A DNA stretch of 64,000 bases, from contig NZ_JAMHIV010000033.1 of assembly GCF_023897065.1 (NCBI RefSeq), positions 1-64,000 of the forward strand, in the 5' to 3' direction. The position numbers were made by a program, and so were the translations under genes. The DNA is from Crossiella sp. SN42. GTDB taxonomy: Bacteria; Actinomycetota; Actinomycetes; Mycobacteriales; Pseudonocardiaceae. Within the stretch, counting starts at the first letter, position 1. Each line of letters begins with the position of its first letter. Positions 1 to 64,000 of the stretch are shown here, piece after piece. The notes beneath the pieces are model-generated. The model was not told where the DNA came from, ran no database searches, and saw only the letters and a program-made list of their open reading frames with translations.

Positions 1-82
1 GCGCGGCTACCGCGGGCGGGGCTTTGACGACCCGGCCTAGCCCAGCCCAGCGTGCGCCGTCGTGCGGTGACAGAATCGTGGC

Positions 83-580
83 ATGACCAAGGCACGTCTG
101 GACACCAACCACGGCAGCATCGTCCTGGAACTGGACGCCGACAAGGCGCCGAACACGGTGGCGAACTTCGTGGAGTACGTGAACAAGGGCCACTACGACG
201 GCACGATCTTCCACCGCGTCATCAGCGGTTTCATGATCCAGGGCGGCGGTTTCGAGCCGGGCCTGAAGCAGAAGCCCACCGGCACCCCGATCAAGAACGA
301 GGCCACCAACGGCCTGAAGAACAACCAGTACACCGTCGCCATGGCGCGCACCGGTGACCCGCACTCGGCCACCGCCCAGTTCTTCATCAACACCGTCGAC
401 AACGACTTCCTCAACCACACCTCGCCCACCCCGAACGGCTGGGGCTACGCGGTGTTCGGCAAGGTCGTCGAGGGTCAGGAGACCGTCGAGTCGATCCGCG
501 GCGTGGCCACCGGCAACGCGGGCGGCCACTCCGACGTCCCGAAGCAGGACGTGATCATCGAGAAGGCCAGCATCGTCTGA
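83..580 (+). CDS. ppiB: Peptidyl-prolyl cis-trans isomerase, cyclophilin type
   Basis: Cytosolic cyclophilin that isomerises X-Pro peptide bonds during protein folding. The 165-residue product is a complete single-domain cyclophilin without a signal peptide. FHRV (residues 43-46, with the catalytic Arg45), MIQGGG (51-56) and QFFIN (99-103) are all present. Its wording is unusually close to the short enterobacterial PpiB type rather than the longer actinobacterial PpiA. No Shine-Dalgarno sequence precedes the ATG. A CAGAAT hexamer ends 7 bases before it, which suggests leaderless transcription. It ends against the SDR gene on the other strand, with a shared terminator hairpin between them. Confidence 0.96.
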
Positions 581-586
581 CCCCCC

Positions 587-622
587 GGTCCCCGACCGGC
601 GCCCCACGACCGGTCGGGGACC
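587..622. terminator. Bidirectional terminator hairpin between ppiB and the SDR gene
   Basis: Perfect 13-bp inverted repeat: GGTCCCCGACCGG at 587-599 pairs with 610-622 around a 10-base loop. It lies in the 47-bp gap between two convergent stop codons, so it can serve both genes. There is no U-run, as is usual for GC-rich actinobacterial terminators. Confidence 0.8.
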
Positions 623-627
623 ACAGG

Positions 628-1584
628 TCACCGCCTGACCAGCAGATCCACCCCCGTCAGCTGCGCGGACAACCCCCACAGCCGCTCCGCCGACGCCGGG
701 TCCACCGCGTAGGCCGCGACCCCGCGGTGCTCCACCACCGAGCCACCGACCTCGGCGATCTCGCAGTCCTCCAGGTAGACCCCGCCCATCCCCGCCAACT
801 GCGGCGAGGTGGCCGCCCAGACCTGGGTCGCCGCCCCCTCCGGCACGGTCTTGAAGGACGGGTCGACCGGGTTGCCCTCCTCATCCGCCCACCCGTTGGC
901 GATCTGCTCCTCCAACGGGATGTGCCGGGCCAGCGGCGTCATGATCGCCCCCGGGTGCAACGCGAAGGCCCGCACCCCGTGCTCCCGCCCGATGGCGTCC
1001 AGGTGCACGGCAAAGAGCACATTCGCGGTCTTGCTCTGCCCGTAGGCCTGCCACTTGTCGTAGCCATTGGCGAACTGCGGGTCCTCCCAGCGGATGTCGG
1101 AGAGGAAGTGCCCCCGCGAGGACACCGAAACCACCCGGGCATCCCGACCCGTCAGCGCCGGCCACAACCGGTTGACCAGCGCGAAGTGCCCAAGATGGTT
1201 GGCCGCGAACTGAAGCTCCCAGCCCGGTCCCACCCGGGTCTCGGGCGAGGCCATCACCCCCGCACTGTTGACCATGATGTCGATACCGCGACCAGTGGCG
1301 AGGAAGTTGTCGGCGAAGGTCCGCACGCTGTCGAGGTCGGCCAGGTCCAGCGCGGCGACTTCGGCCTCGTCGCCAAGGGCTTCGGTGGCCAGAATCGGAC
1401 GTCGGGCTGGGACCACGACGTGCGCACCGGCGGCAGCCAGCGCCCGGGTGGTCTCCAGGCCGAGACCGGAGTAGCCGCCGGTGACGATGGCGAGCTTGCC
1501 GGTGAGATCGATACCGGCGAGGACTTCGGTGGCGGTGCTGTGCGCGCCAAAACCGGAGTTGAGGGGCCGTTGTGGGGTCGTCAT
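628..1584 (-). CDS. Short-chain dehydrogenase/reductase
   Basis: NAD(P)-dependent oxidoreductase of the classical SDR family, 318 residues, close to the retinol-dehydrogenase/WW-domain-oxidoreductase-like group. Visible motifs are the cofactor-binding TGGYSGLG (35-42), NSAG (106-109) and the catalytic Tyr181 and Lys185 in YGQSK. The substrate cannot be read from the sequence. The frame stays open upstream for over 200 codons, but that part crosses the hairpin cluster and is not protein-like, so ATG 1584 is taken as the start. A MerR-type spaced promoter lies just upstream at 1592-1622. Confidence 0.9.
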   Translation of the reverse strand: MTTPQRPLNSGFGAHSTATEVLAGIDLTGKLAIVTGGYSGLGLETTRALAAAGAHVVVPARRPILATEALGDEAEVAALDLADLDSVRTFADNFLATGRGIDIMVNSAGVMASPETRVGPGWELQFAANHLGHFALVNRLWPALTGRDARVVSVSSRGHFLSDIRWEDPQFANGYDKWQAYGQSKTANVLFAVHLDAIGREHGVRAFALHPGAIMTPLARHIPLEEQIANGWADEEGNPVDPSFKTVPEGAATQVWAATSPQLAGMGGVYLEDCEIAEVGGSVVEHRGVAAYAVDPASAERLWGLSAQLTGVDLLVRR

Positions 1585-1591
1585 GGCAACG

Positions 1592-1622
1592 ACGCTATGA
1601 CTTGAAGCGCGCTCCAGGTCAA
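1592..1622 (-). promoter_or_regulatory. MerR-type promoter/operator of the SDR gene
   Basis: On the minus strand a -35 TTGACC (1622-1617) is followed by a long spacer and a TA-containing -10 region (about 1599-1592). The spacer holds a 20-bp imperfect palindrome at 1600-1619, ACCTGGAGCGCGCTTCAAGT read 5'-3' on the minus strand, in which 16 of 20 positions are symmetric. A palindrome inside an over-long spacer is the layout used by MerR-family activators. No merR gene is in the window, so the regulator is inferred. Confidence 0.5.
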
Positions 1623-1692
1623 GCGAATCCACTGTGGACAGTCCCGATGTGCGACAAGGTCCACCCCGGGGGTGAAAACCCACAAAGCGGGC

Positions 1693-1842
1693 CTCTCGTC
1701 TTCTCCGTACGGCCTGGAGACTGCTGACCGCGCCTCCCCGCCCGGCCCCTGCAACCTGCCGCCGCCCGGCCTGCCCAACGTGACGGGGGCCGGGCGGGGA
1801 GGTGTGGTTTGCTGTCGGAAGGTCGTGCGGAGAAGACGAGAG
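1693..1842. repeat. Large imperfect hairpin H1
   Basis: Inverted repeat with 57-base arms (1693-1749 and 1786-1842) matching at 47 of 57 positions. The terminal 15 bp and the inner 17 bp are perfect. The loop is 36 bases. It is the first of three consecutive large hairpins in the gap between the divergent SDR and glycosidase genes, a gap of about 810 bp with no credible coding sequence. Confidence 0.85.
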
Positions 1843-1934
1843 GGTCGCGAGCACGCTGGAACCGGCCCCGGCAGCCTGCTCAACCCCGCAACCTGCTTGT
1901 CCCGGCTTTTGACTTGTCCCACCCCTCCGGGGGC

Positions 1935-2013
1935 CTGCCCGTCCGGCGAGGACAATCTTTTCGCTTTTAAAGAAGAAGAAGAAGAAGAAGAAGTGTCCTC
2001 GCCGGACGGGCAG
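1935..2013. repeat. Hairpin H2 with an AAG tract in its loop
   Basis: Perfect 20-bp arms, CTGCCCGTCCGGCGAGGACA at 1935-1954 and its complement at 1994-2013. The 39-base loop contains eight AAG triplets (1970-1993), a strongly purine-biased tract in an otherwise GC-rich chromosome. Weaker, indel-containing complementarity continues outward to roughly 1890 and 2060, so this may be the surviving core of a longer palindrome. Confidence 0.85.
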
Positions 2014-2112
2014 ACCATCAAAGCAGGGGGGAGGATCAAAGGCGGCGAGATGAGTTGCAGACAAGTGCGAGTTTGTGTTGGCGCGCTTGCAGCGGCGTGG
2101 GTGGTTCCGCGG

Positions 2113-2266
2113 GGTCTGGGTGGTTCTGCTTCGACGGCCTTCCAAAACCAAACCAGCCCTGTCAAGCGCCCCAGTGCCAGCCTCCGGTGCGGTTGGCGGG
2201 GTGGGTGGGGCGCTTGACAGGGCTGGTGTGTTTTTTCCAGGCCGTCGAAGCAGAACCACCCAGACC
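2113..2266. repeat. Large two-stage hairpin H3
   Basis: Two nested perfect stems. The outer arms are 28 bp (2113-2140 and 2239-2266) and the inner arms 20 bp (2153-2172 and 2207-2226), separated by short mismatched bulges, with a 34-base apical loop that can fold further. The total footprint is 154 bp. It ends about 50 bp before the glycosidase promoter. No transposase or obvious target duplication flanks it. Confidence 0.88.
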
Positions 2267-2318
2267 GGCCGCTCCGTTTGCGATCAAAAGCCAAGGCCAG
2301 GCAAGTGTCGCGGAAAGT

Positions 2319-2349
2319 TTGCCAACATCAACTTACAACGTTGTACACT
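2319..2349 (+). promoter_or_regulatory. Glycosidase promoter with LacI-type operator
   Basis: TTGCCA (2319-2324) and TACACT (2344-2349) are spaced by 19 bases. A perfect 12-bp palindrome, TACAACGTTGTA, lies at 2334-2345 and overlaps the -10 side. Its central CG dinucleotide is typical of LacI/GalR-family operators, which often control sugar hydrolases. That link is inference, since no lacI-type gene is nearby. Confidence 0.45.
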
Positions 2350-2395
2350 GGGGGTCTGCGACCGTGTCCTCGACCGTATCGGGAGCCCTGGTTTC

Positions 2396-4180
<1,785 letters not shown>

Positions 4181-4289
4181 GCCCAGCCGTCGTTGTGCTC
4201 AGCGCGAAGGTCCGTCGGCCTGGGGGACTTGGGGCTGCCCCGGCCCCCGGGCCATGCTGGAAACCCGGCGTGAAATGAGCGGAGAGACG

Positions 4290-5459
4290 ATGCCCGAGCG
4301 GATCGACCCACTGGACCTGCTGTCCGCCGACGGGCTGCTCACCGAGGAGGAGCGGCTCATCAGGGACACCGTCCGGCGGTTCGCCGACCAGCGGCTGCGG
4401 CCGGTGATCGGGGACTGGTTCGAGCGCGGCTACTTCGATCGGGACCTGGCGCTGGAGTTCGGCAAGCTCGGGCTGCTCGGCATGCACCTCCAGGGTTACG
4501 GCTGCGCCGGGTCCAGCGCGGTTGGGTACGGGCTGGCCTGCTTCGAGCTGGAGGGCGTGGACTCCGGGTTCCGCAGCTTCGTCTCGGTGCAGGGCTCGCT
4601 GGCCATGTACGCCATCCACCGCTGGGGCTCCGAGGAGCAGAAACAGCGCTGGCTGCCGGAGATGGCCGCGGGCCGCGCGATCGGCTGCTTCGGGCTCACC
4701 GAACCCGACCACGGCAGCGACCCCGGCAACATGCGCACCAACGCCAAGCGCGACGGCGGCGACTGGATCCTCAACGGCGGCAAGATGTGGATCACCAACG
4801 GCGGGCTGGCCGACGTGGCCGTGGTGTGGGCGCAGACCGAGGACGGCGTGCGCGGGTTCCTGGTGCCGCGCGACACCCCCGGCTTCAGCACCCGGAACAT
4901 CACGCACAAGCTGTCCCTGCGCGCCTCGGTCACCTCCGAGCTGTTCTTCGACGACTGCCGCCTGCCCGCCGACGCCCAGCTACCCGAGGCCGCCGGACTG
5001 CGTGGCCCGCTGAGTTGTCTGAGCGAGGCCCGCTTCGGCATCATCTTCGGCGCGCTGGGTGCGGCCAAGGACTGCCTGGACACCGCGCTGGACTACTCGG
5101 TCACCCGCACCCAGTTCGGCAAGCCCATCGCCGGGTTCCAGCTCACCCAGCAGAAGCTCGTCGACATGAGCCTGGAGCTGCAGAAGGGTTTCCTGCTCGC
5201 CCTGCACCTGGGCCGGCTCAAGGACGCCGGGCAGCTGCACCCGCGGCAGGTGAGCATCGGCAAGCTGAACAACGTGCGCGAGGCCATCAAGATCGCCCGC
5301 GAGGCACGCACCATCCTCGGCGCCAGCGGCATCACCCTGGAATATCCGGTGCTGCGGCACGCCAACAACCTGGAGTCCGTGCTCACCTACGAGGGCACCA
5401 GCGAGATCCACACCCTGGTGCTCGGCGAGGCCCTCACCGGCAACCCGGCCTACCGATGA
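4290..5459 (+). CDS. Acyl-CoA dehydrogenase, glutaryl-CoA dehydrogenase-like
   Basis: FAD-dependent acyl-CoA dehydrogenase of 389 residues. The catalytic base is Glu368 in TYEGTSEIH. This placement, the nearby FRSFVSVQ segment and overall wording resemble glutaryl-CoA dehydrogenases (glutaryl-CoA to crotonyl-CoA plus CO2), although decarboxylation cannot be proved here. ATG 4290 has GGAG five bases upstream. ATG 4275 is an alternative that adds five residues. Its stop overlaps the next start (ATGA at 5456-5459), so it is translationally coupled to the 2-oxoacid dehydrogenase E1. Confidence 0.88.
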   Translation: MPERIDPLDLLSADGLLTEEERLIRDTVRRFADQRLRPVIGDWFERGYFDRDLALEFGKLGLLGMHLQGYGCAGSSAVGYGLACFELEGVDSGFRSFVSVQGSLAMYAIHRWGSEEQKQRWLPEMAAGRAIGCFGLTEPDHGSDPGNMRTNAKRDGGDWILNGGKMWITNGGLADVAVVWAQTEDGVRGFLVPRDTPGFSTRNITHKLSLRASVTSELFFDDCRLPADAQLPEAAGLRGPLSCLSEARFGIIFGALGAAKDCLDTALDYSVTRTQFGKPIAGFQLTQQKLVDMSLELQKGFLLALHLGRLKDAGQLHPRQVSIGKLNNVREAIKIAREARTILGASGITLEYPVLRHANNLESVLTYEGTSEIHTLVLGEALTGNPAYR

Positions 5460-7585
5460 CCCAGCCGGTCGACCAGCACTTCCTTGACGTCATAAGGAAT
5501 ATGCCCACCGCACAGTCCACAATGGACATTGATGGGCTGGACGCGGACCGGGCGCTGGCCCTGTTCGACGCCCAGCTGGGCAGCCGCCACCTGGACCTGG
5601 CCGCGCGCGAGCTGGGCCGGCGCGGCGAGGGCTTCTACAGCATCGGCTCCAGCGGCCACGAGGGCAACGCCGCGGTCGCCGCCGCGCTCCGGGTCACCGA
5701 CCCCGCCCTGCTGCACTACCGCTCCGGCGGCTTCTACCTCGCCCGCGCCGCCCAGAAGCCCGGCTCCACCCCGCTGCGGGACGTCCTGCTCGGCATCACC
5801 GCGGCGGCGGCCGAACCCATCTCCGGCGGACGGCACAAGGTCTTCGGCCACCGCGCCCTGTCGGTCATCCCGCAGACCTCCACCATCGCCTCGCACCTGC
5901 CCCGCGCGGTCGGCGTCGCCTTCGGCATCGAACGCGCCCGGAAGCTGGGCCTGCCCACCGAATGGCCGGCGGACGCGATCGTGGTCTGCTCCTTCGGCGA
6001 CGCCTCCGCCAACCACTCCACCGCCACCGGCGCGCTCAACGCCGCCACCCACTGCGCCTACCAGAAGCTGCCGCTGCCGGTGCTGTTCGTCTGCGAGGAC
6101 AACGGGATCGGCATCAGCGTGCGCACCCCGAAGGACTGGATCGCCGCCGCCTACGGCAACCGCCCCGGCCTGCGCTACTTCGACGCCGACGGCACCAACC
6201 TGCCCGAGGCGCTCCGGGTCGCGGAGGCCGCTGCCGACTGGGTGCGCACCCGCCGAGCCCCGGCCTTCCTGCGGCTGCGCACGGTGCGGCTGATGGGACA
6301 CGCGGGCTCCGACGTCGAGTCCGCCTACCGCAGCCAGGCCGAGATCACCGCCGACCTGTCCCGCGACCCGGTCCTGCGCACCGCGATCCTGTTGGCCGAG
6401 CACGGCATCCTGACCCCGGCCCAGCTGCTGGCGCGGTACGAGGCCAAGCGCGCGGAGGTCGCCGCGCTGGCCGCCGAGGCGATCGCCGAACCGAAGCTGG
6501 CCTCGGCGGCGCAGGTGCTGGCGCCGCTGGCCACCGGCGACTTCCCTGCCACGCCAACGCTTTTCGTCGACACGTCCGCTGCCGAGCCCCGCACGCTGGC
6601 CCAGTCCATCAACCACGCCCTGGCCCAGCTGCTCACCGAGGACCCGGCCACCCTGGTCTTCGGCGAGGACGTGGCGGCCAAGGGCGGCGTCTACGGCGTC
6701 ACCCGCGGCCTGCGCAAGTCCTTCGGCGCGGCAAGGGTTTTCGACACCCTGCTGGACGAGCAGACCATTCTCGGCACCGCGCTGGGCACCGCGCTCTGCG
6801 GCTTCCTGCCCATCCCGGAGATCCAGTACCTGGCCTACCTGCACAACGCCGCCGACCAGCTCCGCGGCGAGGCGGCCACGCTGCGCTTCTTCGCTGACAA
6901 CCAGTACCGCAACCCGATGGTCGTGCGGATCGCCGGACTGGCCTACCAGAAGGGTTTCGGCGGCCACTTCCACAACGACAACGCCCTGGCCGCCCTGCGC
7001 GACATCCCCGGTCTGGTCATCGCCGTCCCCGCGCACCCGGCCGAGGCCGCCCCGCTGCTGCACGCCTGCGCCGCCGCGGCCCGCGGGCACGGCGCGGTCT
7101 GCGTCTACCTGGAACCCATTGCCCTGTACCACACCAGGGACCTGCACTCCCCCGGCGACAACGCCTGGCTCGACCCGCTACCGGCCGCCCCCGCCGGCCC
7201 CGGCCGGGCCCGCACCCACGGCGAGGGCACCGAGCTGACCATCGTCACCTTCGGCAACGGCGTGCCGATGAGCCTGCGGGTGGCCCGCCGCCTCGGCCTG
7301 TCCTGCCGGGTGGTCGACCTGCGCTGGCTGGCCCCGCTGCCCGTGGCCGACCTGCTGCGCGAGGCCGAGGCCACCGGCCGGGTGCTGATCGCGGATGAGA
7401 CCCGGCGCACCGGCGGGGTGTCCGAGGCCGTGGTCACCGCGCTCACCGACCACGGCTTCCGCGGGCCGATCCGCCGGGTGTCCAGCGTGGACAGTTTCAT
7501 CCCGCTCGGCCCGGCCGCGCACCACGTGCTGCTGGCCGAGTCCGACATCGCCGAGGCGGCCCAGGAGCTGCTGCACATTTCCTGA
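5456..7585 (+). CDS. Fused alpha-beta E1 of a 2-oxoacid dehydrogenase
   Basis: Thiamine-diphosphate enzyme of 709 residues in which the E1 alpha (about 1-360) and E1 beta (about 380-709) subunits of the branched-chain or pyruvate type are one polypeptide. The ThDP motif runs from GDA (181-183) to Asn216, with GDA in place of the usual GDG. E1 beta motifs such as FGEDVAAKGGVYGVT and the C-terminal transketolase-like domain are present. No E2 or E3 gene adjoins, so it must borrow these from elsewhere. Coupling to a glutaryl-CoA-dehydrogenase-like gene suggests oxidation of a 2-oxo acid such as 2-oxoadipate, but 2-oxoisovalerate or pyruvate are equally compatible. Confidence 0.87.
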   Translation: MTQPVDQHFLDVIRNMPTAQSTMDIDGLDADRALALFDAQLGSRHLDLAARELGRRGEGFYSIGSSGHEGNAAVAAALRVTDPALLHYRSGGFYLARAAQKPGSTPLRDVLLGITAAAAEPISGGRHKVFGHRALSVIPQTSTIASHLPRAVGVAFGIERARKLGLPTEWPADAIVVCSFGDASANHSTATGALNAATHCAYQKLPLPVLFVCEDNGIGISVRTPKDWIAAAYGNRPGLRYFDADGTNLPEALRVAEAAADWVRTRRAPAFLRLRTVRLMGHAGSDVESAYRSQAEITADLSRDPVLRTAILLAEHGILTPAQLLARYEAKRAEVAALAAEAIAEPKLASAAQVLAPLATGDFPATPTLFVDTSAAEPRTLAQSINHALAQLLTEDPATLVFGEDVAAKGGVYGVTRGLRKSFGAARVFDTLLDEQTILGTALGTALCGFLPIPEIQYLAYLHNAADQLRGEAATLRFFADNQYRNPMVVRIAGLAYQKGFGGHFHNDNALAALRDIPGLVIAVPAHPAEAAPLLHACAAAARGHGAVCVYLEPIALYHTRDLHSPGDNAWLDPLPAAPAGPGRARTHGEGTELTIVTFGNGVPMSLRVARRLGLSCRVVDLRWLAPLPVADLLREAEATGRVLIADETRRTGGVSEAVVTALTDHGFRGPIRRVSSVDSFIPLGPAAHHVLLAESDIAEAAQELLHIS

Positions 7586-7713
7586 ACCACCCGCCTTCAG
7601 CCCTGCCTGAACCATCTTGCGGGTGGTCCGAGCCATTCCTAGCTTCGTCCACAAGAAATGCGGGGGACTGGCCGCCACTGTTGCCCTCGCACTGACGGAA
7701 GTGGGGTTTCCAC

Positions 7714-8181
7714 ATGTCCAAGTTGAAGGCACTCGTGCTGGCCGCGGCCAGTGCGATCGCGCTGACCATGGGCGCAACCGCCCAGGCCACGGCCACGCCA
7801 GAGGCATCCGCGCCCGCGCCGAGGATCCCGGTGCCCTGTGACAACCAGTGGCACCAGACCGGAACCTTCGTCGGCGAGTGGATCTCGCCCTGGTTCGGGA
7901 CTTCCCCCGGCCCCGGCTACACCCGGGAGATCCAGTTCAGGGCAACCGGCGGCGTGAACGCGACCCGGGGCATTCCGCAGGGCACCGTGGGCTGCTTCTG
8001 GCAGACCACCAAGGTCGCGGTCGCGGGTCAGCAGCGCACGACCAACTGCATCAGGCCGACCTCGTGCAACGTGAGCGGCTGGGCGAGCACCAACTCCCCG
8101 TGGCACAACTGGCGCAGCCCCGGCAAGGTCATTGGTTGGGATCCGTTCGCCTTCATCTGGCGCGAGTACGCCCAGCTCTGA
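7714..8181 (+). CDS. Small secreted cysteine-containing protein
   Basis: 155-residue exported protein of unknown function. Residues 1-27 form a Sec signal peptide (MSKLKA, then an Ala/Leu-rich core, with likely cleavage after ATAQATA). The mature part has four cysteines, enough for two disulfides, and many Trp, Asn and Thr residues, consistent with a compact beta-rich extracellular domain. A purine-rich GGAAGTGGGG stretch about 10 bases upstream can serve as ribosome-binding site. It stands alone between the E1 gene and a reductase. Confidence 0.75.
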   Translation: MSKLKALVLAAASAIALTMGATAQATATPEASAPAPRIPVPCDNQWHQTGTFVGEWISPWFGTSPGPGYTREIQFRATGGVNATRGIPQGTVGCFWQTTKVAVAGQQRTTNCIRPTSCNVSGWASTNSPWHNWRSPGKVIGWDPFAFIWREYAQL

Positions 8182-8232
8182 TCTGATGGGTGCCGGGCCG
8201 GACGCGGCCCGGCACTACAGACTGGAGGGGTC

Positions 8233-9105
8233 ATGGCGAGCATCGGAGTACTGGGACCGGGCGGAGTCGGCGGGTTGATCGCGGCCCGGCTGGGCGCGGC
8301 CGGACATGAGGTCACCGTGGTCGCCACCGAGCGGACCGCGGCGGAGATCACCGCACACGGACTGTCCTTCCAGGCCCCGGGCGCCGCGCCGGTGGTGAGC
8401 CATCCGGACGCGCGCCCGTGGCTCACCGCACCGGTGGAGGTGCTGGTGATCGCGGTCAAGGCCACCGAACTGCTCGCCGCGGTGCAGCGGGTCCCGGCCG
8501 CGGTGCTGGACAAGGCGATCGTGCTGCCGCTGCTCAACGGGATCGACCACCTGCCGGTGCTGCGGGCGAGCTACCCGCGGGCCACCGTGCTGGCGGCCAG
8601 CATCGCGGTGGAGGCGGTCCGGCACCGGCCGGGTGCGATCGAGCAACTGTCCACAATGGCCGATCTGGCGATCGCGGACGGCACACCCGAGGGCGTGCGG
8701 GCGGCCGAGCTGTTCCGCGCGGCCGGGCTGACCGTGGGCACGCACCCCGACGAGCAGACCGTGTTGTGGCGCAAGCTGTCCTTTTTGGACCCGTTCGCGC
8801 TGCTCACCACCGGCGCGGACGCCCCGATCGAGGAAGCCTTGCGGCGCAAGCCGGAATGGCTGCGGCCACTGGTGGACGAGGCCGCGGCCGCGGCGGCCGT
8901 GCACGGGGTGGACATCAACGCCGACGCGGTGGAGTCCCGCATCCGGAGCCTGCCCGGCACCATGCGGTCCTCGATGCTGCGCGACCGCCAGGCCGGCCGG
9001 GCACTGGAGCTGGACGCGATCGCCGGACCGGTGATCCGCGCCCTCGGCCACGCCAAGGCCACCACCACCGTCGAGGTGGCGCGCACGATCCTGGGCAACA
9101 GCTAG
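8233..9105 (+). CDS. 2-dehydropantoate 2-reductase family protein
   Basis: NADPH-dependent reductase of the PanE/ApbA family, 290 residues. The dinucleotide-binding GPGGVGG sits at residues 8-14 and is followed by a typical ketopantoate-reductase C-terminal helical domain. PanE makes pantoate for coenzyme A, but many actinobacteria carry several paralogues, so a different 2-keto acid substrate is possible. A GGAGG precedes ATG 8233. The TAG stop shares the tetranucleotide CTAG with the stop codon of the opposing methyltransferase gene. Confidence 0.85.
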   Translation: MASIGVLGPGGVGGLIAARLGAAGHEVTVVATERTAAEITAHGLSFQAPGAAPVVSHPDARPWLTAPVEVLVIAVKATELLAAVQRVPAAVLDKAIVLPLLNGIDHLPVLRASYPRATVLAASIAVEAVRHRPGAIEQLSTMADLAIADGTPEGVRAAELFRAAGLTVGTHPDEQTVLWRKLSFLDPFALLTTGADAPIEEALRRKPEWLRPLVDEAAAAAAVHGVDINADAVESRIRSLPGTMRSSMLRDRQAGRALELDAIAGPVIRALGHAKATTTVEVARTILGNS

Positions 9106-9929
9106 GGTTTCCGCGCCGCTCCGGCGTAGAAACCGCTCACCGCCAGGGCCGGCTGACCGCGATCGGGCAGCCAGTCCACCGCGTCCACCAGCCCTGGCGG
9201 GACCAGCGGCAGCTCGCCGAACATGGCCAGCACGTCAGCCTTCGGCCGCGGGTGGATCGGGGTGGCGCTGCGCTGGTACAGACCAGCGACCGAGCGCCAC
9301 TCCGGCGGCAGGTTGTCCGTGGTGACATGGGAGATCGCCACCAGGCTGCCGGGTGCGAGCCGTTCGGCGTAACGCCGCACCACCTCGGCGGGCTCGTCCT
9401 CATCCGGCAGGAAGTGCAGCACCGCCACCAGGAGCAGCGCGATGGGCTGACTGAAGTCCAGCTGCGCGCGCACCCCGTCGGCGGCCAGCACCGTTGACAC
9501 GTCACGGAGATCGGCCTGGGTGACGCTCACCCTCGGATGCCCGGCCAGCAGCCGGTGGCTGTGCGCCACGGCCACCGGTTCGGCGTCCACATAGGCGATC
9601 CGGCACCGCCGATCGGCCGCGTGCGCCACCTCGTGCACGTTCGCCTCGGTCGGAATTCCTGAGCCCAGGTCCAGGAACTGCCGGAGGCCCAGGTCCACCG
9701 CGTACCGCACTGCCCGGCCGAGGAAAGCCCGGTTCAGCCGCGCCGCCCTGGGCAGTTCCGGGCGCAGCGCGATGGCCGCGTCGGCGAGCTCCCGGTCCAC
9801 CGGGAAGTTCTGCGTGCCACCAAGGAAGTAGTCGTACATGCGCGCGGGATTCGCCCTGGTCAGGTCGATCTCCCCGCGCACCCAGCCCAGCTCGTCCGGA
9901 CCCACACGATTGAGTGTGCGCACCCGCAC
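9102..9929 (-). CDS. SAM-dependent methyltransferase (PF04672-type)
   Basis: About 275 residues, from the S-adenosylmethionine methyltransferase family that is greatly expanded in actinomycetes. Diagnostic wording is RANPARMYDYFLGG near the N-terminus, FLDLGSGIPT for the SAM-binding loop, and VDAEPVAVAH. The substrate is unknown. The start is uncertain between GTG 9929 and GTG 9923. Both precede the conserved VGPDELGWVRGEIDLT segment, and neither has a Shine-Dalgarno sequence. The gene lies head to head with the secreted serine hydrolase at 9970, so the 40-bp gap must hold both promoters. Confidence 0.82.
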   Translation of the reverse strand: MRVRTLNRVGPDELGWVRGEIDLTRANPARMYDYFLGGTQNFPVDRELADAAIALRPELPRAARLNRAFLGRAVRYAVDLGLRQFLDLGSGIPTEANVHEVAHAADRRCRIAYVDAEPVAVAHSHRLLAGHPRVSVTQADLRDVSTVLAADGVRAQLDFSQPIALLLVAVLHFLPDEDEPAEVVRRYAERLAPGSLVAISHVTTDNLPPEWRSVAGLYQRSATPIHPRPKADVLAMFGELPLVPPGLVDAVDWLPDRGQPALAVSGFYAGAARKP

Positions 9930-9969
9930 CGGTTGCGGGCAAGATGGCAGCAACCGGAAGGGGAGTCCG

Positions 9970-11061
9970 ATGACATCGATCCGTGCCACCACCGCGGTGT
10001 TCGCCGCGCTGGTCCTCATCACCACGTCTACAGGTACCGCCGCCGCGAGCACCGACCCGCATCGCGAGGCGGTGCAACGGCAACTGACCGCCGCGGTGGC
10101 CAGCGGGGCCGCGGGTGTGCAGATCCGGGTCACCAGGGACGGCCGCCAGTTCACCGCCCGCGCGGGCGTGGCCAAGCTGGGCAGCCCACAGTCGGTACCG
10201 CTGAACGGCCGCTTCCGGGTCGGCAGCATCACCAAGACCTTCGCCACCACCGTCACCCTGCAACTCGTCGGCGAGGGCCGGATCGGCCTGGACGACCCGG
10301 TCTCCCGCCACCTGCCCGGCCTGCTGCCCGACGGCGACCGGATCACCGTGCGGAACCTGTTGCAGCACACCAGCGGCCTGCACAACTACACCGACGACAT
10401 CCCCAGGGACCCCAAGGAGTTCCTGCCCCGTCGCTTCGACCACCACACCGCGCTGGGCACCGTGCGCAAGGCCGCGGCCAAACCGCTGCTGTTCCCGGTG
10501 GGCACGAAGTCCTCCTACTCCAACACCAACTTCCTGGTGGTGCAGCTGCTGATCGAGAAGGTCACCGGGCGGTCGTGGCGCGCGGAGGCGCACCGGCGGA
10601 TCCTGGGCCCGCTGCGGCTGACCGACACCGAGGTGCCCGGCGACAACCCGTTCATCCTCGGCCCGCACGCCCGCGGATACCTGGTGGTGGAAGGGAAACC
10701 GGTCGACGTCAGCGCGCTGAACCCGAGCATGGCAGGGGCCGCCGGGGAGATCATCTCCACCACCGCCGACCTGGACCGCTTCCACCTCGCCCTGCTCGAA
10801 GGCCGGCTGCTCGCCCCGGCTCAGCAGGCCGAGCTCACCAGGACCACCGCGGTCAGCCCGGGCTACGGCCTCGGCTACTTCAAGATGACCAGCAGCTGCG
10901 GGATCACCCTGTGGGGCCACACCGGCGGAATTCCCGGCTACCTCAGCGTGATGCTCAGCAGCGCCAACGGCAGCCACCGGCTGGAGAGCTCGCTCACCAC
11001 CGGCACCGCGCTGGACCAGCAGGTGCTGACCAAGGTGGTGGACAGCGCGGTGTGCGGCTGA
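9970..11061 (+). CDS. Secreted serine hydrolase, beta-lactamase/DD-peptidase family
   Basis: Class C beta-lactamase-like serine hydrolase of 363 residues, exported by a signal peptide (residues 1-27, ending TGTAAAS). The active-site triad of motifs is complete: S86-I-T-K89, YSN in SSYSNTNF, and HTG in WGHTGGIPG. The family includes D-alanyl-D-alanine carboxypeptidases and esterases, and the substrate is not readable. AAGGGGAG about five bases before ATG 9970 is a good ribosome-binding site. A second member of the family without a signal peptide is at 32934. Confidence 0.88.
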   Translation: MTSIRATTAVFAALVLITTSTGTAAASTDPHREAVQRQLTAAVASGAAGVQIRVTRDGRQFTARAGVAKLGSPQSVPLNGRFRVGSITKTFATTVTLQLVGEGRIGLDDPVSRHLPGLLPDGDRITVRNLLQHTSGLHNYTDDIPRDPKEFLPRRFDHHTALGTVRKAAAKPLLFPVGTKSSYSNTNFLVVQLLIEKVTGRSWRAEAHRRILGPLRLTDTEVPGDNPFILGPHARGYLVVEGKPVDVSALNPSMAGAAGEIISTTADLDRFHLALLEGRLLAPAQQAELTRTTAVSPGYGLGYFKMTSSCGITLWGHTGGIPGYLSVMLSSANGSHRLESSLTTGTALDQQVLTKVVDSAVCG

Positions 11062-11073
11062 CAGCCTTGTCGC

Positions 11074-11664
11074 GTGGCGGAAACCGATGTCGACTTCTGG
11101 TTCGACCCCAGCTGCCCGTACACCTGGGTCACCGCGCGCTGGCTGACCGAGGTGGCACGGGTCCGGCCGATCACGTTGCGGTACCACGTGATGAGCCTGT
11201 CCGTGCTCAACGAGCACCTGGAGGTCGACCCGGAAGGCGACACCGGCGGCTACCTGTGGATGCCGGTGCGGGTCTGCGCCGCGGTGGAACGCCAGCACGG
11301 CCAGGACGGTCTGCGCCGCTTCTTCGCCGCCTACGGCGCCAGGGTGCACGAGCACGGTGACTGGGACTTCGCCACCGCGCTCACCGAGGCCGGACTACCG
11401 GCCGACCTGGCCGGGGCCGCCGGCGACGAAAGCTACGACGCGGCTGTGCGCGCCTCGCACGAACGGGGAATCTCGTTGGTGGGCAAGCATGTCGGCACCC
11501 CGATCATCGCCGCCCAGGGCACCGCTTTCTTCGGCCCGGTGATCTCCACGGCGCCGCGCGGCGAGGCGGCCGGGCGGCTGTGGGACGGCGCACTGCTGGT
11601 CGCGGGCACCCCGGGATTCCACGAGCTGAAGGGAATCCCGCACCTGCCGCCGGACTTCACCTGA
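11074..11664 (+). CDS. DsbA-family oxidoreductase, mycothiol nitroreductase-like
   Basis: Thioredoxin-fold DsbA-type protein of 196 residues with no signal peptide, so it is cytoplasmic. It resembles the actinobacterial mycothiol-dependent nitroreductase group of which Rv2466c is the studied member. The active-site segment reads SCPYTW at residues 13-18, so there is a nucleophilic Cys but no second Cys in a CXXC arrangement. This fits a monothiol mechanism using mycothiol. It starts with GTG 11074, 12 bp after the serine hydrolase, and is probably co-transcribed with it. Confidence 0.78.
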   Translation: MAETDVDFWFDPSCPYTWVTARWLTEVARVRPITLRYHVMSLSVLNEHLEVDPEGDTGGYLWMPVRVCAAVERQHGQDGLRRFFAAYGARVHEHGDWDFATALTEAGLPADLAGAAGDESYDAAVRASHERGISLVGKHVGTPIIAAQGTAFFGPVISTAPRGEAAGRLWDGALLVAGTPGFHELKGIPHLPPDFT

Positions 11665-11682
11665 AGCCCCACCCACCGGGGA

Positions 11683-12342
11683 TCAGTCCAGCAGCCCGGC
11701 CTCGTGCGCCACGATCGCCGCCTGCACCCGGTTCGCACAGTCCATTTTGGTCAGCACCCGGCTCAGGTGCGCCTTGGCGGTGCCGACGCCGATGTGCAGC
11801 CGCTGCGCGATCTCCGCGTTGGACAGCCCTTCGCCGACCAGCTTGAGCACCTCGCGCTCGGCGTCGGTGAGCCGGGCCACCCTGGGCCCGGCGTCCCTGG
11901 CGCGGGCCGGGCCGAGCAGGTGCCGCTCGATCAGGTCGCGGGTGATCCGCGGCCCCAGCACCGACTCCCCCGCCGCGGCCAGCCGCACCGCGCGGATCAG
12001 CTCGGTCGGCCCGGTGTCCTTGAGCACGAACCCGGTCGCCCCGGCCCGCATCGCCTGTGCCACATAGCGTTCCTCGCCGAAGGTGGTGAGCATGACCACC
12101 CTGGTGTCCGGGGCCAGCCGGGCGATCTCCGCGGCCGCGGCCAGCCCGTCCCCGCCGGGCATCCGGATGTCCAGCAGCGCCACGTCGATCCGCTGCCGCA
12201 CACAGACCTCCACCGCCTCCGGCCCGCTACCGGCCTCGGCGGCCACCACGATGTCCTCGGCGGTCTCCACGATCATCCGCACCCCGGCGCGCATCAGCCG
12301 CTCGTCGTCGGCGATCAGCACCCGGATCTCCCGCTCGCTCAC
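11683..12342 (-). CDS. NarL/LuxR-family response regulator
   Basis: 219-residue two-component response regulator: an N-terminal receiver with phospho-acceptor Asp58 in LLDIRMPGGDG, and a C-terminal LuxR-type helix-turn-helix (LTDAEREVLKLVGEGLSNAEIAQRL region). GTG 12342 overlaps the stop of the sensor kinase by four bases, so the two proteins are coupled. Its partner is the kinase immediately upstream. The regulon is unknown. Confidence 0.92.
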   Translation of the reverse strand: MSEREIRVLIADDERLMRAGVRMIVETAEDIVVAAEAGSGPEAVEVCVRQRIDVALLDIRMPGGDGLAAAAEIARLAPDTRVVMLTTFGEERYVAQAMRAGATGFVLKDTGPTELIRAVRLAAAGESVLGPRITRDLIERHLLGPARARDAGPRVARLTDAEREVLKLVGEGLSNAEIAQRLHIGVGTAKAHLSRVLTKMDCANRVQAAIVAHEAGLLD

Positions 12343-13907
12343 CGGCGCAGTTCCTCCTTGCTGACCAGCATCCCGTCCCGGAAGCACAGCCGGTACTGGC
12401 GCACCGCGGGATCGTCTGCCGCACGGTAGTGCAGGCACTCGGCGTTCTCCGGCATCGGCACCGGGTCGAACGGGCTGAGGTCGCTGCCCTGGCCGAAGCG
12501 CTCGCGCACCGACTCCTGGCTGGCGCCGAGGTTGAGCCCGGCGTAGTCGGCGGCCGGGATCGGGCCACCGCCGGTGAAGAAGCCCAGCACCACGAACACC
12601 ACCGCGACCAGCAGCATCGGCGCCACCACCAGCAGGCCGAGGCAGCCGGAGCCGAGCACCCGGCCCGCGGTGAGCACCTCCCCGGCCAGCGGACCCGGCG
12701 GCGCGACCGGCGCCGCGCGCTCCGGAGCCGGCGCGGCGGGCGGCAGCATCGGCAGCGCGGCCCGCAGTTCGAACCCACCGTCCACAGTGGACCCGCTGGT
12801 GCACCGGCCGCCCAGCAGCTCCACCCGTTCCTGCAACCCGGCCAGCCCGCGCCGGGTGCCCAGCGGCCCGCCGGCGGCCGGACCGTTCTGCACCGCCACC
12901 CGGACCCAGTCCGCATCGACCTCGACCCGCACCTTGGCGGTCGCGGCCGGGGCGTGCTTGTGCACGTTGGTCAGCCCCTCGCGCACCACCCGGTGCACCG
13001 CCCGCCGCACCCGCACGTCGACCTCGTCCAGCTCCGGCCCCTGCCAGCACAGCTCGACGTCCACCCCGACCCGCCGCGACTCGGCCACCAGCCGGGCCAG
13101 GTCGGCCCTGGTGCCGCTGTCCTGGTCGAGCTCCTCGGCCGGGCCGACCCGCAGGATGCCCAGCACGTCACGCAGTTCGGCCATGGCGGTGCCCGCGGTG
13201 GTGCGCAACAGGTGCGCGTGCTCGCTCAGCTCGGGGGCCTGCTTGGCGGTGGCCAGCTCCAGCGCGCCGGCGTGCATGGAGATCAGGCTCAGCCGGTGCC
13301 CGAGCAGGTCGTGCATCTCCGCGGCGATGTGCGCGCGCTCGGCGGTGCGCGCCTCCGCGGCAGTGAGCAGCCGCACCTGTTCCAGGTACTCGTTCCGGTC
13401 GCGCAGCACCCGCGACAGCGGCCGCCGCCGCCCCACCAGCAACCCGGCCAGCGCGGGCAGCACCAACAGGCCCGTGGTGATCAGCAGGTACCCGGCCAGT
13501 TCCTCGGTCTCGAAGTCCGGCCCGCCGAGCAGGAACCCGGCGAGCAGGGTCACCGCGAGCGCGAGCCACAGCCGCGACCGGGGCAGCACCCGCCGCCCGG
13601 CGTGGAAGCTGATCACCGCCAGCACCGGCATCGCGGCGAACGAGCCGACCAGGTACAGCCCGGCCGTGCCGAGGAGCGCACCGGCCGGCCAGCGCAGCCG
13701 GGCCACGGTCAGCAGCACGGCCAGCGCCGCCGCGACGAACACCGACGGCATGGACAGCGGCAGCAGCACCACAGGCAGCAACGCCAGGCCGAGCACGAGC
13801 AGCACGAGCAGCGACTCACCGACGATCCGGGCCGGGGAGGCCGCGCGCACAGCGTCGAGGATCAGTCGGGGCTCCGCGCGGAGCCGGTCCAGCCAGGTCA
13901 CGTGCAC
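12339..13907 (-). CDS. Sensor histidine kinase (HisKA_3) with extra C-terminal membrane module
   Basis: 522-residue membrane kinase. Residues 30-160 contain about five hydrophobic segments. The dimerisation/phospho-acceptor helix has His199 in AAEMHDLLGHR, and a HATPase domain covers about 307-386. Unlike ordinary members it continues through a Pro/Ala linker into another transmembrane segment (about 419-445) and a 77-residue tail. The tail wording (GLNLGASQESVRERFGQG, then a Cys-containing strand, then CFRDGMLVSKEEL) recalls the small BamE/SmpA-like fold. The tail should lie outside the membrane and could be a second sensor. GTG 13907 is taken as start, with GTG 13901 as alternative. Confidence 0.88.
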   Translation of the reverse strand: MHVTWLDRLRAEPRLILDAVRAASPARIVGESLLVLLVLGLALLPVVLLPLSMPSVFVAAALAVLLTVARLRWPAGALLGTAGLYLVGSFAAMPVLAVISFHAGRRVLPRSRLWLALAVTLLAGFLLGGPDFETEELAGYLLITTGLLVLPALAGLLVGRRRPLSRVLRDRNEYLEQVRLLTAAEARTAERAHIAAEMHDLLGHRLSLISMHAGALELATAKQAPELSEHAHLLRTTAGTAMAELRDVLGILRVGPAEELDQDSGTRADLARLVAESRRVGVDVELCWQGPELDEVDVRVRRAVHRVVREGLTNVHKHAPAATAKVRVEVDADWVRVAVQNGPAAGGPLGTRRGLAGLQERVELLGGRCTSGSTVDGGFELRAALPMLPPAAPAPERAAPVAPPGPLAGEVLTAGRVLGSGCLGLLVVAPMLLVAVVFVVLGFFTGGGPIPAADYAGLNLGASQESVRERFGQGSDLSPFDPVPMPENAECLHYRAADDPAVRQYRLCFRDGMLVSKEELRR

Positions 13908-14003
13908 ACCGCCTCTGTCCTACGTTCGGCGCAGTACATCGTGCCCGGCGCGGCCGCGGCCAGTGCCGACCGGCCATCGCCACCTGGCCGGGTGGCCACC
14001 GGC

Positions 14004-15362
14004 TCAGTCGATCGGCTCCTCGCCCGCGATGCCGTGCACCAGGCCCAGCTCCAGCAGGTCCTGCGGGCGCAGCCGGAGCTGGTTGGCGGTGTGCTCGACC
14101 TCGGCGGCCTCCCGCTTGAGGATCGCCGCGCCCAGCTCGGGGGCGATCACCGAGAAGTAGGCGTCCGGGGTGATCCACAGCCGGTCGGCCGAGGACAGCG
14201 CGAGCGCGCCGCCGGAGCCGCCCTCGCCGATGACCAGGGTGGTGATCGGCACGTCCGCCGCGGCCACCGCGCCGAACAGCTCGGCCAGCGAGCTGCCCAC
14301 CCCGGCCTGCTCGGCGGCGCTGTCGTTGGCCGCGCCGGGGGTGTCGACCAGGGTGAGGATGGGCAGCCGGAGCTGGTCGGCCAGCCGGATCAGCCGGGCC
14401 GCGGTGCGGAACCCGGCCGGGGTGTTGGCGGTGCCGGTCTGGGCCACGTAGGCCACGGTGGCGCCGTCGCGGCGGCCGAACCCGCAGCGCATGCCGGGGT
14501 CCACGCCACCGGCCCGGTCACCGCTGATCTCGAAGCGCCGGTCGAAGTAGTCCTCCAGGTAGGCCTGCGCGCGCGGGCGTTCCGGCGCGCGCGCCCTGCG
14601 CACCGCGGACCAGCCGTCGGCAGGCCAGTCGTCGCGGCCCAGCGCGCGCGGCACGGTGGCCGGCTGCACCGGGGCGGCGCCGATCGGGGCGAGCAGCTCG
14701 ACCACCTGCCGCAGCACCTCGGGCAGCTCGGCGGGCGTCAGCACCGCGTCCACCGCGCCCGCGGCGAACTGGCCCTCGCTGTGGAACTCCGGCCCGTCCC
14801 CGGTCTCCGGCGGCCGCACCCGGCGCCCGCCGAAGGCGACGGTGGCCCCGCGCAGCGCGAGCACCACGTCCGCGCCCGCGCCGAGGGAGGCCCACACCCC
14901 GCCGGTGGTGGGCTCGCGCAGCACCGCGATGTGCGCCAGGCCCTCCCACCGGGTGAGCTGGCACTGCCGGGCGATCCGCTGCAGCTGGGCCAGCGAGCGC
15001 ATGCCCTCCTGCATCCGGCTGCCGCCGGTGGAGATCAGCGAGACCACCGGCCAGCGCAGCCGCCGGGCGATCTCGAACGCGCGGCAGATCCGGGTGCCCG
15101 CGCGCTGGCCGAGCGAGCCGCCGATGTAGCGGAAGTCGAAGGCCACCAGCACCACCGGCTGGGTGCCGATCTGGCCCTGCCCGCAGACCACCGACTCGGA
15201 CTCGCCGGACCGGGTGCGCGCCCGAGCCCGCTGCTCCTTGTAACCGCTCCAGGAGAGCGGGCCATCGCCGTAGTCGGCCTCCGGGCCGGTGTCGGCGAAG
15301 GAGAACTCGGCGAACTCACTGGTGACCGCGGCGATCGCGGTCCGGGCGCCCCCATCAGTCAC
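14004..15362 (-). CDS. Carboxyltransferase (fused AccD-AccA-like) in the malonate operon
   Basis: About 452 residues with the two crotonase-fold halves of an acyl-CoA carboxyltransferase in one chain. The N-terminal half contains ISTGGSRMQEG and the C-terminal half VDTPGAAN and IGEGGSGGALAL. The four-Cys zinc finger of bacterial AccD is missing. No biotin carboxylase or BCCP gene adjoins. In a malonate operon the reaction could run in reverse, decarboxylating malonyl-CoA as the MdcD/MdcE pair does for malonyl-ACP. Ordinary carboxylase function is the alternative. GTG 15362 overlaps the end of matB by eight bases. TTG 15368 is also possible. Confidence 0.83.
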   Translation of the reverse strand: MTDGGARTAIAAVTSEFAEFSFADTGPEADYGDGPLSWSGYKEQRARARTRSGESESVVCGQGQIGTQPVVLVAFDFRYIGGSLGQRAGTRICRAFEIARRLRWPVVSLISTGGSRMQEGMRSLAQLQRIARQCQLTRWEGLAHIAVLREPTTGGVWASLGAGADVVLALRGATVAFGGRRVRPPETGDGPEFHSEGQFAAGAVDAVLTPAELPEVLRQVVELLAPIGAAPVQPATVPRALGRDDWPADGWSAVRRARAPERPRAQAYLEDYFDRRFEISGDRAGGVDPGMRCGFGRRDGATVAYVAQTGTANTPAGFRTAARLIRLADQLRLPILTLVDTPGAANDSAAEQAGVGSSLAELFGAVAAADVPITTLVIGEGGSGGALALSSADRLWITPDAYFSVIAPELGAAILKREAAEVEHTANQLRLRPQDLLELGLVHGIAGEEPID

Positions 15363-16806
15363 CGGCAAGCGACCTCTTCATGATCTTTCCCATCTCGTTG
15401 CGCGGCAGGCGGTCCAGGAACTGTACGCGGCGCGGGCGCTTGTGCGGAGCGAGCTGGGTAGCCACGAGGTTAACCAATTCTTCCGGCTCGGGTGTGCGGC
15501 CGGGAGCCGGCACGATCCAGGCCACGATGCGCTCGCCAAGATCGGGGTCGGGCTCGCCGGTGATCGCCACCTCGGCCACGTCCGGGTGCTCCAGCAGCAC
15601 GTTCTCGATCTCGCCCGCGCCGATCTTGTAACCACCGCTCTTGATCAGGTCGGTGGCCTTGCGCCCGACCAGCCGGAGGTAGCCGTCGGCGGCGCGGGTG
15701 GCCACGTCACCGGTGCGGAACCAGCCGTCCCGGAAGGCCGCGGCGGTGGCGTCGGGCCGGTTGAGGTACTCCAGGAACAGGTTCGGGCCGCGCACCTCGA
15801 CCTCGCCGACGGTCTCGTCATCGCTGCTGGTGACCACCGTGCCCTGCTCGTCAACCAGCCGCACCTCGACCCCGTCCACCGGTGCGCCGACCGTACCGGG
15901 CCTGCGCTCGCCGTCGGCCCTGACCGCGCAGTTCATCAGCGTTTCTGTCATGCCGTAACGCTCGAGGACTTTGATGCCGGTGGCCGCGGTGATCCGCTGG
16001 TGGTCGCTGACCGGCAGCGCGGCCGAGCCGGAGACCAGCAGCCGGGCACGGCCGATCGCCGCGGCCAGCGCCGGGTCGGCCTCCACGTCGGCGGCCAGCC
16101 GGTGGTACATGGTCGGCACGCCGAACATCATGGTGCCCGCCCCGGCCAGCTCGCGGGCGGCCGCCTCGGTGCTGAACCGGCCCAGGTGGCGCACCGACCC
16201 GCCCAGCCGCAGCGGGCCGAGGATGCCTAGGATCAAACCGTGCACGTGGAACAGCGGCAGGCCGTGCACCAGCACGTCGGCCGAGGTCCAGTCCCAGGCC
16301 TCGGCCAGGGCGTCCAGGTTGCTGGCCAGTGCGCGCCTGGGCAGCACCACGCCCTTGGGCGGGCCGGTGGTGCCGGAGGTGTAGACGATCAGCGCGGGCG
16401 CCTCCGGCCCCGGCTCGGCCGGGAGCTGCACCCGGGGCGTTTTCGCCAGCGCGACCGGGTCCACCTCGATCCTGGGCAGGGCGGCCAGCGCGGGCGGCAG
16501 GGTCTCGCCGGGGGCGGTGAAGACCAGGCCGGGCCTGCTGTCGCCGAGGATGTGCCCGAGCTCCCGCGCACCGGCCTTGGGGTTGATCGGGATCACCGGC
16601 ACCCCGGCGAGCAGCGCGCCGACCACGGCCAGGCAGGTCGACATCGAGTTGGTGGCCCACACCGCGACCCGCTGCACTGAGGCGGCCTGACCGGCCAGCG
16701 CGCCCGCGGCGGCGGCGAGTTCGGCGTAGCTCAGCGCCAGGTCGCCGAACCGCAGCGCCTCCCGGTCACTCGGCTCGGTCAGGGCGGGCAGCAGCGGTGA
16801 GGACAC
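15355..16806 (-). CDS. matB: Malonyl-CoA synthetase
   Basis: ATP-dependent ligase of the acyl-adenylate family that converts malonate and CoA to malonyl-CoA. The AMP-binding P-loop YTSGTTGPPKG and the C-terminal hinge and lysine region (NEMGKIMKRSL) are present in 483 residues. The overall wording matches actinobacterial MatB. AAAGAGG five bases upstream favours GTG 16806 over GTG 16812, and the resulting N-terminus MSSPLLPAL resembles that of Streptomyces MatB. It follows the carrier gene by 15 bp and overlaps the carboxyltransferase gene, forming one operon. Confidence 0.92.
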   Translation of the reverse strand: MSSPLLPALTEPSDREALRFGDLALSYAELAAAAGALAGQAASVQRVAVWATNSMSTCLAVVGALLAGVPVIPINPKAGARELGHILGDSRPGLVFTAPGETLPPALAALPRIEVDPVALAKTPRVQLPAEPGPEAPALIVYTSGTTGPPKGVVLPRRALASNLDALAEAWDWTSADVLVHGLPLFHVHGLILGILGPLRLGGSVRHLGRFSTEAAARELAGAGTMMFGVPTMYHRLAADVEADPALAAAIGRARLLVSGSAALPVSDHQRITAATGIKVLERYGMTETLMNCAVRADGERRPGTVGAPVDGVEVRLVDEQGTVVTSSDDETVGEVEVRGPNLFLEYLNRPDATAAAFRDGWFRTGDVATRAADGYLRLVGRKATDLIKSGGYKIGAGEIENVLLEHPDVAEVAITGEPDPDLGERIVAWIVPAPGRTPEPEELVNLVATQLAPHKRPRRVQFLDRLPRNEMGKIMKRSLAGD

Positions 16807-16821
16807 GGGCACCTCTTTCGA

Positions 16822-18063
16822 TCAGTGGAGCGTGGGCACGACCAGGGTGAGCCAGAGCAGCGGCGGGGCCGCCACCACGATGATGCCGCCATAGGCCATC
16901 AGCCTGCGGAAGAGCCGGTCCCGGTCGGCCTCGGCCGCGTTGGCCAGCACGATCGCGCCGTTGGTCGAGAACGGGCTGACGTCGACCACGGTCGCCGAGA
17001 CGGCCAGCGCGGCGATCATGCCGACCGGGCCGACCGTGCCCTCGGCCAGGAAGGGCACCGCGAGCGGGATGGTCGCGCCGAGCAGGCCGACCGAGGAGGC
17101 GAAGGCGGAGACCACCGCGCCGATGTAGCAGAGCAGCAGCGCGGCCAGCAGCGGCGCGCCGACGTCCTTGACCGCCTCGGCGATGTAGGTGATGGTGCCG
17201 AGCTTCTGCAGCACGCCGACGAAGGTGAGCACGCCGCAGATCAGCAGCACGGTGGGCCAGGTGATCTGCCCGACCGCGGCCTTGTGCGTGCTCGGGGAGA
17301 GCAGGCCGAGCAGCACCGCGATGGTGATCGCGACCAGGCCGACGTCCAGGTTGAACGCCAAGGTCAGCACGACCAGCACGAGCAGTCCGGCCAGGGTGAG
17401 GACCCGGTCCCGGTCCAGCCGCACCCGCTCGCCCGCCCCGGCCTCGGCGACCGGGGTGCGGGGCAGGCGCAGGCCGCCGAGCAGCACGAAGGCCGCCACG
17501 GCGATGACCAGGTTGGCGATCAGGCTGGCCAGGAACACCGTGACCGGGCTGCCGGGCAGGCCGTTCTTGTCCACCAGGCCGTTGACGATCGCGCCGTAGA
17601 CGCTGATCGGGGAGAAACCGCCTGCCTGCGCGCCGTGCACGACCATGATCCCGATCAGCAGCGGGTTGATCTTGTACTTGGCCGCGAAGCCGAGCGCGAT
17701 CGGCGCGACGATGGCCACCGCGGCCGGGCTGACCGCGCCGATCGCGGTGAGCAGCGCGGCGACGGTGAACATCACCCACGGGATCACCGCCAGCCGCCCG
17801 CCAGCCAGTCGCACCGCGGCCGCGACCAGCCAGTCGGTGGTGCCGTTGGCGCGGGCGATGGCGAACAGGTAGGTGACGCCGACCAGCACCACGAAGATCC
17901 CGCCGGGGAAGCCGGACATGATCTCCTCGGTGGAGAGCCCACCGGCGAAGGCGCCGACCAGGAACGCGGCCGCGAAGGCCAGCAGTCCCATGTTGACCGA
18001 CCACACCGAGGCCACCACGAAGATGGCGGCCAGCGCGAGGATGGAGACGATCTGAGCGGACAA
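16822..18063 (-). CDS. matC: Malonate/dicarboxylate carrier, MatC family
   Basis: Integral membrane transporter of the SLC13/MatC type, 413 residues with about 11-12 hydrophobic segments. It begins SAQIVSILALAAIFVVASV, as other MatC proteins do. An in-frame GTG at 18099 exists, but TTG 18063 is preceded by GAGGGGG at the right distance and gives the family N-terminus, so TTG is chosen. As first gene of the matC-matB-carboxyltransferase operon it should import malonate. Confidence 0.87.
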   Translation of the reverse strand: MSAQIVSILALAAIFVVASVWSVNMGLLAFAAAFLVGAFAGGLSTEEIMSGFPGGIFVVLVGVTYLFAIARANGTTDWLVAAAVRLAGGRLAVIPWVMFTVAALLTAIGAVSPAAVAIVAPIALGFAAKYKINPLLIGIMVVHGAQAGGFSPISVYGAIVNGLVDKNGLPGSPVTVFLASLIANLVIAVAAFVLLGGLRLPRTPVAEAGAGERVRLDRDRVLTLAGLLVLVVLTLAFNLDVGLVAITIAVLLGLLSPSTHKAAVGQITWPTVLLICGVLTFVGVLQKLGTITYIAEAVKDVGAPLLAALLLCYIGAVVSAFASSVGLLGATIPLAVPFLAEGTVGPVGMIAALAVSATVVDVSPFSTNGAIVLANAAEADRDRLFRRLMAYGGIIVVAAPPLLWLTLVVPTLH

Positions 18064-18162
18064 GGCGACCCCCTCGAATTGGCTCAGCCACTGAACCACC
18101 AGGCCACTGACCGGGTCAACTGCTAACGTGGCCGGGAGCGTGCCGTCCTAGGGGGAAAGCCG
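18064..18162. promoter_or_regulatory. Divergent promoter region of the malonate genes
   Basis: 99-bp gap between matC and the FadR-type regulator. It contains TGGCTCAGCCA (18080-18090), with 5-bp arms around one base, and further TGG/CCA half-sites to about 18110. GntR/FadR proteins bind short palindromes of this sort, so a MatR-like repressor site is plausible. The exact -35/-10 elements are not clear. Confidence 0.4.
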
Positions 18163-18870
18163 GTGTCCGACACCCTGCGCCCGATCAACCGACCCCGCCT
18201 CTACGAGCAGGTCGTGGCGAGTCTGCGGGACTACGTGAGCAGCTCGGGCCTGCGCACCGGCGACCGGCTGCCACCCGAACGGGAGCTGGCCGAACGGCTC
18301 GGGGTCAGCCGCGCCTCGGTCAAGCAGGCGATCGTGGTGCTGGAGGTCCAGGGCCTGGTCGAGGTCCGCCACGGCGGCGGCAGCTACCTGCTCCGGGACA
18401 CCCTGGACACCGAGCCGGTGGCCGCGCTGGTCGAGCGCCGCCGCAGGCTGCCGGACGTGCTGGAGGCCCGCGAGGCGATGGAGACCAAGCTCGCCGAACT
18501 GGCCGCCGAGCGCCGCACCGCGGCCGACCTGGAGGCCATCGAGGCGGCGCTGCGGCACATGTCAGCCGAGATCGAGGCGGGCGGCATCGGCATGGAGGGT
18601 GACCGCCGCTTCCACGCCGCGGTCACCGCCGCGGCCCGCAGCTCGCTGCTGGCGGAGTTCATGGGCATGATCGCCGAGCAGATCACCGAGAGCCGGGCGG
18701 AGTCGCTGCGCCAGCAGGGCAGACCGCGGCGCTCGCTGGAGCAGCACCGGCGGATCGCGGCGGCGATCAGGGCTGGGGACGGGCCGAGGGCGGTCTCGGC
18801 GATGCGGCGGCACGTGCGCACGGTCAGCCGGGTCCGGCTGCTGACCTGGGAGCCGGCCGATGAGGACTGA
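18163..18870 (+). CDS. GntR-family (FadR/FCD) regulator of malonate genes
   Basis: 235-residue transcription factor: an N-terminal winged helix (LPPERELAERLGVSRASVKQAI, about 40-61) and a C-terminal FCD effector domain with FHAAVTAAA. It is divergent from the matC operon with a 99-bp gap, the arrangement of MatR in rhizobial mat clusters, so malonate or malonyl-CoA is the likely effector. The start is GTG 18163 with AGGGGGAAAG upstream. Its end overlaps the following ArsR gene. Confidence 0.88.
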   Translation: MSDTLRPINRPRLYEQVVASLRDYVSSSGLRTGDRLPPERELAERLGVSRASVKQAIVVLEVQGLVEVRHGGGSYLLRDTLDTEPVAALVERRRRLPDVLEAREAMETKLAELAAERRTAADLEAIEAALRHMSAEIEAGGIGMEGDRRFHAAVTAAARSSLLAEFMGMIAEQITESRAESLRQQGRPRRSLEQHRRIAAAIRAGDGPRAVSAMRRHVRTVSRVRLLTWEPADED

Positions 18871-19168
18871 GATGACCGAAGCCGAGCTGCTCGAGGTGTT
18901 CAAGGCCCTGGCCAACCCGGTGCGCCTACAGCTGCTGCGCTGGCTGCGCGAGCCCGCCCGGCACTTCGCGGAGATCAACGAGGTCGGGGTGTGCGTGAGC
19001 CACATCCAGGCCAAGGCGGGGCTGGCCCAGTCGACGGTGTCGGCCTACCTGACCACGCTGGAACGGGCCGGGCTGGTGCGCTCCACCCGGGTCGGGAAGT
19101 GGACGCACTACCGGCGCGACGAGGACCGCATCGCCCAGCTGGTCGAGGAGCTGGGCCACTCGCTCTGA
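18860..19168 (+). CDS. ArsR-family winged-helix regulator
   Basis: 102-residue DNA-binding protein with the ArsR fold (FKALANPVRLQLLRWL at about 12-27, recognition helix around AGLAQSTVSAYLTTLERAGLV). A single Cys lies in VGVCVSH, so the classical metal-binding CXC is absent. It overlaps the end of the FadR-type gene. ATG 18872 is an alternative start four codons in. It is followed by an LLM-type oxidoreductase whose promoter carries a matching palindrome, so it most likely represses that gene and itself. Confidence 0.87.
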   Translation: MRTEMTEAELLEVFKALANPVRLQLLRWLREPARHFAEINEVGVCVSHIQAKAGLAQSTVSAYLTTLERAGLVRSTRVGKWTHYRRDEDRIAQLVEELGHSL

Positions 19169-19171
19169 CCC

Positions 19172-19217
19172 TTGCCTCAAATCGACAATCTGCGATACTT
19201 CGATTCAACTGAGTCGA
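19172..19217 (+). promoter_or_regulatory. LLM gene promoter and ArsR-type operator
   Basis: TTGCCT (19172-19177) and GATACT (19194-19199) are spaced by 16 bases. Directly downstream lies an imperfect 18-bp palindrome, TCGATTCAACTGAGTCGA (19200-19217), symmetric except at two central pairs. It would cover the transcription start, as expected for an ArsR repressor site. The adjacent upstream gene encodes such a repressor. Confidence 0.5.
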
Positions 19218-19228
19218 GGGAGAGCAAC

Positions 19229-20131
19229 GTGAGCACGATCGAGGGCATGGACCTGGGGCGCTTCGGGGTCTGGACGTTCGACTTCGAGGACCAGCCCGCG
19301 AGCCGGATGCGCGAGGCCATCCAGGAGCTGGAGGAGCTCGGCTGGCCCGCATTCTGGATCCCGGAGCGGGACGGGCGCGAGGCGCTCACCCACGCCGGGT
19401 TCCTGCTGGCCGCCACCGAGCGGATCGCGGTGGTCAACGGCATCGCGCGGATCTTCTCCCGGGAGGCCCGCTGGACCCGCGGCGCGGCCCTGCTGCTGGC
19501 TGATGCCTACCCGGACCGGCACCTGCTCGGCCTGGGCGTCAGCGGCGCCCCGACCGAGGTGCCGCCGCTGCGCGCGATGCGCGAGTACCTGGCCGAGATG
19601 GACGCGGTGACCAGCGCCAACCCCCTGCCTGCCAGGCCGATGCGCCGGGTGCTGGCCGCCTACGGGCCGAAGATGCTGGCGCTGGCCCGCGACTTGTCAG
19701 CGGGCGCGCACACCTACCACGTGCCGGTGCGGCACACCGCGCAGGCGCGGGAGGTGCTGGGCGCGACGCCGTTCCTCGGGGTGGAGCAGGCGGTGCTGTT
19801 CGAGACCGATCCGGCGCGGGCCAGGGAGATCGCCCGCGAGCACCTGCACGTCTACCTCACCTCGCCGTTCAACGTGGCCAAGTTCCGGCGGCTGGGCTAC
19901 ACCGAGGCCGACCTCGACGGCGGCCGCGGCAGCGACCGGCTGGTCGACGACCTGGTGGTCTGGGGTGATCTCGACACCATCACCGGCAGGCTGCACGAGC
20001 ACCTGGACGCCGGCGCGGACCACGTCGGCGTGCAGGTGCTCGGCATCCGGCCGGGCGAGTCGGCGCTGCCCCAGTGGCGGCTGCTGGCCGAGGCGCTGCT
20101 GCCGCGGCCGGGGGCGGGTCAGGCGGCGTAG
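19229..20131 (+). CDS. LLM-class (F420-type) flavin-dependent oxidoreductase
   Basis: 300-residue member of the luciferase-like monooxygenase superfamily, in the group that usually uses coenzyme F420 in actinobacteria. The N-terminal strand GRFGVWTFDFE and the RHLLGLGVSGAP substrate-loop region are typical. GTG 19229 has GGGAGAG upstream. The frame is open from 19172 but that part overlaps the promoter. Its last 13 bp overlap the convergent DUF4406 gene. Substrate unknown. Confidence 0.85.
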   Translation: MSTIEGMDLGRFGVWTFDFEDQPASRMREAIQELEELGWPAFWIPERDGREALTHAGFLLAATERIAVVNGIARIFSREARWTRGAALLLADAYPDRHLLGLGVSGAPTEVPPLRAMREYLAEMDAVTSANPLPARPMRRVLAAYGPKMLALARDLSAGAHTYHVPVRHTAQAREVLGATPFLGVEQAVLFETDPARAREIAREHLHVYLTSPFNVAKFRRLGYTEADLDGGRGSDRLVDDLVVWGDLDTITGRLHEHLDAGADHVGVQVLGIRPGESALPQWRLLAEALLPRPGAGQAA

Positions 20132-20490
20132 CCCGGGATCTCCTCGATCCGGTGGTAGACCGGGATGCCCCGCTGCCGCGCGATGGCCACGTCCTGGTCA
20201 GCGCCCTGGGATTCGCCGGGCAGGCGCAGCACCGCGTCGCAGTGCGCGAGCAGGCGCTCGGCGGTGGGGTACATGATCCCCTCGGCCACCGGATCGGCCG
20301 GACTGGTGCCGCCCGCGCCGCGCAGCACGGGCAGCGCGACCCACTCGCCGATCATCGGCAGGTGCCCGCTGCGGAAGATCGGCCAGGCCGCTTCCTCCAG
20401 CCTGCGCAGGTTGGCGGCCAGCAGCTCCGGGTCGTCACCGGTGCCGGAACGGTAGGGACCGGCGATCAGAATCAACAGTGGTGTGTGCAT
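20119..20490 (-). CDS. DUF4406 / nucleoside deoxyribosyltransferase-like protein
   Basis: 123-residue protein with the Rossmann-like fold of nucleoside 2-deoxyribosyltransferase relatives: LLILIAGPYRSGTGDD at the N-terminus, then AERLLAHCDAVLRLPGES and ADQDVAIARQRGIPVYHRI. Members bind or cleave nucleosides or nucleotides, and true catalysis is unproven. ATG 20490 is chosen. It is divergent from a DeoR-type regulator, 49 bp apart, which hints at common control. Confidence 0.75.
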   Translation of the reverse strand: MHTPLLILIAGPYRSGTGDDPELLAANLRRLEEAAWPIFRSGHLPMIGEWVALPVLRGAGGTSPADPVAEGIMYPTAERLLAHCDAVLRLPGESQGADQDVAIARQRGIPVYHRIEEIPGYAA

Positions 20491-20539
20491 GCCCGGCACG
20501 CTAACGTGCATAAGTCGGCAAAAACAAGGAGAAATACGG

Positions 20540-21319
20540 ATGCTCAGTGCGCAACGCCGCGAGCTGCTGCTGGCCCGCCTGCGCGAGACCGGGCGGATCG
20601 TGGCCAAGGACGTGGCGGCCGAGCTGGGCACCTCCGAGGACACCATCCGCCGGGACCTGCGCGAACTGGCCGCGGACGGGCTGTGCCAGCGGGTCTACGG
20701 CGGCGCGCTGCCGGTCAGCCCGGCCATCGGCGACTACGCCACCAGGGAGAACCTGCGGGTCTCGGCGAAACAGCTGGTGGCGGCCAGGGCCGCGGCTCTG
20801 GTCCGGCCACACAGCACGGTGATCCTGGACGGCGGCACCACCGCGCTGGAGGTGGCCAGGCGACTGCCGCGGGACCTGACCGCCACCGTGGTCACGCACA
20901 GCCCGACGGTGGCGGTGGCCTTCGTCGACCACCCGGGGGTGGAGGTGTTCCTGCTCGGCGGCCGCCTGTTCAAGCACTCCCTGGTCACCTGCGGCGCGGC
21001 CACCGCCGAGGCCGCCGAGGGCGTGCGCGCGGATGTGTTCCTGCTGGGTGTCACCGGTGTGCACGCCGAGGCCGGGCTGACCACCGGCGACGCCGACGAG
21101 GCCGCGATGAAGCGCACCCTGGCCGGGCGGGCCGCGGACACCTACGTGCTGGCCAGCTCGGAGAAGATCGGCGCGGCCTCCCGCTTCTCGGTGCTCCCGC
21201 TGACCAGGGTCGCCGGCATCATCACCGACGCCCCGCCGACCGACCCGACCGTGGCCCGCCTGACCCACGAGGGCATCGAGGTCCTGCACACCGAGTCAAC
21301 CGTGCAAGATCGTGCATAA
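20540..21319 (+). CDS. DeoR-family transcriptional regulator
   Basis: 259-residue sugar-phosphate-type repressor: an N-terminal DeoR helix-turn-helix (TSEDTIRRDLRELAADGL) and a C-terminal phosphosugar-sensing domain (LDGGTTALEVARRL, GVTGVHAEAGLTTGDADEA). AAGGAG sits eight bases before ATG 20540. It faces the DUF4406 gene across a short gap with GTGCAT words, including CGTGCATAA near 20502, repeated at the 3' end of the gene near 21311. These could be operator half-sites. Confidence 0.88.
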   Translation: MLSAQRRELLLARLRETGRIVAKDVAAELGTSEDTIRRDLRELAADGLCQRVYGGALPVSPAIGDYATRENLRVSAKQLVAARAAALVRPHSTVILDGGTTALEVARRLPRDLTATVVTHSPTVAVAFVDHPGVEVFLLGGRLFKHSLVTCGAATAEAAEGVRADVFLLGVTGVHAEAGLTTGDADEAAMKRTLAGRAADTYVLASSEKIGAASRFSVLPLTRVAGIITDAPPTDPTVARLTHEGIEVLHTESTVQDRA

Positions 21320-21323
21320 CCAG

Positions 21324-21352
21324 GACCTCCCCGTCCCAGGGACGGAGAGGTC
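21324..21352. terminator. Terminator hairpin after the DeoR gene
   Basis: GACCTCCCCGTCC (21324-21336) pairs with GGACGGAGAGGTC (21340-21352), 12 of 13 positions, with a 3-base loop. It lies between two convergent genes, five bases after the DeoR stop, and can act in both directions. Confidence 0.7.
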
Positions 21353-21409
21353 TCTGGTACTCCCCCGGCATCCCCGCCAACCTGGATGCCATGACCCCCA
21401 CACCTCGCC

Positions 21410-22300
21410 TCAGACGGCATCCAGGAAGTCCGGCACCAACGGGAACAGCAGCGCGGGCTGCGCGGTCACGGTCGTGTGCTTGGTCCCGGGCAGGACCGCC
21501 AGCCGCGACTTCGGCAGCCCGGCGACATCGCCGTTGACGCCCCCGCCGAACAGCGAGAACAACTCCACAGTGTGAGCCAGCCGGATGATGTCGGAGTCAC
21601 CGGCGATCAGCAGCACCGGTGCGGTCACCGCACGCAGCTGCGCCGGGGTGATCACCGGGAAGGCGGTCAGGTAGTTCTTGACCTTCTCCACCAGCCGGGG
21701 GAAGTCCTGCGGTCGCGGCGCGATCCGCAGGTACTCCTCGTGGTAGGGCGAGCCGACCAGGTGTTCGGGCTTGAGGTTGGCCATCGACTCGACCATGCCG
21801 GGGTGCATCCCGTCCAGCGTGTAGGCGACCGAGGCCAGCACCAGTTTCCGCACCTGGCCGGGATGGCGCAGCGCCAGCGACAGCGCCACCCCCGCCCCCA
21901 TGCTGTAGCCGAAGACATCGGCCTTCGGCACCCCGATCGCGCGCAGCAGGGCGGCGGTGTCATCGGCCATGCCTTGCAGCGTCAGCGGCCGGTCGATGTC
22001 CGCGGTGTGCCCGTGCCCCTGGAGCTCCACCGAGATCACCTTGCGCCCCCTGGCCAGCCGCGGCAGCAGCGCGCCGAAGGAGGTCCCGGTGGCGGAGAAG
22101 GCCCCGTGCACCAGCACCAGCGGCGTCCCCCGCCCGTGCCCGTGCACCTCGTAGTAGGACCGCAGCCCGTTGACCTCGACGTAGTGCCCCTTGCCCGCCG
22201 CCGACTCGGGCGCGGCGGCCACGGTCGGGGCCGCGCCGACCGCGACTACGGCGGTGGCGGCCAGCACGACGCTGGTCAAGGTGGCGATGAGTGTGCGCAT
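21410..22300 (-). CDS. Secreted alpha/beta hydrolase
   Basis: 296-residue exported hydrolase. The signal peptide is about residues 1-30 (ATAVVAVGAAPTVAAA). The fold elements are the oxyanion HGAFSATG, the nucleophile elbow GYSMGAG, an acid in IAGDSDI and the catalytic His in PGTKHTT. Esterase, lipase or epoxide-hydrolase-like chemistry is possible. No operon partner is visible; downstream is the DeoR terminator. Confidence 0.86.
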   Translation of the reverse strand: MRTLIATLTSVVLAATAVVAVGAAPTVAAAPESAAGKGHYVEVNGLRSYYEVHGHGRGTPLVLVHGAFSATGTSFGALLPRLARGRKVISVELQGHGHTADIDRPLTLQGMADDTAALLRAIGVPKADVFGYSMGAGVALSLALRHPGQVRKLVLASVAYTLDGMHPGMVESMANLKPEHLVGSPYHEEYLRIAPRPQDFPRLVEKVKNYLTAFPVITPAQLRAVTAPVLLIAGDSDIIRLAHTVELFSLFGGGVNGDVAGLPKSRLAVLPGTKHTTVTAQPALLFPLVPDFLDAV

Positions 22301-22858
22301 GGGTTCCTCCCGGTGTCTGTCCCACCCCTGCGTCGAACGGGGACCGGACGGATCGACACCCCCGCCGGAACTTTTTCCGCGAGTTCAGGCGACACCCGCG
22401 GGGCCGACCCGGGCCACCCCGGCCACAACCAGGTCCGAGCTGCGCCCGGCCGTCACCGTCGGGACGCTGCCCAGCACCCGAGGAGCACCGACCACCAGCG
22501 GCCCTGACGACAGCCGCACCCACCCCGCCGCCGCACCGCGTCCCGCTCCCGCTCGGCCAACGCCAGCCGCTCCAGCCGCAGCCAGGTCAGGCGCGCCAGC
22601 CTTCCCGCCGGGGCGCTGCCCGGCACCCAAGTGGCTGCGTCTCCTGCGGCCTCGGGCGACGCCCGCACCCCCAGCGGCACACCGCGTCCCGCTTCCGGAC
22701 GGCCCGATGGCGTGGTCATTTCTGGACCCCGGCCAGTCGGCTCCGGCGAGCGGAAGCCGCCGCCAAGGACGCGACGCCGCCCTTCGCCCTCCGTGCGCAG
22801 GCTGACCCGGCCGATCAGCCCGCCTGCCGCGCGCGATCGCGATCGCGGTCGCGGTCGC
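22301..22858. other. Spacer without a credible gene; degenerate ~150-bp duplication
   Basis: No frame here has convincing protein character. Two imperfect copies of a segment are visible. GGGACGCTGCCCAGCACCC (22461-22479) returns as a near copy at 22611-22628, and CACCGCGTCCCGCTCCC (from 22534) returns at 22680, an offset of about 146-150 bp. The right end (22833-22856) is a GATCGC/GGTCGC simple repeat just after the monooxygenase stop codon. It may be a decayed gene or a repeat expansion. Confidence 0.5.
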
Positions 22859-24445
22859 TCAGGACAGCCGCAGGCCGCGATAGCCCTCGGCGGCGATCTG
22901 TTCGCACAGGGCCCGGTAGTTGTGGAAGCCGCCCGCGTACGGCATGAAGACCCTGGGCTTGCCGGGCACGTTGGCGCCCAGGTACCAGGAGTCGGCGTGG
23001 GGGTACAGGGTGGCCGTGGCGGCTTCGGCCACGTGGCGGGTCCACTCCTGTTCGGCGGCGGGGTCGGCCTCGGCGCGGTGCAGGCCCTGCTCGCGCAGGT
23101 GGGTGAGCAGGGCGGTGAGCCAGTCGACGTGTTGTTCGGCGGCCAGGATGACGTTGGCCAGCACCGAGGGGCTGCCGGGGCCGGCGAGGACGTAGAAGTT
23201 GGGGAAGCCGGCCACGGTCAGGCCGAGGTAGCTGGTGGGGCCTTCCGCCCAGCGGTCGGCCAGGCGGACGCCGTGCTCGCCGCGGATGTCCAGGCGGAGC
23301 AGTGGGCCGGTCAGGGCGTCGTAACCGGTGGCCAGGACCAGCACGTCCAGGTCGTGGTCCTGGCCGCCTGCCTGCACGCCGCTGGGGAGGATCTGTTCCA
23401 GGGGGTTTTTGCGCAGGTCGACCAGGGAGACGTTGGGGCGGTTGAAGGTCTGGAAGTAGCCGTCGTCGACGCAGGGGCGTTTGGCGCCCACCGGGTGTGA
23501 GTCGGGGGTGAGGGCGGCGGCGGTGTCCGGGTCGTGCACCAGCTCGGCGATCTTGGCCCGGAGGAACTCCGCGGCGGTGGCGTTCGCGGCCGGGTCGAGG
23601 ATCAGGTCCTGGTAGGTGAAGAAGAAGCCGAGACCGCCTTCCCGCCAGCGCTGCTCGTAGAGCTCCGCGCGTTCGGCCGGGGTGGCCGCCAGCGCGGAGG
23701 GCTCCGACTCCAGCGGCACCCCGGCGAAGGAGGCCAGGGACTGCTCGCGGAGCTCGGGGTAGGTGGCCTGGACTTGCTGCCACTCCTGGTCGGTGAACCG
23801 GCGGTGCTGGGCGGGCACCGAGTAGTTCGCGGTGCGCTGGAAGACGGTCAGGTGTCCGGCGGTCTCGGCGAGCACCGGGATGGCCTGGATGCCGGAGGAG
23901 CCGGTGCCGATCACGCCGACCCGCAGGCCGGTGACGTCCACCGGTTCGGCGGGCCAGGCGCCGGTGTGCAGCAGCAGGCCGGTGAAGGTGTCCAGGCCGG
24001 GCAGGTCGGGCACGCTCCTGGCGGACAGGCTGCCCACCGCGGCGACCAGGTGCCTGGCACGCAGTTCGGCGCCGGTGTCGGTGTGCACCAGCCAGTCCTC
24101 GCCCTCGCGGGTGGCGCCGGTGACCCTGGTGCCGAAGGTGATGTCCCGGCGCAGGTCGAAGCGGTCGGCCACGTGCTGGGCGTAGGCCAGGATCTCCGCC
24201 TGGGTGGCGAAGCGCTCCGACCAGCGCCACTCGCGTTGCAGGTCCGCGTCGAAGGAGTAGGAGTAGAAGACGCTGGTGATGTCGCAGCGCGCGCCCGGGT
24301 ACCGGTTCCAGTACCAGGTGCCGCCGACGTCCTCACCAGCCTCGACCACCCGGACCCGGAAGCCCGCGCCGCGCAACCGGTGCAGCGCGTACATCCCGGC
24401 GAACCCAGCGCCGACCACCACCACGTCGAACTCCGGCTCCCGCAT
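22859..24445 (-). CDS. Flavin monooxygenase, Baeyer-Villiger type
   Basis: 528-residue FAD/NADPH enzyme. Two Rossmann motifs are present, GAGFAG (12-17) for FAD and GVIGTGSSG (177-185) for NADPH. Between them is the Baeyer-Villiger fingerprint FTGLLLHTGAWP (154-165), which separates these enzymes from simple N- or S-oxidising flavin monooxygenases. It should insert oxygen next to a ketone to give an ester or lactone; the substrate is unknown. ATG 24445 lies 121 bp from the divergent response regulator gene. Confidence 0.9.
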   Translation of the reverse strand: MREPEFDVVVVGAGFAGMYALHRLRGAGFRVRVVEAGEDVGGTWYWNRYPGARCDITSVFYSYSFDADLQREWRWSERFATQAEILAYAQHVADRFDLRRDITFGTRVTGATREGEDWLVHTDTGAELRARHLVAAVGSLSARSVPDLPGLDTFTGLLLHTGAWPAEPVDVTGLRVGVIGTGSSGIQAIPVLAETAGHLTVFQRTANYSVPAQHRRFTDQEWQQVQATYPELREQSLASFAGVPLESEPSALAATPAERAELYEQRWREGGLGFFFTYQDLILDPAANATAAEFLRAKIAELVHDPDTAAALTPDSHPVGAKRPCVDDGYFQTFNRPNVSLVDLRKNPLEQILPSGVQAGGQDHDLDVLVLATGYDALTGPLLRLDIRGEHGVRLADRWAEGPTSYLGLTVAGFPNFYVLAGPGSPSVLANVILAAEQHVDWLTALLTHLREQGLHRAEADPAAEQEWTRHVAEAATATLYPHADSWYLGANVPGKPRVFMPYAGGFHNYRALCEQIAAEGYRGLRLS

Positions 24446-24566
24446 GAGATCAAGGCTGCCGAAGTCAGCAAGCGCTCACCAGGTGTGATCGGGTGAGTTG
24501 TGAAGAACCTGTCAGGCCGGCGGGCGCGGCCACGGCACCGAGCCCGGTGCGCCTATCGTCGCGGGG

Positions 24567-25262
24567 GTGTGCGCGTTTGTGCTGGTCGCCGAGGACGATG
24601 TCAAACAGGCCGACATCCTGCGGCGCTACCTGGAGCAGGAGGGCCACACGGTGACCGTGGTGCACGACGGGCGGGCCGCGCTGGAGGTGGCCCGCACCCG
24701 CGGCCCCGACCTGGTGGTGCTGGACGTGATGATGCCCGAGCTGGACGGGCTGGACGTGTGCCGGCTGCTGCGCCGGGAGTCCGAGCTGCCGGTGCTGATG
24801 CTCACCGCGCGCTCCACCGAGGACGACCTGCTGCTCGGCCTGGACCTGGGCGCGGACGACTACATGACCAAGCCGTTCAGCCCGCGCGAGCTGATGGCCA
24901 GGGTGCGCACCCTGTTGCGCCGCACCAGGTCCGCCGCGGATGACCACGTGCTGCGGGCCGGTTCGCTGACAGTGGACCCGTTGCGGCACGAGGCGTTCGT
25001 GGACGGCAGGCTGGTGGAGTGCACGGCCGGGGAGTTCGCGCTGCTGACCGCGCTGGCCGAGCAGCCAGGGCGGGTGTTCACCCGCCAGCAACTGCTGGAG
25101 CGGACCAGGGGCTACGACAAGTTCATCACCGAGCGGATCATCGACGTGCACGTGATGAACCTGCGCAAGAAGATCGAGGCCGATCCGCGGCGGCCGGCCC
25201 GGCTGCTGACGGTGTACCGGGTCGGGTACAAGCTCGCCGACGGCGGCCGTGATGCGCCGTAG
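24567..25262 (+). CDS. OmpR/PhoB-family response regulator
   Basis: 231-residue regulator: a receiver domain (acidic pair EDD at 9-11, phospho-acceptor Asp in VVLDVMMPELDG, Lys in MTKPFSP) and an OmpR winged helix ending VYRVGYKL. The GTG start lies 7 bases after a TATCGT hexamer, so the transcript is probably leaderless. It overlaps the histidine kinase gene by 11 bases, forming a two-component operon. Confidence 0.93.
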   Translation: MCAFVLVAEDDVKQADILRRYLEQEGHTVTVVHDGRAALEVARTRGPDLVVLDVMMPELDGLDVCRLLRRESELPVLMLTARSTEDDLLLGLDLGADDYMTKPFSPRELMARVRTLLRRTRSAADDHVLRAGSLTVDPLRHEAFVDGRLVECTAGEFALLTALAEQPGRVFTRQQLLERTRGYDKFITERIIDVHVMNLRKKIEADPRRPARLLTVYRVGYKLADGGRDAP

Positions 25263-27003
25263 GGTCTCGCCGCACCGCAGCCTGGTGGTCAAGCTGCTGG
25301 CCAGCTCGGTGCTGATCGCGGTGGCCGCGGTGGGGCTGACCATGTGGCTGACCGCGACCACCACCAGCGAGGCGATCCGGCAGGAGCAGGGTCAGGTGCT
25401 CGCCGACGACGCCAGCATCTACGACGGACTGGCCGGCTACGCCGCGACCCACCCGAGCTGGGCGGAGGTCGGGCCGCTGGTGCGGGAGCTGGCGGCCAGG
25501 ACCGGGCGGCGGATCGCGGTCACCGATCAGGACCGGCGGATCCTGGCCGACTCGGCCGCGCCGGGCACGCCGCTGCCCGCGCGCACCGCCGCGGTGGTGG
25601 ACCCGCTGCGGCTGGATCCGGCACTGGCGCCGGGCGCCGCGCTGAGCCTGATCGACGCGCGCGCCATCGGGCCGTTCCGGCTCAGCGAGCAGGAGCGGGA
25701 GCAGTCGCGGCTGAAGGCGGAGAGGATGGCCAACTGCCTGCGCGGCGCGGGCATGTCACCGCAGACGGTGGTGCTGCCCAACGGCAGGGCCGAGGTCAAG
25801 GCCCCCGGTCCGTTGGTGAAGGCGGGGCTGGAGGAGTTCTGCGACCAGGGCTGGATCAGCGACACCGAGAAGCAGGCCCTCGACGAGGTGAACAAGCTCG
25901 CCGCGGGCTGCCTGCGCGAGCACGGGCAGCCCAGGATCCGGGTGGCCGAGGACTTCACCTGGTACGGCGGCAGCGGGGACGCGGCGGTGATCCGGTCCTG
26001 TGTGGACGACGCCCGCCGGGAACAGCTGCGGCCACACGTCTCCCCGGCCGCGCTGCTGTTCCTGGCCAGCCAGGCCGATCCGCGCGCCCAGCCCGATCCG
26101 GTGCGGGTGGACACCAGCCGGTTGCTGGGACTGGGTTTGCTGGTGCTGGCGCTGACCGTCGGGGTGACCGTGCTGGTCGGCGGGCGGCTGGTGCGACCGC
26201 TGCGGCTGCTCACCGAGGCCGCCTCGGCGGACGGGCGGCGGCGGGTGCCGGTGACCACCAGGGACGAGATCGGCGTGCTGGCGCGGGCGTTCAACGACCT
26301 GGCCGACCGGCGGCAGCGCCTGGAGGAACAGCGCAAGGCGATGGTCAGCGACATCGCGCACGAGCTGCGCACCCCGCTGACCACCATCCGCGGCGGGCTG
26401 GAGGCCGCCCAGGACGGGGTGGCCGTGCCGGATGACGCCTGGCTGTCCTCCCAGCTGGAGGAAGTGCTGCTGCTGCAACACATCATCGACGACCTGCAGG
26501 ACCTGGCCGCGGCCGACGCCGGGGCGTTCCGGCTGCACCCGGAACCGGTGTCGGTGCCCGACCTGCTGGAGCAGGTGGCCGGTGCGCACCGGGCCAGGGC
26601 CGAGCAGTCCGGCATCACGCTGCGCACCGAGATCGACGGCGACCCGGAGCTGCACGCCGACCCGGTCCGGCTGCGCCAGCTGGTCGGCAACCTGGTGGCC
26701 AACGCGCTGCGGCACACCCCGGCGGGCGGCGAGGTCGTCCTGGCCGCGGGCACCGAGCGCGCGGAGGTGGTGATCTCGGTGGCGGACAACGGTTCCGGCA
26801 TCACCGAGGCGGACCTGCCGCTGGTCTTCGAGCGGTTCTGGCGGGCGGAGAAGTCCCGCAACCGGGGCACCGGCGGCAGCGGGCTGGGCCTGGCCATCGT
26901 CCGGCAGCTCGCCGAGGCGCACGGCGGCACCGTGACCGCGACCAGCACCCCGGGGGTGGCCACCGTGTTCACCCTCCGGCTGCCCGCGGACCAGCCGAGC
27001 TGA
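25252..27003 (+). CDS. Sensor histidine kinase with a cysteine-containing sensor loop
   Basis: 583-residue membrane kinase. A first membrane segment (about 14-36) is followed by a large extracytoplasmic domain (37-285), a second membrane segment (290-312), HAMP, HisKA with His370 in DIAHELRTP, and HATPase. The outer domain contains four cysteines (162, 197, 220, 250) in ANCLRGAG, EFCDQG, AGCLREHG and RSCVDD. This wording is seen in small secreted or lipoprotein domains of actinobacteria and suggests disulfide-stabilised sensing. ATG 25252 is preferred over GTG 25249. Confidence 0.9.
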   Translation: MRRRVSPHRSLVVKLLASSVLIAVAAVGLTMWLTATTTSEAIRQEQGQVLADDASIYDGLAGYAATHPSWAEVGPLVRELAARTGRRIAVTDQDRRILADSAAPGTPLPARTAAVVDPLRLDPALAPGAALSLIDARAIGPFRLSEQEREQSRLKAERMANCLRGAGMSPQTVVLPNGRAEVKAPGPLVKAGLEEFCDQGWISDTEKQALDEVNKLAAGCLREHGQPRIRVAEDFTWYGGSGDAAVIRSCVDDARREQLRPHVSPAALLFLASQADPRAQPDPVRVDTSRLLGLGLLVLALTVGVTVLVGGRLVRPLRLLTEAASADGRRRVPVTTRDEIGVLARAFNDLADRRQRLEEQRKAMVSDIAHELRTPLTTIRGGLEAAQDGVAVPDDAWLSSQLEEVLLLQHIIDDLQDLAAADAGAFRLHPEPVSVPDLLEQVAGAHRARAEQSGITLRTEIDGDPELHADPVRLRQLVGNLVANALRHTPAGGEVVLAAGTERAEVVISVADNGSGITEADLPLVFERFWRAEKSRNRGTGGSGLGLAIVRQLAEAHGGTVTATSTPGVATVFTLRLPADQPS

Positions 27004-27040
27004 TCGGCTGACGGCTGAGCTGATCGGCCGACGGCCGCGA

Positions 27041-27073
27041 TGACCGGCTAGCGGCCGGAGCCGCTCCCGGTCA
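27041..27073 (+). terminator. Terminator hairpin after the two-component operon
   Basis: TGACCGG at 27041-27047 pairs with CCGGTCA at 27067-27073, with further pairing of AGCGGC and GCCGCT inside. It lies 38 bp after the kinase stop and just before the next promoter. Confidence 0.55.
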
Positions 27074-27111
27074 CGATGTGTGCCCTCGATCGGCCCCGGC
27101 CACCGCGCGCG

Positions 27112-27140
27112 TTCACAGCTGCCGCCGATCGGTGTAGAAG
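27112..27140 (+). promoter_or_regulatory. Promoter of the Gfo/Idh/MocA gene
   Basis: TTCACA (27112-27117) and TAGAAG (27135-27140) are separated by 17 bases, which is optimal. The GTG start codon lies 6 bases after the -10 element, so transcription and translation probably start at the same point. Confidence 0.6.
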
Positions 27141-27146
27141 TGGGGC

Positions 27147-28160
27147 GTGCCCGACAAACCCCCACTGCGGATCGGCGTGCTCGGCGCGGCCCGCATCGCC
27201 CCGGCCGCCCTGCTCACGCCCGCGCGCGCGACACCGACGGCGGAGGTCGTGGCGATCGCCGCGCGGGATGTGGAACGGGCGCGGCGGTTCGCGCGCAAGC
27301 ACGACATCGCCAGGGTGCACCCGGACTACGCGAGCCTGCTCGCCGATCCGGACCTCGACGCCGTCTACCTCCCGCTGCCCAACAGCCTGCACGGCCGCTG
27401 GACCCTGGCCGCGCTCGCCGCGGGCAAGCATGTGCTGTGCGAGAAACCCTTCACCGCCAACGCCGCCGAGGCCCGCCAGGTGGCCGCCGCGGCGCTGGGC
27501 AGCGGCCTGGTCGTGATGGAGGCCTTCCACTACCGCTACCACCCGCTGTTCCGGCGCGCGGTGGAGATCATCGCCGCCGGTGAGCTGGGCACGGTCGAGC
27601 GGATCGAGACCGCGCTGTGCTTCCCGCTGCCCAAGTTCTCCGACATCCGCTACCGCTTTGAGCTGGCCGGCGGGGCGCAGATGGACGCGGGCTGCTACGC
27701 CGTGCACATGGCCCGCACCCTGGGCCTGGCCGCCGCCGAGGGCGAGCCCGAGGTGCTCTCCGCGCGGGCCAGGCTGCGCGGGGAGGACGTGGACCGGGCC
27801 ATGCGCGCCGAGCTGCGCTTCCCGGCCGGGCACACCGCGCGCACCCGCTGCTCGATGTGGTCGCGCGACCTGCTGCGAATCTCGGCCAGCGTCCGCGGCG
27901 ACCGCGGTGAGCTGCGCATCCTCAACCCGGTCGCGCCGCAGTTCGGCCACCGGCTGACCGTGCGCGCCGGCGGCCACCGCCGGGTCGAGCGCTTCGACAA
28001 GCGCAGCAGCTACGCCCACCAGCTGGACGCCTTCGTCGCGGCTGTCCGGGACGGCGGCCCGGTGCTCACTCCCCCGGCCGACTCGGTGGCCACCATGGCG
28101 GTCATCGACGCGATCTACACCGCGGCCGGTCTGCCGGCCAGGGTCGCCGACGCCACCTGA
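27147..28160 (+). CDS. Gfo/Idh/MocA-family oxidoreductase
   Basis: 337-residue NAD(P)-dependent sugar or cyclitol oxidoreductase. The N-terminal Rossmann motif GVLGAARIAP is followed by the family signature EKPFTANAAEA, and the C-terminal half has the beta-sheet substrate domain (FHYRYHPLFRRA, GCYAVHMAR). The position of Lys in EKP and the following His residues fit an active enzyme. Substrate unknown. It ends 7 bp from the convergent anti-sigma gene. Confidence 0.88.
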   Translation: MPDKPPLRIGVLGAARIAPAALLTPARATPTAEVVAIAARDVERARRFARKHDIARVHPDYASLLADPDLDAVYLPLPNSLHGRWTLAALAAGKHVLCEKPFTANAAEARQVAAAALGSGLVVMEAFHYRYHPLFRRAVEIIAAGELGTVERIETALCFPLPKFSDIRYRFELAGGAQMDAGCYAVHMARTLGLAAAEGEPEVLSARARLRGEDVDRAMRAELRFPAGHTARTRCSMWSRDLLRISASVRGDRGELRILNPVAPQFGHRLTVRAGGHRRVERFDKRSSYAHQLDAFVAAVRDGGPVLTPPADSVATMAVIDAIYTAAGLPARVADAT

Positions 28161-28167
28161 GCGCGGT

Positions 28168-28824
28168 TCAGAACGCGGCGGCCAGCACCGTGTGGCCCTC
28201 GGTGTCCAGCACCCGGAAGCCGGTGGCCTCGGTGCGCAGCACGGCGCTGCTGAGGTTGCACCGGATCTCCCCGGAGCCGTTGCCGACGAACTCCCCCGCC
28301 GGGTGGTCGCCGCCGCGGCGGTCGGTGACCACCACCCGGTACCCCGCGCCCTGCTCGAAGCCGCGGGCGGTCAGCTTGATCTCGGTGCCCCAGCTGTGCG
28401 GCACCAGGTTCGCGCTGGCCGCCACCCTGGCCGCCAGCTGCTGCACCGCGACCGTCTCCAGCGGGGCCGGCGGCAGCCGGAGCAGGTCCGCGGCGACGTA
28501 GCCGACGGCGGTGCCGGTCAGCACCGCGAGGGCCACCCCGACGCTGAGCCGGGCCGAGCGGCGGCGCACGGTGCGCCGTTCGGCCCGGATCCGGCCCAGC
28601 ACCGCCTCACCCAGTCCCGGCGGCACGGCCGGTTCGTCGCTGACCCGGTCCGGGTCGACCTCGGCCAGCGCCTCGGCCACCGGGACCAGCTCGGCCACCT
28701 CGGCCCGGCAGTCCCCGCAGAAGTCCAGATGTGCTTGCAGGGCAACGCATTCGGGTTCATCCAGCCGGCCGAGCACGTACGCGCCGAGCTGGGCGCGCAG
28801 TACCTGGTGCGACTCGCCGTTCAC
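28168..28824 (-). CDS. Anti-sigma factor with zinc-finger-like domain
   Basis: 218-residue membrane regulator partnered with the ECF sigma factor just upstream. The cytoplasmic N-terminus carries the zf-HC2 signature HLDFCGDCRAEVAEL (His and two Cys). A single membrane segment follows at about 105-125 (LSVGVALAVLTGTAVGYVAA), then an extracytoplasmic domain resembling anti-sigma-K C-terminal regions. It should hold the sigma factor inactive until an envelope signal arrives. GTG 28824 overlaps the sigma stop by four bases. Confidence 0.88.
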   Translation of the reverse strand: MNGESHQVLRAQLGAYVLGRLDEPECVALQAHLDFCGDCRAEVAELVPVAEALAEVDPDRVSDEPAVPPGLGEAVLGRIRAERRTVRRRSARLSVGVALAVLTGTAVGYVAADLLRLPPAPLETVAVQQLAARVAASANLVPHSWGTEIKLTARGFEQGAGYRVVVTDRRGGDHPAGEFVGNGSGEIRCNLSSAVLRTEATGFRVLDTEGHTVLAAAF

Positions 28825-29405
28825 GGTTCCACGCCCATCTCCTCCATCGTCAGGTGCAGTGCCTTCAGGGCATAGAACAGCCGGCTGCGCAATACCGCGA
28901 CCGGCACGCCGACCTCGGCGGCCAGCTCCGCGCTGGGCCGTCCGCGCAGGTACGCCTCGACCAGCACCACCCGGTGCGGGCCGGACAGGCGGCGCAGCGC
29001 CTCCTCCACCAGCCAGCGGTCCAGCATCGACTCGGCCAGTCCCGGCTCGGTCGCCAGCGCCGGCATCCTCGGCCCGGCGGGCTGGGCGGCGGGGCGGCCG
29101 GCCAGCCGCCGCGCCTGGTCCAGCACCACCGTGCGGGCGATCGCGAACAGCCACACCCGCAGCCCGGTCAGGTCCGGGTCGAACCGGTCCGCGGCCCGCC
29201 AGGCCCGCAGGAACACCTCCTGCACCGACTCCTGGGCGGTGCCCTCGTCCCGGAGCTGGCGCAGCGCGAAGCGGTACAGCTCGGGGCCGTGCGCGGCGTA
29301 GGCCGCGCGCAGCCCGGTCTCGGCGCTGAGGTCGGTGGCGAGACCGCCCGCGGCGGCGGTCCTGCCCCGTCGACGCCCAGTGCCGCGTCCAACGGTGTGC
29401 TCCAT
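28821..29405 (-). CDS. ECF RNA polymerase sigma factor
   Basis: 194-residue extracytoplasmic-function sigma factor with region 2 (LYRFALRQLRDEGTAQESVQEVFLRAWRAADR) and region 4 (LSGPHRVVLVEAYLRGRPSAELAAEVGVP). About 25 N-terminal residues precede region 2. AAGGGGAAA six bases before ATG 29405 is a good ribosome-binding site. It is co-translated with its anti-sigma factor. Targets unknown, though the divergent GDSL hydrolase is a natural candidate. Confidence 0.9.
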   Translation of the reverse strand: MEHTVGRGTGRRRGRTAAAGGLATDLSAETGLRAAYAAHGPELYRFALRQLRDEGTAQESVQEVFLRAWRAADRFDPDLTGLRVWLFAIARTVVLDQARRLAGRPAAQPAGPRMPALATEPGLAESMLDRWLVEEALRRLSGPHRVVLVEAYLRGRPSAELAAEVGVPVAVLRSRLFYALKALHLTMEEMGVEP

Positions 29406-29540
29406 TGTTTCCCCTTGTGCCGTCGCCGGTGTCTACGAGTCCCGGCCCGGGGTCGTTCAGCCAAGGCACACAAACAGACGTATTCGTGACATCCGGTGAA
29501 CCGGATCCGCCCGCTCCGGCGAATCCTTAGAATGGTCGTG

Positions 29541-30611
29541 ATGCGTCGCCTGCGTTCCCCTCTCGTCATCCTGCTGCTGGTGATCCCGCTGGTCGGCCTG
29601 CTGCTGCTGATCAGCGACGGCCCGGCCCCGAAACTGCCCGCGCCCCCCGAGGACGCGCCCAGGGCGGTGGTCGCCCTCGGCGACAGCACGCTGTCCGGGG
29701 AAGGCGCGGGCGACTACGAACCGGGCACCAACGGGGAGAACGGCAACTGGTGCCACCGCTCCACCAAGGCGATGATCAACAAGCTGTCGGTGCCGGACAT
29801 CGCGAAGACGTTCAACCTGGCCTGCTCCGGGGCGCGCGCGGCCAACTTGGTCGACCGGCCGCAGCACAACGAGGGCCCGCAGGTGCCCAAGCTGCTGGAG
29901 ATCGCCCGGCAGTACCGGATCGCCGCGGTGGTGGTGCAGGTCGGCGCGAACGACGAGCCGGGGTTCAGCTCGGTGGTCAAGGACTGCGCGGAGGCCTGGC
30001 TGCGGTCCAACGTCACCGGCTGCTCCGGCGCGCTGGCCACCGGCTGGGGCGAGCGGGTGGACAAGATGGTGCCCAAGGTGGCCGCCGCGCTCAAGGCGAT
30101 CCGCGCGGGCATGCGGGAGAACGGCTATCCGGACGCGAGCTACCAGCTGGTGGTGCAGTCCTACGCCGCGCCGGTGGGCCGCACCGTGGTGCACAGCCTG
30201 CGCAACCTGGGCGGCTGCCCGTTCCGCGGCGGCGACCTGGAATGGGTGCAGGACAAGGCGGTCGGCGAGCTGGCCGCCGGGCTGCGCACCGCGGCGGCCG
30301 CGGCCGACGCCCGGTTCCTGGACCTGTCCAGGGCCGGCATGGGCCGGGAGGCCTGCTCGACCAGCGGCACCGGCGACGGGGAGTGGTTCACCCGCTTGAA
30401 GATCAGCTGGAAGGACCTCAGCGACGAGGCCCGCTCGGCGCACGCGATGCAGGAGTCCTTCCACCCCAACGCGGCCGGGCACGAGCAGTTCGCCCGCTGC
30501 CTGAGCCAGTTCCTGCAGACCTCGGACAAGGCCGCGGCCTGCGTGGCCGACACCGAGCGCAACCTGCGGCCGGTGCCGGGCGCGGCCATCGGAGCGCGGG
30601 CGGCGAAGTAG
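29541..30611 (+). CDS. SGNH/GDSL hydrolase, membrane-anchored or secreted
   Basis: About 356 residues. An uncleaved or signal-anchor hydrophobic segment lies near the N-terminus (VILLLVIPLVGLLLLI), followed by an extracytoplasmic SGNH hydrolase domain with GDSTLSGEG (block I, nucleophile Ser), VGANDEP (block III) and SFHPNAAGHEQF (block V, catalytic Asp/His replaced by the family form with His). Several cysteines suggest disulfides. The gene is divergent from the ECF operon. A TAGAAT element at 29528-29533 places the start of transcription at ATG 29541, favouring this start over 29496 or 29532. Confidence 0.85.
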   Translation: MRRLRSPLVILLLVIPLVGLLLLISDGPAPKLPAPPEDAPRAVVALGDSTLSGEGAGDYEPGTNGENGNWCHRSTKAMINKLSVPDIAKTFNLACSGARAANLVDRPQHNEGPQVPKLLEIARQYRIAAVVVQVGANDEPGFSSVVKDCAEAWLRSNVTGCSGALATGWGERVDKMVPKVAAALKAIRAGMRENGYPDASYQLVVQSYAAPVGRTVVHSLRNLGGCPFRGGDLEWVQDKAVGELAAGLRTAAAAADARFLDLSRAGMGREACSTSGTGDGEWFTRLKISWKDLSDEARSAHAMQESFHPNAAGHEQFARCLSQFLQTSDKAAACVADTERNLRPVPGAAIGARAAK

Positions 30612-30669
30612 CGGGTGTCCCGCGTTCCGGGGATACGGCACTAGCTGGTTCTCGTTCTAGGCTGCTGCC

Positions 30670-31491
30670 ATGGACCTGGTCTACGAGCGTCGCGGTTCGG
30701 GTGCGCCCTTGGTGCTGCTGCACGGCGTCGGGCACCACTGGCAGGCCTGGGAGCCGGTGCTGGACCGGCTGGCCGCGCACCGGGACGTGATCGCGCTGGA
30801 CTTCCCCGGCTTCGGGGCCTCGCCGATGTTCCCCGAGAACGTGCGGGTGCACCCGGGGCTGCTGGCCGACGCGGTGCTGGAGTTCTGCGCCGGGCTGGGC
30901 GTTGACCGGCCGCACGTGGCCGGGAACTCGATGGGCGGGCTGGTCGGGCTGCTGCTGGCCCAGCGCGGACAGGTGCGCAGCGTGACCGCGCTGTCCCCGG
31001 CCGGGCTGTGGACGCCGCGCGAGCGGGCCTGGGCGTTCCAGGTGCTGCGCGCCTGCCGGAACGCGGCCAGGGTGATGCCGCCGGGCATGGTGGCCAGGCT
31101 GGCCGAGCGGCCGGTGGCGCGGACCCTGTTCACCGGGATGATCTACGCGCGACCGGCGGCCCGGTCCGCGGCGGCGGTGGTGGCCGAGGTGCGGGCGCTG
31201 CGCGAGGCGGCCGGGTTCGACGTGGCGCTGGCGGTGGGCCGGGAGTTCCGGCTCCAGGGCACGGTGCCGGCCGAGGTGCCGGTGACAGTGGCCTGGGGCA
31301 CCAAGGACCGGGTGCTGTCCCGGCGGCAGGGCCTGCGGGTGCGGGAGCTGGCGCCGCAGGCCCGGCTGGTGGAGCTGCCCGGCTGCGGGCACGTGCCGAT
31401 GAGCGATGACCCGGACCTGGTGGCCGAGGTGCTGCTGCGCGGCTCGTCAGGCGGGGTGGTCAGTCCGCCTTCGCCACGAGCACCAGCTTGA
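30670..31491 (+). CDS. Alpha/beta hydrolase
   Basis: 273-residue cytosolic alpha/beta-fold hydrolase. Oxyanion LLHGVGHHW, nucleophile elbow GNSMGG, acid WGTKDRV and catalytic His in GCGHVPMSDDP are all visible. TAGGCT lies 6 bases before ATG 30670, so the gene is probably leaderless. Its last 32 bp overlap the 3' end of the opposing PaaK-like gene. Substrate unknown. Confidence 0.87.
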   Translation: MDLVYERRGSGAPLVLLHGVGHHWQAWEPVLDRLAAHRDVIALDFPGFGASPMFPENVRVHPGLLADAVLEFCAGLGVDRPHVAGNSMGGLVGLLLAQRGQVRSVTALSPAGLWTPRERAWAFQVLRACRNAARVMPPGMVARLAERPVARTLFTGMIYARPAARSAAAVVAEVRALREAAGFDVALAVGREFRLQGTVPAEVPVTVAWGTKDRVLSRRQGLRVRELAPQARLVELPGCGHVPMSDDPDLVAEVLLRGSSGGVVSPPSPRAPA

Positions 31492-32809
31492 ACTTGCCAG
31501 TGACAAGATCCCGTTCCGGCGGGCGCGGATCGAGGGAGACGTCCACCGTGCCCAGACCCTGCCTGGCCAGGTAGCCGCACAGCTTGTCCCGCAGCAGCGG
31601 CCAGGCGTCCTCGGTGGTGGCCGCCACCCGGACCTGGAGCCGGTCGGGCGCGGTCTGCACGATCTGGAAGCGGCGCACCCCGGGCAGGCCGTCGACCACC
31701 GTGGTGACCGCCAGCGGCAGCAGTCGCACGGTGCTGCCGTCGGGGGCGCGCAGCGCGAGCAGGTCGTTGGTGCGGCCCTGCACGCGCACGGTGGGGAACT
31801 GGCGGCCGCAGCCGCAGAAGTCGGCGTCCACGGTGACCGCGTCGCCCAGGTCGTAGCGGATGATCGGCTGCACCCGGTTGGCCAGGTTGGTCAGCAGGAC
31901 CGAGGTGGAGGGCATGCCGGGGGTGACCGGGCGGCCGCGCTCGTCCACCGGCTCCAGCACCGCCCAGTCGTCGTTGACGTGCAGCCGGTCCAGCGCACAG
32001 GCGAAGGTGAGCAGCATGAACTCCGAGCAGCCGTACTGGTTGCGCACCTCGGCGCCGAAGGCCTGGGCCAGCAGCTCCCGGTCCGCGGCCGGGATGGCCT
32101 CACCGCCGGTGGTGACCAGCGCGGGCGCGATGCGCAGCCGCCCGGCCAGCTGCTCGTGCGCGAGCGCGACCTGCGCGGTGGCGTAGCCGCCCAGCATGGT
32201 GGGCTGGTACTCGTTGAGCTCGGCCACCGTCTCCGCGATCGGCGCGTGCACCGAGAACAGCCGCAGCCGCTCGGCCCGCGAGGCCCGCCGGGAGCGCTGG
32301 AACTCCGCGGTGGCCACCCCGCCGAAGTGGCCGTCGGTGGCGACCAGGCTGGCCATCCGCCCGCCCTCGGCCGCGACCCGGCGCAGCAGGCCCGGCCCCA
32401 GCGCGGGCATGGTGCGCAGCGCGCCCAGCGCGGTGGACACCGAACGCATCCGCTCGTCCTGCAGCACCACCGCGCGCTGCCCACTGCTGCCCGAGGTGGT
32501 CGAGACCAGGTAGCGGTCCCGGAACAGCGTGCCGATCCGCGCCGGGTCGGCCAGGTGGGCCTCCACTTCAGCGAGCCGGACGGCCGGGTCGGTGACCCAC
32601 TCGTCGAAGCGGTCCATCAGCTCCGGCTTGCTCGTCGGCGGCAGGTCGGTGAGCCGGAAGTCCCTGGTCAGGTCCGCGTAGTGGGCACGGTAGAAGGGGG
32701 AGTTGGCCCTGGCGAAACAGACCAGCTCGGTGATCCGGGCCCGCTGCCGGGAGAGCACCCGGCCGCGCTCGCCCCGCCGGTCCCGCCACGCCTGCCAGTG
32801 CGTCTTCAT
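31460..32809 (-). CDS. Phenylacetate-CoA ligase-like adenylate-forming protein
   Basis: 449-residue member of the PaaK/CapK branch of adenylate-forming enzymes. The P-loop reads TTSGSSGQRAVV, with later QYGCSEFM and IIRYDLGDAVTVD motifs and a C-terminal lid (VTGKFKLVLV). A CGCGR segment resembles the Cys-rich insert seen in some relatives. Such proteins activate aryl or other carboxylic acids to CoA thioesters; no pathway genes are adjacent. ATG 32809 is chosen over an upstream extension. It shares its upstream region with the divergent serine hydrolase gene. Confidence 0.82.
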   Translation of the reverse strand: MKTHWQAWRDRRGERGRVLSRQRARITELVCFARANSPFYRAHYADLTRDFRLTDLPPTSKPELMDRFDEWVTDPAVRLAEVEAHLADPARIGTLFRDRYLVSTTSGSSGQRAVVLQDERMRSVSTALGALRTMPALGPGLLRRVAAEGGRMASLVATDGHFGGVATAEFQRSRRASRAERLRLFSVHAPIAETVAELNEYQPTMLGGYATAQVALAHEQLAGRLRIAPALVTTGGEAIPAADRELLAQAFGAEVRNQYGCSEFMLLTFACALDRLHVNDDWAVLEPVDERGRPVTPGMPSTSVLLTNLANRVQPIIRYDLGDAVTVDADFCGCGRQFPTVRVQGRTNDLLALRAPDGSTVRLLPLAVTTVVDGLPGVRRFQIVQTAPDRLQVRVAATTEDAWPLLRDKLCGYLARQGLGTVDVSLDPRPPERDLVTGKFKLVLVAKAD

Positions 32810-32933
32810 GGTCAGCCCCCAGGCCGCTGGTTGGGCGACCACGGTATTTCCTCCCGCGTACGGCCACAACCGAGTGCGGTAGCGTCCGCCGGGAGAAATC
32901 GCCAGTACGAGCCTGTTCTAGGGAGTGCCTGCC

Positions 32934-34310
32934 ATGTCGTCCAGTGAGCTGCTGCCCGGCACGCGACGTGCGTTGTTGCGGCGGGTGGCCGTCGAGCAGG
33001 CGAGCAGCCGGCTCCCCTCGCTCACCACCGGGCTGGTCCGCGGCGGCGAGCTGGTCTTCAGCGCCTCCCGCGGCCAGGTCGAGGGCGCGCCGGTCACCCT
33101 GGACACCCAGTACCGGATCGGCTCGATCACCAAGACCTTCATCGCGCTGCTGGTCATGCGCCTGCGCGATGAGGGCAAGCTGGACCTCTCCGACGAGCTC
33201 GACCGGCACCTGCCCGGCACCCCGCTGGGCGGGCGGACCGTGGCGCAGCTGCTCTCGCACACCTCCGGCCTCACCGCCGAATCCCCCGGCCCCTGGTGGG
33301 AACGCTCCCCCGGCTACCCGGCCAGCACCCTGATCGACGGCCTGACCAGCGAGGACGTCCCGCACCGGGCGGGCCGCCGGTTCCACTACTCCAACGTCGG
33401 CTACGGCCTGCTCGGCGAGCTGGTGGCCCGGCTGCGCGGCCGGTCCTGGGAGGACGCGCTGCGCGCGGAGCTGCTGGAGCCGCTGGGCATGCAGCGCACC
33501 ACCGCGATGCCCAAGCCGCCGCACGCGCACGGCTGGGCGGTGCACCCGTGGGCCGACGTGCTGCTGCCCGAGCCCGCGCACGACGCCGGCTCGATGGCCC
33601 CGGCCGGGCAGCTGTGGTCCACCATCACCGACCTGTCCCGGCTGGCCCGGTTCCTGCTCGGCGACACCGCCGAGGTGCTGCACCCGGACACCGTGGCCGA
33701 GATGCGCGAACCGGCCACCGTGGACGACGGCGACGAGTGGCGCGCCGGGTACGGCCTGGGCCTGCAACTGGTGCGGCACAAGGGCAGGCGGCTGGCCGGG
33801 CACACCGGGTCGATGCCCGGCTTCGTCTCCACGGTGTGGGTGGACCCGAAGGAGGACACCGCGGTGCTGTACCTGACCAACAGCACCGTCGGCCCCGCAG
33901 GCCCGATCGCCACCGACCTGCTCGACCTGCTGCACGAGCTGGAGCCACACCTGCCGGAGGAGTGGGCGCCGCAGCCCTCGGCCGATCCGGCGCTGCTCGC
34001 GCTGACCGGCCAGTGGTACTGGGGCCCCAGCCCGTACGCGCTGCGACTGCTGCCCGACGGCCTGCTCGACCTGAGCCCGTGGAACGGCCGCGGCCGGGCC
34101 TCCCGGTTCCGCGCCAACGACGACGGCACCTGGACCGGGCTGGACGGCTACTACGCCGGGGAGAAGCTGCGCATCGGGCGCGCGGCCGACGGCACCGCCA
34201 TCCACCTGGACGTCAACACCTTCATCTTCACCCGCACCCCGTACGACCCGGCCGCGCCGATCCCCGGCGGGGTGAACCCGGAGGGCTGGGTGCCGGTCGA
34301 GCCGAACTGA
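32934..34310 (+). CDS. Serine hydrolase, beta-lactamase family, cytoplasmic
   Basis: 458-residue class C beta-lactamase-like hydrolase without a signal peptide. Motifs are S-I-T-K in RIGSITKTF, YSN in FHYSNVGYG and HTG in AGHTGSMPG. A C-terminal all-beta domain of about 110 residues (LLALTGQWYWGPSPYALRLL onward) follows the catalytic core, as in esterase-type members. AGGGAG (32920-32925) eight bases upstream supports ATG 32934. Confidence 0.86.
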   Translation: MSSSELLPGTRRALLRRVAVEQASSRLPSLTTGLVRGGELVFSASRGQVEGAPVTLDTQYRIGSITKTFIALLVMRLRDEGKLDLSDELDRHLPGTPLGGRTVAQLLSHTSGLTAESPGPWWERSPGYPASTLIDGLTSEDVPHRAGRRFHYSNVGYGLLGELVARLRGRSWEDALRAELLEPLGMQRTTAMPKPPHAHGWAVHPWADVLLPEPAHDAGSMAPAGQLWSTITDLSRLARFLLGDTAEVLHPDTVAEMREPATVDDGDEWRAGYGLGLQLVRHKGRRLAGHTGSMPGFVSTVWVDPKEDTAVLYLTNSTVGPAGPIATDLLDLLHELEPHLPEEWAPQPSADPALLALTGQWYWGPSPYALRLLPDGLLDLSPWNGRGRASRFRANDDGTWTGLDGYYAGEKLRIGRAADGTAIHLDVNTFIFTRTPYDPAAPIPGGVNPEGWVPVEPN

Positions 34311-34364
34311 CGATCTACCTGCCGGTGTTGGCGGGACTGGGCGGATCGGCCAAGATTCCGTGGC

Positions 34365-35285
34365 ATGCCGTCCAGTCCCCGCCGACGACGCCCCCGCCTG
34401 AGCACCACCAGCCGGATCCGCCGCGCCCGCCCGGATGCGCGCCCCGCCCCGCCGCGCGCATCCGCCGCGCCCGCACCCTCCGCGCCCGCGGCTCCGCCCC
34501 CGCTGCCGCCCGCGCCGCCCGCCCGGCGCGCGGCCCGCGGTCTGCTGCTGCCGGTGGCCGTGTTACTGGTCGGCCTGGCCGCGCTGGGCACGCTGTGGAT
34601 CGCCTCCCGTTCGCTGGCCGCCACCGAGGCGCAGCTCGCGCTGACCGCGCAGTCCCAAGCGGCGCAACGGTTCACCGAGGCGGTCGGCCAGCTCGACTCG
34701 GCCAAGGCGGACATCCGGCTGGGCGCGATCTACGGCCTGGACAGCCTGATCCGCGACTCGGCCAAGGACGCGGCCAGGGGCGTGCAGGTGCTCACCGCGT
34801 TCGTGCGCAGCAGGGCCCCGATCGAGAACTGCGCCGGTGACACCGCACAGGCCCTGCAACGCCCCGCCGAGGACGTGCAGGCCGCGATCACCGTGATCGC
34901 CCGCCGCGGCAGCGTCTCCGGCGACCGCCTCAACCTCAGCCGCGCCTGCCTGGCCGGGGCCGACCTGACCCAGGCCCACCTGGACCGCGCCGACCTGACC
35001 GGCACCGACCTGAGCCGGGCCACCCTGGCCCGCGCCCGGCTGCGCTCGGCCGACCTCAGCGACGGTGTGCTGGTGCAGACCGACTTCACCGGGGCCGACC
35101 TGCGCCGCGAGGACGGCGCGGACGCCTGGACCACCCGCCTGCGCCAGGCCAACCTGACCGGCGCGAACCTCACCTCGGCCAACCTCACCGGCGCGGACCT
35201 GGCCGGTGCGGAGCTGACCTCGGCCCGGCTGACCGGCGCCAACCTCACCGGCGCGGACCTGCGCGAGGCCACCGGGGTCAGCTGA
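34365..35285 (+). CDS. Membrane-anchored pentapeptide-repeat protein
   Basis: 306 residues: a Pro/Ala/Arg-rich cytoplasmic N-terminus (1-55), one membrane segment (about 58-80, GLLLPVAVLLVGLAALGTLWIA), a helical region, then some 20 pentapeptide repeats of the A(D/N)L(T/S)X type from about 190 to the end. Such repeats form a right-handed beta helix used in protein interactions. Function unknown. The start lies 7 bases after AAGATT, consistent with leaderless expression. Its TGA abuts the stop of the convergent kinase gene. Confidence 0.85.
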   Translation: MPSSPRRRRPRLSTTSRIRRARPDARPAPPRASAAPAPSAPAAPPPLPPAPPARRAARGLLLPVAVLLVGLAALGTLWIASRSLAATEAQLALTAQSQAAQRFTEAVGQLDSAKADIRLGAIYGLDSLIRDSAKDAARGVQVLTAFVRSRAPIENCAGDTAQALQRPAEDVQAAITVIARRGSVSGDRLNLSRACLAGADLTQAHLDRADLTGTDLSRATLARARLRSADLSDGVLVQTDFTGADLRREDGADAWTTRLRQANLTGANLTSANLTGADLAGAELTSARLTGANLTGADLREATGVS

Positions 35286-37043
35286 TCAGCGCGGCAACCG
35301 GGCGGCCACCGCCCTGGCCAGCTCGGTGACCGGCGGACAGAGCTGCTCCCCCGGCGCGGTGTTGTCGCGCAGGTGCAGCCGGACCACCTCGATCATGGGG
35401 CGGCCCTGGACGTCGGCCAGCGGCCGGTGCGGGATGTCGGCCTCACAACCGTCGCTGTCGGCCTTGACCAATCCGTCCACGCCCGCGCCGAGATCGACGC
35501 TCCGGCCGCCTTTGCGCTGGGCCAGCGGCGGCTTGCGGTCGAACTCGATCATGACCTCGCGGCTGCCCCGCACCCACTCGCAGTCCCAGTCGCCGAAGCC
35601 GGGATCGGCCTCGGCCTCGCCGATGACCGGGGACAGCTCGGCGCGGGTGAGCAGCGCGCAGGCCTCCAGGCGCACCAGCGAGTTCTCCGGGGCCTCGGTG
35701 GCACGCCGCTTGACCCGGCCCTGGGTGAGCACCTGGAGCACGCCGGTGGTCAGCGTCTCGGCCATGTCGCACAGCGGGGCCGGCCGGTCGCGGAGGTGCT
35801 CGGCGCGGATCCGGATGCGGTAGCCGTCCGGCAGGTGCACGGTGCGTTCACATTCATCGCCCCGTTGCGCGGGCCGGTTGATCGGGGCGATCACGGTGGC
35901 GGTCGGCGTGGGGGTGCTGGGGCCGGGATAGCCCTGCAACTGCACCTGGACGCTGACCTCCTCGGCCGGGTCCTCCGGCTTCATGCGCACCAGCACCCGG
36001 CAGCGGTTGAAGTTGCCGTAGTCGTTGTCCAGGACCGGCTGGCCGAATCGGCTCAGCGCGGCGGCCTCGACCAGGGCGCACGGGTCGACGGTGCGCGGGT
36101 CGCCGAGCAGGCGCAGCCGGTCCTCCGGCGGCGGGTCGGGCGTCGGCCAGAACACCACGGCCGCGGCCACCACCAGCACCGCGGCGGCCGCGGCGGGGTA
36201 GACCGGCCAGCGCCGGCGCGGCGGCGGGACGCGGATGGTCAGCTCCAGGCCGTTGGCCACCTCGGCGAGCATGGCCCGGGCCGCCTCCGCGCTGGGCCTG
36301 CGGCGGGGATCCTTGTGCAGCAACACATCCAGCACCGTGCCCAGCGGACCGTCCTGGTGGTGCGGCTCCAGCAGGCAGGCCCCGGCGAGGGCGAGCTGGC
36401 CCTGCGGCCCGACACCCGATCCGCCCCACGGCGAGTGGCCCTCCACCGCGGCGAAGAGGGTGGCGCCCAGGGAGAAGACGTCCGAGGCGCTGGTCGCCAG
36501 CTTCCGGTTGGCCACCTCGGGGGCGACGTAACCAGGGGTGAAGTCCGAACCGGCCCCGCTGTCGCCGGTCTCCTCGGCCCAGCGGGCGATGCCCAGGTCG
36601 GTCAGCTTGGCCTGGCCGGTCGCGGTGATGAGCACGTTGCCCGGTTTGACGTCCTGGTGCACGATCCCGGCCCGGTGGATGGCGGCCAGCGCGGCGGCCA
36701 GCTGCTCGCCGATCCGGGCCGCCCGCTCCGGGGCCAGCGGACCGTCCTCGTCGATGACCTTGGCCAGGTCGCGGGACTCCAGGTACTCGGTGACCACCCA
36801 GTGGTCCTCGCCCTCGGTGAACGAGGTGAACACCGTGACCACGTTCGGGTGGTCGAGCGCGGCGCCCTGGATCGCTTCCCGCCGCGTCCGCCGCCCCCGC
36901 TCCCGGTCGTCCGCCCTAGATCGCTTCATGGCCACGACGCGCTTCAGGTCGGTGTCCATGGCCCGCCAGACCTCGCCGTGACCGCCGCTGCCCAGCTTCG
37001 CCAGCAGCCGGTAACGTTCCGCGACCAGCTCGTCACTCCCCAT
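35286..37043 (-). CDS. Membrane Ser/Thr protein kinase with extracellular sensor
   Basis: 585-residue Hanks-type kinase of the actinobacterial Pkn type. Kinase features: glycine loop LGSGGHGEVW, Lys40, catalytic HQDVKPGN (129-136, Gln where Arg is usual), metal-binding DLG (149-151, Leu in place of Phe) and APE (174-176). The HQD change removes the RD arginine, so it may not need activation-loop phosphorylation. One membrane segment lies at about 280-302, followed by a 280-residue outer region with paired cysteines in a duplicated arrangement reminiscent of DUF3558-like domains. Start ATG 37043. Confidence 0.9.
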   Translation of the reverse strand: MGSDELVAERYRLLAKLGSGGHGEVWRAMDTDLKRVVAMKRSRADDRERGRRTRREAIQGAALDHPNVVTVFTSFTEGEDHWVVTEYLESRDLAKVIDEDGPLAPERAARIGEQLAAALAAIHRAGIVHQDVKPGNVLITATGQAKLTDLGIARWAEETGDSGAGSDFTPGYVAPEVANRKLATSASDVFSLGATLFAAVEGHSPWGGSGVGPQGQLALAGACLLEPHHQDGPLGTVLDVLLHKDPRRRPSAEAARAMLAEVANGLELTIRVPPPRRRWPVYPAAAAAVLVVAAAVVFWPTPDPPPEDRLRLLGDPRTVDPCALVEAAALSRFGQPVLDNDYGNFNRCRVLVRMKPEDPAEEVSVQVQLQGYPGPSTPTPTATVIAPINRPAQRGDECERTVHLPDGYRIRIRAEHLRDRPAPLCDMAETLTTGVLQVLTQGRVKRRATEAPENSLVRLEACALLTRAELSPVIGEAEADPGFGDWDCEWVRGSREVMIEFDRKPPLAQRKGGRSVDLGAGVDGLVKADSDGCEADIPHRPLADVQGRPMIEVVRLHLRDNTAPGEQLCPPVTELARAVAARLPR

Positions 37044-37071
37044 GTGGGCGGAGTGTAGGCACGGCCGTTAT

Positions 37072-37521
37072 CTAGACAGCTGGTGGCCGGTCCTCGTACG
37101 GCGTGGAGAGCACAACCGTGGTCCGGGTGGAGACGTTGGCGACCTCGCGGATCCGCCGCAGCAGATCCTCCAGCGCCGTCGCCCTGGCCACCCGGACCAG
37201 CAGGATGTACGACTCGTCCCCGGCCACCGAGTAGCAGGACTGCACCTCGGGCAGGGTGGCCAGGCGTTGCGGGTAGTCATCAGGAGCCGAGGGGTCGATG
37301 GGGGTGAGCGAGATGAACGCGGTCAGCGGCAGGCCGACCTGCTCGTGGTCGAGCCTGGCCGCGTAGCCGCGCAGCACCCCGCGCTGTTCCAGCCGTCGCA
37401 CCCGTTGGTGCACGGCCGAGACGCTCAGCCCCACCTTCTCCGCGAGATCGGTGAAACTGCATCGGCCGTCCTCGGACAGCACCCGCAGGATCGCGCGGTC
37501 GATCGGCTCAAGATTCGTCAC
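37072..37521 (-). CDS. Lrp/AsnC-family transcriptional regulator
   Basis: 149-residue regulator: an N-terminal helix-turn-helix (FTDLAEKVGLSVSAVHQRVRRLEQRGV) and a C-terminal RAM ligand-binding domain (QVGLPLTAFI, VAGDESYILLVRV). Members sense amino acids. It is coupled by a GTGA overlap to the M24 peptidase gene, which suggests a link to amino acid or proline-peptide use. Confidence 0.91.
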   Translation of the reverse strand: MTNLEPIDRAILRVLSEDGRCSFTDLAEKVGLSVSAVHQRVRRLEQRGVLRGYAARLDHEQVGLPLTAFISLTPIDPSAPDDYPQRLATLPEVQSCYSVAGDESYILLVRVARATALEDLLRRIREVANVSTRTTVVLSTPYEDRPPAV

Positions 37522-38669
37522 GCGGGTAGTGATACCAGGTCATGGGGCTGGTTGTTCAGTCGCTGGACACCGGTTTCCGTAACGACCACGATGTCCTCGA
37601 TCCGCGCGCCCCACCGGCCGGGCAGGTACACCCCCGGCTCGACGCTGAAGGCCATGCCCGGCTCCAGCACCAGGTCGTTGCCCGCCACGATGTAGGGCTC
37701 CTCGTGCACCTCCAAACCGATGCCGTGGCCGGTGCGGTGCACGAAGTACTCGCCCAGCCCGGCCTGCTCCAGCACCTGGCGGCCGGCGGCGTCCACCGAC
37801 TCGGCGGTCACGCCGGGCCGGACCGCGCGCACCGAGGCCTCCTGGGCGGCCAGCAGCGCGGCGTAGCCGGTGGCCACGTCGGCGTGCGCGGGCTCGCCGA
37901 GCACGTAGTTGCGGGTGCAGTCGGAGTTGTAGCCCTCGGCGACCGGGCCGCCGATGTCGACCACCACCACGTCCCCGGCCTGGATCACCCGGTCCGACAG
38001 CGAGTGGTGCGGGCTGGCGCCGTTGGGGCCGGAGCCGACGATGACGAACTCGGCGTGGGTGTGCCCCTCGGCCACGATCGCGGCCGCGATGTCCGCGCCC
38101 ACCTCGGCCTCGGTGCGCCCGACCTTGAGCCACTCCGCCATCCGGGCGTGCACCCGGTCGATGGCCTCGGCGGCCTTGCGCAGCCCGGCGATCTCGCTGG
38201 CGTCCTTGCGCATCCGCAGCTCGCGCAGCACCGGCCCGGCCAGCACCTGCTCGGCCCCCGGCAGCGCGGCCCGCAGCGGCAGCACGTGCCGGGCGGTCAT
38301 GGCGTCGGCCACCGCGACCCGCGACGGCGCCTGGCCCGTGCACCGCAGCAGGTCGGCCACCAGCCGGTACGGGTCCTCGCCGTCGACCCAGGTGACCAGC
38401 TCCACGCCCAGCTCGGCCAGCGGCAGCGCGCTGTAGCCGGGGGCCTCCAGCTTGGGCAGCACCAGCGCGGGCGGCGCGCCGTCCTCGGCGGGCAGCACCA
38501 GGCAGGTGAGCCGCTCGAAGGACTCCCCGCCCGCGCCGAGCAGGTAGCGCAGGTCCGAGCCCCCAGCGACGAGCAGCGCGTCCACCCCGGCGGCGGTCGC
38601 GGCGGCGGCCGCGCGCTCCAGCCTGGCGGTGTGCGCCTGAACGTCCACTTCTCCGGTCGTCGTCGACAT
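37518..38669 (-). CDS. M24-family aminopeptidase (Xaa-Pro peptidase type)
   Basis: 383-residue two-domain metallopeptidase: a creatinase-like N-terminal domain, then the pita-bread catalytic domain. Metal ligands are visible in VVVDIGGP, DCTRNYV, HRTGHGIGLEVHEEP, FSVEPGVY and GARIEDIV. It likely removes N-terminal residues before proline. TAGAGT ends 7 bases before ATG 38669, so transcription probably starts at the start codon. The region where the -35 should be lies in the arm of a large hairpin. Coupled to an Lrp regulator. Confidence 0.91.
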   Translation of the reverse strand: MSTTTGEVDVQAHTARLERAAAAATAAGVDALLVAGGSDLRYLLGAGGESFERLTCLVLPAEDGAPPALVLPKLEAPGYSALPLAELGVELVTWVDGEDPYRLVADLLRCTGQAPSRVAVADAMTARHVLPLRAALPGAEQVLAGPVLRELRMRKDASEIAGLRKAAEAIDRVHARMAEWLKVGRTEAEVGADIAAAIVAEGHTHAEFVIVGSGPNGASPHHSLSDRVIQAGDVVVVDIGGPVAEGYNSDCTRNYVLGEPAHADVATGYAALLAAQEASVRAVRPGVTAESVDAAGRQVLEQAGLGEYFVHRTGHGIGLEVHEEPYIVAGNDLVLEPGMAFSVEPGVYLPGRWGARIEDIVVVTETGVQRLNNQPHDLVSLPA

Positions 38670-38681
38670 GAGCGCTACTCT

Positions 38682-38843
38682 AGGTCCTGCGTGAGGAGTG
38701 TCCCGCGCGATAGCCGCGCCGAGGCGGCCCCTGGCGGCACGGCCGGACCACCCGGATACGCCCGGTATGAGGGTGGTCCGGCCGCGCCGCCAGGAACCAC
38801 CTCGATCACGACTCTCACGCAGGACACTCCTCACGCAGGACCT
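38682..38843. repeat. Large two-stage hairpin H4
   Basis: Outer perfect arms of 22 bp (38682-38703 and 38822-38843) and inner arms of 24 bp with one mismatch (38730-38753 and 38771-38794), capped by a small ATAC..GTAT stem-loop. The motif CTCACGCAGGAC also occurs as a direct repeat at 38814-38825 and 38830-38841. The MFS stop codon lies inside the right arm, and the M24 promoter begins at the left edge. Confidence 0.88.
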
Positions 38844-40084
38844 TGGCGGTCCATCTGCCGCCACACCCGGAAGACCAGCGGACACAACGTGGCAACCAGG
38901 TACAGCCCGCCGGTGAGCCACATCGTGGTGGACAGGCCGAGGTGGTCCACCGAGAGTCCGGCCAGCACGGTGCCCACCGGCATCCCGGCCGCGCAGCCCG
39001 CGGCGGTGACGCCGAAGACCACCGGCCGCTGCGCCTCCGGGATCCGCTCGTACTCCACCACGGTCAGGATCGGGTTGATCGCCCCGCACAGCAGCCCGAT
39101 CGCCACAAAGCCCGCTACCAGCGTGAACATCCCCGGTTCGGCGATCAGCAGGAGCTGTTTGGGCGCGCCGACAGCGAGGAAGGCCAGGGTGTAGACCGGC
39201 CAGCGCGGCAGCCGCGGCCCGAGCCAGCCGTAGAGCACGGTGCCCACCAGCGCCGCCCCGCCGAAGACGCCGGTGACCACACCCAGGGCGACGCTGCTGC
39301 CCAGCACGTCCTTGGCGTAGCGGGGTAAGAGCACCGAGTAGATCGCGGCGTCCATCAGGTTGGTGACCATCAGCATCAGCGTGATCGCGCCGATCAGCCG
39401 GTCCTTGCGCAGGTAGCCGACCCCGGCGCGCAGATCGGCCAGGTAGGCCCGCGCGCCGCGCTTGGCCGGCACGTCGTCGGGGTGCACGCCGGGCACGAAC
39501 AGCCCGACCAGCAGCGCGGAGACCAGGAAGGTGGCCGCGTCCACGAACAGCACCTCGGCCGCGCCGGTGACCGCGATCAGCACCCCGGCCAGCATCGGCC
39601 CGACCATCTTGGCCGCGCGGGAGGCCCCGTCCGCGGCGCTGGCCGCCCGCTCCAGCGGGGTGCCGCCGAGCTTGGCCAGCTCGGGCACGACCGTCGAGCG
39701 CGCGGTCTCCCCCGGCGCCCGGCTGATGCCGAGCACCGCGACCAACAGCACCAGCTGCCACAGCGCCAGTCCGACGGTCAGGTGCAGCACCGGGATGGCC
39801 AGCACCGCCAGCGCGGCCAGCAGGTCGGAGAGCACGCTGGCCCCGCGCGCGCCGAAGCGGGCCACCATCGGCCCGCCCAGCGCCGAGGAGGCCACCACCG
39901 CGATCAGCTCGACCGCGGCGACCAGGCCGGTCTGGGTGGAGCTGCCGGTGGTCTCCAGCACGAACCACGGGATGGCCAGGAAGGTCATCATGGTGCCGCA
40001 CACCGACACCCCGTTGGCCGCGAACAGGGCCACCAGCGGCGCGCGGCGGCGCACCGGCGCGGGCGCGAGGTCCTCGACGATCAC
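38831..40084 (-). CDS. Major facilitator superfamily transporter
   Basis: 417-residue permease with about 12 hydrophobic segments and the MFS loop GGPMVARFGAR, in the MFS_3/enterobactin-exporter-like group of drug or metabolite exporters. AAGGAGG five bases before GTG 40084 is a strong ribosome-binding site. The gene overlaps the preceding ArsR-type regulator by four bases, so export is likely induced when the repressor is released. The last codons and TGA stop are inside hairpin H4. Confidence 0.9.
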   Translation of the reverse strand: MIVEDLAPAPVRRRAPLVALFAANGVSVCGTMMTFLAIPWFVLETTGSSTQTGLVAAVELIAVVASSALGGPMVARFGARGASVLSDLLAALAVLAIPVLHLTVGLALWQLVLLVAVLGISRAPGETARSTVVPELAKLGGTPLERAASAADGASRAAKMVGPMLAGVLIAVTGAAEVLFVDAATFLVSALLVGLFVPGVHPDDVPAKRGARAYLADLRAGVGYLRKDRLIGAITLMLMVTNLMDAAIYSVLLPRYAKDVLGSSVALGVVTGVFGGAALVGTVLYGWLGPRLPRWPVYTLAFLAVGAPKQLLLIAEPGMFTLVAGFVAIGLLCGAINPILTVVEYERIPEAQRPVVFGVTAAGCAAGMPVGTVLAGLSVDHLGLSTTMWLTGGLYLVATLCPLVFRVWRQMDRQGPA

Positions 40085-40668
40085 GCTTCCTCCTTCTTGC
40101 TCCGGCGCGGGAAGGACTGCCACTGGGTGACCACCGAGGTGTCGCCCTCGCGGCGCGGGCGTTCGTAGCGGTCGAGCACCTGCTCCAGCTCGGCGTTGAG
40201 CGCGGTCAGCTCGTCCGGGGTCAGCCACATCAGCCGGTCGGACAGCGCCGCGGCGTCGATCCACTCCCTCGGCCAGCTGGCCATCTCGCCCACGTACTGG
40301 GTGGCCTTGCGGTAGTAGATGTCGACGATCTCGTGCAGGAACGCGCCCATCGCGCCCCTGGCCGCCGGGTCCTCGAGCAGGTCGCCGACCTCGAAGTCGG
40401 TGAACTGGTGCCGGGCCCGCCACCAGCGGTCCCGGCGGCTGCCGCGCGCCGGGTCCTCCTCGATGAACCCGTACTCGGCGAGCTGGCGCAGGTGCCAGCT
40501 GGTGGTGCCGGAGCTCTCCCCCAGCCGCTCGGCCAGGCCGGAGGCGGTGGCCGGGCCGTCGGCGCGCAGCAGGCCCAGGATCTCCAGCCGCAGCGGGTGG
40601 GCCAGGCCGCGCAGGGTGCGCGCGTTCAGCTGGGTGGCCCGTTCCAGCGGACGTTCGTCTTCGCTCAC
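40081..40668 (-). CDS. ArsR-type winged-helix regulator of the MFS gene
   Basis: 195-residue regulator with an N-terminal HTH_20/ArsR domain (LAHPLRLEILGLLRADGPATASGLAERLG) and a C-terminal helical domain of about 110 residues, as in the actinobacterial helix-turn-helix proteins that partner with MFS exporters. GTG 40668 is preferred; the open frame continues 12 codons into the operator. A 38-bp palindrome lies 15 bp upstream. Confidence 0.87.
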   Translation of the reverse strand: MSEDERPLERATQLNARTLRGLAHPLRLEILGLLRADGPATASGLAERLGESSGTTSWHLRQLAEYGFIEEDPARGSRRDRWWRARHQFTDFEVGDLLEDPAARGAMGAFLHEIVDIYYRKATQYVGEMASWPREWIDAAALSDRLMWLTPDELTALNAELEQVLDRYERPRREGDTSVVTQWQSFPRRSKKEEA

Positions 40669-40682
40669 GAGCAGCACCGTAC

Positions 40683-40720
40683 AATCGCCAAGGACTCTTT
40701 GCAAAGGGTTCTTGGCGATT
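40683..40720. promoter_or_regulatory. 38-bp near-perfect palindromic operator
   Basis: A continuous inverted repeat in which 34 of 38 positions are symmetric: AATCGCCAAG at the left end, a perfect CTTTGCAAAG core (40697-40706), and CTTGGCGATT at the right end. It occupies the gap between the divergent ArsR/MFS operon and the exonuclease gene. It is most likely the autoregulatory site of the ArsR-type repressor. Confidence 0.75.
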
Positions 40721-40751
40721 TTTGTCGGAGGGTCGTGGCAGGCTGTGCGGG

Positions 40752-41699
40752 GTGAACGCTCCCCTCGTGCTGATCGACGCGGCCAGCCTGTGGTTCCGGG
40801 CCTTCTACGCCGTGCCGGAGTCGATGACCGCCCCCGACGGCACCCCGGTCAACGCCGTGCGCGGTTTCACCGACATGGTGGCCAGGCTGATCGCCGACCG
40901 GCGGCCGGGCCGCCTGGTGGCCTGCCTGGACGCGGACTGGCGACCGGCGTTCCGGGTCGAGGCGCTGCCTTCGTACAAGGCGCACCGGGTGGCCGAGGAG
41001 GGCGACGGCAGCGAGGAGCAGGTGCCGGACACGCTGACCCCGCAGGTCCCGGTGATCCTGGACGTGCTGGACGCGGCGGGCATCGCCACCGCGGAGGCCG
41101 AGGGCTACGAGGCCGACGACGTGATCGGCGCGCTGGCCTTCGCCGAGAGCAAGGACCCGGTGGAGGTGGTCACCGGCGACCGCGACCTGTTCCAGCTGGT
41201 CCGCGACGCGCCGGTGCCGGTCCGGGTGGTCTACGTGGGCAAGGGCATCGCCAAGGCGGAGACCTTCGGCCCGGTGGAGCTGGCCGCCAAGTACGCCCTG
41301 CCCGAGCAGAACGCGGGCGCGGCCTACGCCGCCATGGCCGTGCTGCGCGGCGACCCCAGCGACGGCCTGCCCGGCGTCGCGGGCATCGGCGAGAAGACCG
41401 CGGCCAAGCTGATCACCCAGTTCGGTTCCCTGGACGCGCTGCTGGCCGCGGTGTCCGACCCGATGGACCGGGTGCTCACCGCCCGCGCCCGCACCAGCCT
41501 GACCGCCGCCGCCGACTACCTCGCGGTCGCGCCGAAGGTGGTCAACGTCGCGGTGGACGCCCCGGTCCGGATGTACCGCGAGGACGTCCTGCCGGCCACT
41601 CCCGCCGACCCGGCCCGCTTCGCCGCCCTCGGCCACCGCTGGGGCATCGACCGCTCCCTCAACCGCCTGCTCCAGGCCTTGAAGGCGAACGCGAGCTAG
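40752..41699 (+). CDS. 5'-3' exonuclease (Pol I N-terminal type)
   Basis: 315-residue FEN-like nuclease equivalent to the N-terminal domain of DNA polymerase I. Acidic metal-binding clusters are visible: LIDAASLWFRAFY, ACLDADW, EGYEADDVIGA, VVTGDRDLFQLV, and the helix-hairpin-helix GLPGVAGIGEKTAAKLI. It likely processes flaps or RNA primers. GTG 40752 is the likely start. Its TAG shares CTAG with the stop of the convergent gene. Confidence 0.92.
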   Translation: MNAPLVLIDAASLWFRAFYAVPESMTAPDGTPVNAVRGFTDMVARLIADRRPGRLVACLDADWRPAFRVEALPSYKAHRVAEEGDGSEEQVPDTLTPQVPVILDVLDAAGIATAEAEGYEADDVIGALAFAESKDPVEVVTGDRDLFQLVRDAPVPVRVVYVGKGIAKAETFGPVELAAKYALPEQNAGAAYAAMAVLRGDPSDGLPGVAGIGEKTAAKLITQFGSLDALLAAVSDPMDRVLTARARTSLTAAADYLAVAPKVVNVAVDAPVRMYREDVLPATPADPARFAALGHRWGIDRSLNRLLQALKANAS

Positions 41700-42358
41700 C
41701 CGACCGGCCAGCCCAGCGCCGAGACCTCATGCCGCACCCGCGCCCAGTCCGCGCCGGGCGCCAGCCGCCGCGTCAGCTCCGCGGTCAACGGCGCCTGGCG
41801 CAGCACCTCCCGGACCGCGCGGTAGTCCAGCTCGCGCTGGTAGTAGTCCTGCGCGAACCCGTGGTACCCCTCGGTCCCGTCCACGGCCACCACCTGGAAC
41901 AGCCAGCGCGCCCCGTCCGGATCGTCCCCGGCCGGGAACACGATCTCCCCGCACTGCCACCGGTTCCCGTTCCACCGCCGCCACACCACCACGGTCGCGG
42001 CCAGCAGGTCGTCCAGGCAGAACGCGGGCTCCTCCACCAGGTCCGCGAAGTCGGTGGGCAGCTCGTCCACCAGCCCCGGCCACAGCTCCCCGTCATCGGA
42101 GACGAACGGGCTCATCGCCGACTCGTGGTCGAACCCCCTGATGAAGACCCCGGCCTCCTGGAACACGATCGAGTACTCATCGCCGGAGCCGTTGCGCATC
42201 CAGGCCAGCTCGCGGCCTTCCGCCCAGTCCGGGTCGTAGCCGAAGTAGCGGGACCCCGGATCGTCGTTGAGCACGACCTCCAGCGCCGCGATCGCGCGGC
42301 AGCGGGCGCGCAGGGTGTCGATGTCGGGCAACTCGCGCACCAGATCCAGGACCGTCAC
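41696..42358 (-). CDS. Conserved hypothetical protein, 220 residues
   Basis: No family recognised. Soluble, acidic and Trp/Tyr-rich, with DDPGSRYFGYDPDWAEG, a run resembling SMI1/SUKH-like immunity folds (ELAWMRNGSGDEYSIVF) and VVVWRRWNGNRWQCGEIVF. No signal peptide or membrane segment. GTG 42358 is the best start. It follows the next unknown gene by 28 bp on the same strand and may be co-transcribed. Confidence 0.7.
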   Translation of the reverse strand: MTVLDLVRELPDIDTLRARCRAIAALEVVLNDDPGSRYFGYDPDWAEGRELAWMRNGSGDEYSIVFQEAGVFIRGFDHESAMSPFVSDDGELWPGLVDELPTDFADLVEEPAFCLDDLLAATVVVWRRWNGNRWQCGEIVFPAGDDPDGARWLFQVVAVDGTEGYHGFAQDYYQRELDYRAVREVLRQAPLTAELTRRLAPGADWARVRHEVSALGWPVG

Positions 42359-42386
42359 GCCTCCATCAGAGCACGCGACCCCGACA

Positions 42387-43394
42387 TCAGCGGAACTTCG
42401 CCGTCCGCTGGTGGTACTCCTCTTCGGCGTCCGCGCCCAGATACCCCCACGGGATCCGGTGCAGCCGGTCCCCCATCCCGGCCAGGTGCGCCTTCGCCCG
42501 CTCCCGGTCCATCGCCATGCAGAACGCGGCCGCGAACAGGTTGTGCGCCTCCAGGTCCCGGGGGTGCCGCTGTGCCTCGGTGCGCCACCGGTCGGCGGCC
42601 TCGGCGAGCTCACCGGCGACCTTGGCGAAGTGGCGGACCTGCAAGGTGGCGATCTTGAGCGGGCTGCGTTCCTCGATCAGCTTGCGCAGCCGGGGCAGGT
42701 AGGTCTCGAAGTAGGCCAGCGGCAGCATGGCCACCAGCGGGTTGCCCGGCGGGGCCTTGTCCACGCAGCCGTGCGCGAAGGCCAGCATCTCCTCCTCCGA
42801 GCCACCCCACTTGGCCGCCAGGTACTGCAAGCGGTGCCAATGCGCCGGGTACAGCATCGGCGCCCGGTCGATGACCTTGCGCCAGAGGTCGTCGTTCTGT
42901 TCCCGGTCCACGTTCAGGCCGCGGGCCACCGGCATCAGGCTGACCCACGGCGCGGCGTCCTTGGGCAGCAGCTTCGCGCTGCGGTGCAAGGGTTCCACCG
43001 CGCGGCGCAGGGTGGCGTGGAAGAGCTTGGCGCGGTCGGCGCCGACGGTGGAGCCGCTGCCGGAGCCGCGGATGGCCCAGGCCTCCTGGATCCGGGCCTC
43101 GCCGACCAGCAGCCACAGGTCGGGGTCCTCGGCCTGTTCGGCGATGGCGGTCAGCTCGTCGCTGTGGCCGATCACGGTCTTGCCCAGCATCGCCGCGCGC
43201 AGGGTGCGGGTCTCGGGGTCCTCGCGGCATTCGGCCAGCACGGTCAGCCCGGCCTGCAGGCTGCCCTCGCCCAGCTCGGCGACCGCGGCGTCCAGCACCG
43301 GGTCGTGGTAGGCGCGGTCCTGGACCATCAGCGGTCTTGGCAGGGCCGCTTCCTTACGGGCGGCCGACCTCTTCCCCCAACCGAACAACCCCAT
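42387..43394 (-). CDS. Conserved hypothetical protein, TPR-like, 335 residues
   Basis: Soluble all-alpha protein beginning MGLFGWGKRSA. Repeated helix pairs such as ALGAL-type and WHRLQYLAAKWGGSEEEMLAFAH suggest a tetratricopeptide-like scaffold. The pattern is known from other actinobacterial hypothetical proteins but I cannot name a function. It lies between an Eis-like acetyltransferase gene and another unknown, all on the minus strand. Confidence 0.72.
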   Translation of the reverse strand: MGLFGWGKRSAARKEAALPRPLMVQDRAYHDPVLDAAVAELGEGSLQAGLTVLAECREDPETRTLRAAMLGKTVIGHSDELTAIAEQAEDPDLWLLVGEARIQEAWAIRGSGSGSTVGADRAKLFHATLRRAVEPLHRSAKLLPKDAAPWVSLMPVARGLNVDREQNDDLWRKVIDRAPMLYPAHWHRLQYLAAKWGGSEEEMLAFAHGCVDKAPPGNPLVAMLPLAYFETYLPRLRKLIEERSPLKIATLQVRHFAKVAGELAEAADRWRTEAQRHPRDLEAHNLFAAAFCMAMDRERAKAHLAGMGDRLHRIPWGYLGADAEEEYHQRTAKFR

Positions 43395-43436
43395 TCAGCC
43401 ACAGTATCCCGATCTCACCCGGCCCAGCGAGGCACC

Positions 43437-44639
43437 TCAGAAGAAGGTCCCGGACCACGGCACGCGGTCGCTGGCGAACAACCGGTCGGCCTCGGCGAGG
43501 GCCTCCGGCGTGGTCACGGTGACCCGTCCGGCCGCGGCCAGCTGGCTCGGCCTGCTGTCGCCGAGGTAGATCATCGCGAGCACGTCGGCGTCGAGCTCCA
43601 GCTGCGCCGCCGCCTCGGTCCGGGCCACCCCGTCCGGGCTGATGAGGTAGTGGCCGGTGTTGCCGGGCAGGAACCGGTCCCGCACCGAGAGCACCACCGG
43701 CTCGGCCGCGCCGTAGGTCCGCGCGGCCAGTGCGGCGGGCACGTCGATGAGCCGGAGCCAGATCTCGTCGGTCACGCCGGTGGTGCGCACCGCGTCCCGG
43801 TCGGTCAGCAGCGCCTCCAGCGGCAGGTCCATGGCCAGCGGGTCGTCGGTGACCACCTCCACCGCCAGGTCCACGCCGAGCAGGAACCGCCACAGCCCGG
43901 CCTGCGCGCCGGGGTTGTCCGCGTGCAGGTCCCTGATCTCCAGGTAGCGGCCGCGCTCGTTGCGGCCGGTGGTGTACACCACGTAGCCGTCCGGTCCGGC
44001 CGGTCCGGTGTGCACCGCGCCGACCAGGTACTCATCGCCGCCGCGGTGCCGGGCCAGCGCCAGCGACCAGTAGTGCTCGGAACGCTCCTGCCAGCCGGGC
44101 CGGGAGCGGTCCAGTCCGTGGTAGACCGAGGGCAGCAGCGTCTCCAGCTCCTCCGGCGCGAGCAGCCGCACCTCGCCGGTGACCGGCGCGCATGGGTGCA
44201 GCTTGGCCCGCGCGGTGCGCACCGCCAGGTCGCGGCCCCTGCTGGCCACGCCGTAGCCGAAGCGCCCGTAGATGGCGGCCTCGCTGGCCCGCAGGCTGGC
44301 CAGCACCTCGCCGCGTTCGGCCAGGTCACGCAGCTGGCTGCGCATCAGCTCGGTGACCACCCCGCGCCGGGTGTGGTCGGCGCGCACCCCGACCCTGGTG
44401 ACCCCGGCGTGCGGCACCCCGGTCCGGCCGGGCACGGTCAGCGGCGCCGGGAACGAGGTGGTGGTGCCCACCAGCAGGTCGCCGCTGCGCACCCCCAGCG
44501 TGCGGCCGGGCACGTAGGCGCGCTGCGAGTGCTCCCACTGCTCGTCCGAAGCCGGCGGGTGGTGCATGGCGGCGCGGAAGAGGGTGTGCGCGGCCCGTAC
44601 CTCGGCCGCGGCCAGCACCTGTACCTCGTGATCGGTCAC
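43437..44639 (-). CDS. Eis-like GNAT N-acetyltransferase
   Basis: 400-residue protein with the Eis architecture: an N-terminal GNAT domain, a degenerate second GNAT domain and a C-terminal SCP2-like domain. The acetyl-CoA loop reads VRADHTRRGVVTELM, followed by LRASEAAIYGRFGYGVAS, and the chain ends in Phe as in mycobacterial Eis, where the terminal carboxylate takes part in catalysis. Relatives acetylate amines, including aminoglycosides. GTG 44639 lies back to back with the AraC cluster, 132 bp apart. Confidence 0.88.
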   Translation of the reverse strand: MTDHEVQVLAAAEVRAAHTLFRAAMHHPPASDEQWEHSQRAYVPGRTLGVRSGDLLVGTTTSFPAPLTVPGRTGVPHAGVTRVGVRADHTRRGVVTELMRSQLRDLAERGEVLASLRASEAAIYGRFGYGVASRGRDLAVRTARAKLHPCAPVTGEVRLLAPEELETLLPSVYHGLDRSRPGWQERSEHYWSLALARHRGGDEYLVGAVHTGPAGPDGYVVYTTGRNERGRYLEIRDLHADNPGAQAGLWRFLLGVDLAVEVVTDDPLAMDLPLEALLTDRDAVRTTGVTDEIWLRLIDVPAALAARTYGAAEPVVLSVRDRFLPGNTGHYLISPDGVARTEAAAQLELDADVLAMIYLGDSRPSQLAAAGRVTVTTPEALAEADRLFASDRVPWSGTFF

Positions 44640-44733
44640 CAGCCGATCGTGCCCCGCCCGCCTCGTTCTGACGAATGGTTTAACCGGCAGGACACTGCCA
44701 TTCACCCCCCTGCCCCGATTTCGGCATGCTTGG

Positions 44734-44775
44734 CTCAGGGGTCGTTTCGAACAAGCTCGGGGTGGGGAAGCATGA
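44734..44775 (+). repeat. Leader segment of AraC gene 1 (first copy of 42-bp repeat)
   Basis: The 42 bases before and including the start of AraC gene 1 recur at 45711-45752 with 36 identities and no gaps. The shared word TCGAACAAGCTCGGG is unbroken. Here the segment is non-coding leader. The GGTGGGGAAG before the ATG can serve as ribosome-binding site. Confidence 0.85.
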
Positions 44776-45752
44776 TCGAGACCTGGTTCCGGACCGCGGA
44801 CGTGCCCGCCGCCGAACGACTCGACTACTGGCGGGAGCTGGCCGCCCGCCTGTGCGGCGAGGCCGCCATCGAACCGCTGGCCCCCGGGGTGTTCCACGCC
44901 GAGATCCGGGCCCTGACCATGGGCGAGCTCGGCGTGGTGCTGGAGCACCAGTCGCCGTTCTCCCTGGTGCGCACCACCACGCACGTGCGCCGCGAGGACC
45001 CGGACCGCTGTTACCTGATCCTGCTCGAGGAGGGCTCGGTCGGTTTCGATCAGGACGGCCGCTCCGGGGTGCGCCGTCCTGGCGACCTGATCGTGCACCA
45101 CAGCAGGACCCCGTCGGTCACCCACGGTGGCACGGTCGGCCGGTCGATCAACTTGCACTTCCCGCGCACCCTGCTGCCACCGGTGGCCGGCGAGTTGCTG
45201 GGGGTCTGCTTACCCACGGGCGGCGGGCTCGGCGCGCTGGTCGCGGGCGCCCTGCGCGAACTGGCCGTGCTGCCCGGCGACCGCGATGAGGAGGCGCTCC
45301 GGCTGGCCGGGATCACCCTGGACCTGCTGGCCGCGCTCTGCCACCGGGAGCTGGGCACCGAACGCCCGGCCACCACCACCCCGGCCGCCCTGCTCGGCCA
45401 GGTGCGCGCCTTCGCCCAGAAGAACCTGGCCGATCCCGCGCTGGACCCCGCCATGATCGCCGCCGCGCACCACATCTCCGTGCGCTACCTGCACCGGCTC
45501 TTCCAACAGGAAGGCCAGACCGTGGCGGGCTGGATCAAGGACCAGCGCCTGGAACGCTGCCGCCGCGACCTCGCCGACCCCCTGCTGCGGGACCGGCCGG
45601 CGCACGCGGTGGCCCGCAGCTGGGGCTTCACCGACAGCGCCCACTTCAGCCGCGCGTTCCGCACCGCCTTCGGCCTGCCGCCCGGGGAGTACCGCAAGCT
45701 CGCGCAACCGCTCAATGATCGTCTCGAACAAGCTCGGGATGGGGCAGCATGA
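44772..45752 (+). CDS. AraC-family regulator, tandem paralogue 1
   Basis: 326-residue regulator: an N-terminal cupin-like AraC_binding domain (IETWFRTADVPAAERLDYWREL, then RCYLILLEEGSVGFDQDGR) and a C-terminal double helix-turn-helix (HHISVRYLHRLFQQEGQT, WGFTDSAHFSRAFRTAFG). It is the first of three paralogues linked by ATGA overlaps. Its last dozen residues (after KLAQP) are encoded by a second copy of its own upstream leader, a clear trace of how the tandem arose. A long open frame upstream is antisense to the Eis-like gene and is not coding. Confidence 0.9.
   Translation: MIETWFRTADVPAAERLDYWRELAARLCGEAAIEPLAPGVFHAEIRALTMGELGVVLEHQSPFSLVRTTTHVRREDPDRCYLILLEEGSVGFDQDGRSGVRRPGDLIVHHSRTPSVTHGGTVGRSINLHFPRTLLPPVAGELLGVCLPTGGGLGALVAGALRELAVLPGDRDEEALRLAGITLDLLAALCHRELGTERPATTTPAALLGQVRAFAQKNLADPALDPAMIAAAHHISVRYLHRLFQQEGQTVAGWIKDQRLERCRRDLADPLLRDRPAHAVARSWGFTDSAHFSRAFRTAFGLPPGEYRKLAQPLNDRLEQARDGAA
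45711..45752 (+). repeat. Second copy of the 42-bp leader, now coding
   Basis: Copy of 44734-44775 with 36 of 42 matches. It simultaneously encodes the C-terminal tail and stop of AraC gene 1 and supplies the ribosome-binding region and start of gene 2 (GATGGGGCAGCATGA). Confidence 0.85.
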
Positions 45753-46732
45753 TCGAGATCCGGTTCCGGACCGCGGACGTGCCCGCGGCCGAACGGTTCG
45801 ACTACTGGCACACGCTGGCCAGCAGCCTGTGCGGCGCGGCCCGCATCGACAACCCGGGGCCGGGCGACTTCCACGCCGAGGGCCGGGCCCTCAGCCTGGG
45901 CGCGATGGGCGTGGTCACCGACACCAAGTCGGCGTTCTCCATCGTGCGCACCCCCGCGCACGTGCGCAGGCACGACGAGGAGCGCTGCTACCTCACCCTG
46001 CTGGAGGAGGGCGTGGTCCGGTACGAACAGGACGGGCGGCAGATCGAGCTCACCCCGGGCAACCTGATCATCTACCCCTCCTCCGCGCCCTCGGTGACCG
46101 CGGCGGTGAACCACGGCCGCTCCAGCATCCTGCACTTCCCGCGCACCCTGCTGCCGCCGGTGGCCACCAGCCTCATCGCGAGCACGCTGTCCGCGCGCGG
46201 CAGCCTGGGCGCGCTGGTCGCGGGCAGCCTGCGGGAACTGGTCGCGCTGCCCGGCGACCGCGCCGAGGAGGCGGCCCGGCTGGCCGGGATCACCCTGGAC
46301 CTGCTGGCCGCGCTCTGCCACCGCGAGCTCGGCACCGAACGCCCAGCCACCACCACCCCGGCCGCCCTGCTCGGCCAGGTACGCGCCTTCGCCCAGCGGC
46401 ACCTGGCCGACCCCGGCCTTGACCCGGCCATGATCGCCGCCGCACACCACATCTCCGTGCGCTACCTGCACCGGCTCTTCCACCAGGAAGGCCAGACCGT
46501 GGCAGCCTGGATCAAGGACCAGCGCCTGGAACGCTGCCGCCGCGACCTGGCCAACCCCTTGCTGCGGGAGCGCACGGTGCGCGCGGTGGCCCACCGCTGG
46601 GGCTTCACCGACGCCGCGCACTTCACCCGCGCCTTCCGCGCCGCGTTCGGCCTGCCACCCGGGGAGTACCGCAAGCTCGCGCAACCGCCCAGGCAGCGCC
46701 CGCACAGCGCACCGGCCCAGGCGGACCGATGA
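45749..46732 (+). CDS. AraC-family regulator, tandem paralogue 2
   Basis: 327 residues, very similar to paralogue 1 over the start (IEIRFRTADVPAAERFDYW), the linker (AGITLDLLAALCHRELGTERP) and the DNA-binding domain (HHISVRYLHRLFHQEGQT). The middle of the ligand domain is more divergent, as expected if the copies now answer different effectors. Its ATG overlaps the stop of gene 1, and its own stop overlaps the start of gene 3. Confidence 0.9.
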   Translation: MIEIRFRTADVPAAERFDYWHTLASSLCGAARIDNPGPGDFHAEGRALSLGAMGVVTDTKSAFSIVRTPAHVRRHDEERCYLTLLEEGVVRYEQDGRQIELTPGNLIIYPSSAPSVTAAVNHGRSSILHFPRTLLPPVATSLIASTLSARGSLGALVAGSLRELVALPGDRAEEAARLAGITLDLLAALCHRELGTERPATTTPAALLGQVRAFAQRHLADPGLDPAMIAAAHHISVRYLHRLFHQEGQTVAAWIKDQRLERCRRDLANPLLRERTVRAVAHRWGFTDAAHFTRAFRAAFGLPPGEYRKLAQPPRQRPHSAPAQADR

Positions 46733-47688
46733 TCGAGACCTGGCTGCGAACGGACGACCTGCCCGCCGAGGAGCGGCTCCCGCACTGGCACCGCCTCGCC
46801 GAGATCGGCTGGGGCCCGACCACGGTCAGCGTGCCGGAGGCCGCCGAGTTCCGCAGCACCAGCCGGGCGCTGCGCCTGGGCAGCCTGGTGATGACCGTCG
46901 AGGACTTGCAGCCGGTGCACCTGGCGCGCTCCCAGGCCCAGGTCCGCTGCTCCGACCCGGAACGCTGGCACCTGGTCCTGCTCGCCGAGGGCGTCTGCCG
47001 GTTCGCCCAGGACGGCCGCGCCGACGAGTTCAGCGCGGGCGACCTGCTGCTGCACCACACCTCCGCCCCGTTCACCGGCGAGGTGACCGCCTCGACCTCG
47101 CTGTTCCTGCAGTTCCCGCGCAAGCTGGGGCTCACCGGCCTGGAGTCGCTGACCTCGACCCGGATCCCGGCCGACCGCGGCATCGGCGCCCTGGTCGCGG
47201 GCTGCCTGCGGGAGCTGGGCGGACTGCCCGCGGGCCGGGCCGCCGAGGCCGACCGGCTGGCCGGGGCCACCCTGGACCTGCTCAACGTGCTCAGCGCGCG
47301 GGTGCGGGGCACGCCGAGCGCGCCGGAGGCCCACCCGGCGGCGCTGTACGCCGCGGTGTGCGCGTTCATCCGGGCCAACCTGGCCGATCCCGCGCTGGAC
47401 CCGGCCATGATCGCCGCCGCGCACCACATCTCCGTGCGCTACCTGCACCGGCTCTTCCAGCAAGAAGGCCAGACCGTGGCGGCCTGGATCCGGGACCAGC
47501 GGCTGGAACGCTGCCGCCGCGACCTGGCCGACCCGCTGCTGCGGGACCGGCCGGCGCACGCGGTGGCCCGCCGCTGGGGTTTCACCGACGGCGCGCACTT
47601 CACCAGGGTCTTCCGCGCCGCCTTCGGCCTGCCGCCGGGTGCTTACCGCAGGCTCGTCCAGGCCGGTTCACTGAGCCGGACGGAGTAG
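46729..47688 (+). CDS. AraC-family regulator, tandem paralogue 3
   Basis: 319 residues. The N-terminal ligand domain is much more diverged (IETWLRTDDLPAEERLPHWHRL), but the DNA encoding the helix-turn-helix region is nearly identical to copies 1 and 2 (HHISVRYLHRLFQQEGQT, LADPLLRDRPAHAVARRWGFTD). This points to gene conversion or selection for one shared DNA site. ATG 46729 overlaps the stop of gene 2. Confidence 0.9.
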   Translation: MIETWLRTDDLPAEERLPHWHRLAEIGWGPTTVSVPEAAEFRSTSRALRLGSLVMTVEDLQPVHLARSQAQVRCSDPERWHLVLLAEGVCRFAQDGRADEFSAGDLLLHHTSAPFTGEVTASTSLFLQFPRKLGLTGLESLTSTRIPADRGIGALVAGCLRELGGLPAGRAAEADRLAGATLDLLNVLSARVRGTPSAPEAHPAALYAAVCAFIRANLADPALDPAMIAAAHHISVRYLHRLFQQEGQTVAAWIRDQRLERCRRDLADPLLRDRPAHAVARRWGFTDGAHFTRVFRAAFGLPPGAYRRLVQAGSLSRTE

Positions 47689-47975
47689 TCCGTTGTGCCC
47701 GCACGGTCAAGGCCGGTGCGTTGGCAGTCAACGACGCCGGGTCCGGATTCGACCAGGATTGCTGACACGCGGGCGGCACGCTCCTGGGGAGGAAGCCCCG
47801 CCCGCCTGGACCGGCGCGGAGGCGTTCCTGGGGGCCGCCGACGCGCTGGTCCGCACCTACTCGCCGGACGGCCCCCCAGTGGCCGCGCCCGGTGGGGCCG
47901 GGTCAGGGCTGCCACCTGGCCCGCGCGCCGACCCCGCACGCCGGGCGGGCTCGGGGTCGGCGCTCCCACCCGGTC
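47689..47975. other. Spacer with a possible gene remnant
   Basis: 287 bp between AraC gene 3 and the convergent DUF4333 gene. A plus-strand stretch from about 47810 to 47880 reads AWTGAEAFLGAADALVRTY, which has protein-like composition but no start or good context, so it may be a relic. Inverted GC-rich words around 47910-47960 could act as a terminator. Confidence 0.35.
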
Positions 47976-48749
47976 TCACTTGGGCAGGCTGACCTCGTAG
48001 ATCGCGTCGCTGTTCTTGACCGTGATGGTCACGGTCTTCTCCTTGCCGTCGATCTTGACCTTGCAGTCGAAGGTCGAGCCCTGGGTGACGGCCTGGCCGG
48101 AGGGGCAGGTGGCGCCCTCCACCTTCTGCACGTTGTACTTCTCGGTGAGGATCTTCTTCACGCCCTCCTGCACGGCGTTCTCGTCGAAGACCTTCTTCAG
48201 GAACCAGCCGGGCCAGACGAAGCCGAGCACCGCGACCGCGGCCACCAGCAGCACCGCCAGGCCGCCGAGGATCAGCGGCAGCGCGGACTTCTTCCTCGGG
48301 CCGCTCGGCGGCTGCCCGTAACCGGGCTGCTCGCCGTAGCCGGGCTGGCCGTACTGACCGGGCTGTCCCGGCTGGCCGGGGAACCCTTGCTGCGGCTGGC
48401 CATAGGGACCGGTCGCCTGACCCGGCTGCGGCTGCCCGTACTGACCAGGCTGCGGCTGACCGGGCTGGGACTGACCGGGCTGCTGGCCGTACTGGCCGGG
48501 CTGCGGCTGGTTCGGGTCCGGCTGGCCGTACTGTCCGGGCTGCTGCCCGTAGCCGGGCTGCTGACCGTACTGGCCCGGCTGCGGCTGCTGCGGGTAACCG
48601 GGCTGCTGGCCGTACCCCGGCTGGCCGGGCTGCTGGCCCTCGGCCGGGAAACCACCGGAGGGGGTGCCCTGGCCAGGACCCGAGCCGTACGGCTGCTGGC
48701 CCCACTGCTGCGGGTTGTTCTCCCCGGGCGGGCCATACGGGCTGGTCAT
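47976..48749 (-). CDS. DUF4333 membrane protein with Pro/Gly/Gln repeats
   Basis: 257 residues: a cytoplasmic N-terminus of about 150 residues made of [13 protein letters not shown]-type repeats, one membrane segment (about 159-182, [23 protein letters not shown]) and an outer DUF4333 domain with two cysteines (ATCPSGQ, FDCKVK), which likely form a disulfide. GGAGG six bases before ATG 48749 supports the start. Such low-complexity cytoplasmic tails often mediate clustering. The role is unknown. Confidence 0.87.
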
Positions 48750-48852
48750 CCTGCGCCTCCGTGTTCGTGGTTGGCGCGGCCGTTCCGCACGCGCTGCGGG
48801 CGATCAAACCACAGCCGGACCGGCTGTACCCGGCCGACTGACCAAGTTGCCA

Positions 48853-51639
48853 TCAGGTCACCATCGCCACCACGCCACGGCGGATGGACGCGGCGGCCTT
48901 GATCGCGGTGGCGCCGATCGGGTCCTCCCCGCCGAGCACGTCCCTGAGCTGCTCCAACAGGTCCACCACCTGCCGGCACCAGCGCACGAAGTCACCGGCG
49001 GAAAGCTCCTGCCCGTTGGCCTCGGCCGCGCTGAGCACCTTCTCCAGTGATTCCCCGCGCGCCCACCGGTAGACCGGCCAAGCGAACCCGGCGTCGGGCT
49101 CCCTGGTGCGGTCCAGGCGGTGGCGGCGCTCGTCGTCCTCCAGCTCGGCCCAGATGCGCATGGTGTTGTCCAGCGCCTCGGCCACCCCGCCACCGGGCAG
49201 CCGGGGCTGGGTCGGCGCGTCCCGGCGGGACTCGAAGACCAGCGCGGAGACCACCGCGGCCAGCTCGGCCGGGTCCAGGTGCCGCCAGGCCCCGGTGCGC
49301 AGGCACTCCGCGGCCAGCAGGTCGGACTCGCTGTAGAGCCGGGTCAGCCGCCGCCCGTGCTCGGTGACGATCTCGCCCACCTCGTCCTCGGTGCGCGGGG
49401 CCCGCAGATAGCCGCGTTCGCGCAGCAGCGCGCGGATCCGGTCGAAGGCGCGGGCCAGCGAGTGCGTGGTGGCCGCGACCTGGCGTTCCAGCTTCTCGGT
49501 CTCGGCCTGCAACCGGTGGAAGCGCTCGCCCCAGCGGGCGTGCTGCTCCCGGTCCTCGCAGGCGTGGCAGGGGTGCGCGCGCAGCGCCCGGCGCAGGGTG
49601 GCCAGCTCGGCGTCCTCCACCGCGCCGCCGGAGGAGCGGCGCCTGCCGCGGCCGGGCGGCTGGATGCCGGTGTTGCGCAGGGTCGCGGCCAGGTCCCGGC
49701 GGCTGCGCGGGGACCGCACGTCGACCTGCTTGGGCAGCCGTACCCAGCCCAGCGACTCCACCACCGACGGGAAGTCGTGCACGGACAGCCGCCCGGCCCA
49801 GCGGTCCTCGGTGACCACCAGCGGCCTGGGGTCCCCGTTGGGGTCCAGGCCGGGGTCGATCACCAGGGCCAGCCCGCTGCGCCTGCCGGAGGGCACCTCG
49901 ATGACATCGCCCTTGCGCAGCTTCTCCAGCGACGCCGCCGCCTCCGAGCGGCGCACCGTGCTGCTCTGCCGGGCGAGGGTCTTCTCCCGCTCGGAGAGGC
50001 GCTTGCGCAGGCCGGCGTAGTCGCTGAAGTCGCCGAGGTGGCAGGTCATCGACTCCGCGTACCCGGCCAGGCCCTCCTTGTTGCGCTCGATCCGCCTGGC
50101 CAGCCCGACCACCGAACGGTCGGCCTGGAACTGGGCGAAGGACTGTTCGAGCAGCTCGCGGGCGGCCGCCGCGCCGACCCGCTGCACCAGGTTGACCGCC
50201 ATGTTGTAGCCGGGCTTGAACGAGGAGCGCAGCGGATAGGTGCGGGTGGAGGCCAGGCCGCCGACCTGCCGCGGGTCCATGCCGGGCTGCCAGACCACCA
50301 CGGCGTGGCCCTCGATGTCGATGCCGCGCCGCCCGGCCCGCCCGGTGAGCTGGGTGTACTCGCCGGGGGTGAGGTCGACGTGCGCCTCGCCGTTGTACTT
50401 GACCAGCTTCTCCAGCACCACGGTCCGCGCGGGCATGTTGATGCCCAGCGCCAGGGTCTCGGTGGCGAAGACGACCCGGACCAGGCCGCGGACGAACAGC
50501 TCCTCCACGGTCTCCTTGAACGCGGGCAGCAGCCCGGCGTGGTGGCTGGCGATGCCGCGTTCCAGCGCCTCGCGCCATTCCCAGAAGCCCAGCACGGCCA
50601 GGTCGTGCTCGGGCAGGCCGCCGGTCTTGGCCGCGATGATCGCCCTGATCTCGGCCACCTCGGCCTCGGTGGTCAGCCGCAGCCCCGAGCGCACGCACTG
50701 GTTCATCGCCGCGTCGCAGCCGTTGCGGCTGAAGATGAACACGATCGCCGGCAGCAGGCCCTGGGAGTCGAGCTGGCGGATCACGTCGTTGCGCGAGGGC
50801 GGCCGGAAGGTGCCCGCCCTGGGCCCGTGCCCGCCGCGCCGGTCCTGCCGCGGCCTGCCCCAGGGCAGGTGCCGCCGCTCCATCTCCTGGGTGTGCCGGT
50901 TGAGCTCGGGGTTGATCCGGATGTGGCCTTCGCGGGAGTCCTCGGCGAAGAGGTCCATCAGCCGGTTGCCGACCTGCATGTGCTGCCACAGCGGCACCGG
51001 CCGGTGCTCGTCCACCACCACGGTGGTGTCCCCGCGCACCTCGACCAGCCATTCGCCGAACTCCTCGGCGTTGCTGACGGTGGCCGACAGGCCGGTGATG
51101 CGCACCTGCTCGGGCAGGTGCAGGATGACCTCTTCCCAGACCGCGCCGCGGAAGCGGTCGGCCAGGTAGTGCACCTCGTCCATGACCACGTAGCCGAGGT
51201 TGTCCAGCGCCCTGGAGCCCGCGTAGATCATGTTGCGGAGCACCTCGGTGGTCATGATCACCACCGGCGCGTCCCCGTTGATCGAGGTGTCCCCGGTGAG
51301 CAGCCCGACCTGCTTGGGCCCGTACCTGGCGGCCAGGTCGGCGTGCTTCTGGTTGGACAACGCCTTGATCGGCGTGGTGTAGAAGCACTTCTTGCCCTCG
51401 GCCAGGGCCAGGTGCACGGCGAACTCGCCGACGATGGTCTTGCCCGCGCCGGTGGGCGCGCACACGAGCACACCGTGTCCGTCCTCCAGCGCCTCGCAGG
51501 AGCGGCGCTGGAAGGGGTCCAGTTCGAAGGACAGTCCCGCGATGAAGTCGGTCAGCTTCGGATAGGCGGACCGGCGGCGGGCTGCGGCGAAGGCCTCCGA
51601 GGGAGACCTGCCTGAGTCGGAGGAAGGGCTTGCTGCCAC
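48853..51639 (-). CDS. helY: Ski2-like DEAD/DEAH-box RNA helicase
   Basis: 928-residue superfamily 2 helicase of the HelY/Mtr4 type. Motif I is CAPTGAGKT, motif II DEVH in VMDEVHYLAD, motif III SAT, motif V ATETLALGINMPAR and motif VI QLTGRAGRRG. The C-terminal third is the Ski2-specific helical bundle. An insert rich in Arg and Gly (about 250-280) lies between the two RecA domains. It probably unwinds structured RNA. It sits downstream of tatA-tatC, the usual actinobacterial order. GTG 51639 is the start. Confidence 0.93.
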   Translation of the reverse strand: MAASPSSDSGRSPSEAFAAARRRSAYPKLTDFIAGLSFELDPFQRRSCEALEDGHGVLVCAPTGAGKTIVGEFAVHLALAEGKKCFYTTPIKALSNQKHADLAARYGPKQVGLLTGDTSINGDAPVVIMTTEVLRNMIYAGSRALDNLGYVVMDEVHYLADRFRGAVWEEVILHLPEQVRITGLSATVSNAEEFGEWLVEVRGDTTVVVDEHRPVPLWQHMQVGNRLMDLFAEDSREGHIRINPELNRHTQEMERRHLPWGRPRQDRRGGHGPRAGTFRPPSRNDVIRQLDSQGLLPAIVFIFSRNGCDAAMNQCVRSGLRLTTEAEVAEIRAIIAAKTGGLPEHDLAVLGFWEWREALERGIASHHAGLLPAFKETVEELFVRGLVRVVFATETLALGINMPARTVVLEKLVKYNGEAHVDLTPGEYTQLTGRAGRRGIDIEGHAVVVWQPGMDPRQVGGLASTRTYPLRSSFKPGYNMAVNLVQRVGAAAARELLEQSFAQFQADRSVVGLARRIERNKEGLAGYAESMTCHLGDFSDYAGLRKRLSEREKTLARQSSTVRRSEAAASLEKLRKGDVIEVPSGRRSGLALVIDPGLDPNGDPRPLVVTEDRWAGRLSVHDFPSVVESLGWVRLPKQVDVRSPRSRRDLAATLRNTGIQPPGRGRRRSSGGAVEDAELATLRRALRAHPCHACEDREQHARWGERFHRLQAETEKLERQVAATTHSLARAFDRIRALLRERGYLRAPRTEDEVGEIVTEHGRRLTRLYSESDLLAAECLRTGAWRHLDPAELAAVVSALVFESRRDAPTQPRLPGGGVAEALDNTMRIWAELEDDERRHRLDRTREPDAGFAWPVYRWARGESLEKVLSAAEANGQELSAGDFVRWCRQVVDLLEQLRDVLGGEDPIGATAIKAAASIRRGVVAMVT

Positions 51640-51668
51640 CTGTTCAGACTTTCACACGTCCCCGACAG

Positions 51669-52067
51669 TCACCGCGCGAAGTACCGGTTGGCCTCCGGAC
51701 GCCAGGCGAGCACGACCGGCAGCGTGGCGATCGCCAGCAGCCCGAGCTCCGGGAGCAGGTCGCTGGTGGGTACCGGGAGCCCGCGGATCAGGTGCATCAG
51801 GCGATAGAGCACGTACAGCACCAGGTACACCGTGATCAGGACCCTGGCCCAGTTCCGCCCGCGGTGGAACGCCCTGGTCAGCCACCACAGCAGCAAGCTC
51901 AGGACGACGATGCCGACCAGCGTCACCAGGGAGGGCAGCAGGCGGTTGTCCGAGATCGCCAGGGTCAGCAGCGCCAGTCCCAGCGAGACCACCGCGGGCA
52001 CGGCGAAGAGCACGGCGGCCACGGTGACGATGCCGGGCGGGGCGGTCTGCACGGGAGACTGGCTCAC
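51669..52067 (-). CDS. Small four-helix membrane protein
   Basis: 132 residues with four hydrophobic segments (about 12-36, 44-63, 76-92, 105-122) and little else. No recognised family. It sits between helY and a lipid-kinase-like gene in the same orientation. The first codon is GTG 52067. Confidence 0.72.
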   Translation of the reverse strand: MSQSPVQTAPPGIVTVAAVLFAVPAVVSLGLALLTLAISDNRLLPSLVTLVGIVVLSLLLWWLTRAFHRGRNWARVLITVYLVLYVLYRLMHLIRGLPVPTSDLLPELGLLAIATLPVVLAWRPEANRYFAR

Positions 52068-52101
52068 CAGGCGGAATCTAGGGCAGCGGCCTGTCAGCGC
52101 G

Positions 52102-52998
52102 CTAACGACCGGTCCCGGTCACCACGGTCAGCGCCCCCGGCACCGCGCGCACGGTCACCGGCAGCCGGGCCTGGCGCTCGCCGTCGGCGTAGGCCACCCA
52201 GCCGTTGTCGCCGCTGAGCTGCACCTTCCGCGCCCGGAAGGTGCGGACCACCGGGTGGTCCACGTGCCGCCCGGTGCGCAGGGTGGGCAGGATGCGCAGC
52301 AGCTGGCGGCGGCTGGCCGCGCCGACCACGGTCACGTCCAGCTCGCCGTCGGCGGGGTCGGCGTCCGGGCAGATCGGGATGCCGCCGCCGTAGCTGGTGG
52401 TGTTGCCCAGCGCGACCAGCGTGGCCTCCACCTCCACCCGGCCCGCCGTGGTCTCCAGCAGCAGCTGGCGCGGTCGCAGGCCGGCCAGCTCGGCCAGGAT
52501 GGCCAGGTCGTAGCGGCGCGGGCCGCGTGGCCAGCGCATCCGGTTGGTGCGTTCGTTGACCGCGGCGTCGAACCCGGCGCACAGCACGGTGGCGAAGTAG
52601 CCGCCCCCGGCGATCCGCCCCAGGTCCAGCGTGCGCCGCGCCCCGCCGCGCAGGGCCCCGGCCACCGCGGCGGCGGCCTCCCGCGAGCCGCGCGGCAGCC
52701 CGACCGCGGCGGCCAGGTCGTTGCCGGTGCCCGCCGGGATCACCGCGAGCGCGGTGCCGGTGCCCGCGCAGGCCTGCACCGCGGCGTGCGCGGCCCCGTC
52801 CCCGCCGAGCACCGCGAGCACGTCCACCCCGTCGGCCACCGCGGACCTGGCGAGCTCGGCCAGGTGCTCGCCGCTACGGGCGACCAGCGGCACCAGCTCG
52901 GTCACCGCGGGCCGGAGCGCGGCGGCCACGGATCCGGCGACCCGCGCCGCCGACCAGGCCCCGGAGGCCGGGCTGACCAGCAGCGCGAGCCGCGTCAC
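52102..52998 (-). CDS. Diacylglycerol kinase-like lipid kinase
   Basis: 298-residue member of the DAGK catalytic family (DgkB/YegS/sphingosine-kinase fold). ATP-site motifs are VLGGDGAAHAAVQAC and IPAGTGNDLAAAVGLPRG. The C-terminal sandwich domain contains DGELDVTVV and YADGER. It probably phosphorylates a lipid such as diacylglycerol. Its GTG start overlaps the tatC stop, so it belongs to the tat operon. Confidence 0.89.
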   Translation of the reverse strand: MTRLALLVSPASGAWSAARVAGSVAAALRPAVTELVPLVARSGEHLAELARSAVADGVDVLAVLGGDGAAHAAVQACAGTGTALAVIPAGTGNDLAAAVGLPRGSREAAAAVAGALRGGARRTLDLGRIAGGGYFATVLCAGFDAAVNERTNRMRWPRGPRRYDLAILAELAGLRPRQLLLETTAGRVEVEATLVALGNTTSYGGGIPICPDADPADGELDVTVVGAASRRQLLRILPTLRTGRHVDHPVVRTFRARKVQLSGDNGWVAYADGERQARLPVTVRAVPGALTVVTGTGR

Positions 52999-53978
52999 GT
53001 GGCGTCGTCGTCGTAGCGGACCCTGGGCTTGTCGACCACCGGCGACGGGGTGGCCCGCACCGGCTCGATCTGCTCCACCGGCGCGGCGCCGTCCGCGATC
53101 GGCGAGGCCTCGTCGTCGTTCCAGGTGTCCCAGCCCTCGGCGGCCCGCTTGCGCGCGGCCCGCTTGTCCCGGAACCGGGCGATCTGGATGGAGAGCTCGT
53201 GCAGCAGGGACAGCGCGAGGGCCAGGGCGAGCATGGAGAACGGGTCGGTGCCGGGGGTGGCGATCGCGGCGAAGACGAACAGGCCGAAGATCGCGCCGCG
53301 GCGGCTGCGCCGGAGCTTGTCATAGGTCAGCACGCCGGCGAAGTTCAGCATGACGACCAGCAGCGGCAGCTCGAAGCTGACCCCGAAGATGATCAACAGG
53401 GCGAGCACGAAGTTGATGTAGTTGCTACCGGCCAGCGCGGTGGCGAACTCCTCGCCACCGAAGCCGACCAGCGCGATCAACGCCTTCGGGATGATGAAGA
53501 AGGCCAGCACCGCGCCGAGCATGAACAGCACCGAGGCGCAGCTGACGAAGGCGCTGGCGTACTTCTTCTCCTTGTGGTACAGCCCCGGCGTGATGAAGGC
53601 CCACAGCTGGTAGAGCCAGATCGGGGCGGCCAGCACCGCGCCCACGGCCAGCGAGACCTTGAGGCGGACCATGAACGCCTCGAACGGCTGGGTCTGCAAC
53701 AGCTGGCACTTGCCCGCGTTCAGCGAGACCTTGTCCGGGATGGCGCAGTAGGGGTCCAGCACGATCGAACCCAGCGTCGGGATCGGGCCGACCGTGTACA
53801 CCCACCACAGGAACGCGATCACGGCCCCGGCCACCAGGGCCAGCACCGAGACGCCCAACCGGTGCCGCAGCTCGTAAAGGTGCTCGATGAGCGTCATCGT
53901 GCCGTCGGGGTTCTTCTTCCGACGGCCGCCGAACAGCTTGCCGAGCCCTTTACGGCGGCGGAGCTCTCCGCTCCCCAC
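52995..53978 (-). CDS. tatC: Sec-independent translocase subunit TatC
   Basis: 327-residue polytopic membrane protein of the twin-arginine export pathway with six hydrophobic segments. The conserved N-terminal MTLIEHLYELRHRL and the loop QPFEAFMVRLKVSL are present. It binds twin-arginine signals and recruits TatA. The C-terminus has an actinobacterial Arg/Lys- and acid-rich cytoplasmic tail. AGGAG seven bases before GTG 53978 supports the start. It is 26 bp downstream of tatA. Confidence 0.96.
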   Translation of the reverse strand: MGSGELRRRKGLGKLFGGRRKKNPDGTMTLIEHLYELRHRLGVSVLALVAGAVIAFLWWVYTVGPIPTLGSIVLDPYCAIPDKVSLNAGKCQLLQTQPFEAFMVRLKVSLAVGAVLAAPIWLYQLWAFITPGLYHKEKKYASAFVSCASVLFMLGAVLAFFIIPKALIALVGFGGEEFATALAGSNYINFVLALLIIFGVSFELPLLVVMLNFAGVLTYDKLRRSRRGAIFGLFVFAAIATPGTDPFSMLALALALSLLHELSIQIARFRDKRAARKRAAEGWDTWNDDEASPIADGAAPVEQIEPVRATPSPVVDKPRVRYDDDAT

Positions 53979-54004
53979 CGAGTCTGTCTCCTCTTACTCC
54001 GCGC

Positions 54005-54334
54005 TCAGCGGTTGTCAGCGCGACCCTGGGTCTGCTCCAGCGGCGGCGCGACCTGCGGCGCGGGCTGCTGGACGACCGGCTGGGTCGGCGGCAGCGGCTG
54101 CGGCGCGGCGGTGTAGGGCTGCTGCGCGGCGGGCTGCTGCTGGACCGGAGGCTGCGGGGCGGGCGCGGGGGCCTGCTCGGCCTGTCCGTCCTCCTCGCGC
54201 ATGGTCTTGGTCTCGGCCTTGAAGATGCGCATGGAGCGGCCGACCGCACGAGCCATGTCAGGCATCTTCTTGGCGCCGAACAGCAGCACGACCACCACAG
54301 CGATGATCAGCAGCTCAGGTACTCCGATAGGCAC
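54005..54334 (-). CDS. tatA: Sec-independent translocase subunit TatA
   Basis: 109-residue pore subunit of the Tat translocase: one N-terminal membrane helix ([20 protein letters not shown]), the FG hinge and an amphipathic helix ([16 protein letters not shown]), then a Pro/Gln-rich disordered tail. AGGAGG seven bases before GTG 54334 is a strong ribosome-binding site. Confidence 0.95.
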
Positions 54335-54357
54335 GGTCGTTCCTCCTGTCTCCCCCG

Positions 54358-54600
54358 CTACCCGATGGTACGCGGAGCAGGCATGTCGTCCTTGGTCGAA
54401 GCGCGCCGCTCCATGATCGCCACGCGCAACGCGGCGGAGCGGGCACGCAGCAGTCCGGTGCGGTCCCTGACCGTGCCCTGGAACCTGGCCTGGGCCCGCC
54501 CGGCGCGCTTGACCGCACCGAACACCCGGACCAGAACGATCACCAGGACGACCAGTCCGGCGAGGACCGGCAACATGAGGGACAGGTACTGCACCAGCAC
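54358..54600 (-). CDS. Small single-pass membrane protein near tatA
   Basis: 80 residues: one N-terminal membrane segment ([20 protein letters not shown]) and a basic cytoplasmic tail ([34 protein letters not shown]). No family recognised. It is 23 bp upstream of tatA on the same strand, so co-transcription is likely. Start GTG 54600. Confidence 0.65.
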
Positions 54601-54741
54601 ACCGTAGCTGGCCGCACCGACCGTGACGAGACCCGCCCGATGGATCCGATCACCTGTTTCCCGAGGGATGAACGGTTCAGAACGATCGTCTTACCCATCC
54701 TTGAACAGCGCCCGGAATCCGCACCGCGGGTAGTCACGGCG

Positions 54742-55641
54742 TCACAGCCGCAGCGCCCAGTCCCGTGCGACGTCGTACCACTGCGAGGCGGTCCGGTGCA
54801 GGTTCAGCGAGTGCCCGGTCTCCGGCACCACGAACGCCTCCAGCGCCACCCCGTCCCCGTACAGCGGCCGCTCCCCCGCCAGCAGCGTCGCCGCGCTGGT
54901 GCAGTCGCTGGCCCCCTCCCCGGTGAACAGCACGTCCCGGTCGCCCACCACCAGCAGCACCGGCACGGTGATCCCCGGGTACTCCGCCGGCCCGGGAAAG
55001 GTGTCGTAGGCCGGGATCACGTCCGGCTCGGTCAGCTGCTCGTCCAGCGCGACCAGCTGCTCGTCCACGGTCGCCGGGTGCAGGAACAGCCCCGCCCTGG
55101 CGCCCGGGATGCTGGTCAGGTACCCGTCGTCCAGCCCCCGGCCGGCGAAGCGCGGGTCCTGGTTCGCCGGGTGGAAGTGCGCGCCGATCCCGGCGAAGAC
55201 CTTCTCGTTGGGCTGGTTGGTGCCGCCGGTGAGGATGATCCCGTCCACGTCACCCGGATGGCGCAGGGCGAGGCTGAGGGCCAGCGCGATGCTGAACGAG
55301 TGGCTCACGAAGACCACCCGGCGGTAAGGAACCCCGTCCACCTCGCCCGCCCGCAACGCCTGGACCACGTGGTGCATCGAGTCGGCGTGCGTGGTGCCCA
55401 GCAGCTCGGCGCTCGGCGGCCTGCTGCTGTCCCCGGTCCCGAGCCGGTCCACGGTGAGCACCGCGTGCCCCGCGCCGACCATGGTGTCCACATAGGACGG
55501 TCCGTTGGCGCGCACCTGCCAGTAGCCGCGGCCGTAGTAGCCGCCGGGCACCGCCACGTGCACGGTGTCGGCCGGACCGACCGGGGTGCGCAGCTCGCCG
55601 GCGATGTGCAGGTCGAGGCCCACCTGGATCCTGACGTCCAC
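54742..55641 (-). CDS. Alpha/beta hydrolase within the paf-tat region
   Basis: 299-residue alpha/beta-fold protein. The nucleophile elbow reads SHSFS rather than GxSxG, while the acid (VGDRDVLF) and His (ETGHSLNLH) are standard. Substrate unknown. In most actinobacteria pafC is followed directly by tatA, so this gene plus its repeat-rich upstream spacer looks like an insertion. GTG 55641 is chosen; further upstream the frame runs into tandem repeats and is not protein-like. Confidence 0.8.
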   Translation of the reverse strand: MDVRIQVGLDLHIAGELRTPVGPADTVHVAVPGGYYGRGYWQVRANGPSYVDTMVGAGHAVLTVDRLGTGDSSRPPSAELLGTTHADSMHHVVQALRAGEVDGVPYRRVVFVSHSFSIALALSLALRHPGDVDGIILTGGTNQPNEKVFAGIGAHFHPANQDPRFAGRGLDDGYLTSIPGARAGLFLHPATVDEQLVALDEQLTEPDVIPAYDTFPGPAEYPGITVPVLLVVGDRDVLFTGEGASDCTSAATLLAGERPLYGDGVALEAFVVPETGHSLNLHRTASQWYDVARDWALRL

Positions 55642-56118
55642 TCTGCCCCCATTGCTCAAACTTGAATACCGGCGGCAGAGTATGCCCGACCAGCAACACC
55701 CCGGCAAGCCATCGGCCCGGAGCAGTTCGCCCACCGCGCCCCGGCCAAGCCACTCGCCCACCGCCGCCACTCCGCCCGCCGCCCAGCCAACGCCGCCGGT
55801 GGCAGCCGCCAGCCCCGGCCGTTCCGGCGACAGCGGTCCCGTCGCGACGGCCCGGCGACAGCGGTCCAACAAGCGGCAGTCCAATGCCGACCGCCCAGCC
55901 GCGACCTCTCAGCGGCGACCATCCCGTCCCGACCGCCCAGCCACCGACCGCCCAGCGGCGACCATCCCGTCCTGACCGCCCAGCCACGACCGCCCAGCAG
56001 CGGCGGCACCGTCTCGACCGCCCAGCAGCGGCGGCCCAGCGGCGGCTGCCCAGTCCCGGCCGCCCAGTCCCGGCCGCCCAGTCCCGGCCGCCCGGCCGCG
56101 ACGCCCGCCCCGTCCGGC
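55642..56118. repeat. GC-rich minisatellite spacer
   Basis: 477 bp with no credible gene, built of tandem repeats. A 15-bp word CGGCGACAGCGGTCC occurs twice near 55825-55867. A unit of about 43 bp starting AGCGGCGACCATCCCGTCC occurs at 55911 and 55954. The 14-bp word AGTCCCGGCCGCCC occurs three times in direct succession at 56052-56093. The whole is dominated by CCGCCCAGC words. Confidence 0.8.
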
Positions 56119-57096
56119 TCAGTCCACCGGTGCCAGGCTCGCGCGGCGCAACGCCTGCCGCGCCCGCTCCCTGATCTGCCCGGCCAGCTCCTCCGGCCGC
56201 TCCACGTGCACGTCCCGCCCCAGCCCCAGCATCAGCCGGACCATCCAGGACTCGTCGGTGTAGCGCATCAGCACCCTGGCCCGGCCGTCGCCCAGCTCGG
56301 TCACCTCGTCCACCGGGTAGTACTCGGCCACCCACCGCGCGTCCGGCTCCAGCACCAGCATCGCCACGTGCTGGTCCGGCTCCGGGCGGTACAGGCCCTC
56401 GGAGACGTCGGTGGGCTCGGCGTGCGGCGGGGGCGTGGCGGCCTCGGCCAGGACGTCCACCTCGTCGATGCGGTCCAGCCGGAACAGCCGCACGCCCTCG
56501 GCCCGGCGGCACCAGGCCTCCAGGTAGCTGCGGCCGTCCACCAGCAGCAGGCGCATCGGGTCCACCACCCGGTCGCTGATCTCGTCCCGGGAGATCGTGT
56601 AGTACCGCAGCCGCACCGCGCGCCGGTCCTGCAGCGCCCGCTGCAACGGCTCGCGGACCTCGGCGGTCGCCCGGCTCTCCCGCCCGGCCAGGCCGACCAC
56701 CACACCGGCGGGCTGGGCCTGGCCCACCGCGGACTCGATCTTGGCCAGGGTGCGGCGCACCGCGTCGGTGTCGGCGACGCCGGGGGTGTCGGCCAGCGCG
56801 CGCAGCGCCACCAGCAGCGCGGTCGCCTCCTCGGCGGTCAGCCGCAGCGGCCGGTTCATGCCGGCGTCGTAGGTGACCGTGACGGTGTCCCCGTCGAAGG
56901 ACAGGTCGATCAGGTCACCCGGCCCGTACCCGGGCAGCCCGCACATCCACAGCAGCTCCAGGTCCTTGCGCAGCTGCTGCGCGGTGACCCCGAAGTCGGC
57001 GGCGGCCTCGGAGATCAGCACTCCCGGCCGGGCCAGGAAGTAGGGCACCAGGGACAGCAGCCTGGGCAGCCGCTCGGTGGAGGAGGAGGCGGTCAT
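56119..57096 (-). CDS. pafC: WYL-domain regulator PafC
   Basis: 325-residue transcription factor subunit that works with PafB to switch on the mycobacterial-type DNA damage response when single-stranded DNA accumulates. A winged helix at the N-terminus (SEAAADFGVTAQQLRKDLELLW) is followed by WYL and WCX domains; the WYL tripeptide itself is diverged (LEAWCRR). Its start overlaps the pafB stop by four bases. Confidence 0.92.
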   Translation of the reverse strand: MTASSSTERLPRLLSLVPYFLARPGVLISEAAADFGVTAQQLRKDLELLWMCGLPGYGPGDLIDLSFDGDTVTVTYDAGMNRPLRLTAEEATALLVALRALADTPGVADTDAVRRTLAKIESAVGQAQPAGVVVGLAGRESRATAEVREPLQRALQDRRAVRLRYYTISRDEISDRVVDPMRLLLVDGRSYLEAWCRRAEGVRLFRLDRIDEVDVLAEAATPPPHAEPTDVSEGLYRPEPDQHVAMLVLEPDARWVAEYYPVDEVTELGDGRARVLMRYTDESWMVRLMLGLGRDVHVERPEELAGQIRERARQALRRASLAPVD

Positions 57097-58064
57097 CGGG
57101 CCTCACCCGCCGCACCGGCGAGCAGCTGGTGCACGTGCGTGCGCAGCGACTCCGGTTCCAGCACCACCACATCGGGCCCGTACCCGGCGATCCAGCTGGC
57201 CGCCGAGTTCGGGTACACCAGGTCGATCTCCATCACCTCGCCGGCTTCGCCGTCCAGCTCCATCGCCTCCACCGCCTTGGCCCGCCGCCGCAACCCGTGC
57301 GCCCGCTCCAGCGCCACCCAGACCCTGGCCGGGGCCGACTGCGGCGCGTTGTCCTGGTCACCGGCGACGAAGTGCAGCAGGTCGACGCCTTCCGGCCGGC
57401 GCACCGCCCCGTCCCGCCCGGTGGCCTTGGGGATGCCGACCACCCTGGACAGCCGGAAGCAGCGCGGCGCGTTCCGGTCCCGGTCCTGCCCGACCAGGTA
57501 CCAGCGCCCGCGCCAGGACACCACGCCCCACGGCTCGACGGTCCGCCGCTCCGGTTCGGGCGCGCTCTGCTTGCGGTAGTCGAAGCTGACCACCTTCCCG
57601 GCGTGCACCGCGGCCAGCAGCGGCCCGAACGCCGGCTCGTTCGCCCGCACCTTGGGCTCCACGATCGACGGCGCCGCCTGGTCCACGTCGACCCCGGCCG
57701 CGCGCAACTTCACCAGCGCGCCGTGCGCGGCGCCGGTCAGCTCCGGCGACTCCCAGAGCCGCACCGCCAGCGCCACCGCCGCGGCCTCGTCCGGCTCCAG
57801 GTCGATCTCGCCCAGCTCGTAGTCCCGCCGGGCGATCCGGTAGCCCTCGGGGTCGAACGCCGAGTGCCGGCCGGTCTCCAGCGGCACGCCCAGGTCGCGC
57901 AGTTCGGCCTTGTCCCGCTCGAACATGCGGAAGAAGGCTTCCTGGTTGGCCGCATCGGTGTACCCGGGCACGATCGACCGGATCCGGTCGGCGGTCAGGT
58001 ACTGCCGGGTCGACAGCAGGCAGAGGACCAGGTTCACCAGGCGTTCGGCGCGGGCAACGGACAC
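57093..58064 (-). CDS. pafB: WYL-domain regulator PafB
   Basis: 323-residue partner of PafC: an N-terminal helix-turn-helix (ADRIRSIVPGYTDAANQEAFFRMFERDK), a WYL domain with the intact motif in RGRWYLVGQDRD, and a C-terminal WCX domain. It is the first gene of the operon. TAAGCT lies 6 bases before GTG 58064, which suggests a leaderless transcript. The proteasome-ligase gene pafA expected upstream is not here. Confidence 0.93.
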   Translation of the reverse strand: MSVARAERLVNLVLCLLSTRQYLTADRIRSIVPGYTDAANQEAFFRMFERDKAELRDLGVPLETGRHSAFDPEGYRIARRDYELGEIDLEPDEAAAVALAVRLWESPELTGAAHGALVKLRAAGVDVDQAAPSIVEPKVRANEPAFGPLLAAVHAGKVVSFDYRKQSAPEPERRTVEPWGVVSWRGRWYLVGQDRDRNAPRCFRLSRVVGIPKATGRDGAVRRPEGVDLLHFVAGDQDNAPQSAPARVWVALERAHGLRRRAKAVEAMELDGEAGEVMEIDLVYPNSAASWIAGYGPDVVVLEPESLRTHVHQLLAGAAGEAR

Positions 58065-58165
58065 CGAAGCAGCTTACGGGTCCGCGCCAGCGCGCTGGGC
58101 CGAACGGGCCTTGTTGCTCCCCTCTCTGTGGTACGTGCCCGGTCAAGGACCGGCTGGTGGGCAGG

Positions 58166-58969
58166 TCAGCGGGTGCCGACGCCGATCAGCGAGTCCGCGC
58201 CGAGGTCGTTGATGCCTGCCGCGGCCAGCCGGTGCAGGAAGTCCGCGCGGACCGCCTCCACCTGCCGTTCGGTCAGCCCGGCCAGCCGGGCGCGCATGCC
58301 GGTGCCCAGCACGAAGCTCCACGCCAGCTGCTCGTCGATCGGGATGCGCAGGTCCACCTTGCGCACCGCCACCTCCGAGAGCCCGAGCCCGGCCAGCCAG
58401 CCGGCCAGCTTCTCCTCGGTGTTGATGCGCTGGGCGGCCAGGTTGACCGGCGAGTTGATCGGCAGCTCCGGCTTGTACACCCGCACCGCGTCGACCAGCT
58501 CGGAGCCGAACCCCTCCGTGGAGGCATCCGCCCAGGTGGTGACCACGAACTTGCCACCGGGCCGGACCAGCGCGATCAGCTTGCCCGCCGCGGCGTCCAT
58601 CTCGGGCAGGAAGAACACGCCGTAGGCGCACTGCACCACGTCGTAGGGATCGCCGTCCGGCGCCGCCCAGACCGTGGCGTCGGCCTGGAAGAACCCGGCC
58701 TGGCGGAGCCCGCGCCGGGCGGCCACCTTGCGCGCGTAGGCCAGCAGCTCGCCTGCCAGGTCCAGCCCGTGCACCAGCCCCGCTTCGCCGACCAGTTCGG
58801 CCGCGGGCAGCGCGGAGGCGCCTGCCCCGCAGCACACGTCGAGCACCCGGTCGCCTGGCTCGAGCCCGGCCGCCTCCGCTGTCGCCGAGCCCATCGGGCC
58901 CCACAGCAGCGGCGACCAGTCCACGAACTCCGCGCGTCCCGCGTCGAACACCGCACCCACATCGGTCAT
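58166..58969 (-). CDS. SAM-dependent methyltransferase, UbiE-like
   Basis: 267-residue class I methyltransferase. The SAM-binding motif I reads VLDVCCGAGASALPA, followed by GLDLAGELLAYAR and ADATVWAAPDGDPYDVVQC. Substrate unknown. ATG 58969 is the start. It is divergent from the DGPF protein gene. Confidence 0.87.
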   Translation of the reverse strand: MTDVGAVFDAGRAEFVDWSPLLWGPMGSATAEAAGLEPGDRVLDVCCGAGASALPAAELVGEAGLVHGLDLAGELLAYARKVAARRGLRQAGFFQADATVWAAPDGDPYDVVQCAYGVFFLPEMDAAAGKLIALVRPGGKFVVTTWADASTEGFGSELVDAVRVYKPELPINSPVNLAAQRINTEEKLAGWLAGLGLSEVAVRKVDLRIPIDEQLAWSFVLGTGMRARLAGLTERQVEAVRADFLHRLAAAGINDLGADSLIGVGTR

Positions 58970-59084
58970 GAACCGATCTTGCCAAAAAAAGACCGGCAGT
59001 CGTGTCGAAGTGCGCACTCGCCGATCGACGCACCGGTAGAACGGGGTCCCCACGATCCCGATGATCACGACGAAGGAGTCGACG

Positions 59085-59510
59085 ATGCGTTTCATGGTTC
59101 TGGTCAAGGCCAACGAGGACACCGAGGCTGGCGCCATGCCCAGCGAGGCGGAACTGACCGCGATGGGCCGCTACAACGAGGAACTGGTCAAGGCGGGCGT
59201 GCTGCTCGCGGGCGAGGGCCTGCACCCCAGCTCGAACGGTGTCCGGATCGCCTTCGACGGCGACAAGCGCACCGTGATCGACGGCCCGTTCGCCGAGACC
59301 AAGGAGCTGCTCGCGGGCTTCTGGCTGCTCGAGGTCGGCTCCCGGGAGGAGATCATCGAGTGGGTCAAGCGGGCTCCGATGGAAAGCGGCGAGCTGGAGA
59401 TCCGCCAGGTGTTCACCGAGGACGACTTCGGCGACGCCATGTCCCCCGAGCTGAAGGAGCACGAGGCGAAGCTGCGCGCGCAGGTGGAGGAGCAGCAGCG
59501 CGGGAAGTGA
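59085..59510 (+). CDS. DGPF (YCII-related) protein
   Basis: 141-residue small protein of the YCII/DGPF family, starting MRFMVLVKANEDTE and containing the family signature VIDGPFAETKELLAGFWLL. AAGGAG supports ATG 59085. It is almost always found next to an ECF42-type sigma factor, as here, 66 bp upstream, and is taken as the signalling or target partner of that sigma factor. Confidence 0.9.
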   Translation: MRFMVLVKANEDTEAGAMPSEAELTAMGRYNEELVKAGVLLAGEGLHPSSNGVRIAFDGDKRTVIDGPFAETKELLAGFWLLEVGSREEIIEWVKRAPMESGELEIRQVFTEDDFGDAMSPELKEHEAKLRAQVEEQQRGK

Positions 59511-59576
59511 CCCCGGCGGCCGCCGGGCCGGCTTGCTGGTTGCCTCGTCGCGGAGGGCCTGCTCTGATGGCCCTTC

Positions 59577-60833
59577 GTGACGGCAACCGAGGCCCATCGG
59601 GCGGTCGAGGCGGTGTGGCGGATCGAGTCCGCGCGGGTGGTGGCCGGTCTCGCGCGGCTGGTCCGGGATGTCGGCCTTGCCGAGGAGCTGGCCCAGGACG
59701 CGCTGGTCGCCGCGCTGGAGCAGTGGCCTGAGGAGGGTGTGCCGCGCAACCCGGGCGCCTGGCTGATGGCCGCCGCCCGGCGCCGCGCGGTGGACCTCAT
59801 CCGCCGCAACGAGAACTACCAGCGCAAGCTCGCCGAGCTCGGCCGCTCGCTGGCCACCGAGCACGAGCCCGACCTGGCCGCCGCGATCGACGAGGACATC
59901 CAGGACGACCTGCTGCGCCTGGTCTTCACCGCCTGCCACCCCGTCCTGTCCACCGAGGGCAGGGTGGCGCTGACCCTGCGCATGCTGGGCGGGCTGACCA
60001 CCAAGGAGATCGCGCGGGCCTTCCTGGTGCCCGAGCCGACCGTGGCGCAGCGGATCGTGCGGGCGAAGAAGACCCTGGCCGAGGCGAAGGTGCCGTTCGA
60101 GACGCCGAGGGGCGCCGAGCGAGCGGCCCGGCTGTCCTCGGTGCTGGAGGTCGTCTACCTGGTGTTCAACGAGGGCTATTCGGCGACCGCGGGCGAGGAC
60201 TGGCTGCGCCCGGAGCTGTGCGCGGAGGCGCTGCGGCTGGGCCGGGTGCTCGCCGGACTGGTCCCGGCCGAGGCCGAGGTGCACGGCCTGGTGGCGCTGA
60301 TGGAGATCCAGGCCTCCCGCACCCGGGCCAGGACCGGGCCGGACGGGACGCCGGTGCTGCTGCTGGAGCAGGACCGTTCGCGCTGGGACCGGCTGCTGAT
60401 CGGCCGCGGCCTGGCGGCGCTGGAACGCGCGGAACAGCTCGGCCATCCGCGCGGCCCCTACACCGTGCAGGCCGCGATCGCCGCCTGTCACGCGCGGGCG
60501 CGCACCGCCGAGGAGACCGACTGGGTCCGCATCGCCGCGCAGTACCAGGCGCTGGCGCTGCTCACCCCGTCGCCGGTGGTGGAGCTGAACCGCGCGGTGG
60601 CGCTGGGCATGGCGTTCGGGCCCGCGGCCGGACTCGAGCTGGTCGAGCAGCTCAGCGAGGTGCCCGCACTGAAGAACTACCACCGGCTGCCGAGCGTAAA
60701 AGCCGATCTCCTGGCCAAGCTGGGCCGCCACGACGAAGCGCGGACGGAGTTCCTGCGGGCGGCGGAGCTGACGGAGAACACCAGGGAGCGAACCCTGCTC
60801 CTCGATCGGGCGAGTGCCCTGCCCTCGATTTGA
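59577..60833 (+). CDS. ECF42-type RNA polymerase sigma factor with C-terminal TPR extension
   Basis: 418-residue sigma factor. Region 2 (LAQDALVAALEQWPEEG, PGAWLMAAARRRAVDLIRR) and region 4 (LTTKEIARAFLVPEPTVAQRIVRAKK) are followed by a helical extension of about 220 residues with TPR-like repeats and no anti-sigma gene. This is the layout of ECF group 42, in which the extension itself controls activity. Start GTG 59577. The stop overlaps the next promoter. Confidence 0.92.
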   Translation: MTATEAHRAVEAVWRIESARVVAGLARLVRDVGLAEELAQDALVAALEQWPEEGVPRNPGAWLMAAARRRAVDLIRRNENYQRKLAELGRSLATEHEPDLAAAIDEDIQDDLLRLVFTACHPVLSTEGRVALTLRMLGGLTTKEIARAFLVPEPTVAQRIVRAKKTLAEAKVPFETPRGAERAARLSSVLEVVYLVFNEGYSATAGEDWLRPELCAEALRLGRVLAGLVPAEAEVHGLVALMEIQASRTRARTGPDGTPVLLLEQDRSRWDRLLIGRGLAALERAEQLGHPRGPYTVQAAIAACHARARTAEETDWVRIAAQYQALALLTPSPVVELNRAVALGMAFGPAAGLELVEQLSEVPALKNYHRLPSVKADLLAKLGRHDEARTEFLRAAELTENTRERTLLLDRASALPSI

Positions 60834-60859
60834 CAGCCTTCATGAACAACAAGTTATAT
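60830..60859 (+). promoter_or_regulatory. Promoter of the AHSA1-like gene
   Basis: TTGACA (60830-60835) and TTATAT (60854-60859) are spaced by 18 bases, the closest match to a housekeeping promoter in the window. The -35 overlaps the sigma gene stop codon. The expected transcription start coincides with ATG 60867, indicating a leaderless mRNA. Confidence 0.7.
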
Positions 60860-60866
60860 GGCTTCC

Positions 60867-61831
60867 ATGGCAATTACAAGTGGCTCCCTGGACCGGAACG
60901 ACAACGCGCGACCCGTCCTGCGCTTCGAGCGCCGGCTGCGCCATCCCCCGGAGAAGGTGTGGCGGGCGGTGACCGATCCGGCCCACCTGAAGCACTGGTT
61001 TCCGGCGGAGCTCCAGACCGAGCAACGCATAGGCGCGCCCATCACATTCGTCTTCCCGGGCGCTGAGGCGCCGCCGGGCAGTGGCGAGATCCTGGAGTTC
61101 GATCCGCCCCGAGTGTTCGCCTCTCCTGGAAAGACGCAAACTCGCTGGACACGACCGTTTTGCGGTTCGAGCTGGTGCCCGAGGACGAGGGCTGCCTGCT
61201 GACTTTCACGCATGCCCTCGGCGGCCCCGGCGACCTGCTGGCCACGGCGCGCCACGCGGCGGGCTGGGACGGCAGGCTGGACGTCCTGGAGGGGGTTTTA
61301 GCAGGCCACGAGGTCGAGTCCACCATGAAGGACTGGTTCCGCCGAGCCGAGCGCTACGTCGAGGAGTTTGGGATCGCCACTGGCGAGTGCGTGGCAGTGG
61401 CTGACGGCTTCCTGCTGCGGGCGCAACGGGACCTGGTTCACCCGAAAGAGAAGGTCTGGGCCGAGCTGACCAAGGACGACCCAGCCGTCCTCGGCGCCGC
61501 TCCCCCGCTGCGCGCCACCCACGGCTACCAGGCCGCGGGCACCGTCACCGAGCTCGACGCCCCCGACGGCCTGACCTACACCTGGCTGCACGAGGACGAA
61601 CCGGCCGGTGTGGTGCGCTGGCAGCTGACCGCGCAGCCCTTCGGCTCCCTGCTGACCGTCACCCAGACCATCCCAGCCCACCTGGCGGACCTGCGCGCGG
61701 TCACCCTGGCCGCCTGGCAGACCCACCTGGAACTGTTCTTCGCCGCCCTGTTCGGCGAGATCCGCTGCCCCTGGCCCACCGACCGCACCGAGGACTTACG
61801 CCAGCGCTACGCCAAAACCCTGGACGCCTGA
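60867..61831 (+). pseudogene. AHSA1/SRPBCC-family gene with a one-base frameshift
   Basis: Two SRPBCC (AHSA1, START-like) domains of about 140 and 130 residues. The first frame runs from ATG 60867 (VLRFERRLRHPPEKVWRAVTD) to GEILEFDPPRVFA, then loses the family sequence. The continuation SWKDANS..LRFELVPEDEGC lies in the +2 frame from 61124. Only two bases (61122-61123) remain where a codon is needed, so one base has been lost. Everything downstream to the stop at 61831 is intact, which suggests either a very recent mutation or a sequencing error. Relatives bind hydrophobic ligands or regulate stress genes. Confidence 0.82.
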
Positions 61832-61872
61832 CCAAGCCCCGTCCCTGACCGAACCCAGCCCCCGGCTCCCCA

Positions 61873-61928
61873 CCCTCGCGAGCAAACGCGCACCGGCAAT
61901 CACGCCTTGATCCCGAATCTCGCGAGGG
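61873..61928. terminator. Hairpin after the AHSA1-like gene
   Basis: Perfect 10-bp arms CCCTCGCGAG (61873-61882) and CTCGCGAGGG (61919-61928) with a 36-base loop, 41 bp after the stop codon. A terminator is possible but the loop is long. Confidence 0.4.
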
Positions 61929-62079
61929 CACCGGGTCCCGCCCCGACCCCGCCCGGGCACAACAAGTTCCCCACCAAATCCGCCCGGCGGACAACCACGC
62001 CAGGCGTTCGGCGAGCCCTACGACCAGCACGGCCAACGCGACCCCGAAGCGCCGCTTCCCTGCCCGCGCAACCGGCATC

Positions 62080-62425
62080 GGCGACCGCTGACCAAACGCT
62101 GCCCGATCGCGAAGGCGACGGCGCGAGCGATCGCCGCCGGTGGCAGCACGAACTCGGTGCGCGAGGCCTCGACCTTGGCCCGGATCCGCGGGTTGGTGAT
62201 CGTGTCCACGATCTCGGTCTCGACGTAGCCGGGTGACACCACGCTCACCCGCAGGTCGGCCACTACTTCCTGGTGGAGGCCCAGTCCTCGACCCCCTGGC
62301 GGGCGAGGGCGACCGGCCTCGGTGATGCGGGCGGCCAGCGCTTCCAGTCGCCCGGTGCGGCGCGCACCGAGCACGACCTCGGCGCCGCCTCGGCCAGCAG
62401 CAGGGCGTTCTCGCCGAGCGCCGCT
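62080..62425 (-). pseudogene. Remnant of a short-chain dehydrogenase
   Basis: On the minus strand an SDR N-terminal piece (GENALLLAEA, then in another frame GAEVVLGARRTGRLEALAARI, about 62425-62318) is followed after a scrambled 40-bp stretch by an SDR C-terminal piece (LRVSVVSPGYVETEIVDTI.. ending FAIGQRLVS, about 62280-62080). The middle, with the NNAG and YxxxK active-site motifs, is deleted, and at least one frameshift is present. It is clearly non-functional. Confidence 0.75.
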
Positions 62426-62522
62426 GCTGGCCGCGAGCTTCGAGCTGCGCGTCGAACGGGGCCCGGCCGGGTTCTCGGTGGCGGAGCCGACCGAGACCGG
62501 TCCCGAGCCGGTCGACCGGCTC

Positions 62523-62567
62523 GCAGGCACCGCAGGCACCGCAGGCACCGCAGGCACCGCGGGCGCC
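62523..62567. repeat. 9-bp tandem repeat
   Basis: Four exact copies of GCAGGCACC (62523-62558) and one diverged copy (GCGGGCGCC, 62559-62567), inside the decayed region. Confidence 0.85.
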
Positions 62568-62856
62568 TACGTGCGGTTCGTCGCCGTGCGCGGAGCGGGT
62601 TCGACGTGATCTTCGCCCGCGAGCTGGGCGAAGCGGGGGCGGGCGCACCGAGCCGGTGGCGGCTCTGCGGCCGCTGGAGCGGCTGATCGCGCTGGCCCAC
62701 GGCTTCGCGGCCCTGGACACCGGCGGTTTCCTGACCGGCTCCCGCCTTGTCGAGGACGACGTCGCAACACGGGCCACCCAGGCTGCGGCCGCACTGATCC
62801 GCAGCGGCCAGTCCAGGGACGGACCGTGCGGCGGCGGTGTGGACGGCGGGCTGGGC

Positions 62857-63186
62857 TCAGTCCTCCTCGTCGAAGGGCTCGTCGCTCCAGCGGAACCAGG
62901 CTTCGTCGCCCTGGATGTGCAGCAGGAACTCCGCCACCGGCCCCTCCGGCGACACCAGGCTGAGCGAGCTGGTGATGCGCCGGTAGGCCTGTTCCCAGGC
63001 GTCGTTGTCCTCGTCGGACTCGCTCAGTGCGAGCTCCGCGTCGAACAGCGGTTTGACCTCGGCGAAGGCGGGCCGCGGCTGGAACCGGCCGTGCAGCCAG
63101 GGAAAGTCCGCTTCGGTGATGACGATCTCGCCGAGCGGTTCCGCGCCCCGGACCAGCCGCCACACCGCACCCGCGTCCAGGTTCAC
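62857..63186 (-). CDS. Hypothetical acidic protein, 109 residues
   Basis: No family recognised. It is small, acidic and Trp/Phe-containing (ITEADFPWLHGRFQPRP, LSESDEDNDAWEQAYRRI) and ends in an acidic tail. GTG 63186 overlaps the stop of the upstream gene by four bases, so the two are co-translated. The compact acidic fold would suit a binding or immunity-like protein, but nothing proves it. Confidence 0.72.
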   Translation of the reverse strand: MNLDAGAVWRLVRGAEPLGEIVITEADFPWLHGRFQPRPAFAEVKPLFDAELALSESDEDNDAWEQAYRRITSSLSLVSPEGPVAEFLLHIQGDEAWFRWSDEPFDEED

Positions 63187-63998
63187 CGCACCTCCGACTC
63201 CGGCACCACCCGGGCGTCGCAGGCGTTCACGAACACCTGTTCCGGCCCGCCACCGGCCGGGACCAGGCCCAGCGCCCACAGCGGCGTCCACCGGTCGCCG
63301 ACCCGGCGGGCCACCAGCTCGCCCCTGGCGACCTGCCTGCCGGGCCGGGCGGCGATGGCGGCCGCCTCGGCCTTCGGCTGGTCGACCGTCACCGCGCACA
63401 GCTCCGGCGGGGGCACCCGTGCGGTGCTGAACTGCACGAGCCCGCCGTCCCGATCCAGGAGGAGGTCCGCCCGCAACGGCAACAGCACACCGTCCTTGCG
63501 CTGCCGCCAGCTCGCGGAGAAGTCGCCGCCGGCGACCGGGGTCACCCGCAGCTCGGCCCCGAGCGCCCACGGGAAGTAGCTCTGCGCCCGCCGGATCGCG
63601 ATGTCCTTGGCCGCGGCCGCGTCGATCGGCGCGGTGGCCGGGGTCAGCGGCGGGGTGAACTCGGCCGCGGTGACCTCGCCGGAGGGCCAGTCCAGGTGCA
63701 CGAGGCCGCGGTTGGCCGTGCCGGTGACCAGTGCGGCGATCAGCAGGGTCTGCCCGTCGGCGCGGCGGATCTCGCGGAGCTGGTAGCCGCCGTCGGGGCC
63801 GAGGAACTTGCGCGCGGTCTCGCGCAGCAGGTCCTCCTGCTCCCGGCTGGTGCTGTTGGGCTCCGGCAGCGGCTCCTCGGCCACGGGCCGCACCAGCGCC
63901 ACGGCCAGCCCGGCCACCACCACGAGTCCGGCTCCCGCCAGCACCCACGGCGCCCGCCGGAACCGGATCGCACCGGCCCGCCGGAACCCGGTGGCCAC
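63183..63998 (-). CDS. Hypothetical membrane-anchored protein, possibly 5'-incomplete
   Basis: At least 271 residues: a basic N-terminus, one membrane segment (about 17-37, VLAGAGLVVVAGLAVALV) and an outer soluble domain with few landmarks (QTLLIAALVTGTANRGLVHLDWPSGE, one Cys pair region near VNACDARVV). GTG 63998 lies two bases from the window edge, so the true start may be outside. It is co-translated with the following 109-residue gene. Confidence 0.65.
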   Translation of the reverse strand: MATGFRRAGAIRFRRAPWVLAGAGLVVVAGLAVALVRPVAEEPLPEPNSTSREQEDLLRETARKFLGPDGGYQLREIRRADGQTLLIAALVTGTANRGLVHLDWPSGEVTAAEFTPPLTPATAPIDAAAAKDIAIRRAQSYFPWALGAELRVTPVAGGDFSASWRQRKDGVLLPLRADLLLDRDGGLVQFSTARVPPPELCAVTVDQPKAEAAAIAARPGRQVARGELVARRVGDRWTPLWALGLVPAGGGPEQVFVNACDARVVPESEVR

Positions 63999-64000
63999 CC

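Follow-up and report, generated by a model that had tools for sequence, protein, structure and literature searches.

A dispersed repeat of long, opposed hairpins in Crossiella with a REPIN-like layout

The window (the whole stretch of DNA that was analysed, 64,000 nucleotides long) belongs to contig C27 of a 9.7-Mb draft genome of Crossiella, here G000. Near its left end two genes point away from each other across a spacer that holds three long hairpins, H1, H2 and H3. The features of the locus, in window coordinates, are as follows.

628-1584, - strand: left neighbour, a short-chain dehydrogenase/reductase (Pfam PF00106), its start codon (read from the sequence) towards the element
1655-2309, no strand assigned: whole element with its blurred edges, the stretch that two other Crossiella genomes lack at this locus
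1669-1683, + strand: left end, short palindrome GGGGTGAAAACCCAC, from the rows of aligned copies
1692-1843, + strand: hairpin H1, from inverted-repeat search, folding and covariation
1692-1715 / 1820-1843, + strand: outer 24-bp stem of H1
1716-1718 / 1817-1819, + strand: unpaired GGA / GGA of H1, followed by the inner stem
1935-2013, no strand assigned: hairpin H2, with perfect 20-bp arms CTGCCCGTCCGGCGAGGACA at 1935-1954 / 1994-2013 and a variable loop, here of AAG repeats
2113-2266, - strand: hairpin H3, type A, from inverted-repeat search and folding
2113-2140 / 2239-2266: outer 28-bp stem of H3
2141-2143 and 2236-2238: TCC / TCC of H3 on the + strand, i.e., GGA / GGA on the - strand
2152-2173 / 2206-2227: inner 22-bp stem of H3
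2267-2297 (approximate), no strand assigned: right end of type A elements, CGGCCGCTCCGTTTGCGATCAAAAGC, common to type A copies, after which the sequences diverge
2396-4180, + strand: right neighbour, a glycoside hydrolase family 2 protein (Pfam PF02837, PF02836), its start codon (read from the sequence) towards the element

The three long inverted repeats that a preliminary description had placed in this spacer were recovered by an inverted-repeat search, with arms at 1687-1749/1786-1848 for H1 (63 nt, 81%), 1900-1954/1994-2048 for the H2 region (55 nt, 71%) and 2113-2173/2206-2266 for H3 (61 nt, 92%). The perfect 20-bp arms of H2 and its (AAG)8 loop are present as described, and the perfect stems of H3 are borne out by the fold, as 28 bp and 22 bp. 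Among the copies aligned, only that of the window has the long AAG run, the others having other loops. Minimum free energies on the + strand are -127.2 (H1), -52.4 (H2) and -127.1 (H3) kcal/mol, and for five segment/strand folds the z-scores lie between -14.5 and -8.4, none of 200 dinucleotide shuffles equalling the fold in any of them, so the hairpins fold far beyond chance. Rfam 15 gave no match in the window at gathering score (at E up to 1 there were 14 matches, all to microRNA models and none reaching its own gathering score). A plasmid or phage origin was set aside, with no match in the plasmid or phage collection, as was a coding function: long frames cross the spacer in this GC-rich DNA, but the loop indels differ between copies.

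The preliminary description had proposed searching related genomes and the rest of the chromosome, and this search revealed dispersed copies. When the 671-bp stretch was compared with its own genome, five copies (window included) spanned H1 to H3, and 13 further copies matched H1 and H2 or most of that part; wherever the contig continues and the copy is not shortened, these 13 have a third hairpin of a second kind, type B. An anchor pattern from the H1 arm (≤1 mismatch) has 21 sites in G000 and as many in G060, a single-contig genome of the same species; G002 has 37 and G001 has 10, and none occur in the remaining Crossiella genome compared, G003, in which a whole-element DNA search was likewise made; the reversed control pattern has no sites. 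These are the four genomes with the anchor among the 150 searched of the family, and an exact-pattern scan of named genomes, one that may omit near relatives of the window genome, gave Crossiella sp. S99.2 as the sole carrier of the H1 arm, with 10 stretches. The anchor undercounts, as longer copies that lack it exist (at least four in G060 and at least six in G002); 89 anchored copies were kept after one duplicate had been dropped. The element is a dispersed non-coding repeat of Crossiella, and positions ~1655-2309 of the window are one copy of it.

At the window locus, the two divergent genes are present in both G002 and G001, and the element is not. In G002 the left flank matches the window up to 1654 and the right flank from 2310, the two directly abutting, and in G001 the matches end at 1643 and resume at 2324, 37 bp lying in between. 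A second locus, with the 3′ end of an aconitase-like gene (named by reading its sequence) on one side and the stop codon of another gene on the other, has the element in G000, a damaged copy in G060 and none in G002 or G001. The element therefore comes and goes. Otherwise, at short range, the positions of copies hold steady: for 19 of the 21 copies in G000 a G060 copy has the same left flank, a twentieth (L024) has a damaged counterpart there, and 7 of the 10 G001 copies share their left flank with a G002 copy, G060 and G002 having merely a handful of copies at common positions.

Intact copies are ~630 bp long, with outer hairpins of ~150 nt each. They run in the order GGGGTGAAAACCCAC or a variant of it, H1, H2 and H3, type B copies then ending in GTTTGAAAAGCCA[CG]CCC or a variant. 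The alignment of full copies other than the window's begins at ~1662-1685 and stops at ~2291-2297, the exact ends being blurred; in most of the 89 rows by far (by eye, uncounted), GGGGTGAAAACCCAC or a close variant immediately precedes H1 on its left side, and left of this palindrome the sequence varies from locus to locus. Within the hairpins, H1 read on the + strand and H3 read on the - strand share a GGA/GGA internal loop (GGCCTGGA..GGAAGG), which is unpaired, 3 × 3 and nearly invariant. In the consensus lines H1 (+) and type B H3 (-) follow a common plan of outer stem, GGA/GGA, inner stem and a terminal loop with GCAACCTGCCGCCGCC, the loop of H1 being ~40 nt long; the type A H3 of the window shares with H1 the GGA/GGA region and its neighbours alone. 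The preliminary description had held that the hairpins share no sequence and are not copies of one element, merely alike in architecture. For H1 and H3 this is wrong, as they have the GGA/GGA loop in common and, in type B, the inner stem and terminal loop as well. On their shared plan, H1 and H3, both asymmetric hairpins, are inverted homologues around H2.

Several copies depart from this layout. In L025 (3360-4700, on G000 contig C13) a copy is interrupted at its H2 core by an insertion sequence, IS30-like by reading, whose 412-aa frame has HTH_38 and rve domains. L027 is a short derivative in which the left arm of H1 is fused to the right arm of a type B H3 in one hairpin, and its ortholog L083 is short as well, probably through deletion between the two hairpins. 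Many copies of G002 (L135-L171) and G001 (L055-L064) have GTTGGCCGTTGTNGTACGG-like units outside the element on the left and the inverse on the right, units seen in just a few G000 and G060 rows, and at L035 of G003, a genome with no H1 anchor, other inverted sequences flank a core palindrome resembling H2. Copies or pieces also lie at or near contig ends of G000 (C12, C13, C21, C31, C33, C40, C50, C58), which suggests that the palindromes of the element break assemblies.

The preliminary description had explained the hairpins, among other ways, as non-autonomous transposons with a transposase elsewhere. Part of this stands, in that the element is a dispersed repeat with empty sites; no transposase was linked to it. 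A MITE-like transposon dependent on a DDE or other non-Y1 transposase acting in trans, its long hairpins being elaborated subterminal repeats, would account for the empty sites at the window and aconitase loci, for the inverted arrangement of H1 and H3, and for the inverted outer end motifs of a few copies. Yet we consider it improbable: a constant terminal inverted repeat was not found (the outer motif CCGGGGCTCGCGACCAG, with ≤4 substitutions, occurs on both sides in 1 of 89 copies), a target-site duplication is unreadable at the empty sites because the flanks have diverged, a search that covered the Y1 family saw no transposase with such ends, and the insertion sequence of L025 merely interrupts a copy.

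Pairing is kept while the sequence changes, as the preliminary description had led one to expect. The H1 alignment comprises 65 sequences (58 distinct), G000 copies except the window's and also the window ortholog L081 having been excluded as near-duplicates, and 3 of the remaining 68 dropped for want of a recognisable right arm. Over 49 pairs, 99.6% of cells are paired, 16 pairs have changed on both sides, and there are 212 double-change cells vs. 63.2 in shuffles (0/500 as high). The H3 alignment is limited to 48 type B sequences (40 distinct; type A and truncated copies excluded), and its 48 pairs are 99.7% paired, with 15 double-changed vs. 12.2 in shuffles (2/500 as high) and 192 double-change cells vs. 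63.3 (0/500 as high). One measure runs against covariation in type B H3, namely the number of further pair types (29 vs. 31.1 in shuffles, 490/500 as high). When partners are slid, pairing in the H1 and H3 alignments falls to 32-50%. These figures are for structures derived from the same alignments, and, since sequence passes between copies, individual cells do not count as independent events. Orthologous copies, in which the preliminary description had proposed looking for compensatory change, display it: between G000 and G060 at the same loci, 624 stem pairs of H1 are unchanged, 41 have changed on both sides and still pair, 16 have changed on one side and still pair, and 5 are broken, with unpaired positions differing at 137 of 742. 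These counts are for 14 of the 16 locus pairs compared; in each of the two left out, one member falls outside the fixed register, with 23 and 24 of 49 pairs formed, probably through a length difference.

The stems are also polarized by strand. In an alignment that scores all mismatches equally, and with G000 and G060 as near-duplicates, the ratio of G·T to A·C on the + strand of H1 is 77:2 in G000, 101:1 in G060, 210:4 in G002 and 34:4 in G001 (pooled over the 68 copies of G060, G002 and G001, 345:9). For H3 the same ratio on the + strand is 1:10 in G000, 0:18 in G060 and 19:113 in G002 (none scored in G001), i.e., the wobbles lie on the - strand, and for H2 it is 19:12, 25:18, 14:12 and 5:2 in G000, G060, G002 and G001, respectively. 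This excess of G·T on opposite strands suggests that the fold favoured is that of the + strand in H1 and that of the - strand in H3. Such polarity fits the RNA of convergent transcripts and equally fits single-stranded DNA hairpins handled strand by strand.

Gene context, taken from our own codon-based gene caller and hence approximate, places the copies singly in intergenic gaps, mostly 3′ of genes. Counted as convergent, -|-, +|+ and divergent, the contexts are 10/8/2/1 in G060 (21 copies), 21/11/4/1 in G002 (37 copies), 6/3/0/0 in G001 (1 of 10 copies without a right gene call) and 6/6/3/1 in G000 (5 of 21 copies being cut by a contig end). The divergent setting given in the preliminary description is true of the window copy and exceptional for the family, the single divergent copy of G060 being at the same locus and G002 having one. 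The right-hand gene reads into the element in 18/21 copies of G060, 32/37 of G002 and 9/9 called of G001.

The main rival to the interpretation given below makes the element a 3′-end RNA element. Each outer hairpin would fold within the RNA coming in on its own side and block read-through or be cut by RNase III, insulating neighbouring, often convergent genes, and the element would have spread as something useful or harmless. Wobbles on the + strand in H1 and on the - strand in H3, with GGA/GGA unpaired on those same strands, speak for it, as do the right-hand genes reading in (59 of 67 called among the 68 copies of G060, G002 and G001) and the convergent pairs (10/21, 21/37 and 6/10 in G060, G002 and G001). 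Compensatory evolution biased to wobbles is also reported of Bacillus cereus terminators in excerpts of PMC5381666. Other observations weigh on the opposite side. Terminators with a U-tract (scan loops of 3-8 nt) number 0 at 1500-2500 on both strands vs. 1.5 in shuffles, and no T-run follows the H1 or H3 arms by eye. At the aconitase locus the neighbouring gene has a native terminator-like hairpin beside the element, present at the empty site too. The window copy itself lies between divergent genes. Finally, pairing and wobble bias in H1 are independent of whether the left gene runs in: G·T to A·C is 188:5 in 37 convergent and 108:2 in 22 -|- copies, the same bias whichever way that gene runs, which argues mildly against a transcript. 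A structured-RNA role, as listed in the preliminary description, is possible given the wobble asymmetry, and we regard the 3′-end RNA account as a whole as rather unlikely.

Orientation relative to replication was assessed with the origin placed from dnaA and the terminus assumed opposite. Anchored copies point against the fork in 20/21 cases in G060 (p = 2e-5) and 27/37 in G002 (p = 0.008), as could be expected if the fork dictated the orientation of a site serving replication or chromosome architecture. Once longer unanchored copies among the matches listed are included, the bias weakens to 21/25 (p = 0.0009) and 30/43 (p = 0.014), and within convergent pairs alone it is 9/10 and 15/21. Orientation goes with the direction of the right-hand gene, few positions are common to G060 and G002, and the core motif is unbiased in three genomes of another genus, g26 (14/24, 13/25 and 24/42), on which ground a general replication orientation was rejected. 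A fork-set architecture site is thus a very improbable account. The nucleoid or recombination site of the preliminary description is a weak proposal: in its favour is an orientation bias in two Crossiella genomes, one absent for the core motif in g26. We take the bias as a lead specific to Crossiella and do not count it among the properties that define the element.

Copies within a genome evolve in concert. At five loci shared by G060 and G002, compared over ~300 bp from the start of H1, the G060 element is 80-82% identical to its G002 ortholog and 79-84% to the average G002 copy, while its paralogs in its own genome average 86-92%, above the ortholog at 5/5 loci. Among 10 of the 19 G000/G060 pairs, the elements are 90-94% identical and the flanks 92-99.5%; the element falls below both flanks in 9/10 of these pairs, and in 9/10 the best G060 match of the G000 element is a paralog. 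Gene conversion between copies would be the simplest cause; repeated loss and re-insertion at one site would give the same pattern of similarity. Template-switch repair of quasi-palindromes produces simultaneous block changes on the two arms, which would speak for an origin of the hairpins by that route. Nevertheless, chance or recurrent palindrome formation by template switching, with no selection, is scarcely credible beside the dispersed copies, the nearly invariant unpaired loop and the asymmetric use of wobbles, which already contradict it.

The central palindrome reaches beyond Crossiella. The H2 arm of G000, CTGCCCGTCCGGCGAGGACA, occurs (≤1 mismatch) in 45 of 397 genomes of the order, the reversed control giving none; it is plentiful in G000 (35 sites) and in 4 of the 6 g26 genomes drawn (21-41 sites; the other two have 2 and 0) and sparse elsewhere, where single matches may be chance and some lie in coding sequence (L098 and L109 look coding). 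Four g26 genomes (G090, G137, G153, G169) hold cousin elements in which the same 20-nt core is set among other inverted repeats. In the cousins read, the core appears once in the ~420 nt around it, not as a palindrome, and is preceded by those other repeats; a T-rich stretch often comes after it, usually TCTTTTGATCTTT in g26. All 29 exact cousin sites examined are intergenic by our own gene caller. Of these 29 loci, 26 have a called right-hand gene, and in 23 of them it runs into the element; a reading of the cousins as one-sided terminators directed toward the core found no support, the left gene running toward the core in 10/24 called loci.

We think it probable, with some reserve, that the element is a giant dispersed composite palindromic repeat, similar to REPINs and BIMEs, homogenised by recombination and folding as a single strand. 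Its layout is that of a REPIN or BIME because the inverted imperfect palindromes are dispersed, mostly 3′ of genes, and have GT-tolerant stems, and beside this layout the MITE and terminator readings are weaker. New copies would arise seldom, through insertion beside stop codons and terminators; recombination between them (gene conversion) would then keep them alike, moving whole stem blocks; and each outer hairpin would act as a folded single strand of one polarity, H1 on + and H3 on -. That polarity is how a REPIN-processing enzyme would recognise single-stranded DNA, or it may reflect folding in the transcript from the hairpin's own side.

Measured against the definition of a REPIN, two homologous imperfect palindromes in inverted orientation are present (clearly for type B H3, and for type A in the GGA/GGA region only), as is intergenic dispersal mostly between convergent or unidirectional ORFs (divergent in 1/21 copies of G060, 1/37 of G002 and 0/9 called of G001). 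The element works like a REPIN yet is not filed as one, because the foot tag and Y1/RAYT both fail. By eye, no GTAG/CGTC tag stands at the feet of H1 or H3 in the window or the aligned copies; CGTC lies within the outer stem of H1 and, in many type B copies, ~25-30 nt past H3 (CCCGTCGCTGG), and GTAG lies in the small left-end palindrome of some G002 copies. A search for Y1 (PF01797, E 0.001) gave no match in G000, G060, G003, G137, G169 or G090, and mobilisation by Y1 was rejected on its absence from G000, G060 and G003; elsewhere G002 has one match, with an internal stop, and G001 three, one of which (L183) adjoins a second, TnpB-like frame by reading, with no H1-like arm by eye in the 3.2 kb read. 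The sharing of flanks by most G000 and G001 copies with G060 and G002, respectively, would also count against the REPIN-like interpretation, in that recent movement is not seen, as would hairpins several times larger than REPs and a copy number in the tens for each genome.

A bolder version of the REPIN-like interpretation, which we offer tentatively, is that these are a new class of giant actinobacterial REPIN-like elements, spread by some hairpin-processing system other than Y1/RAYT, with two opposed 150-nt hairpins that each work on their own strand only and a core that recurs, in other genera of the family, within cousins of a different build. RAYT transposases are the usual explanation of small bacterial palindromic repeats, and a large, well-preserved family with strand-specific structure and concerted evolution, in a genome in which no RAYT was found, asks what else copies or maintains such repeats. 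Compensatory change in long hairpins can also be followed here in tens of naturally replicated copies.

No description of the Crossiella element appeared among the matches listed in the open-licence PMC literature, going by titles and the beginnings of abstracts. Its orientation bias recalls the lagging-strand targeting of IS200/IS605-type elements, whose single-stranded DNA hairpins are recognised on one strand (excerpts of PMC6006769), but G000 and G060 have no Y1 match, and H1 and H3 are opposite in strand polarity. Like MITEs it is short, non-coding and dispersed, with empty sites; unlike them it has no constant terminal inverted repeat or target duplication that could be found, and its conserved part is the internal hairpins. 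With bidirectional intrinsic terminators it shares GC-rich hairpins between gene ends and wobble-biased compensatory change (the latter as in the portion of PMC5381666 consulted), whereas it has no U-tract, is far larger, forms one dispersed repeat family and adjoins a native terminator-like hairpin at the one locus examined. REPs measure 20-40 bp and lie mainly between convergent and unidirectional ORFs, and their frequent GT pairing is taken as a sign of transcription (both from passages of PMC3733652, in whose text the terms Actinobacteria, Actinomycet and Streptomyces are absent). In contrast to these, the Crossiella hairpins are ~150 nt and the intact elements ~630 bp with a third, central palindrome; and unlike REPs and REPINs with TnpA_REP (RAYT), the element has no foot tag and no Y1 match in its host, numbers tens of copies and belongs to an actinobacterium. 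What it has in common with REPs, REPINs and BIMEs, as these are portrayed in extracts of PMC3733652 and PMC3116915, is imperfect palindromes in inverted pairs, an intergenic position, GT-tolerant stems and many copies.
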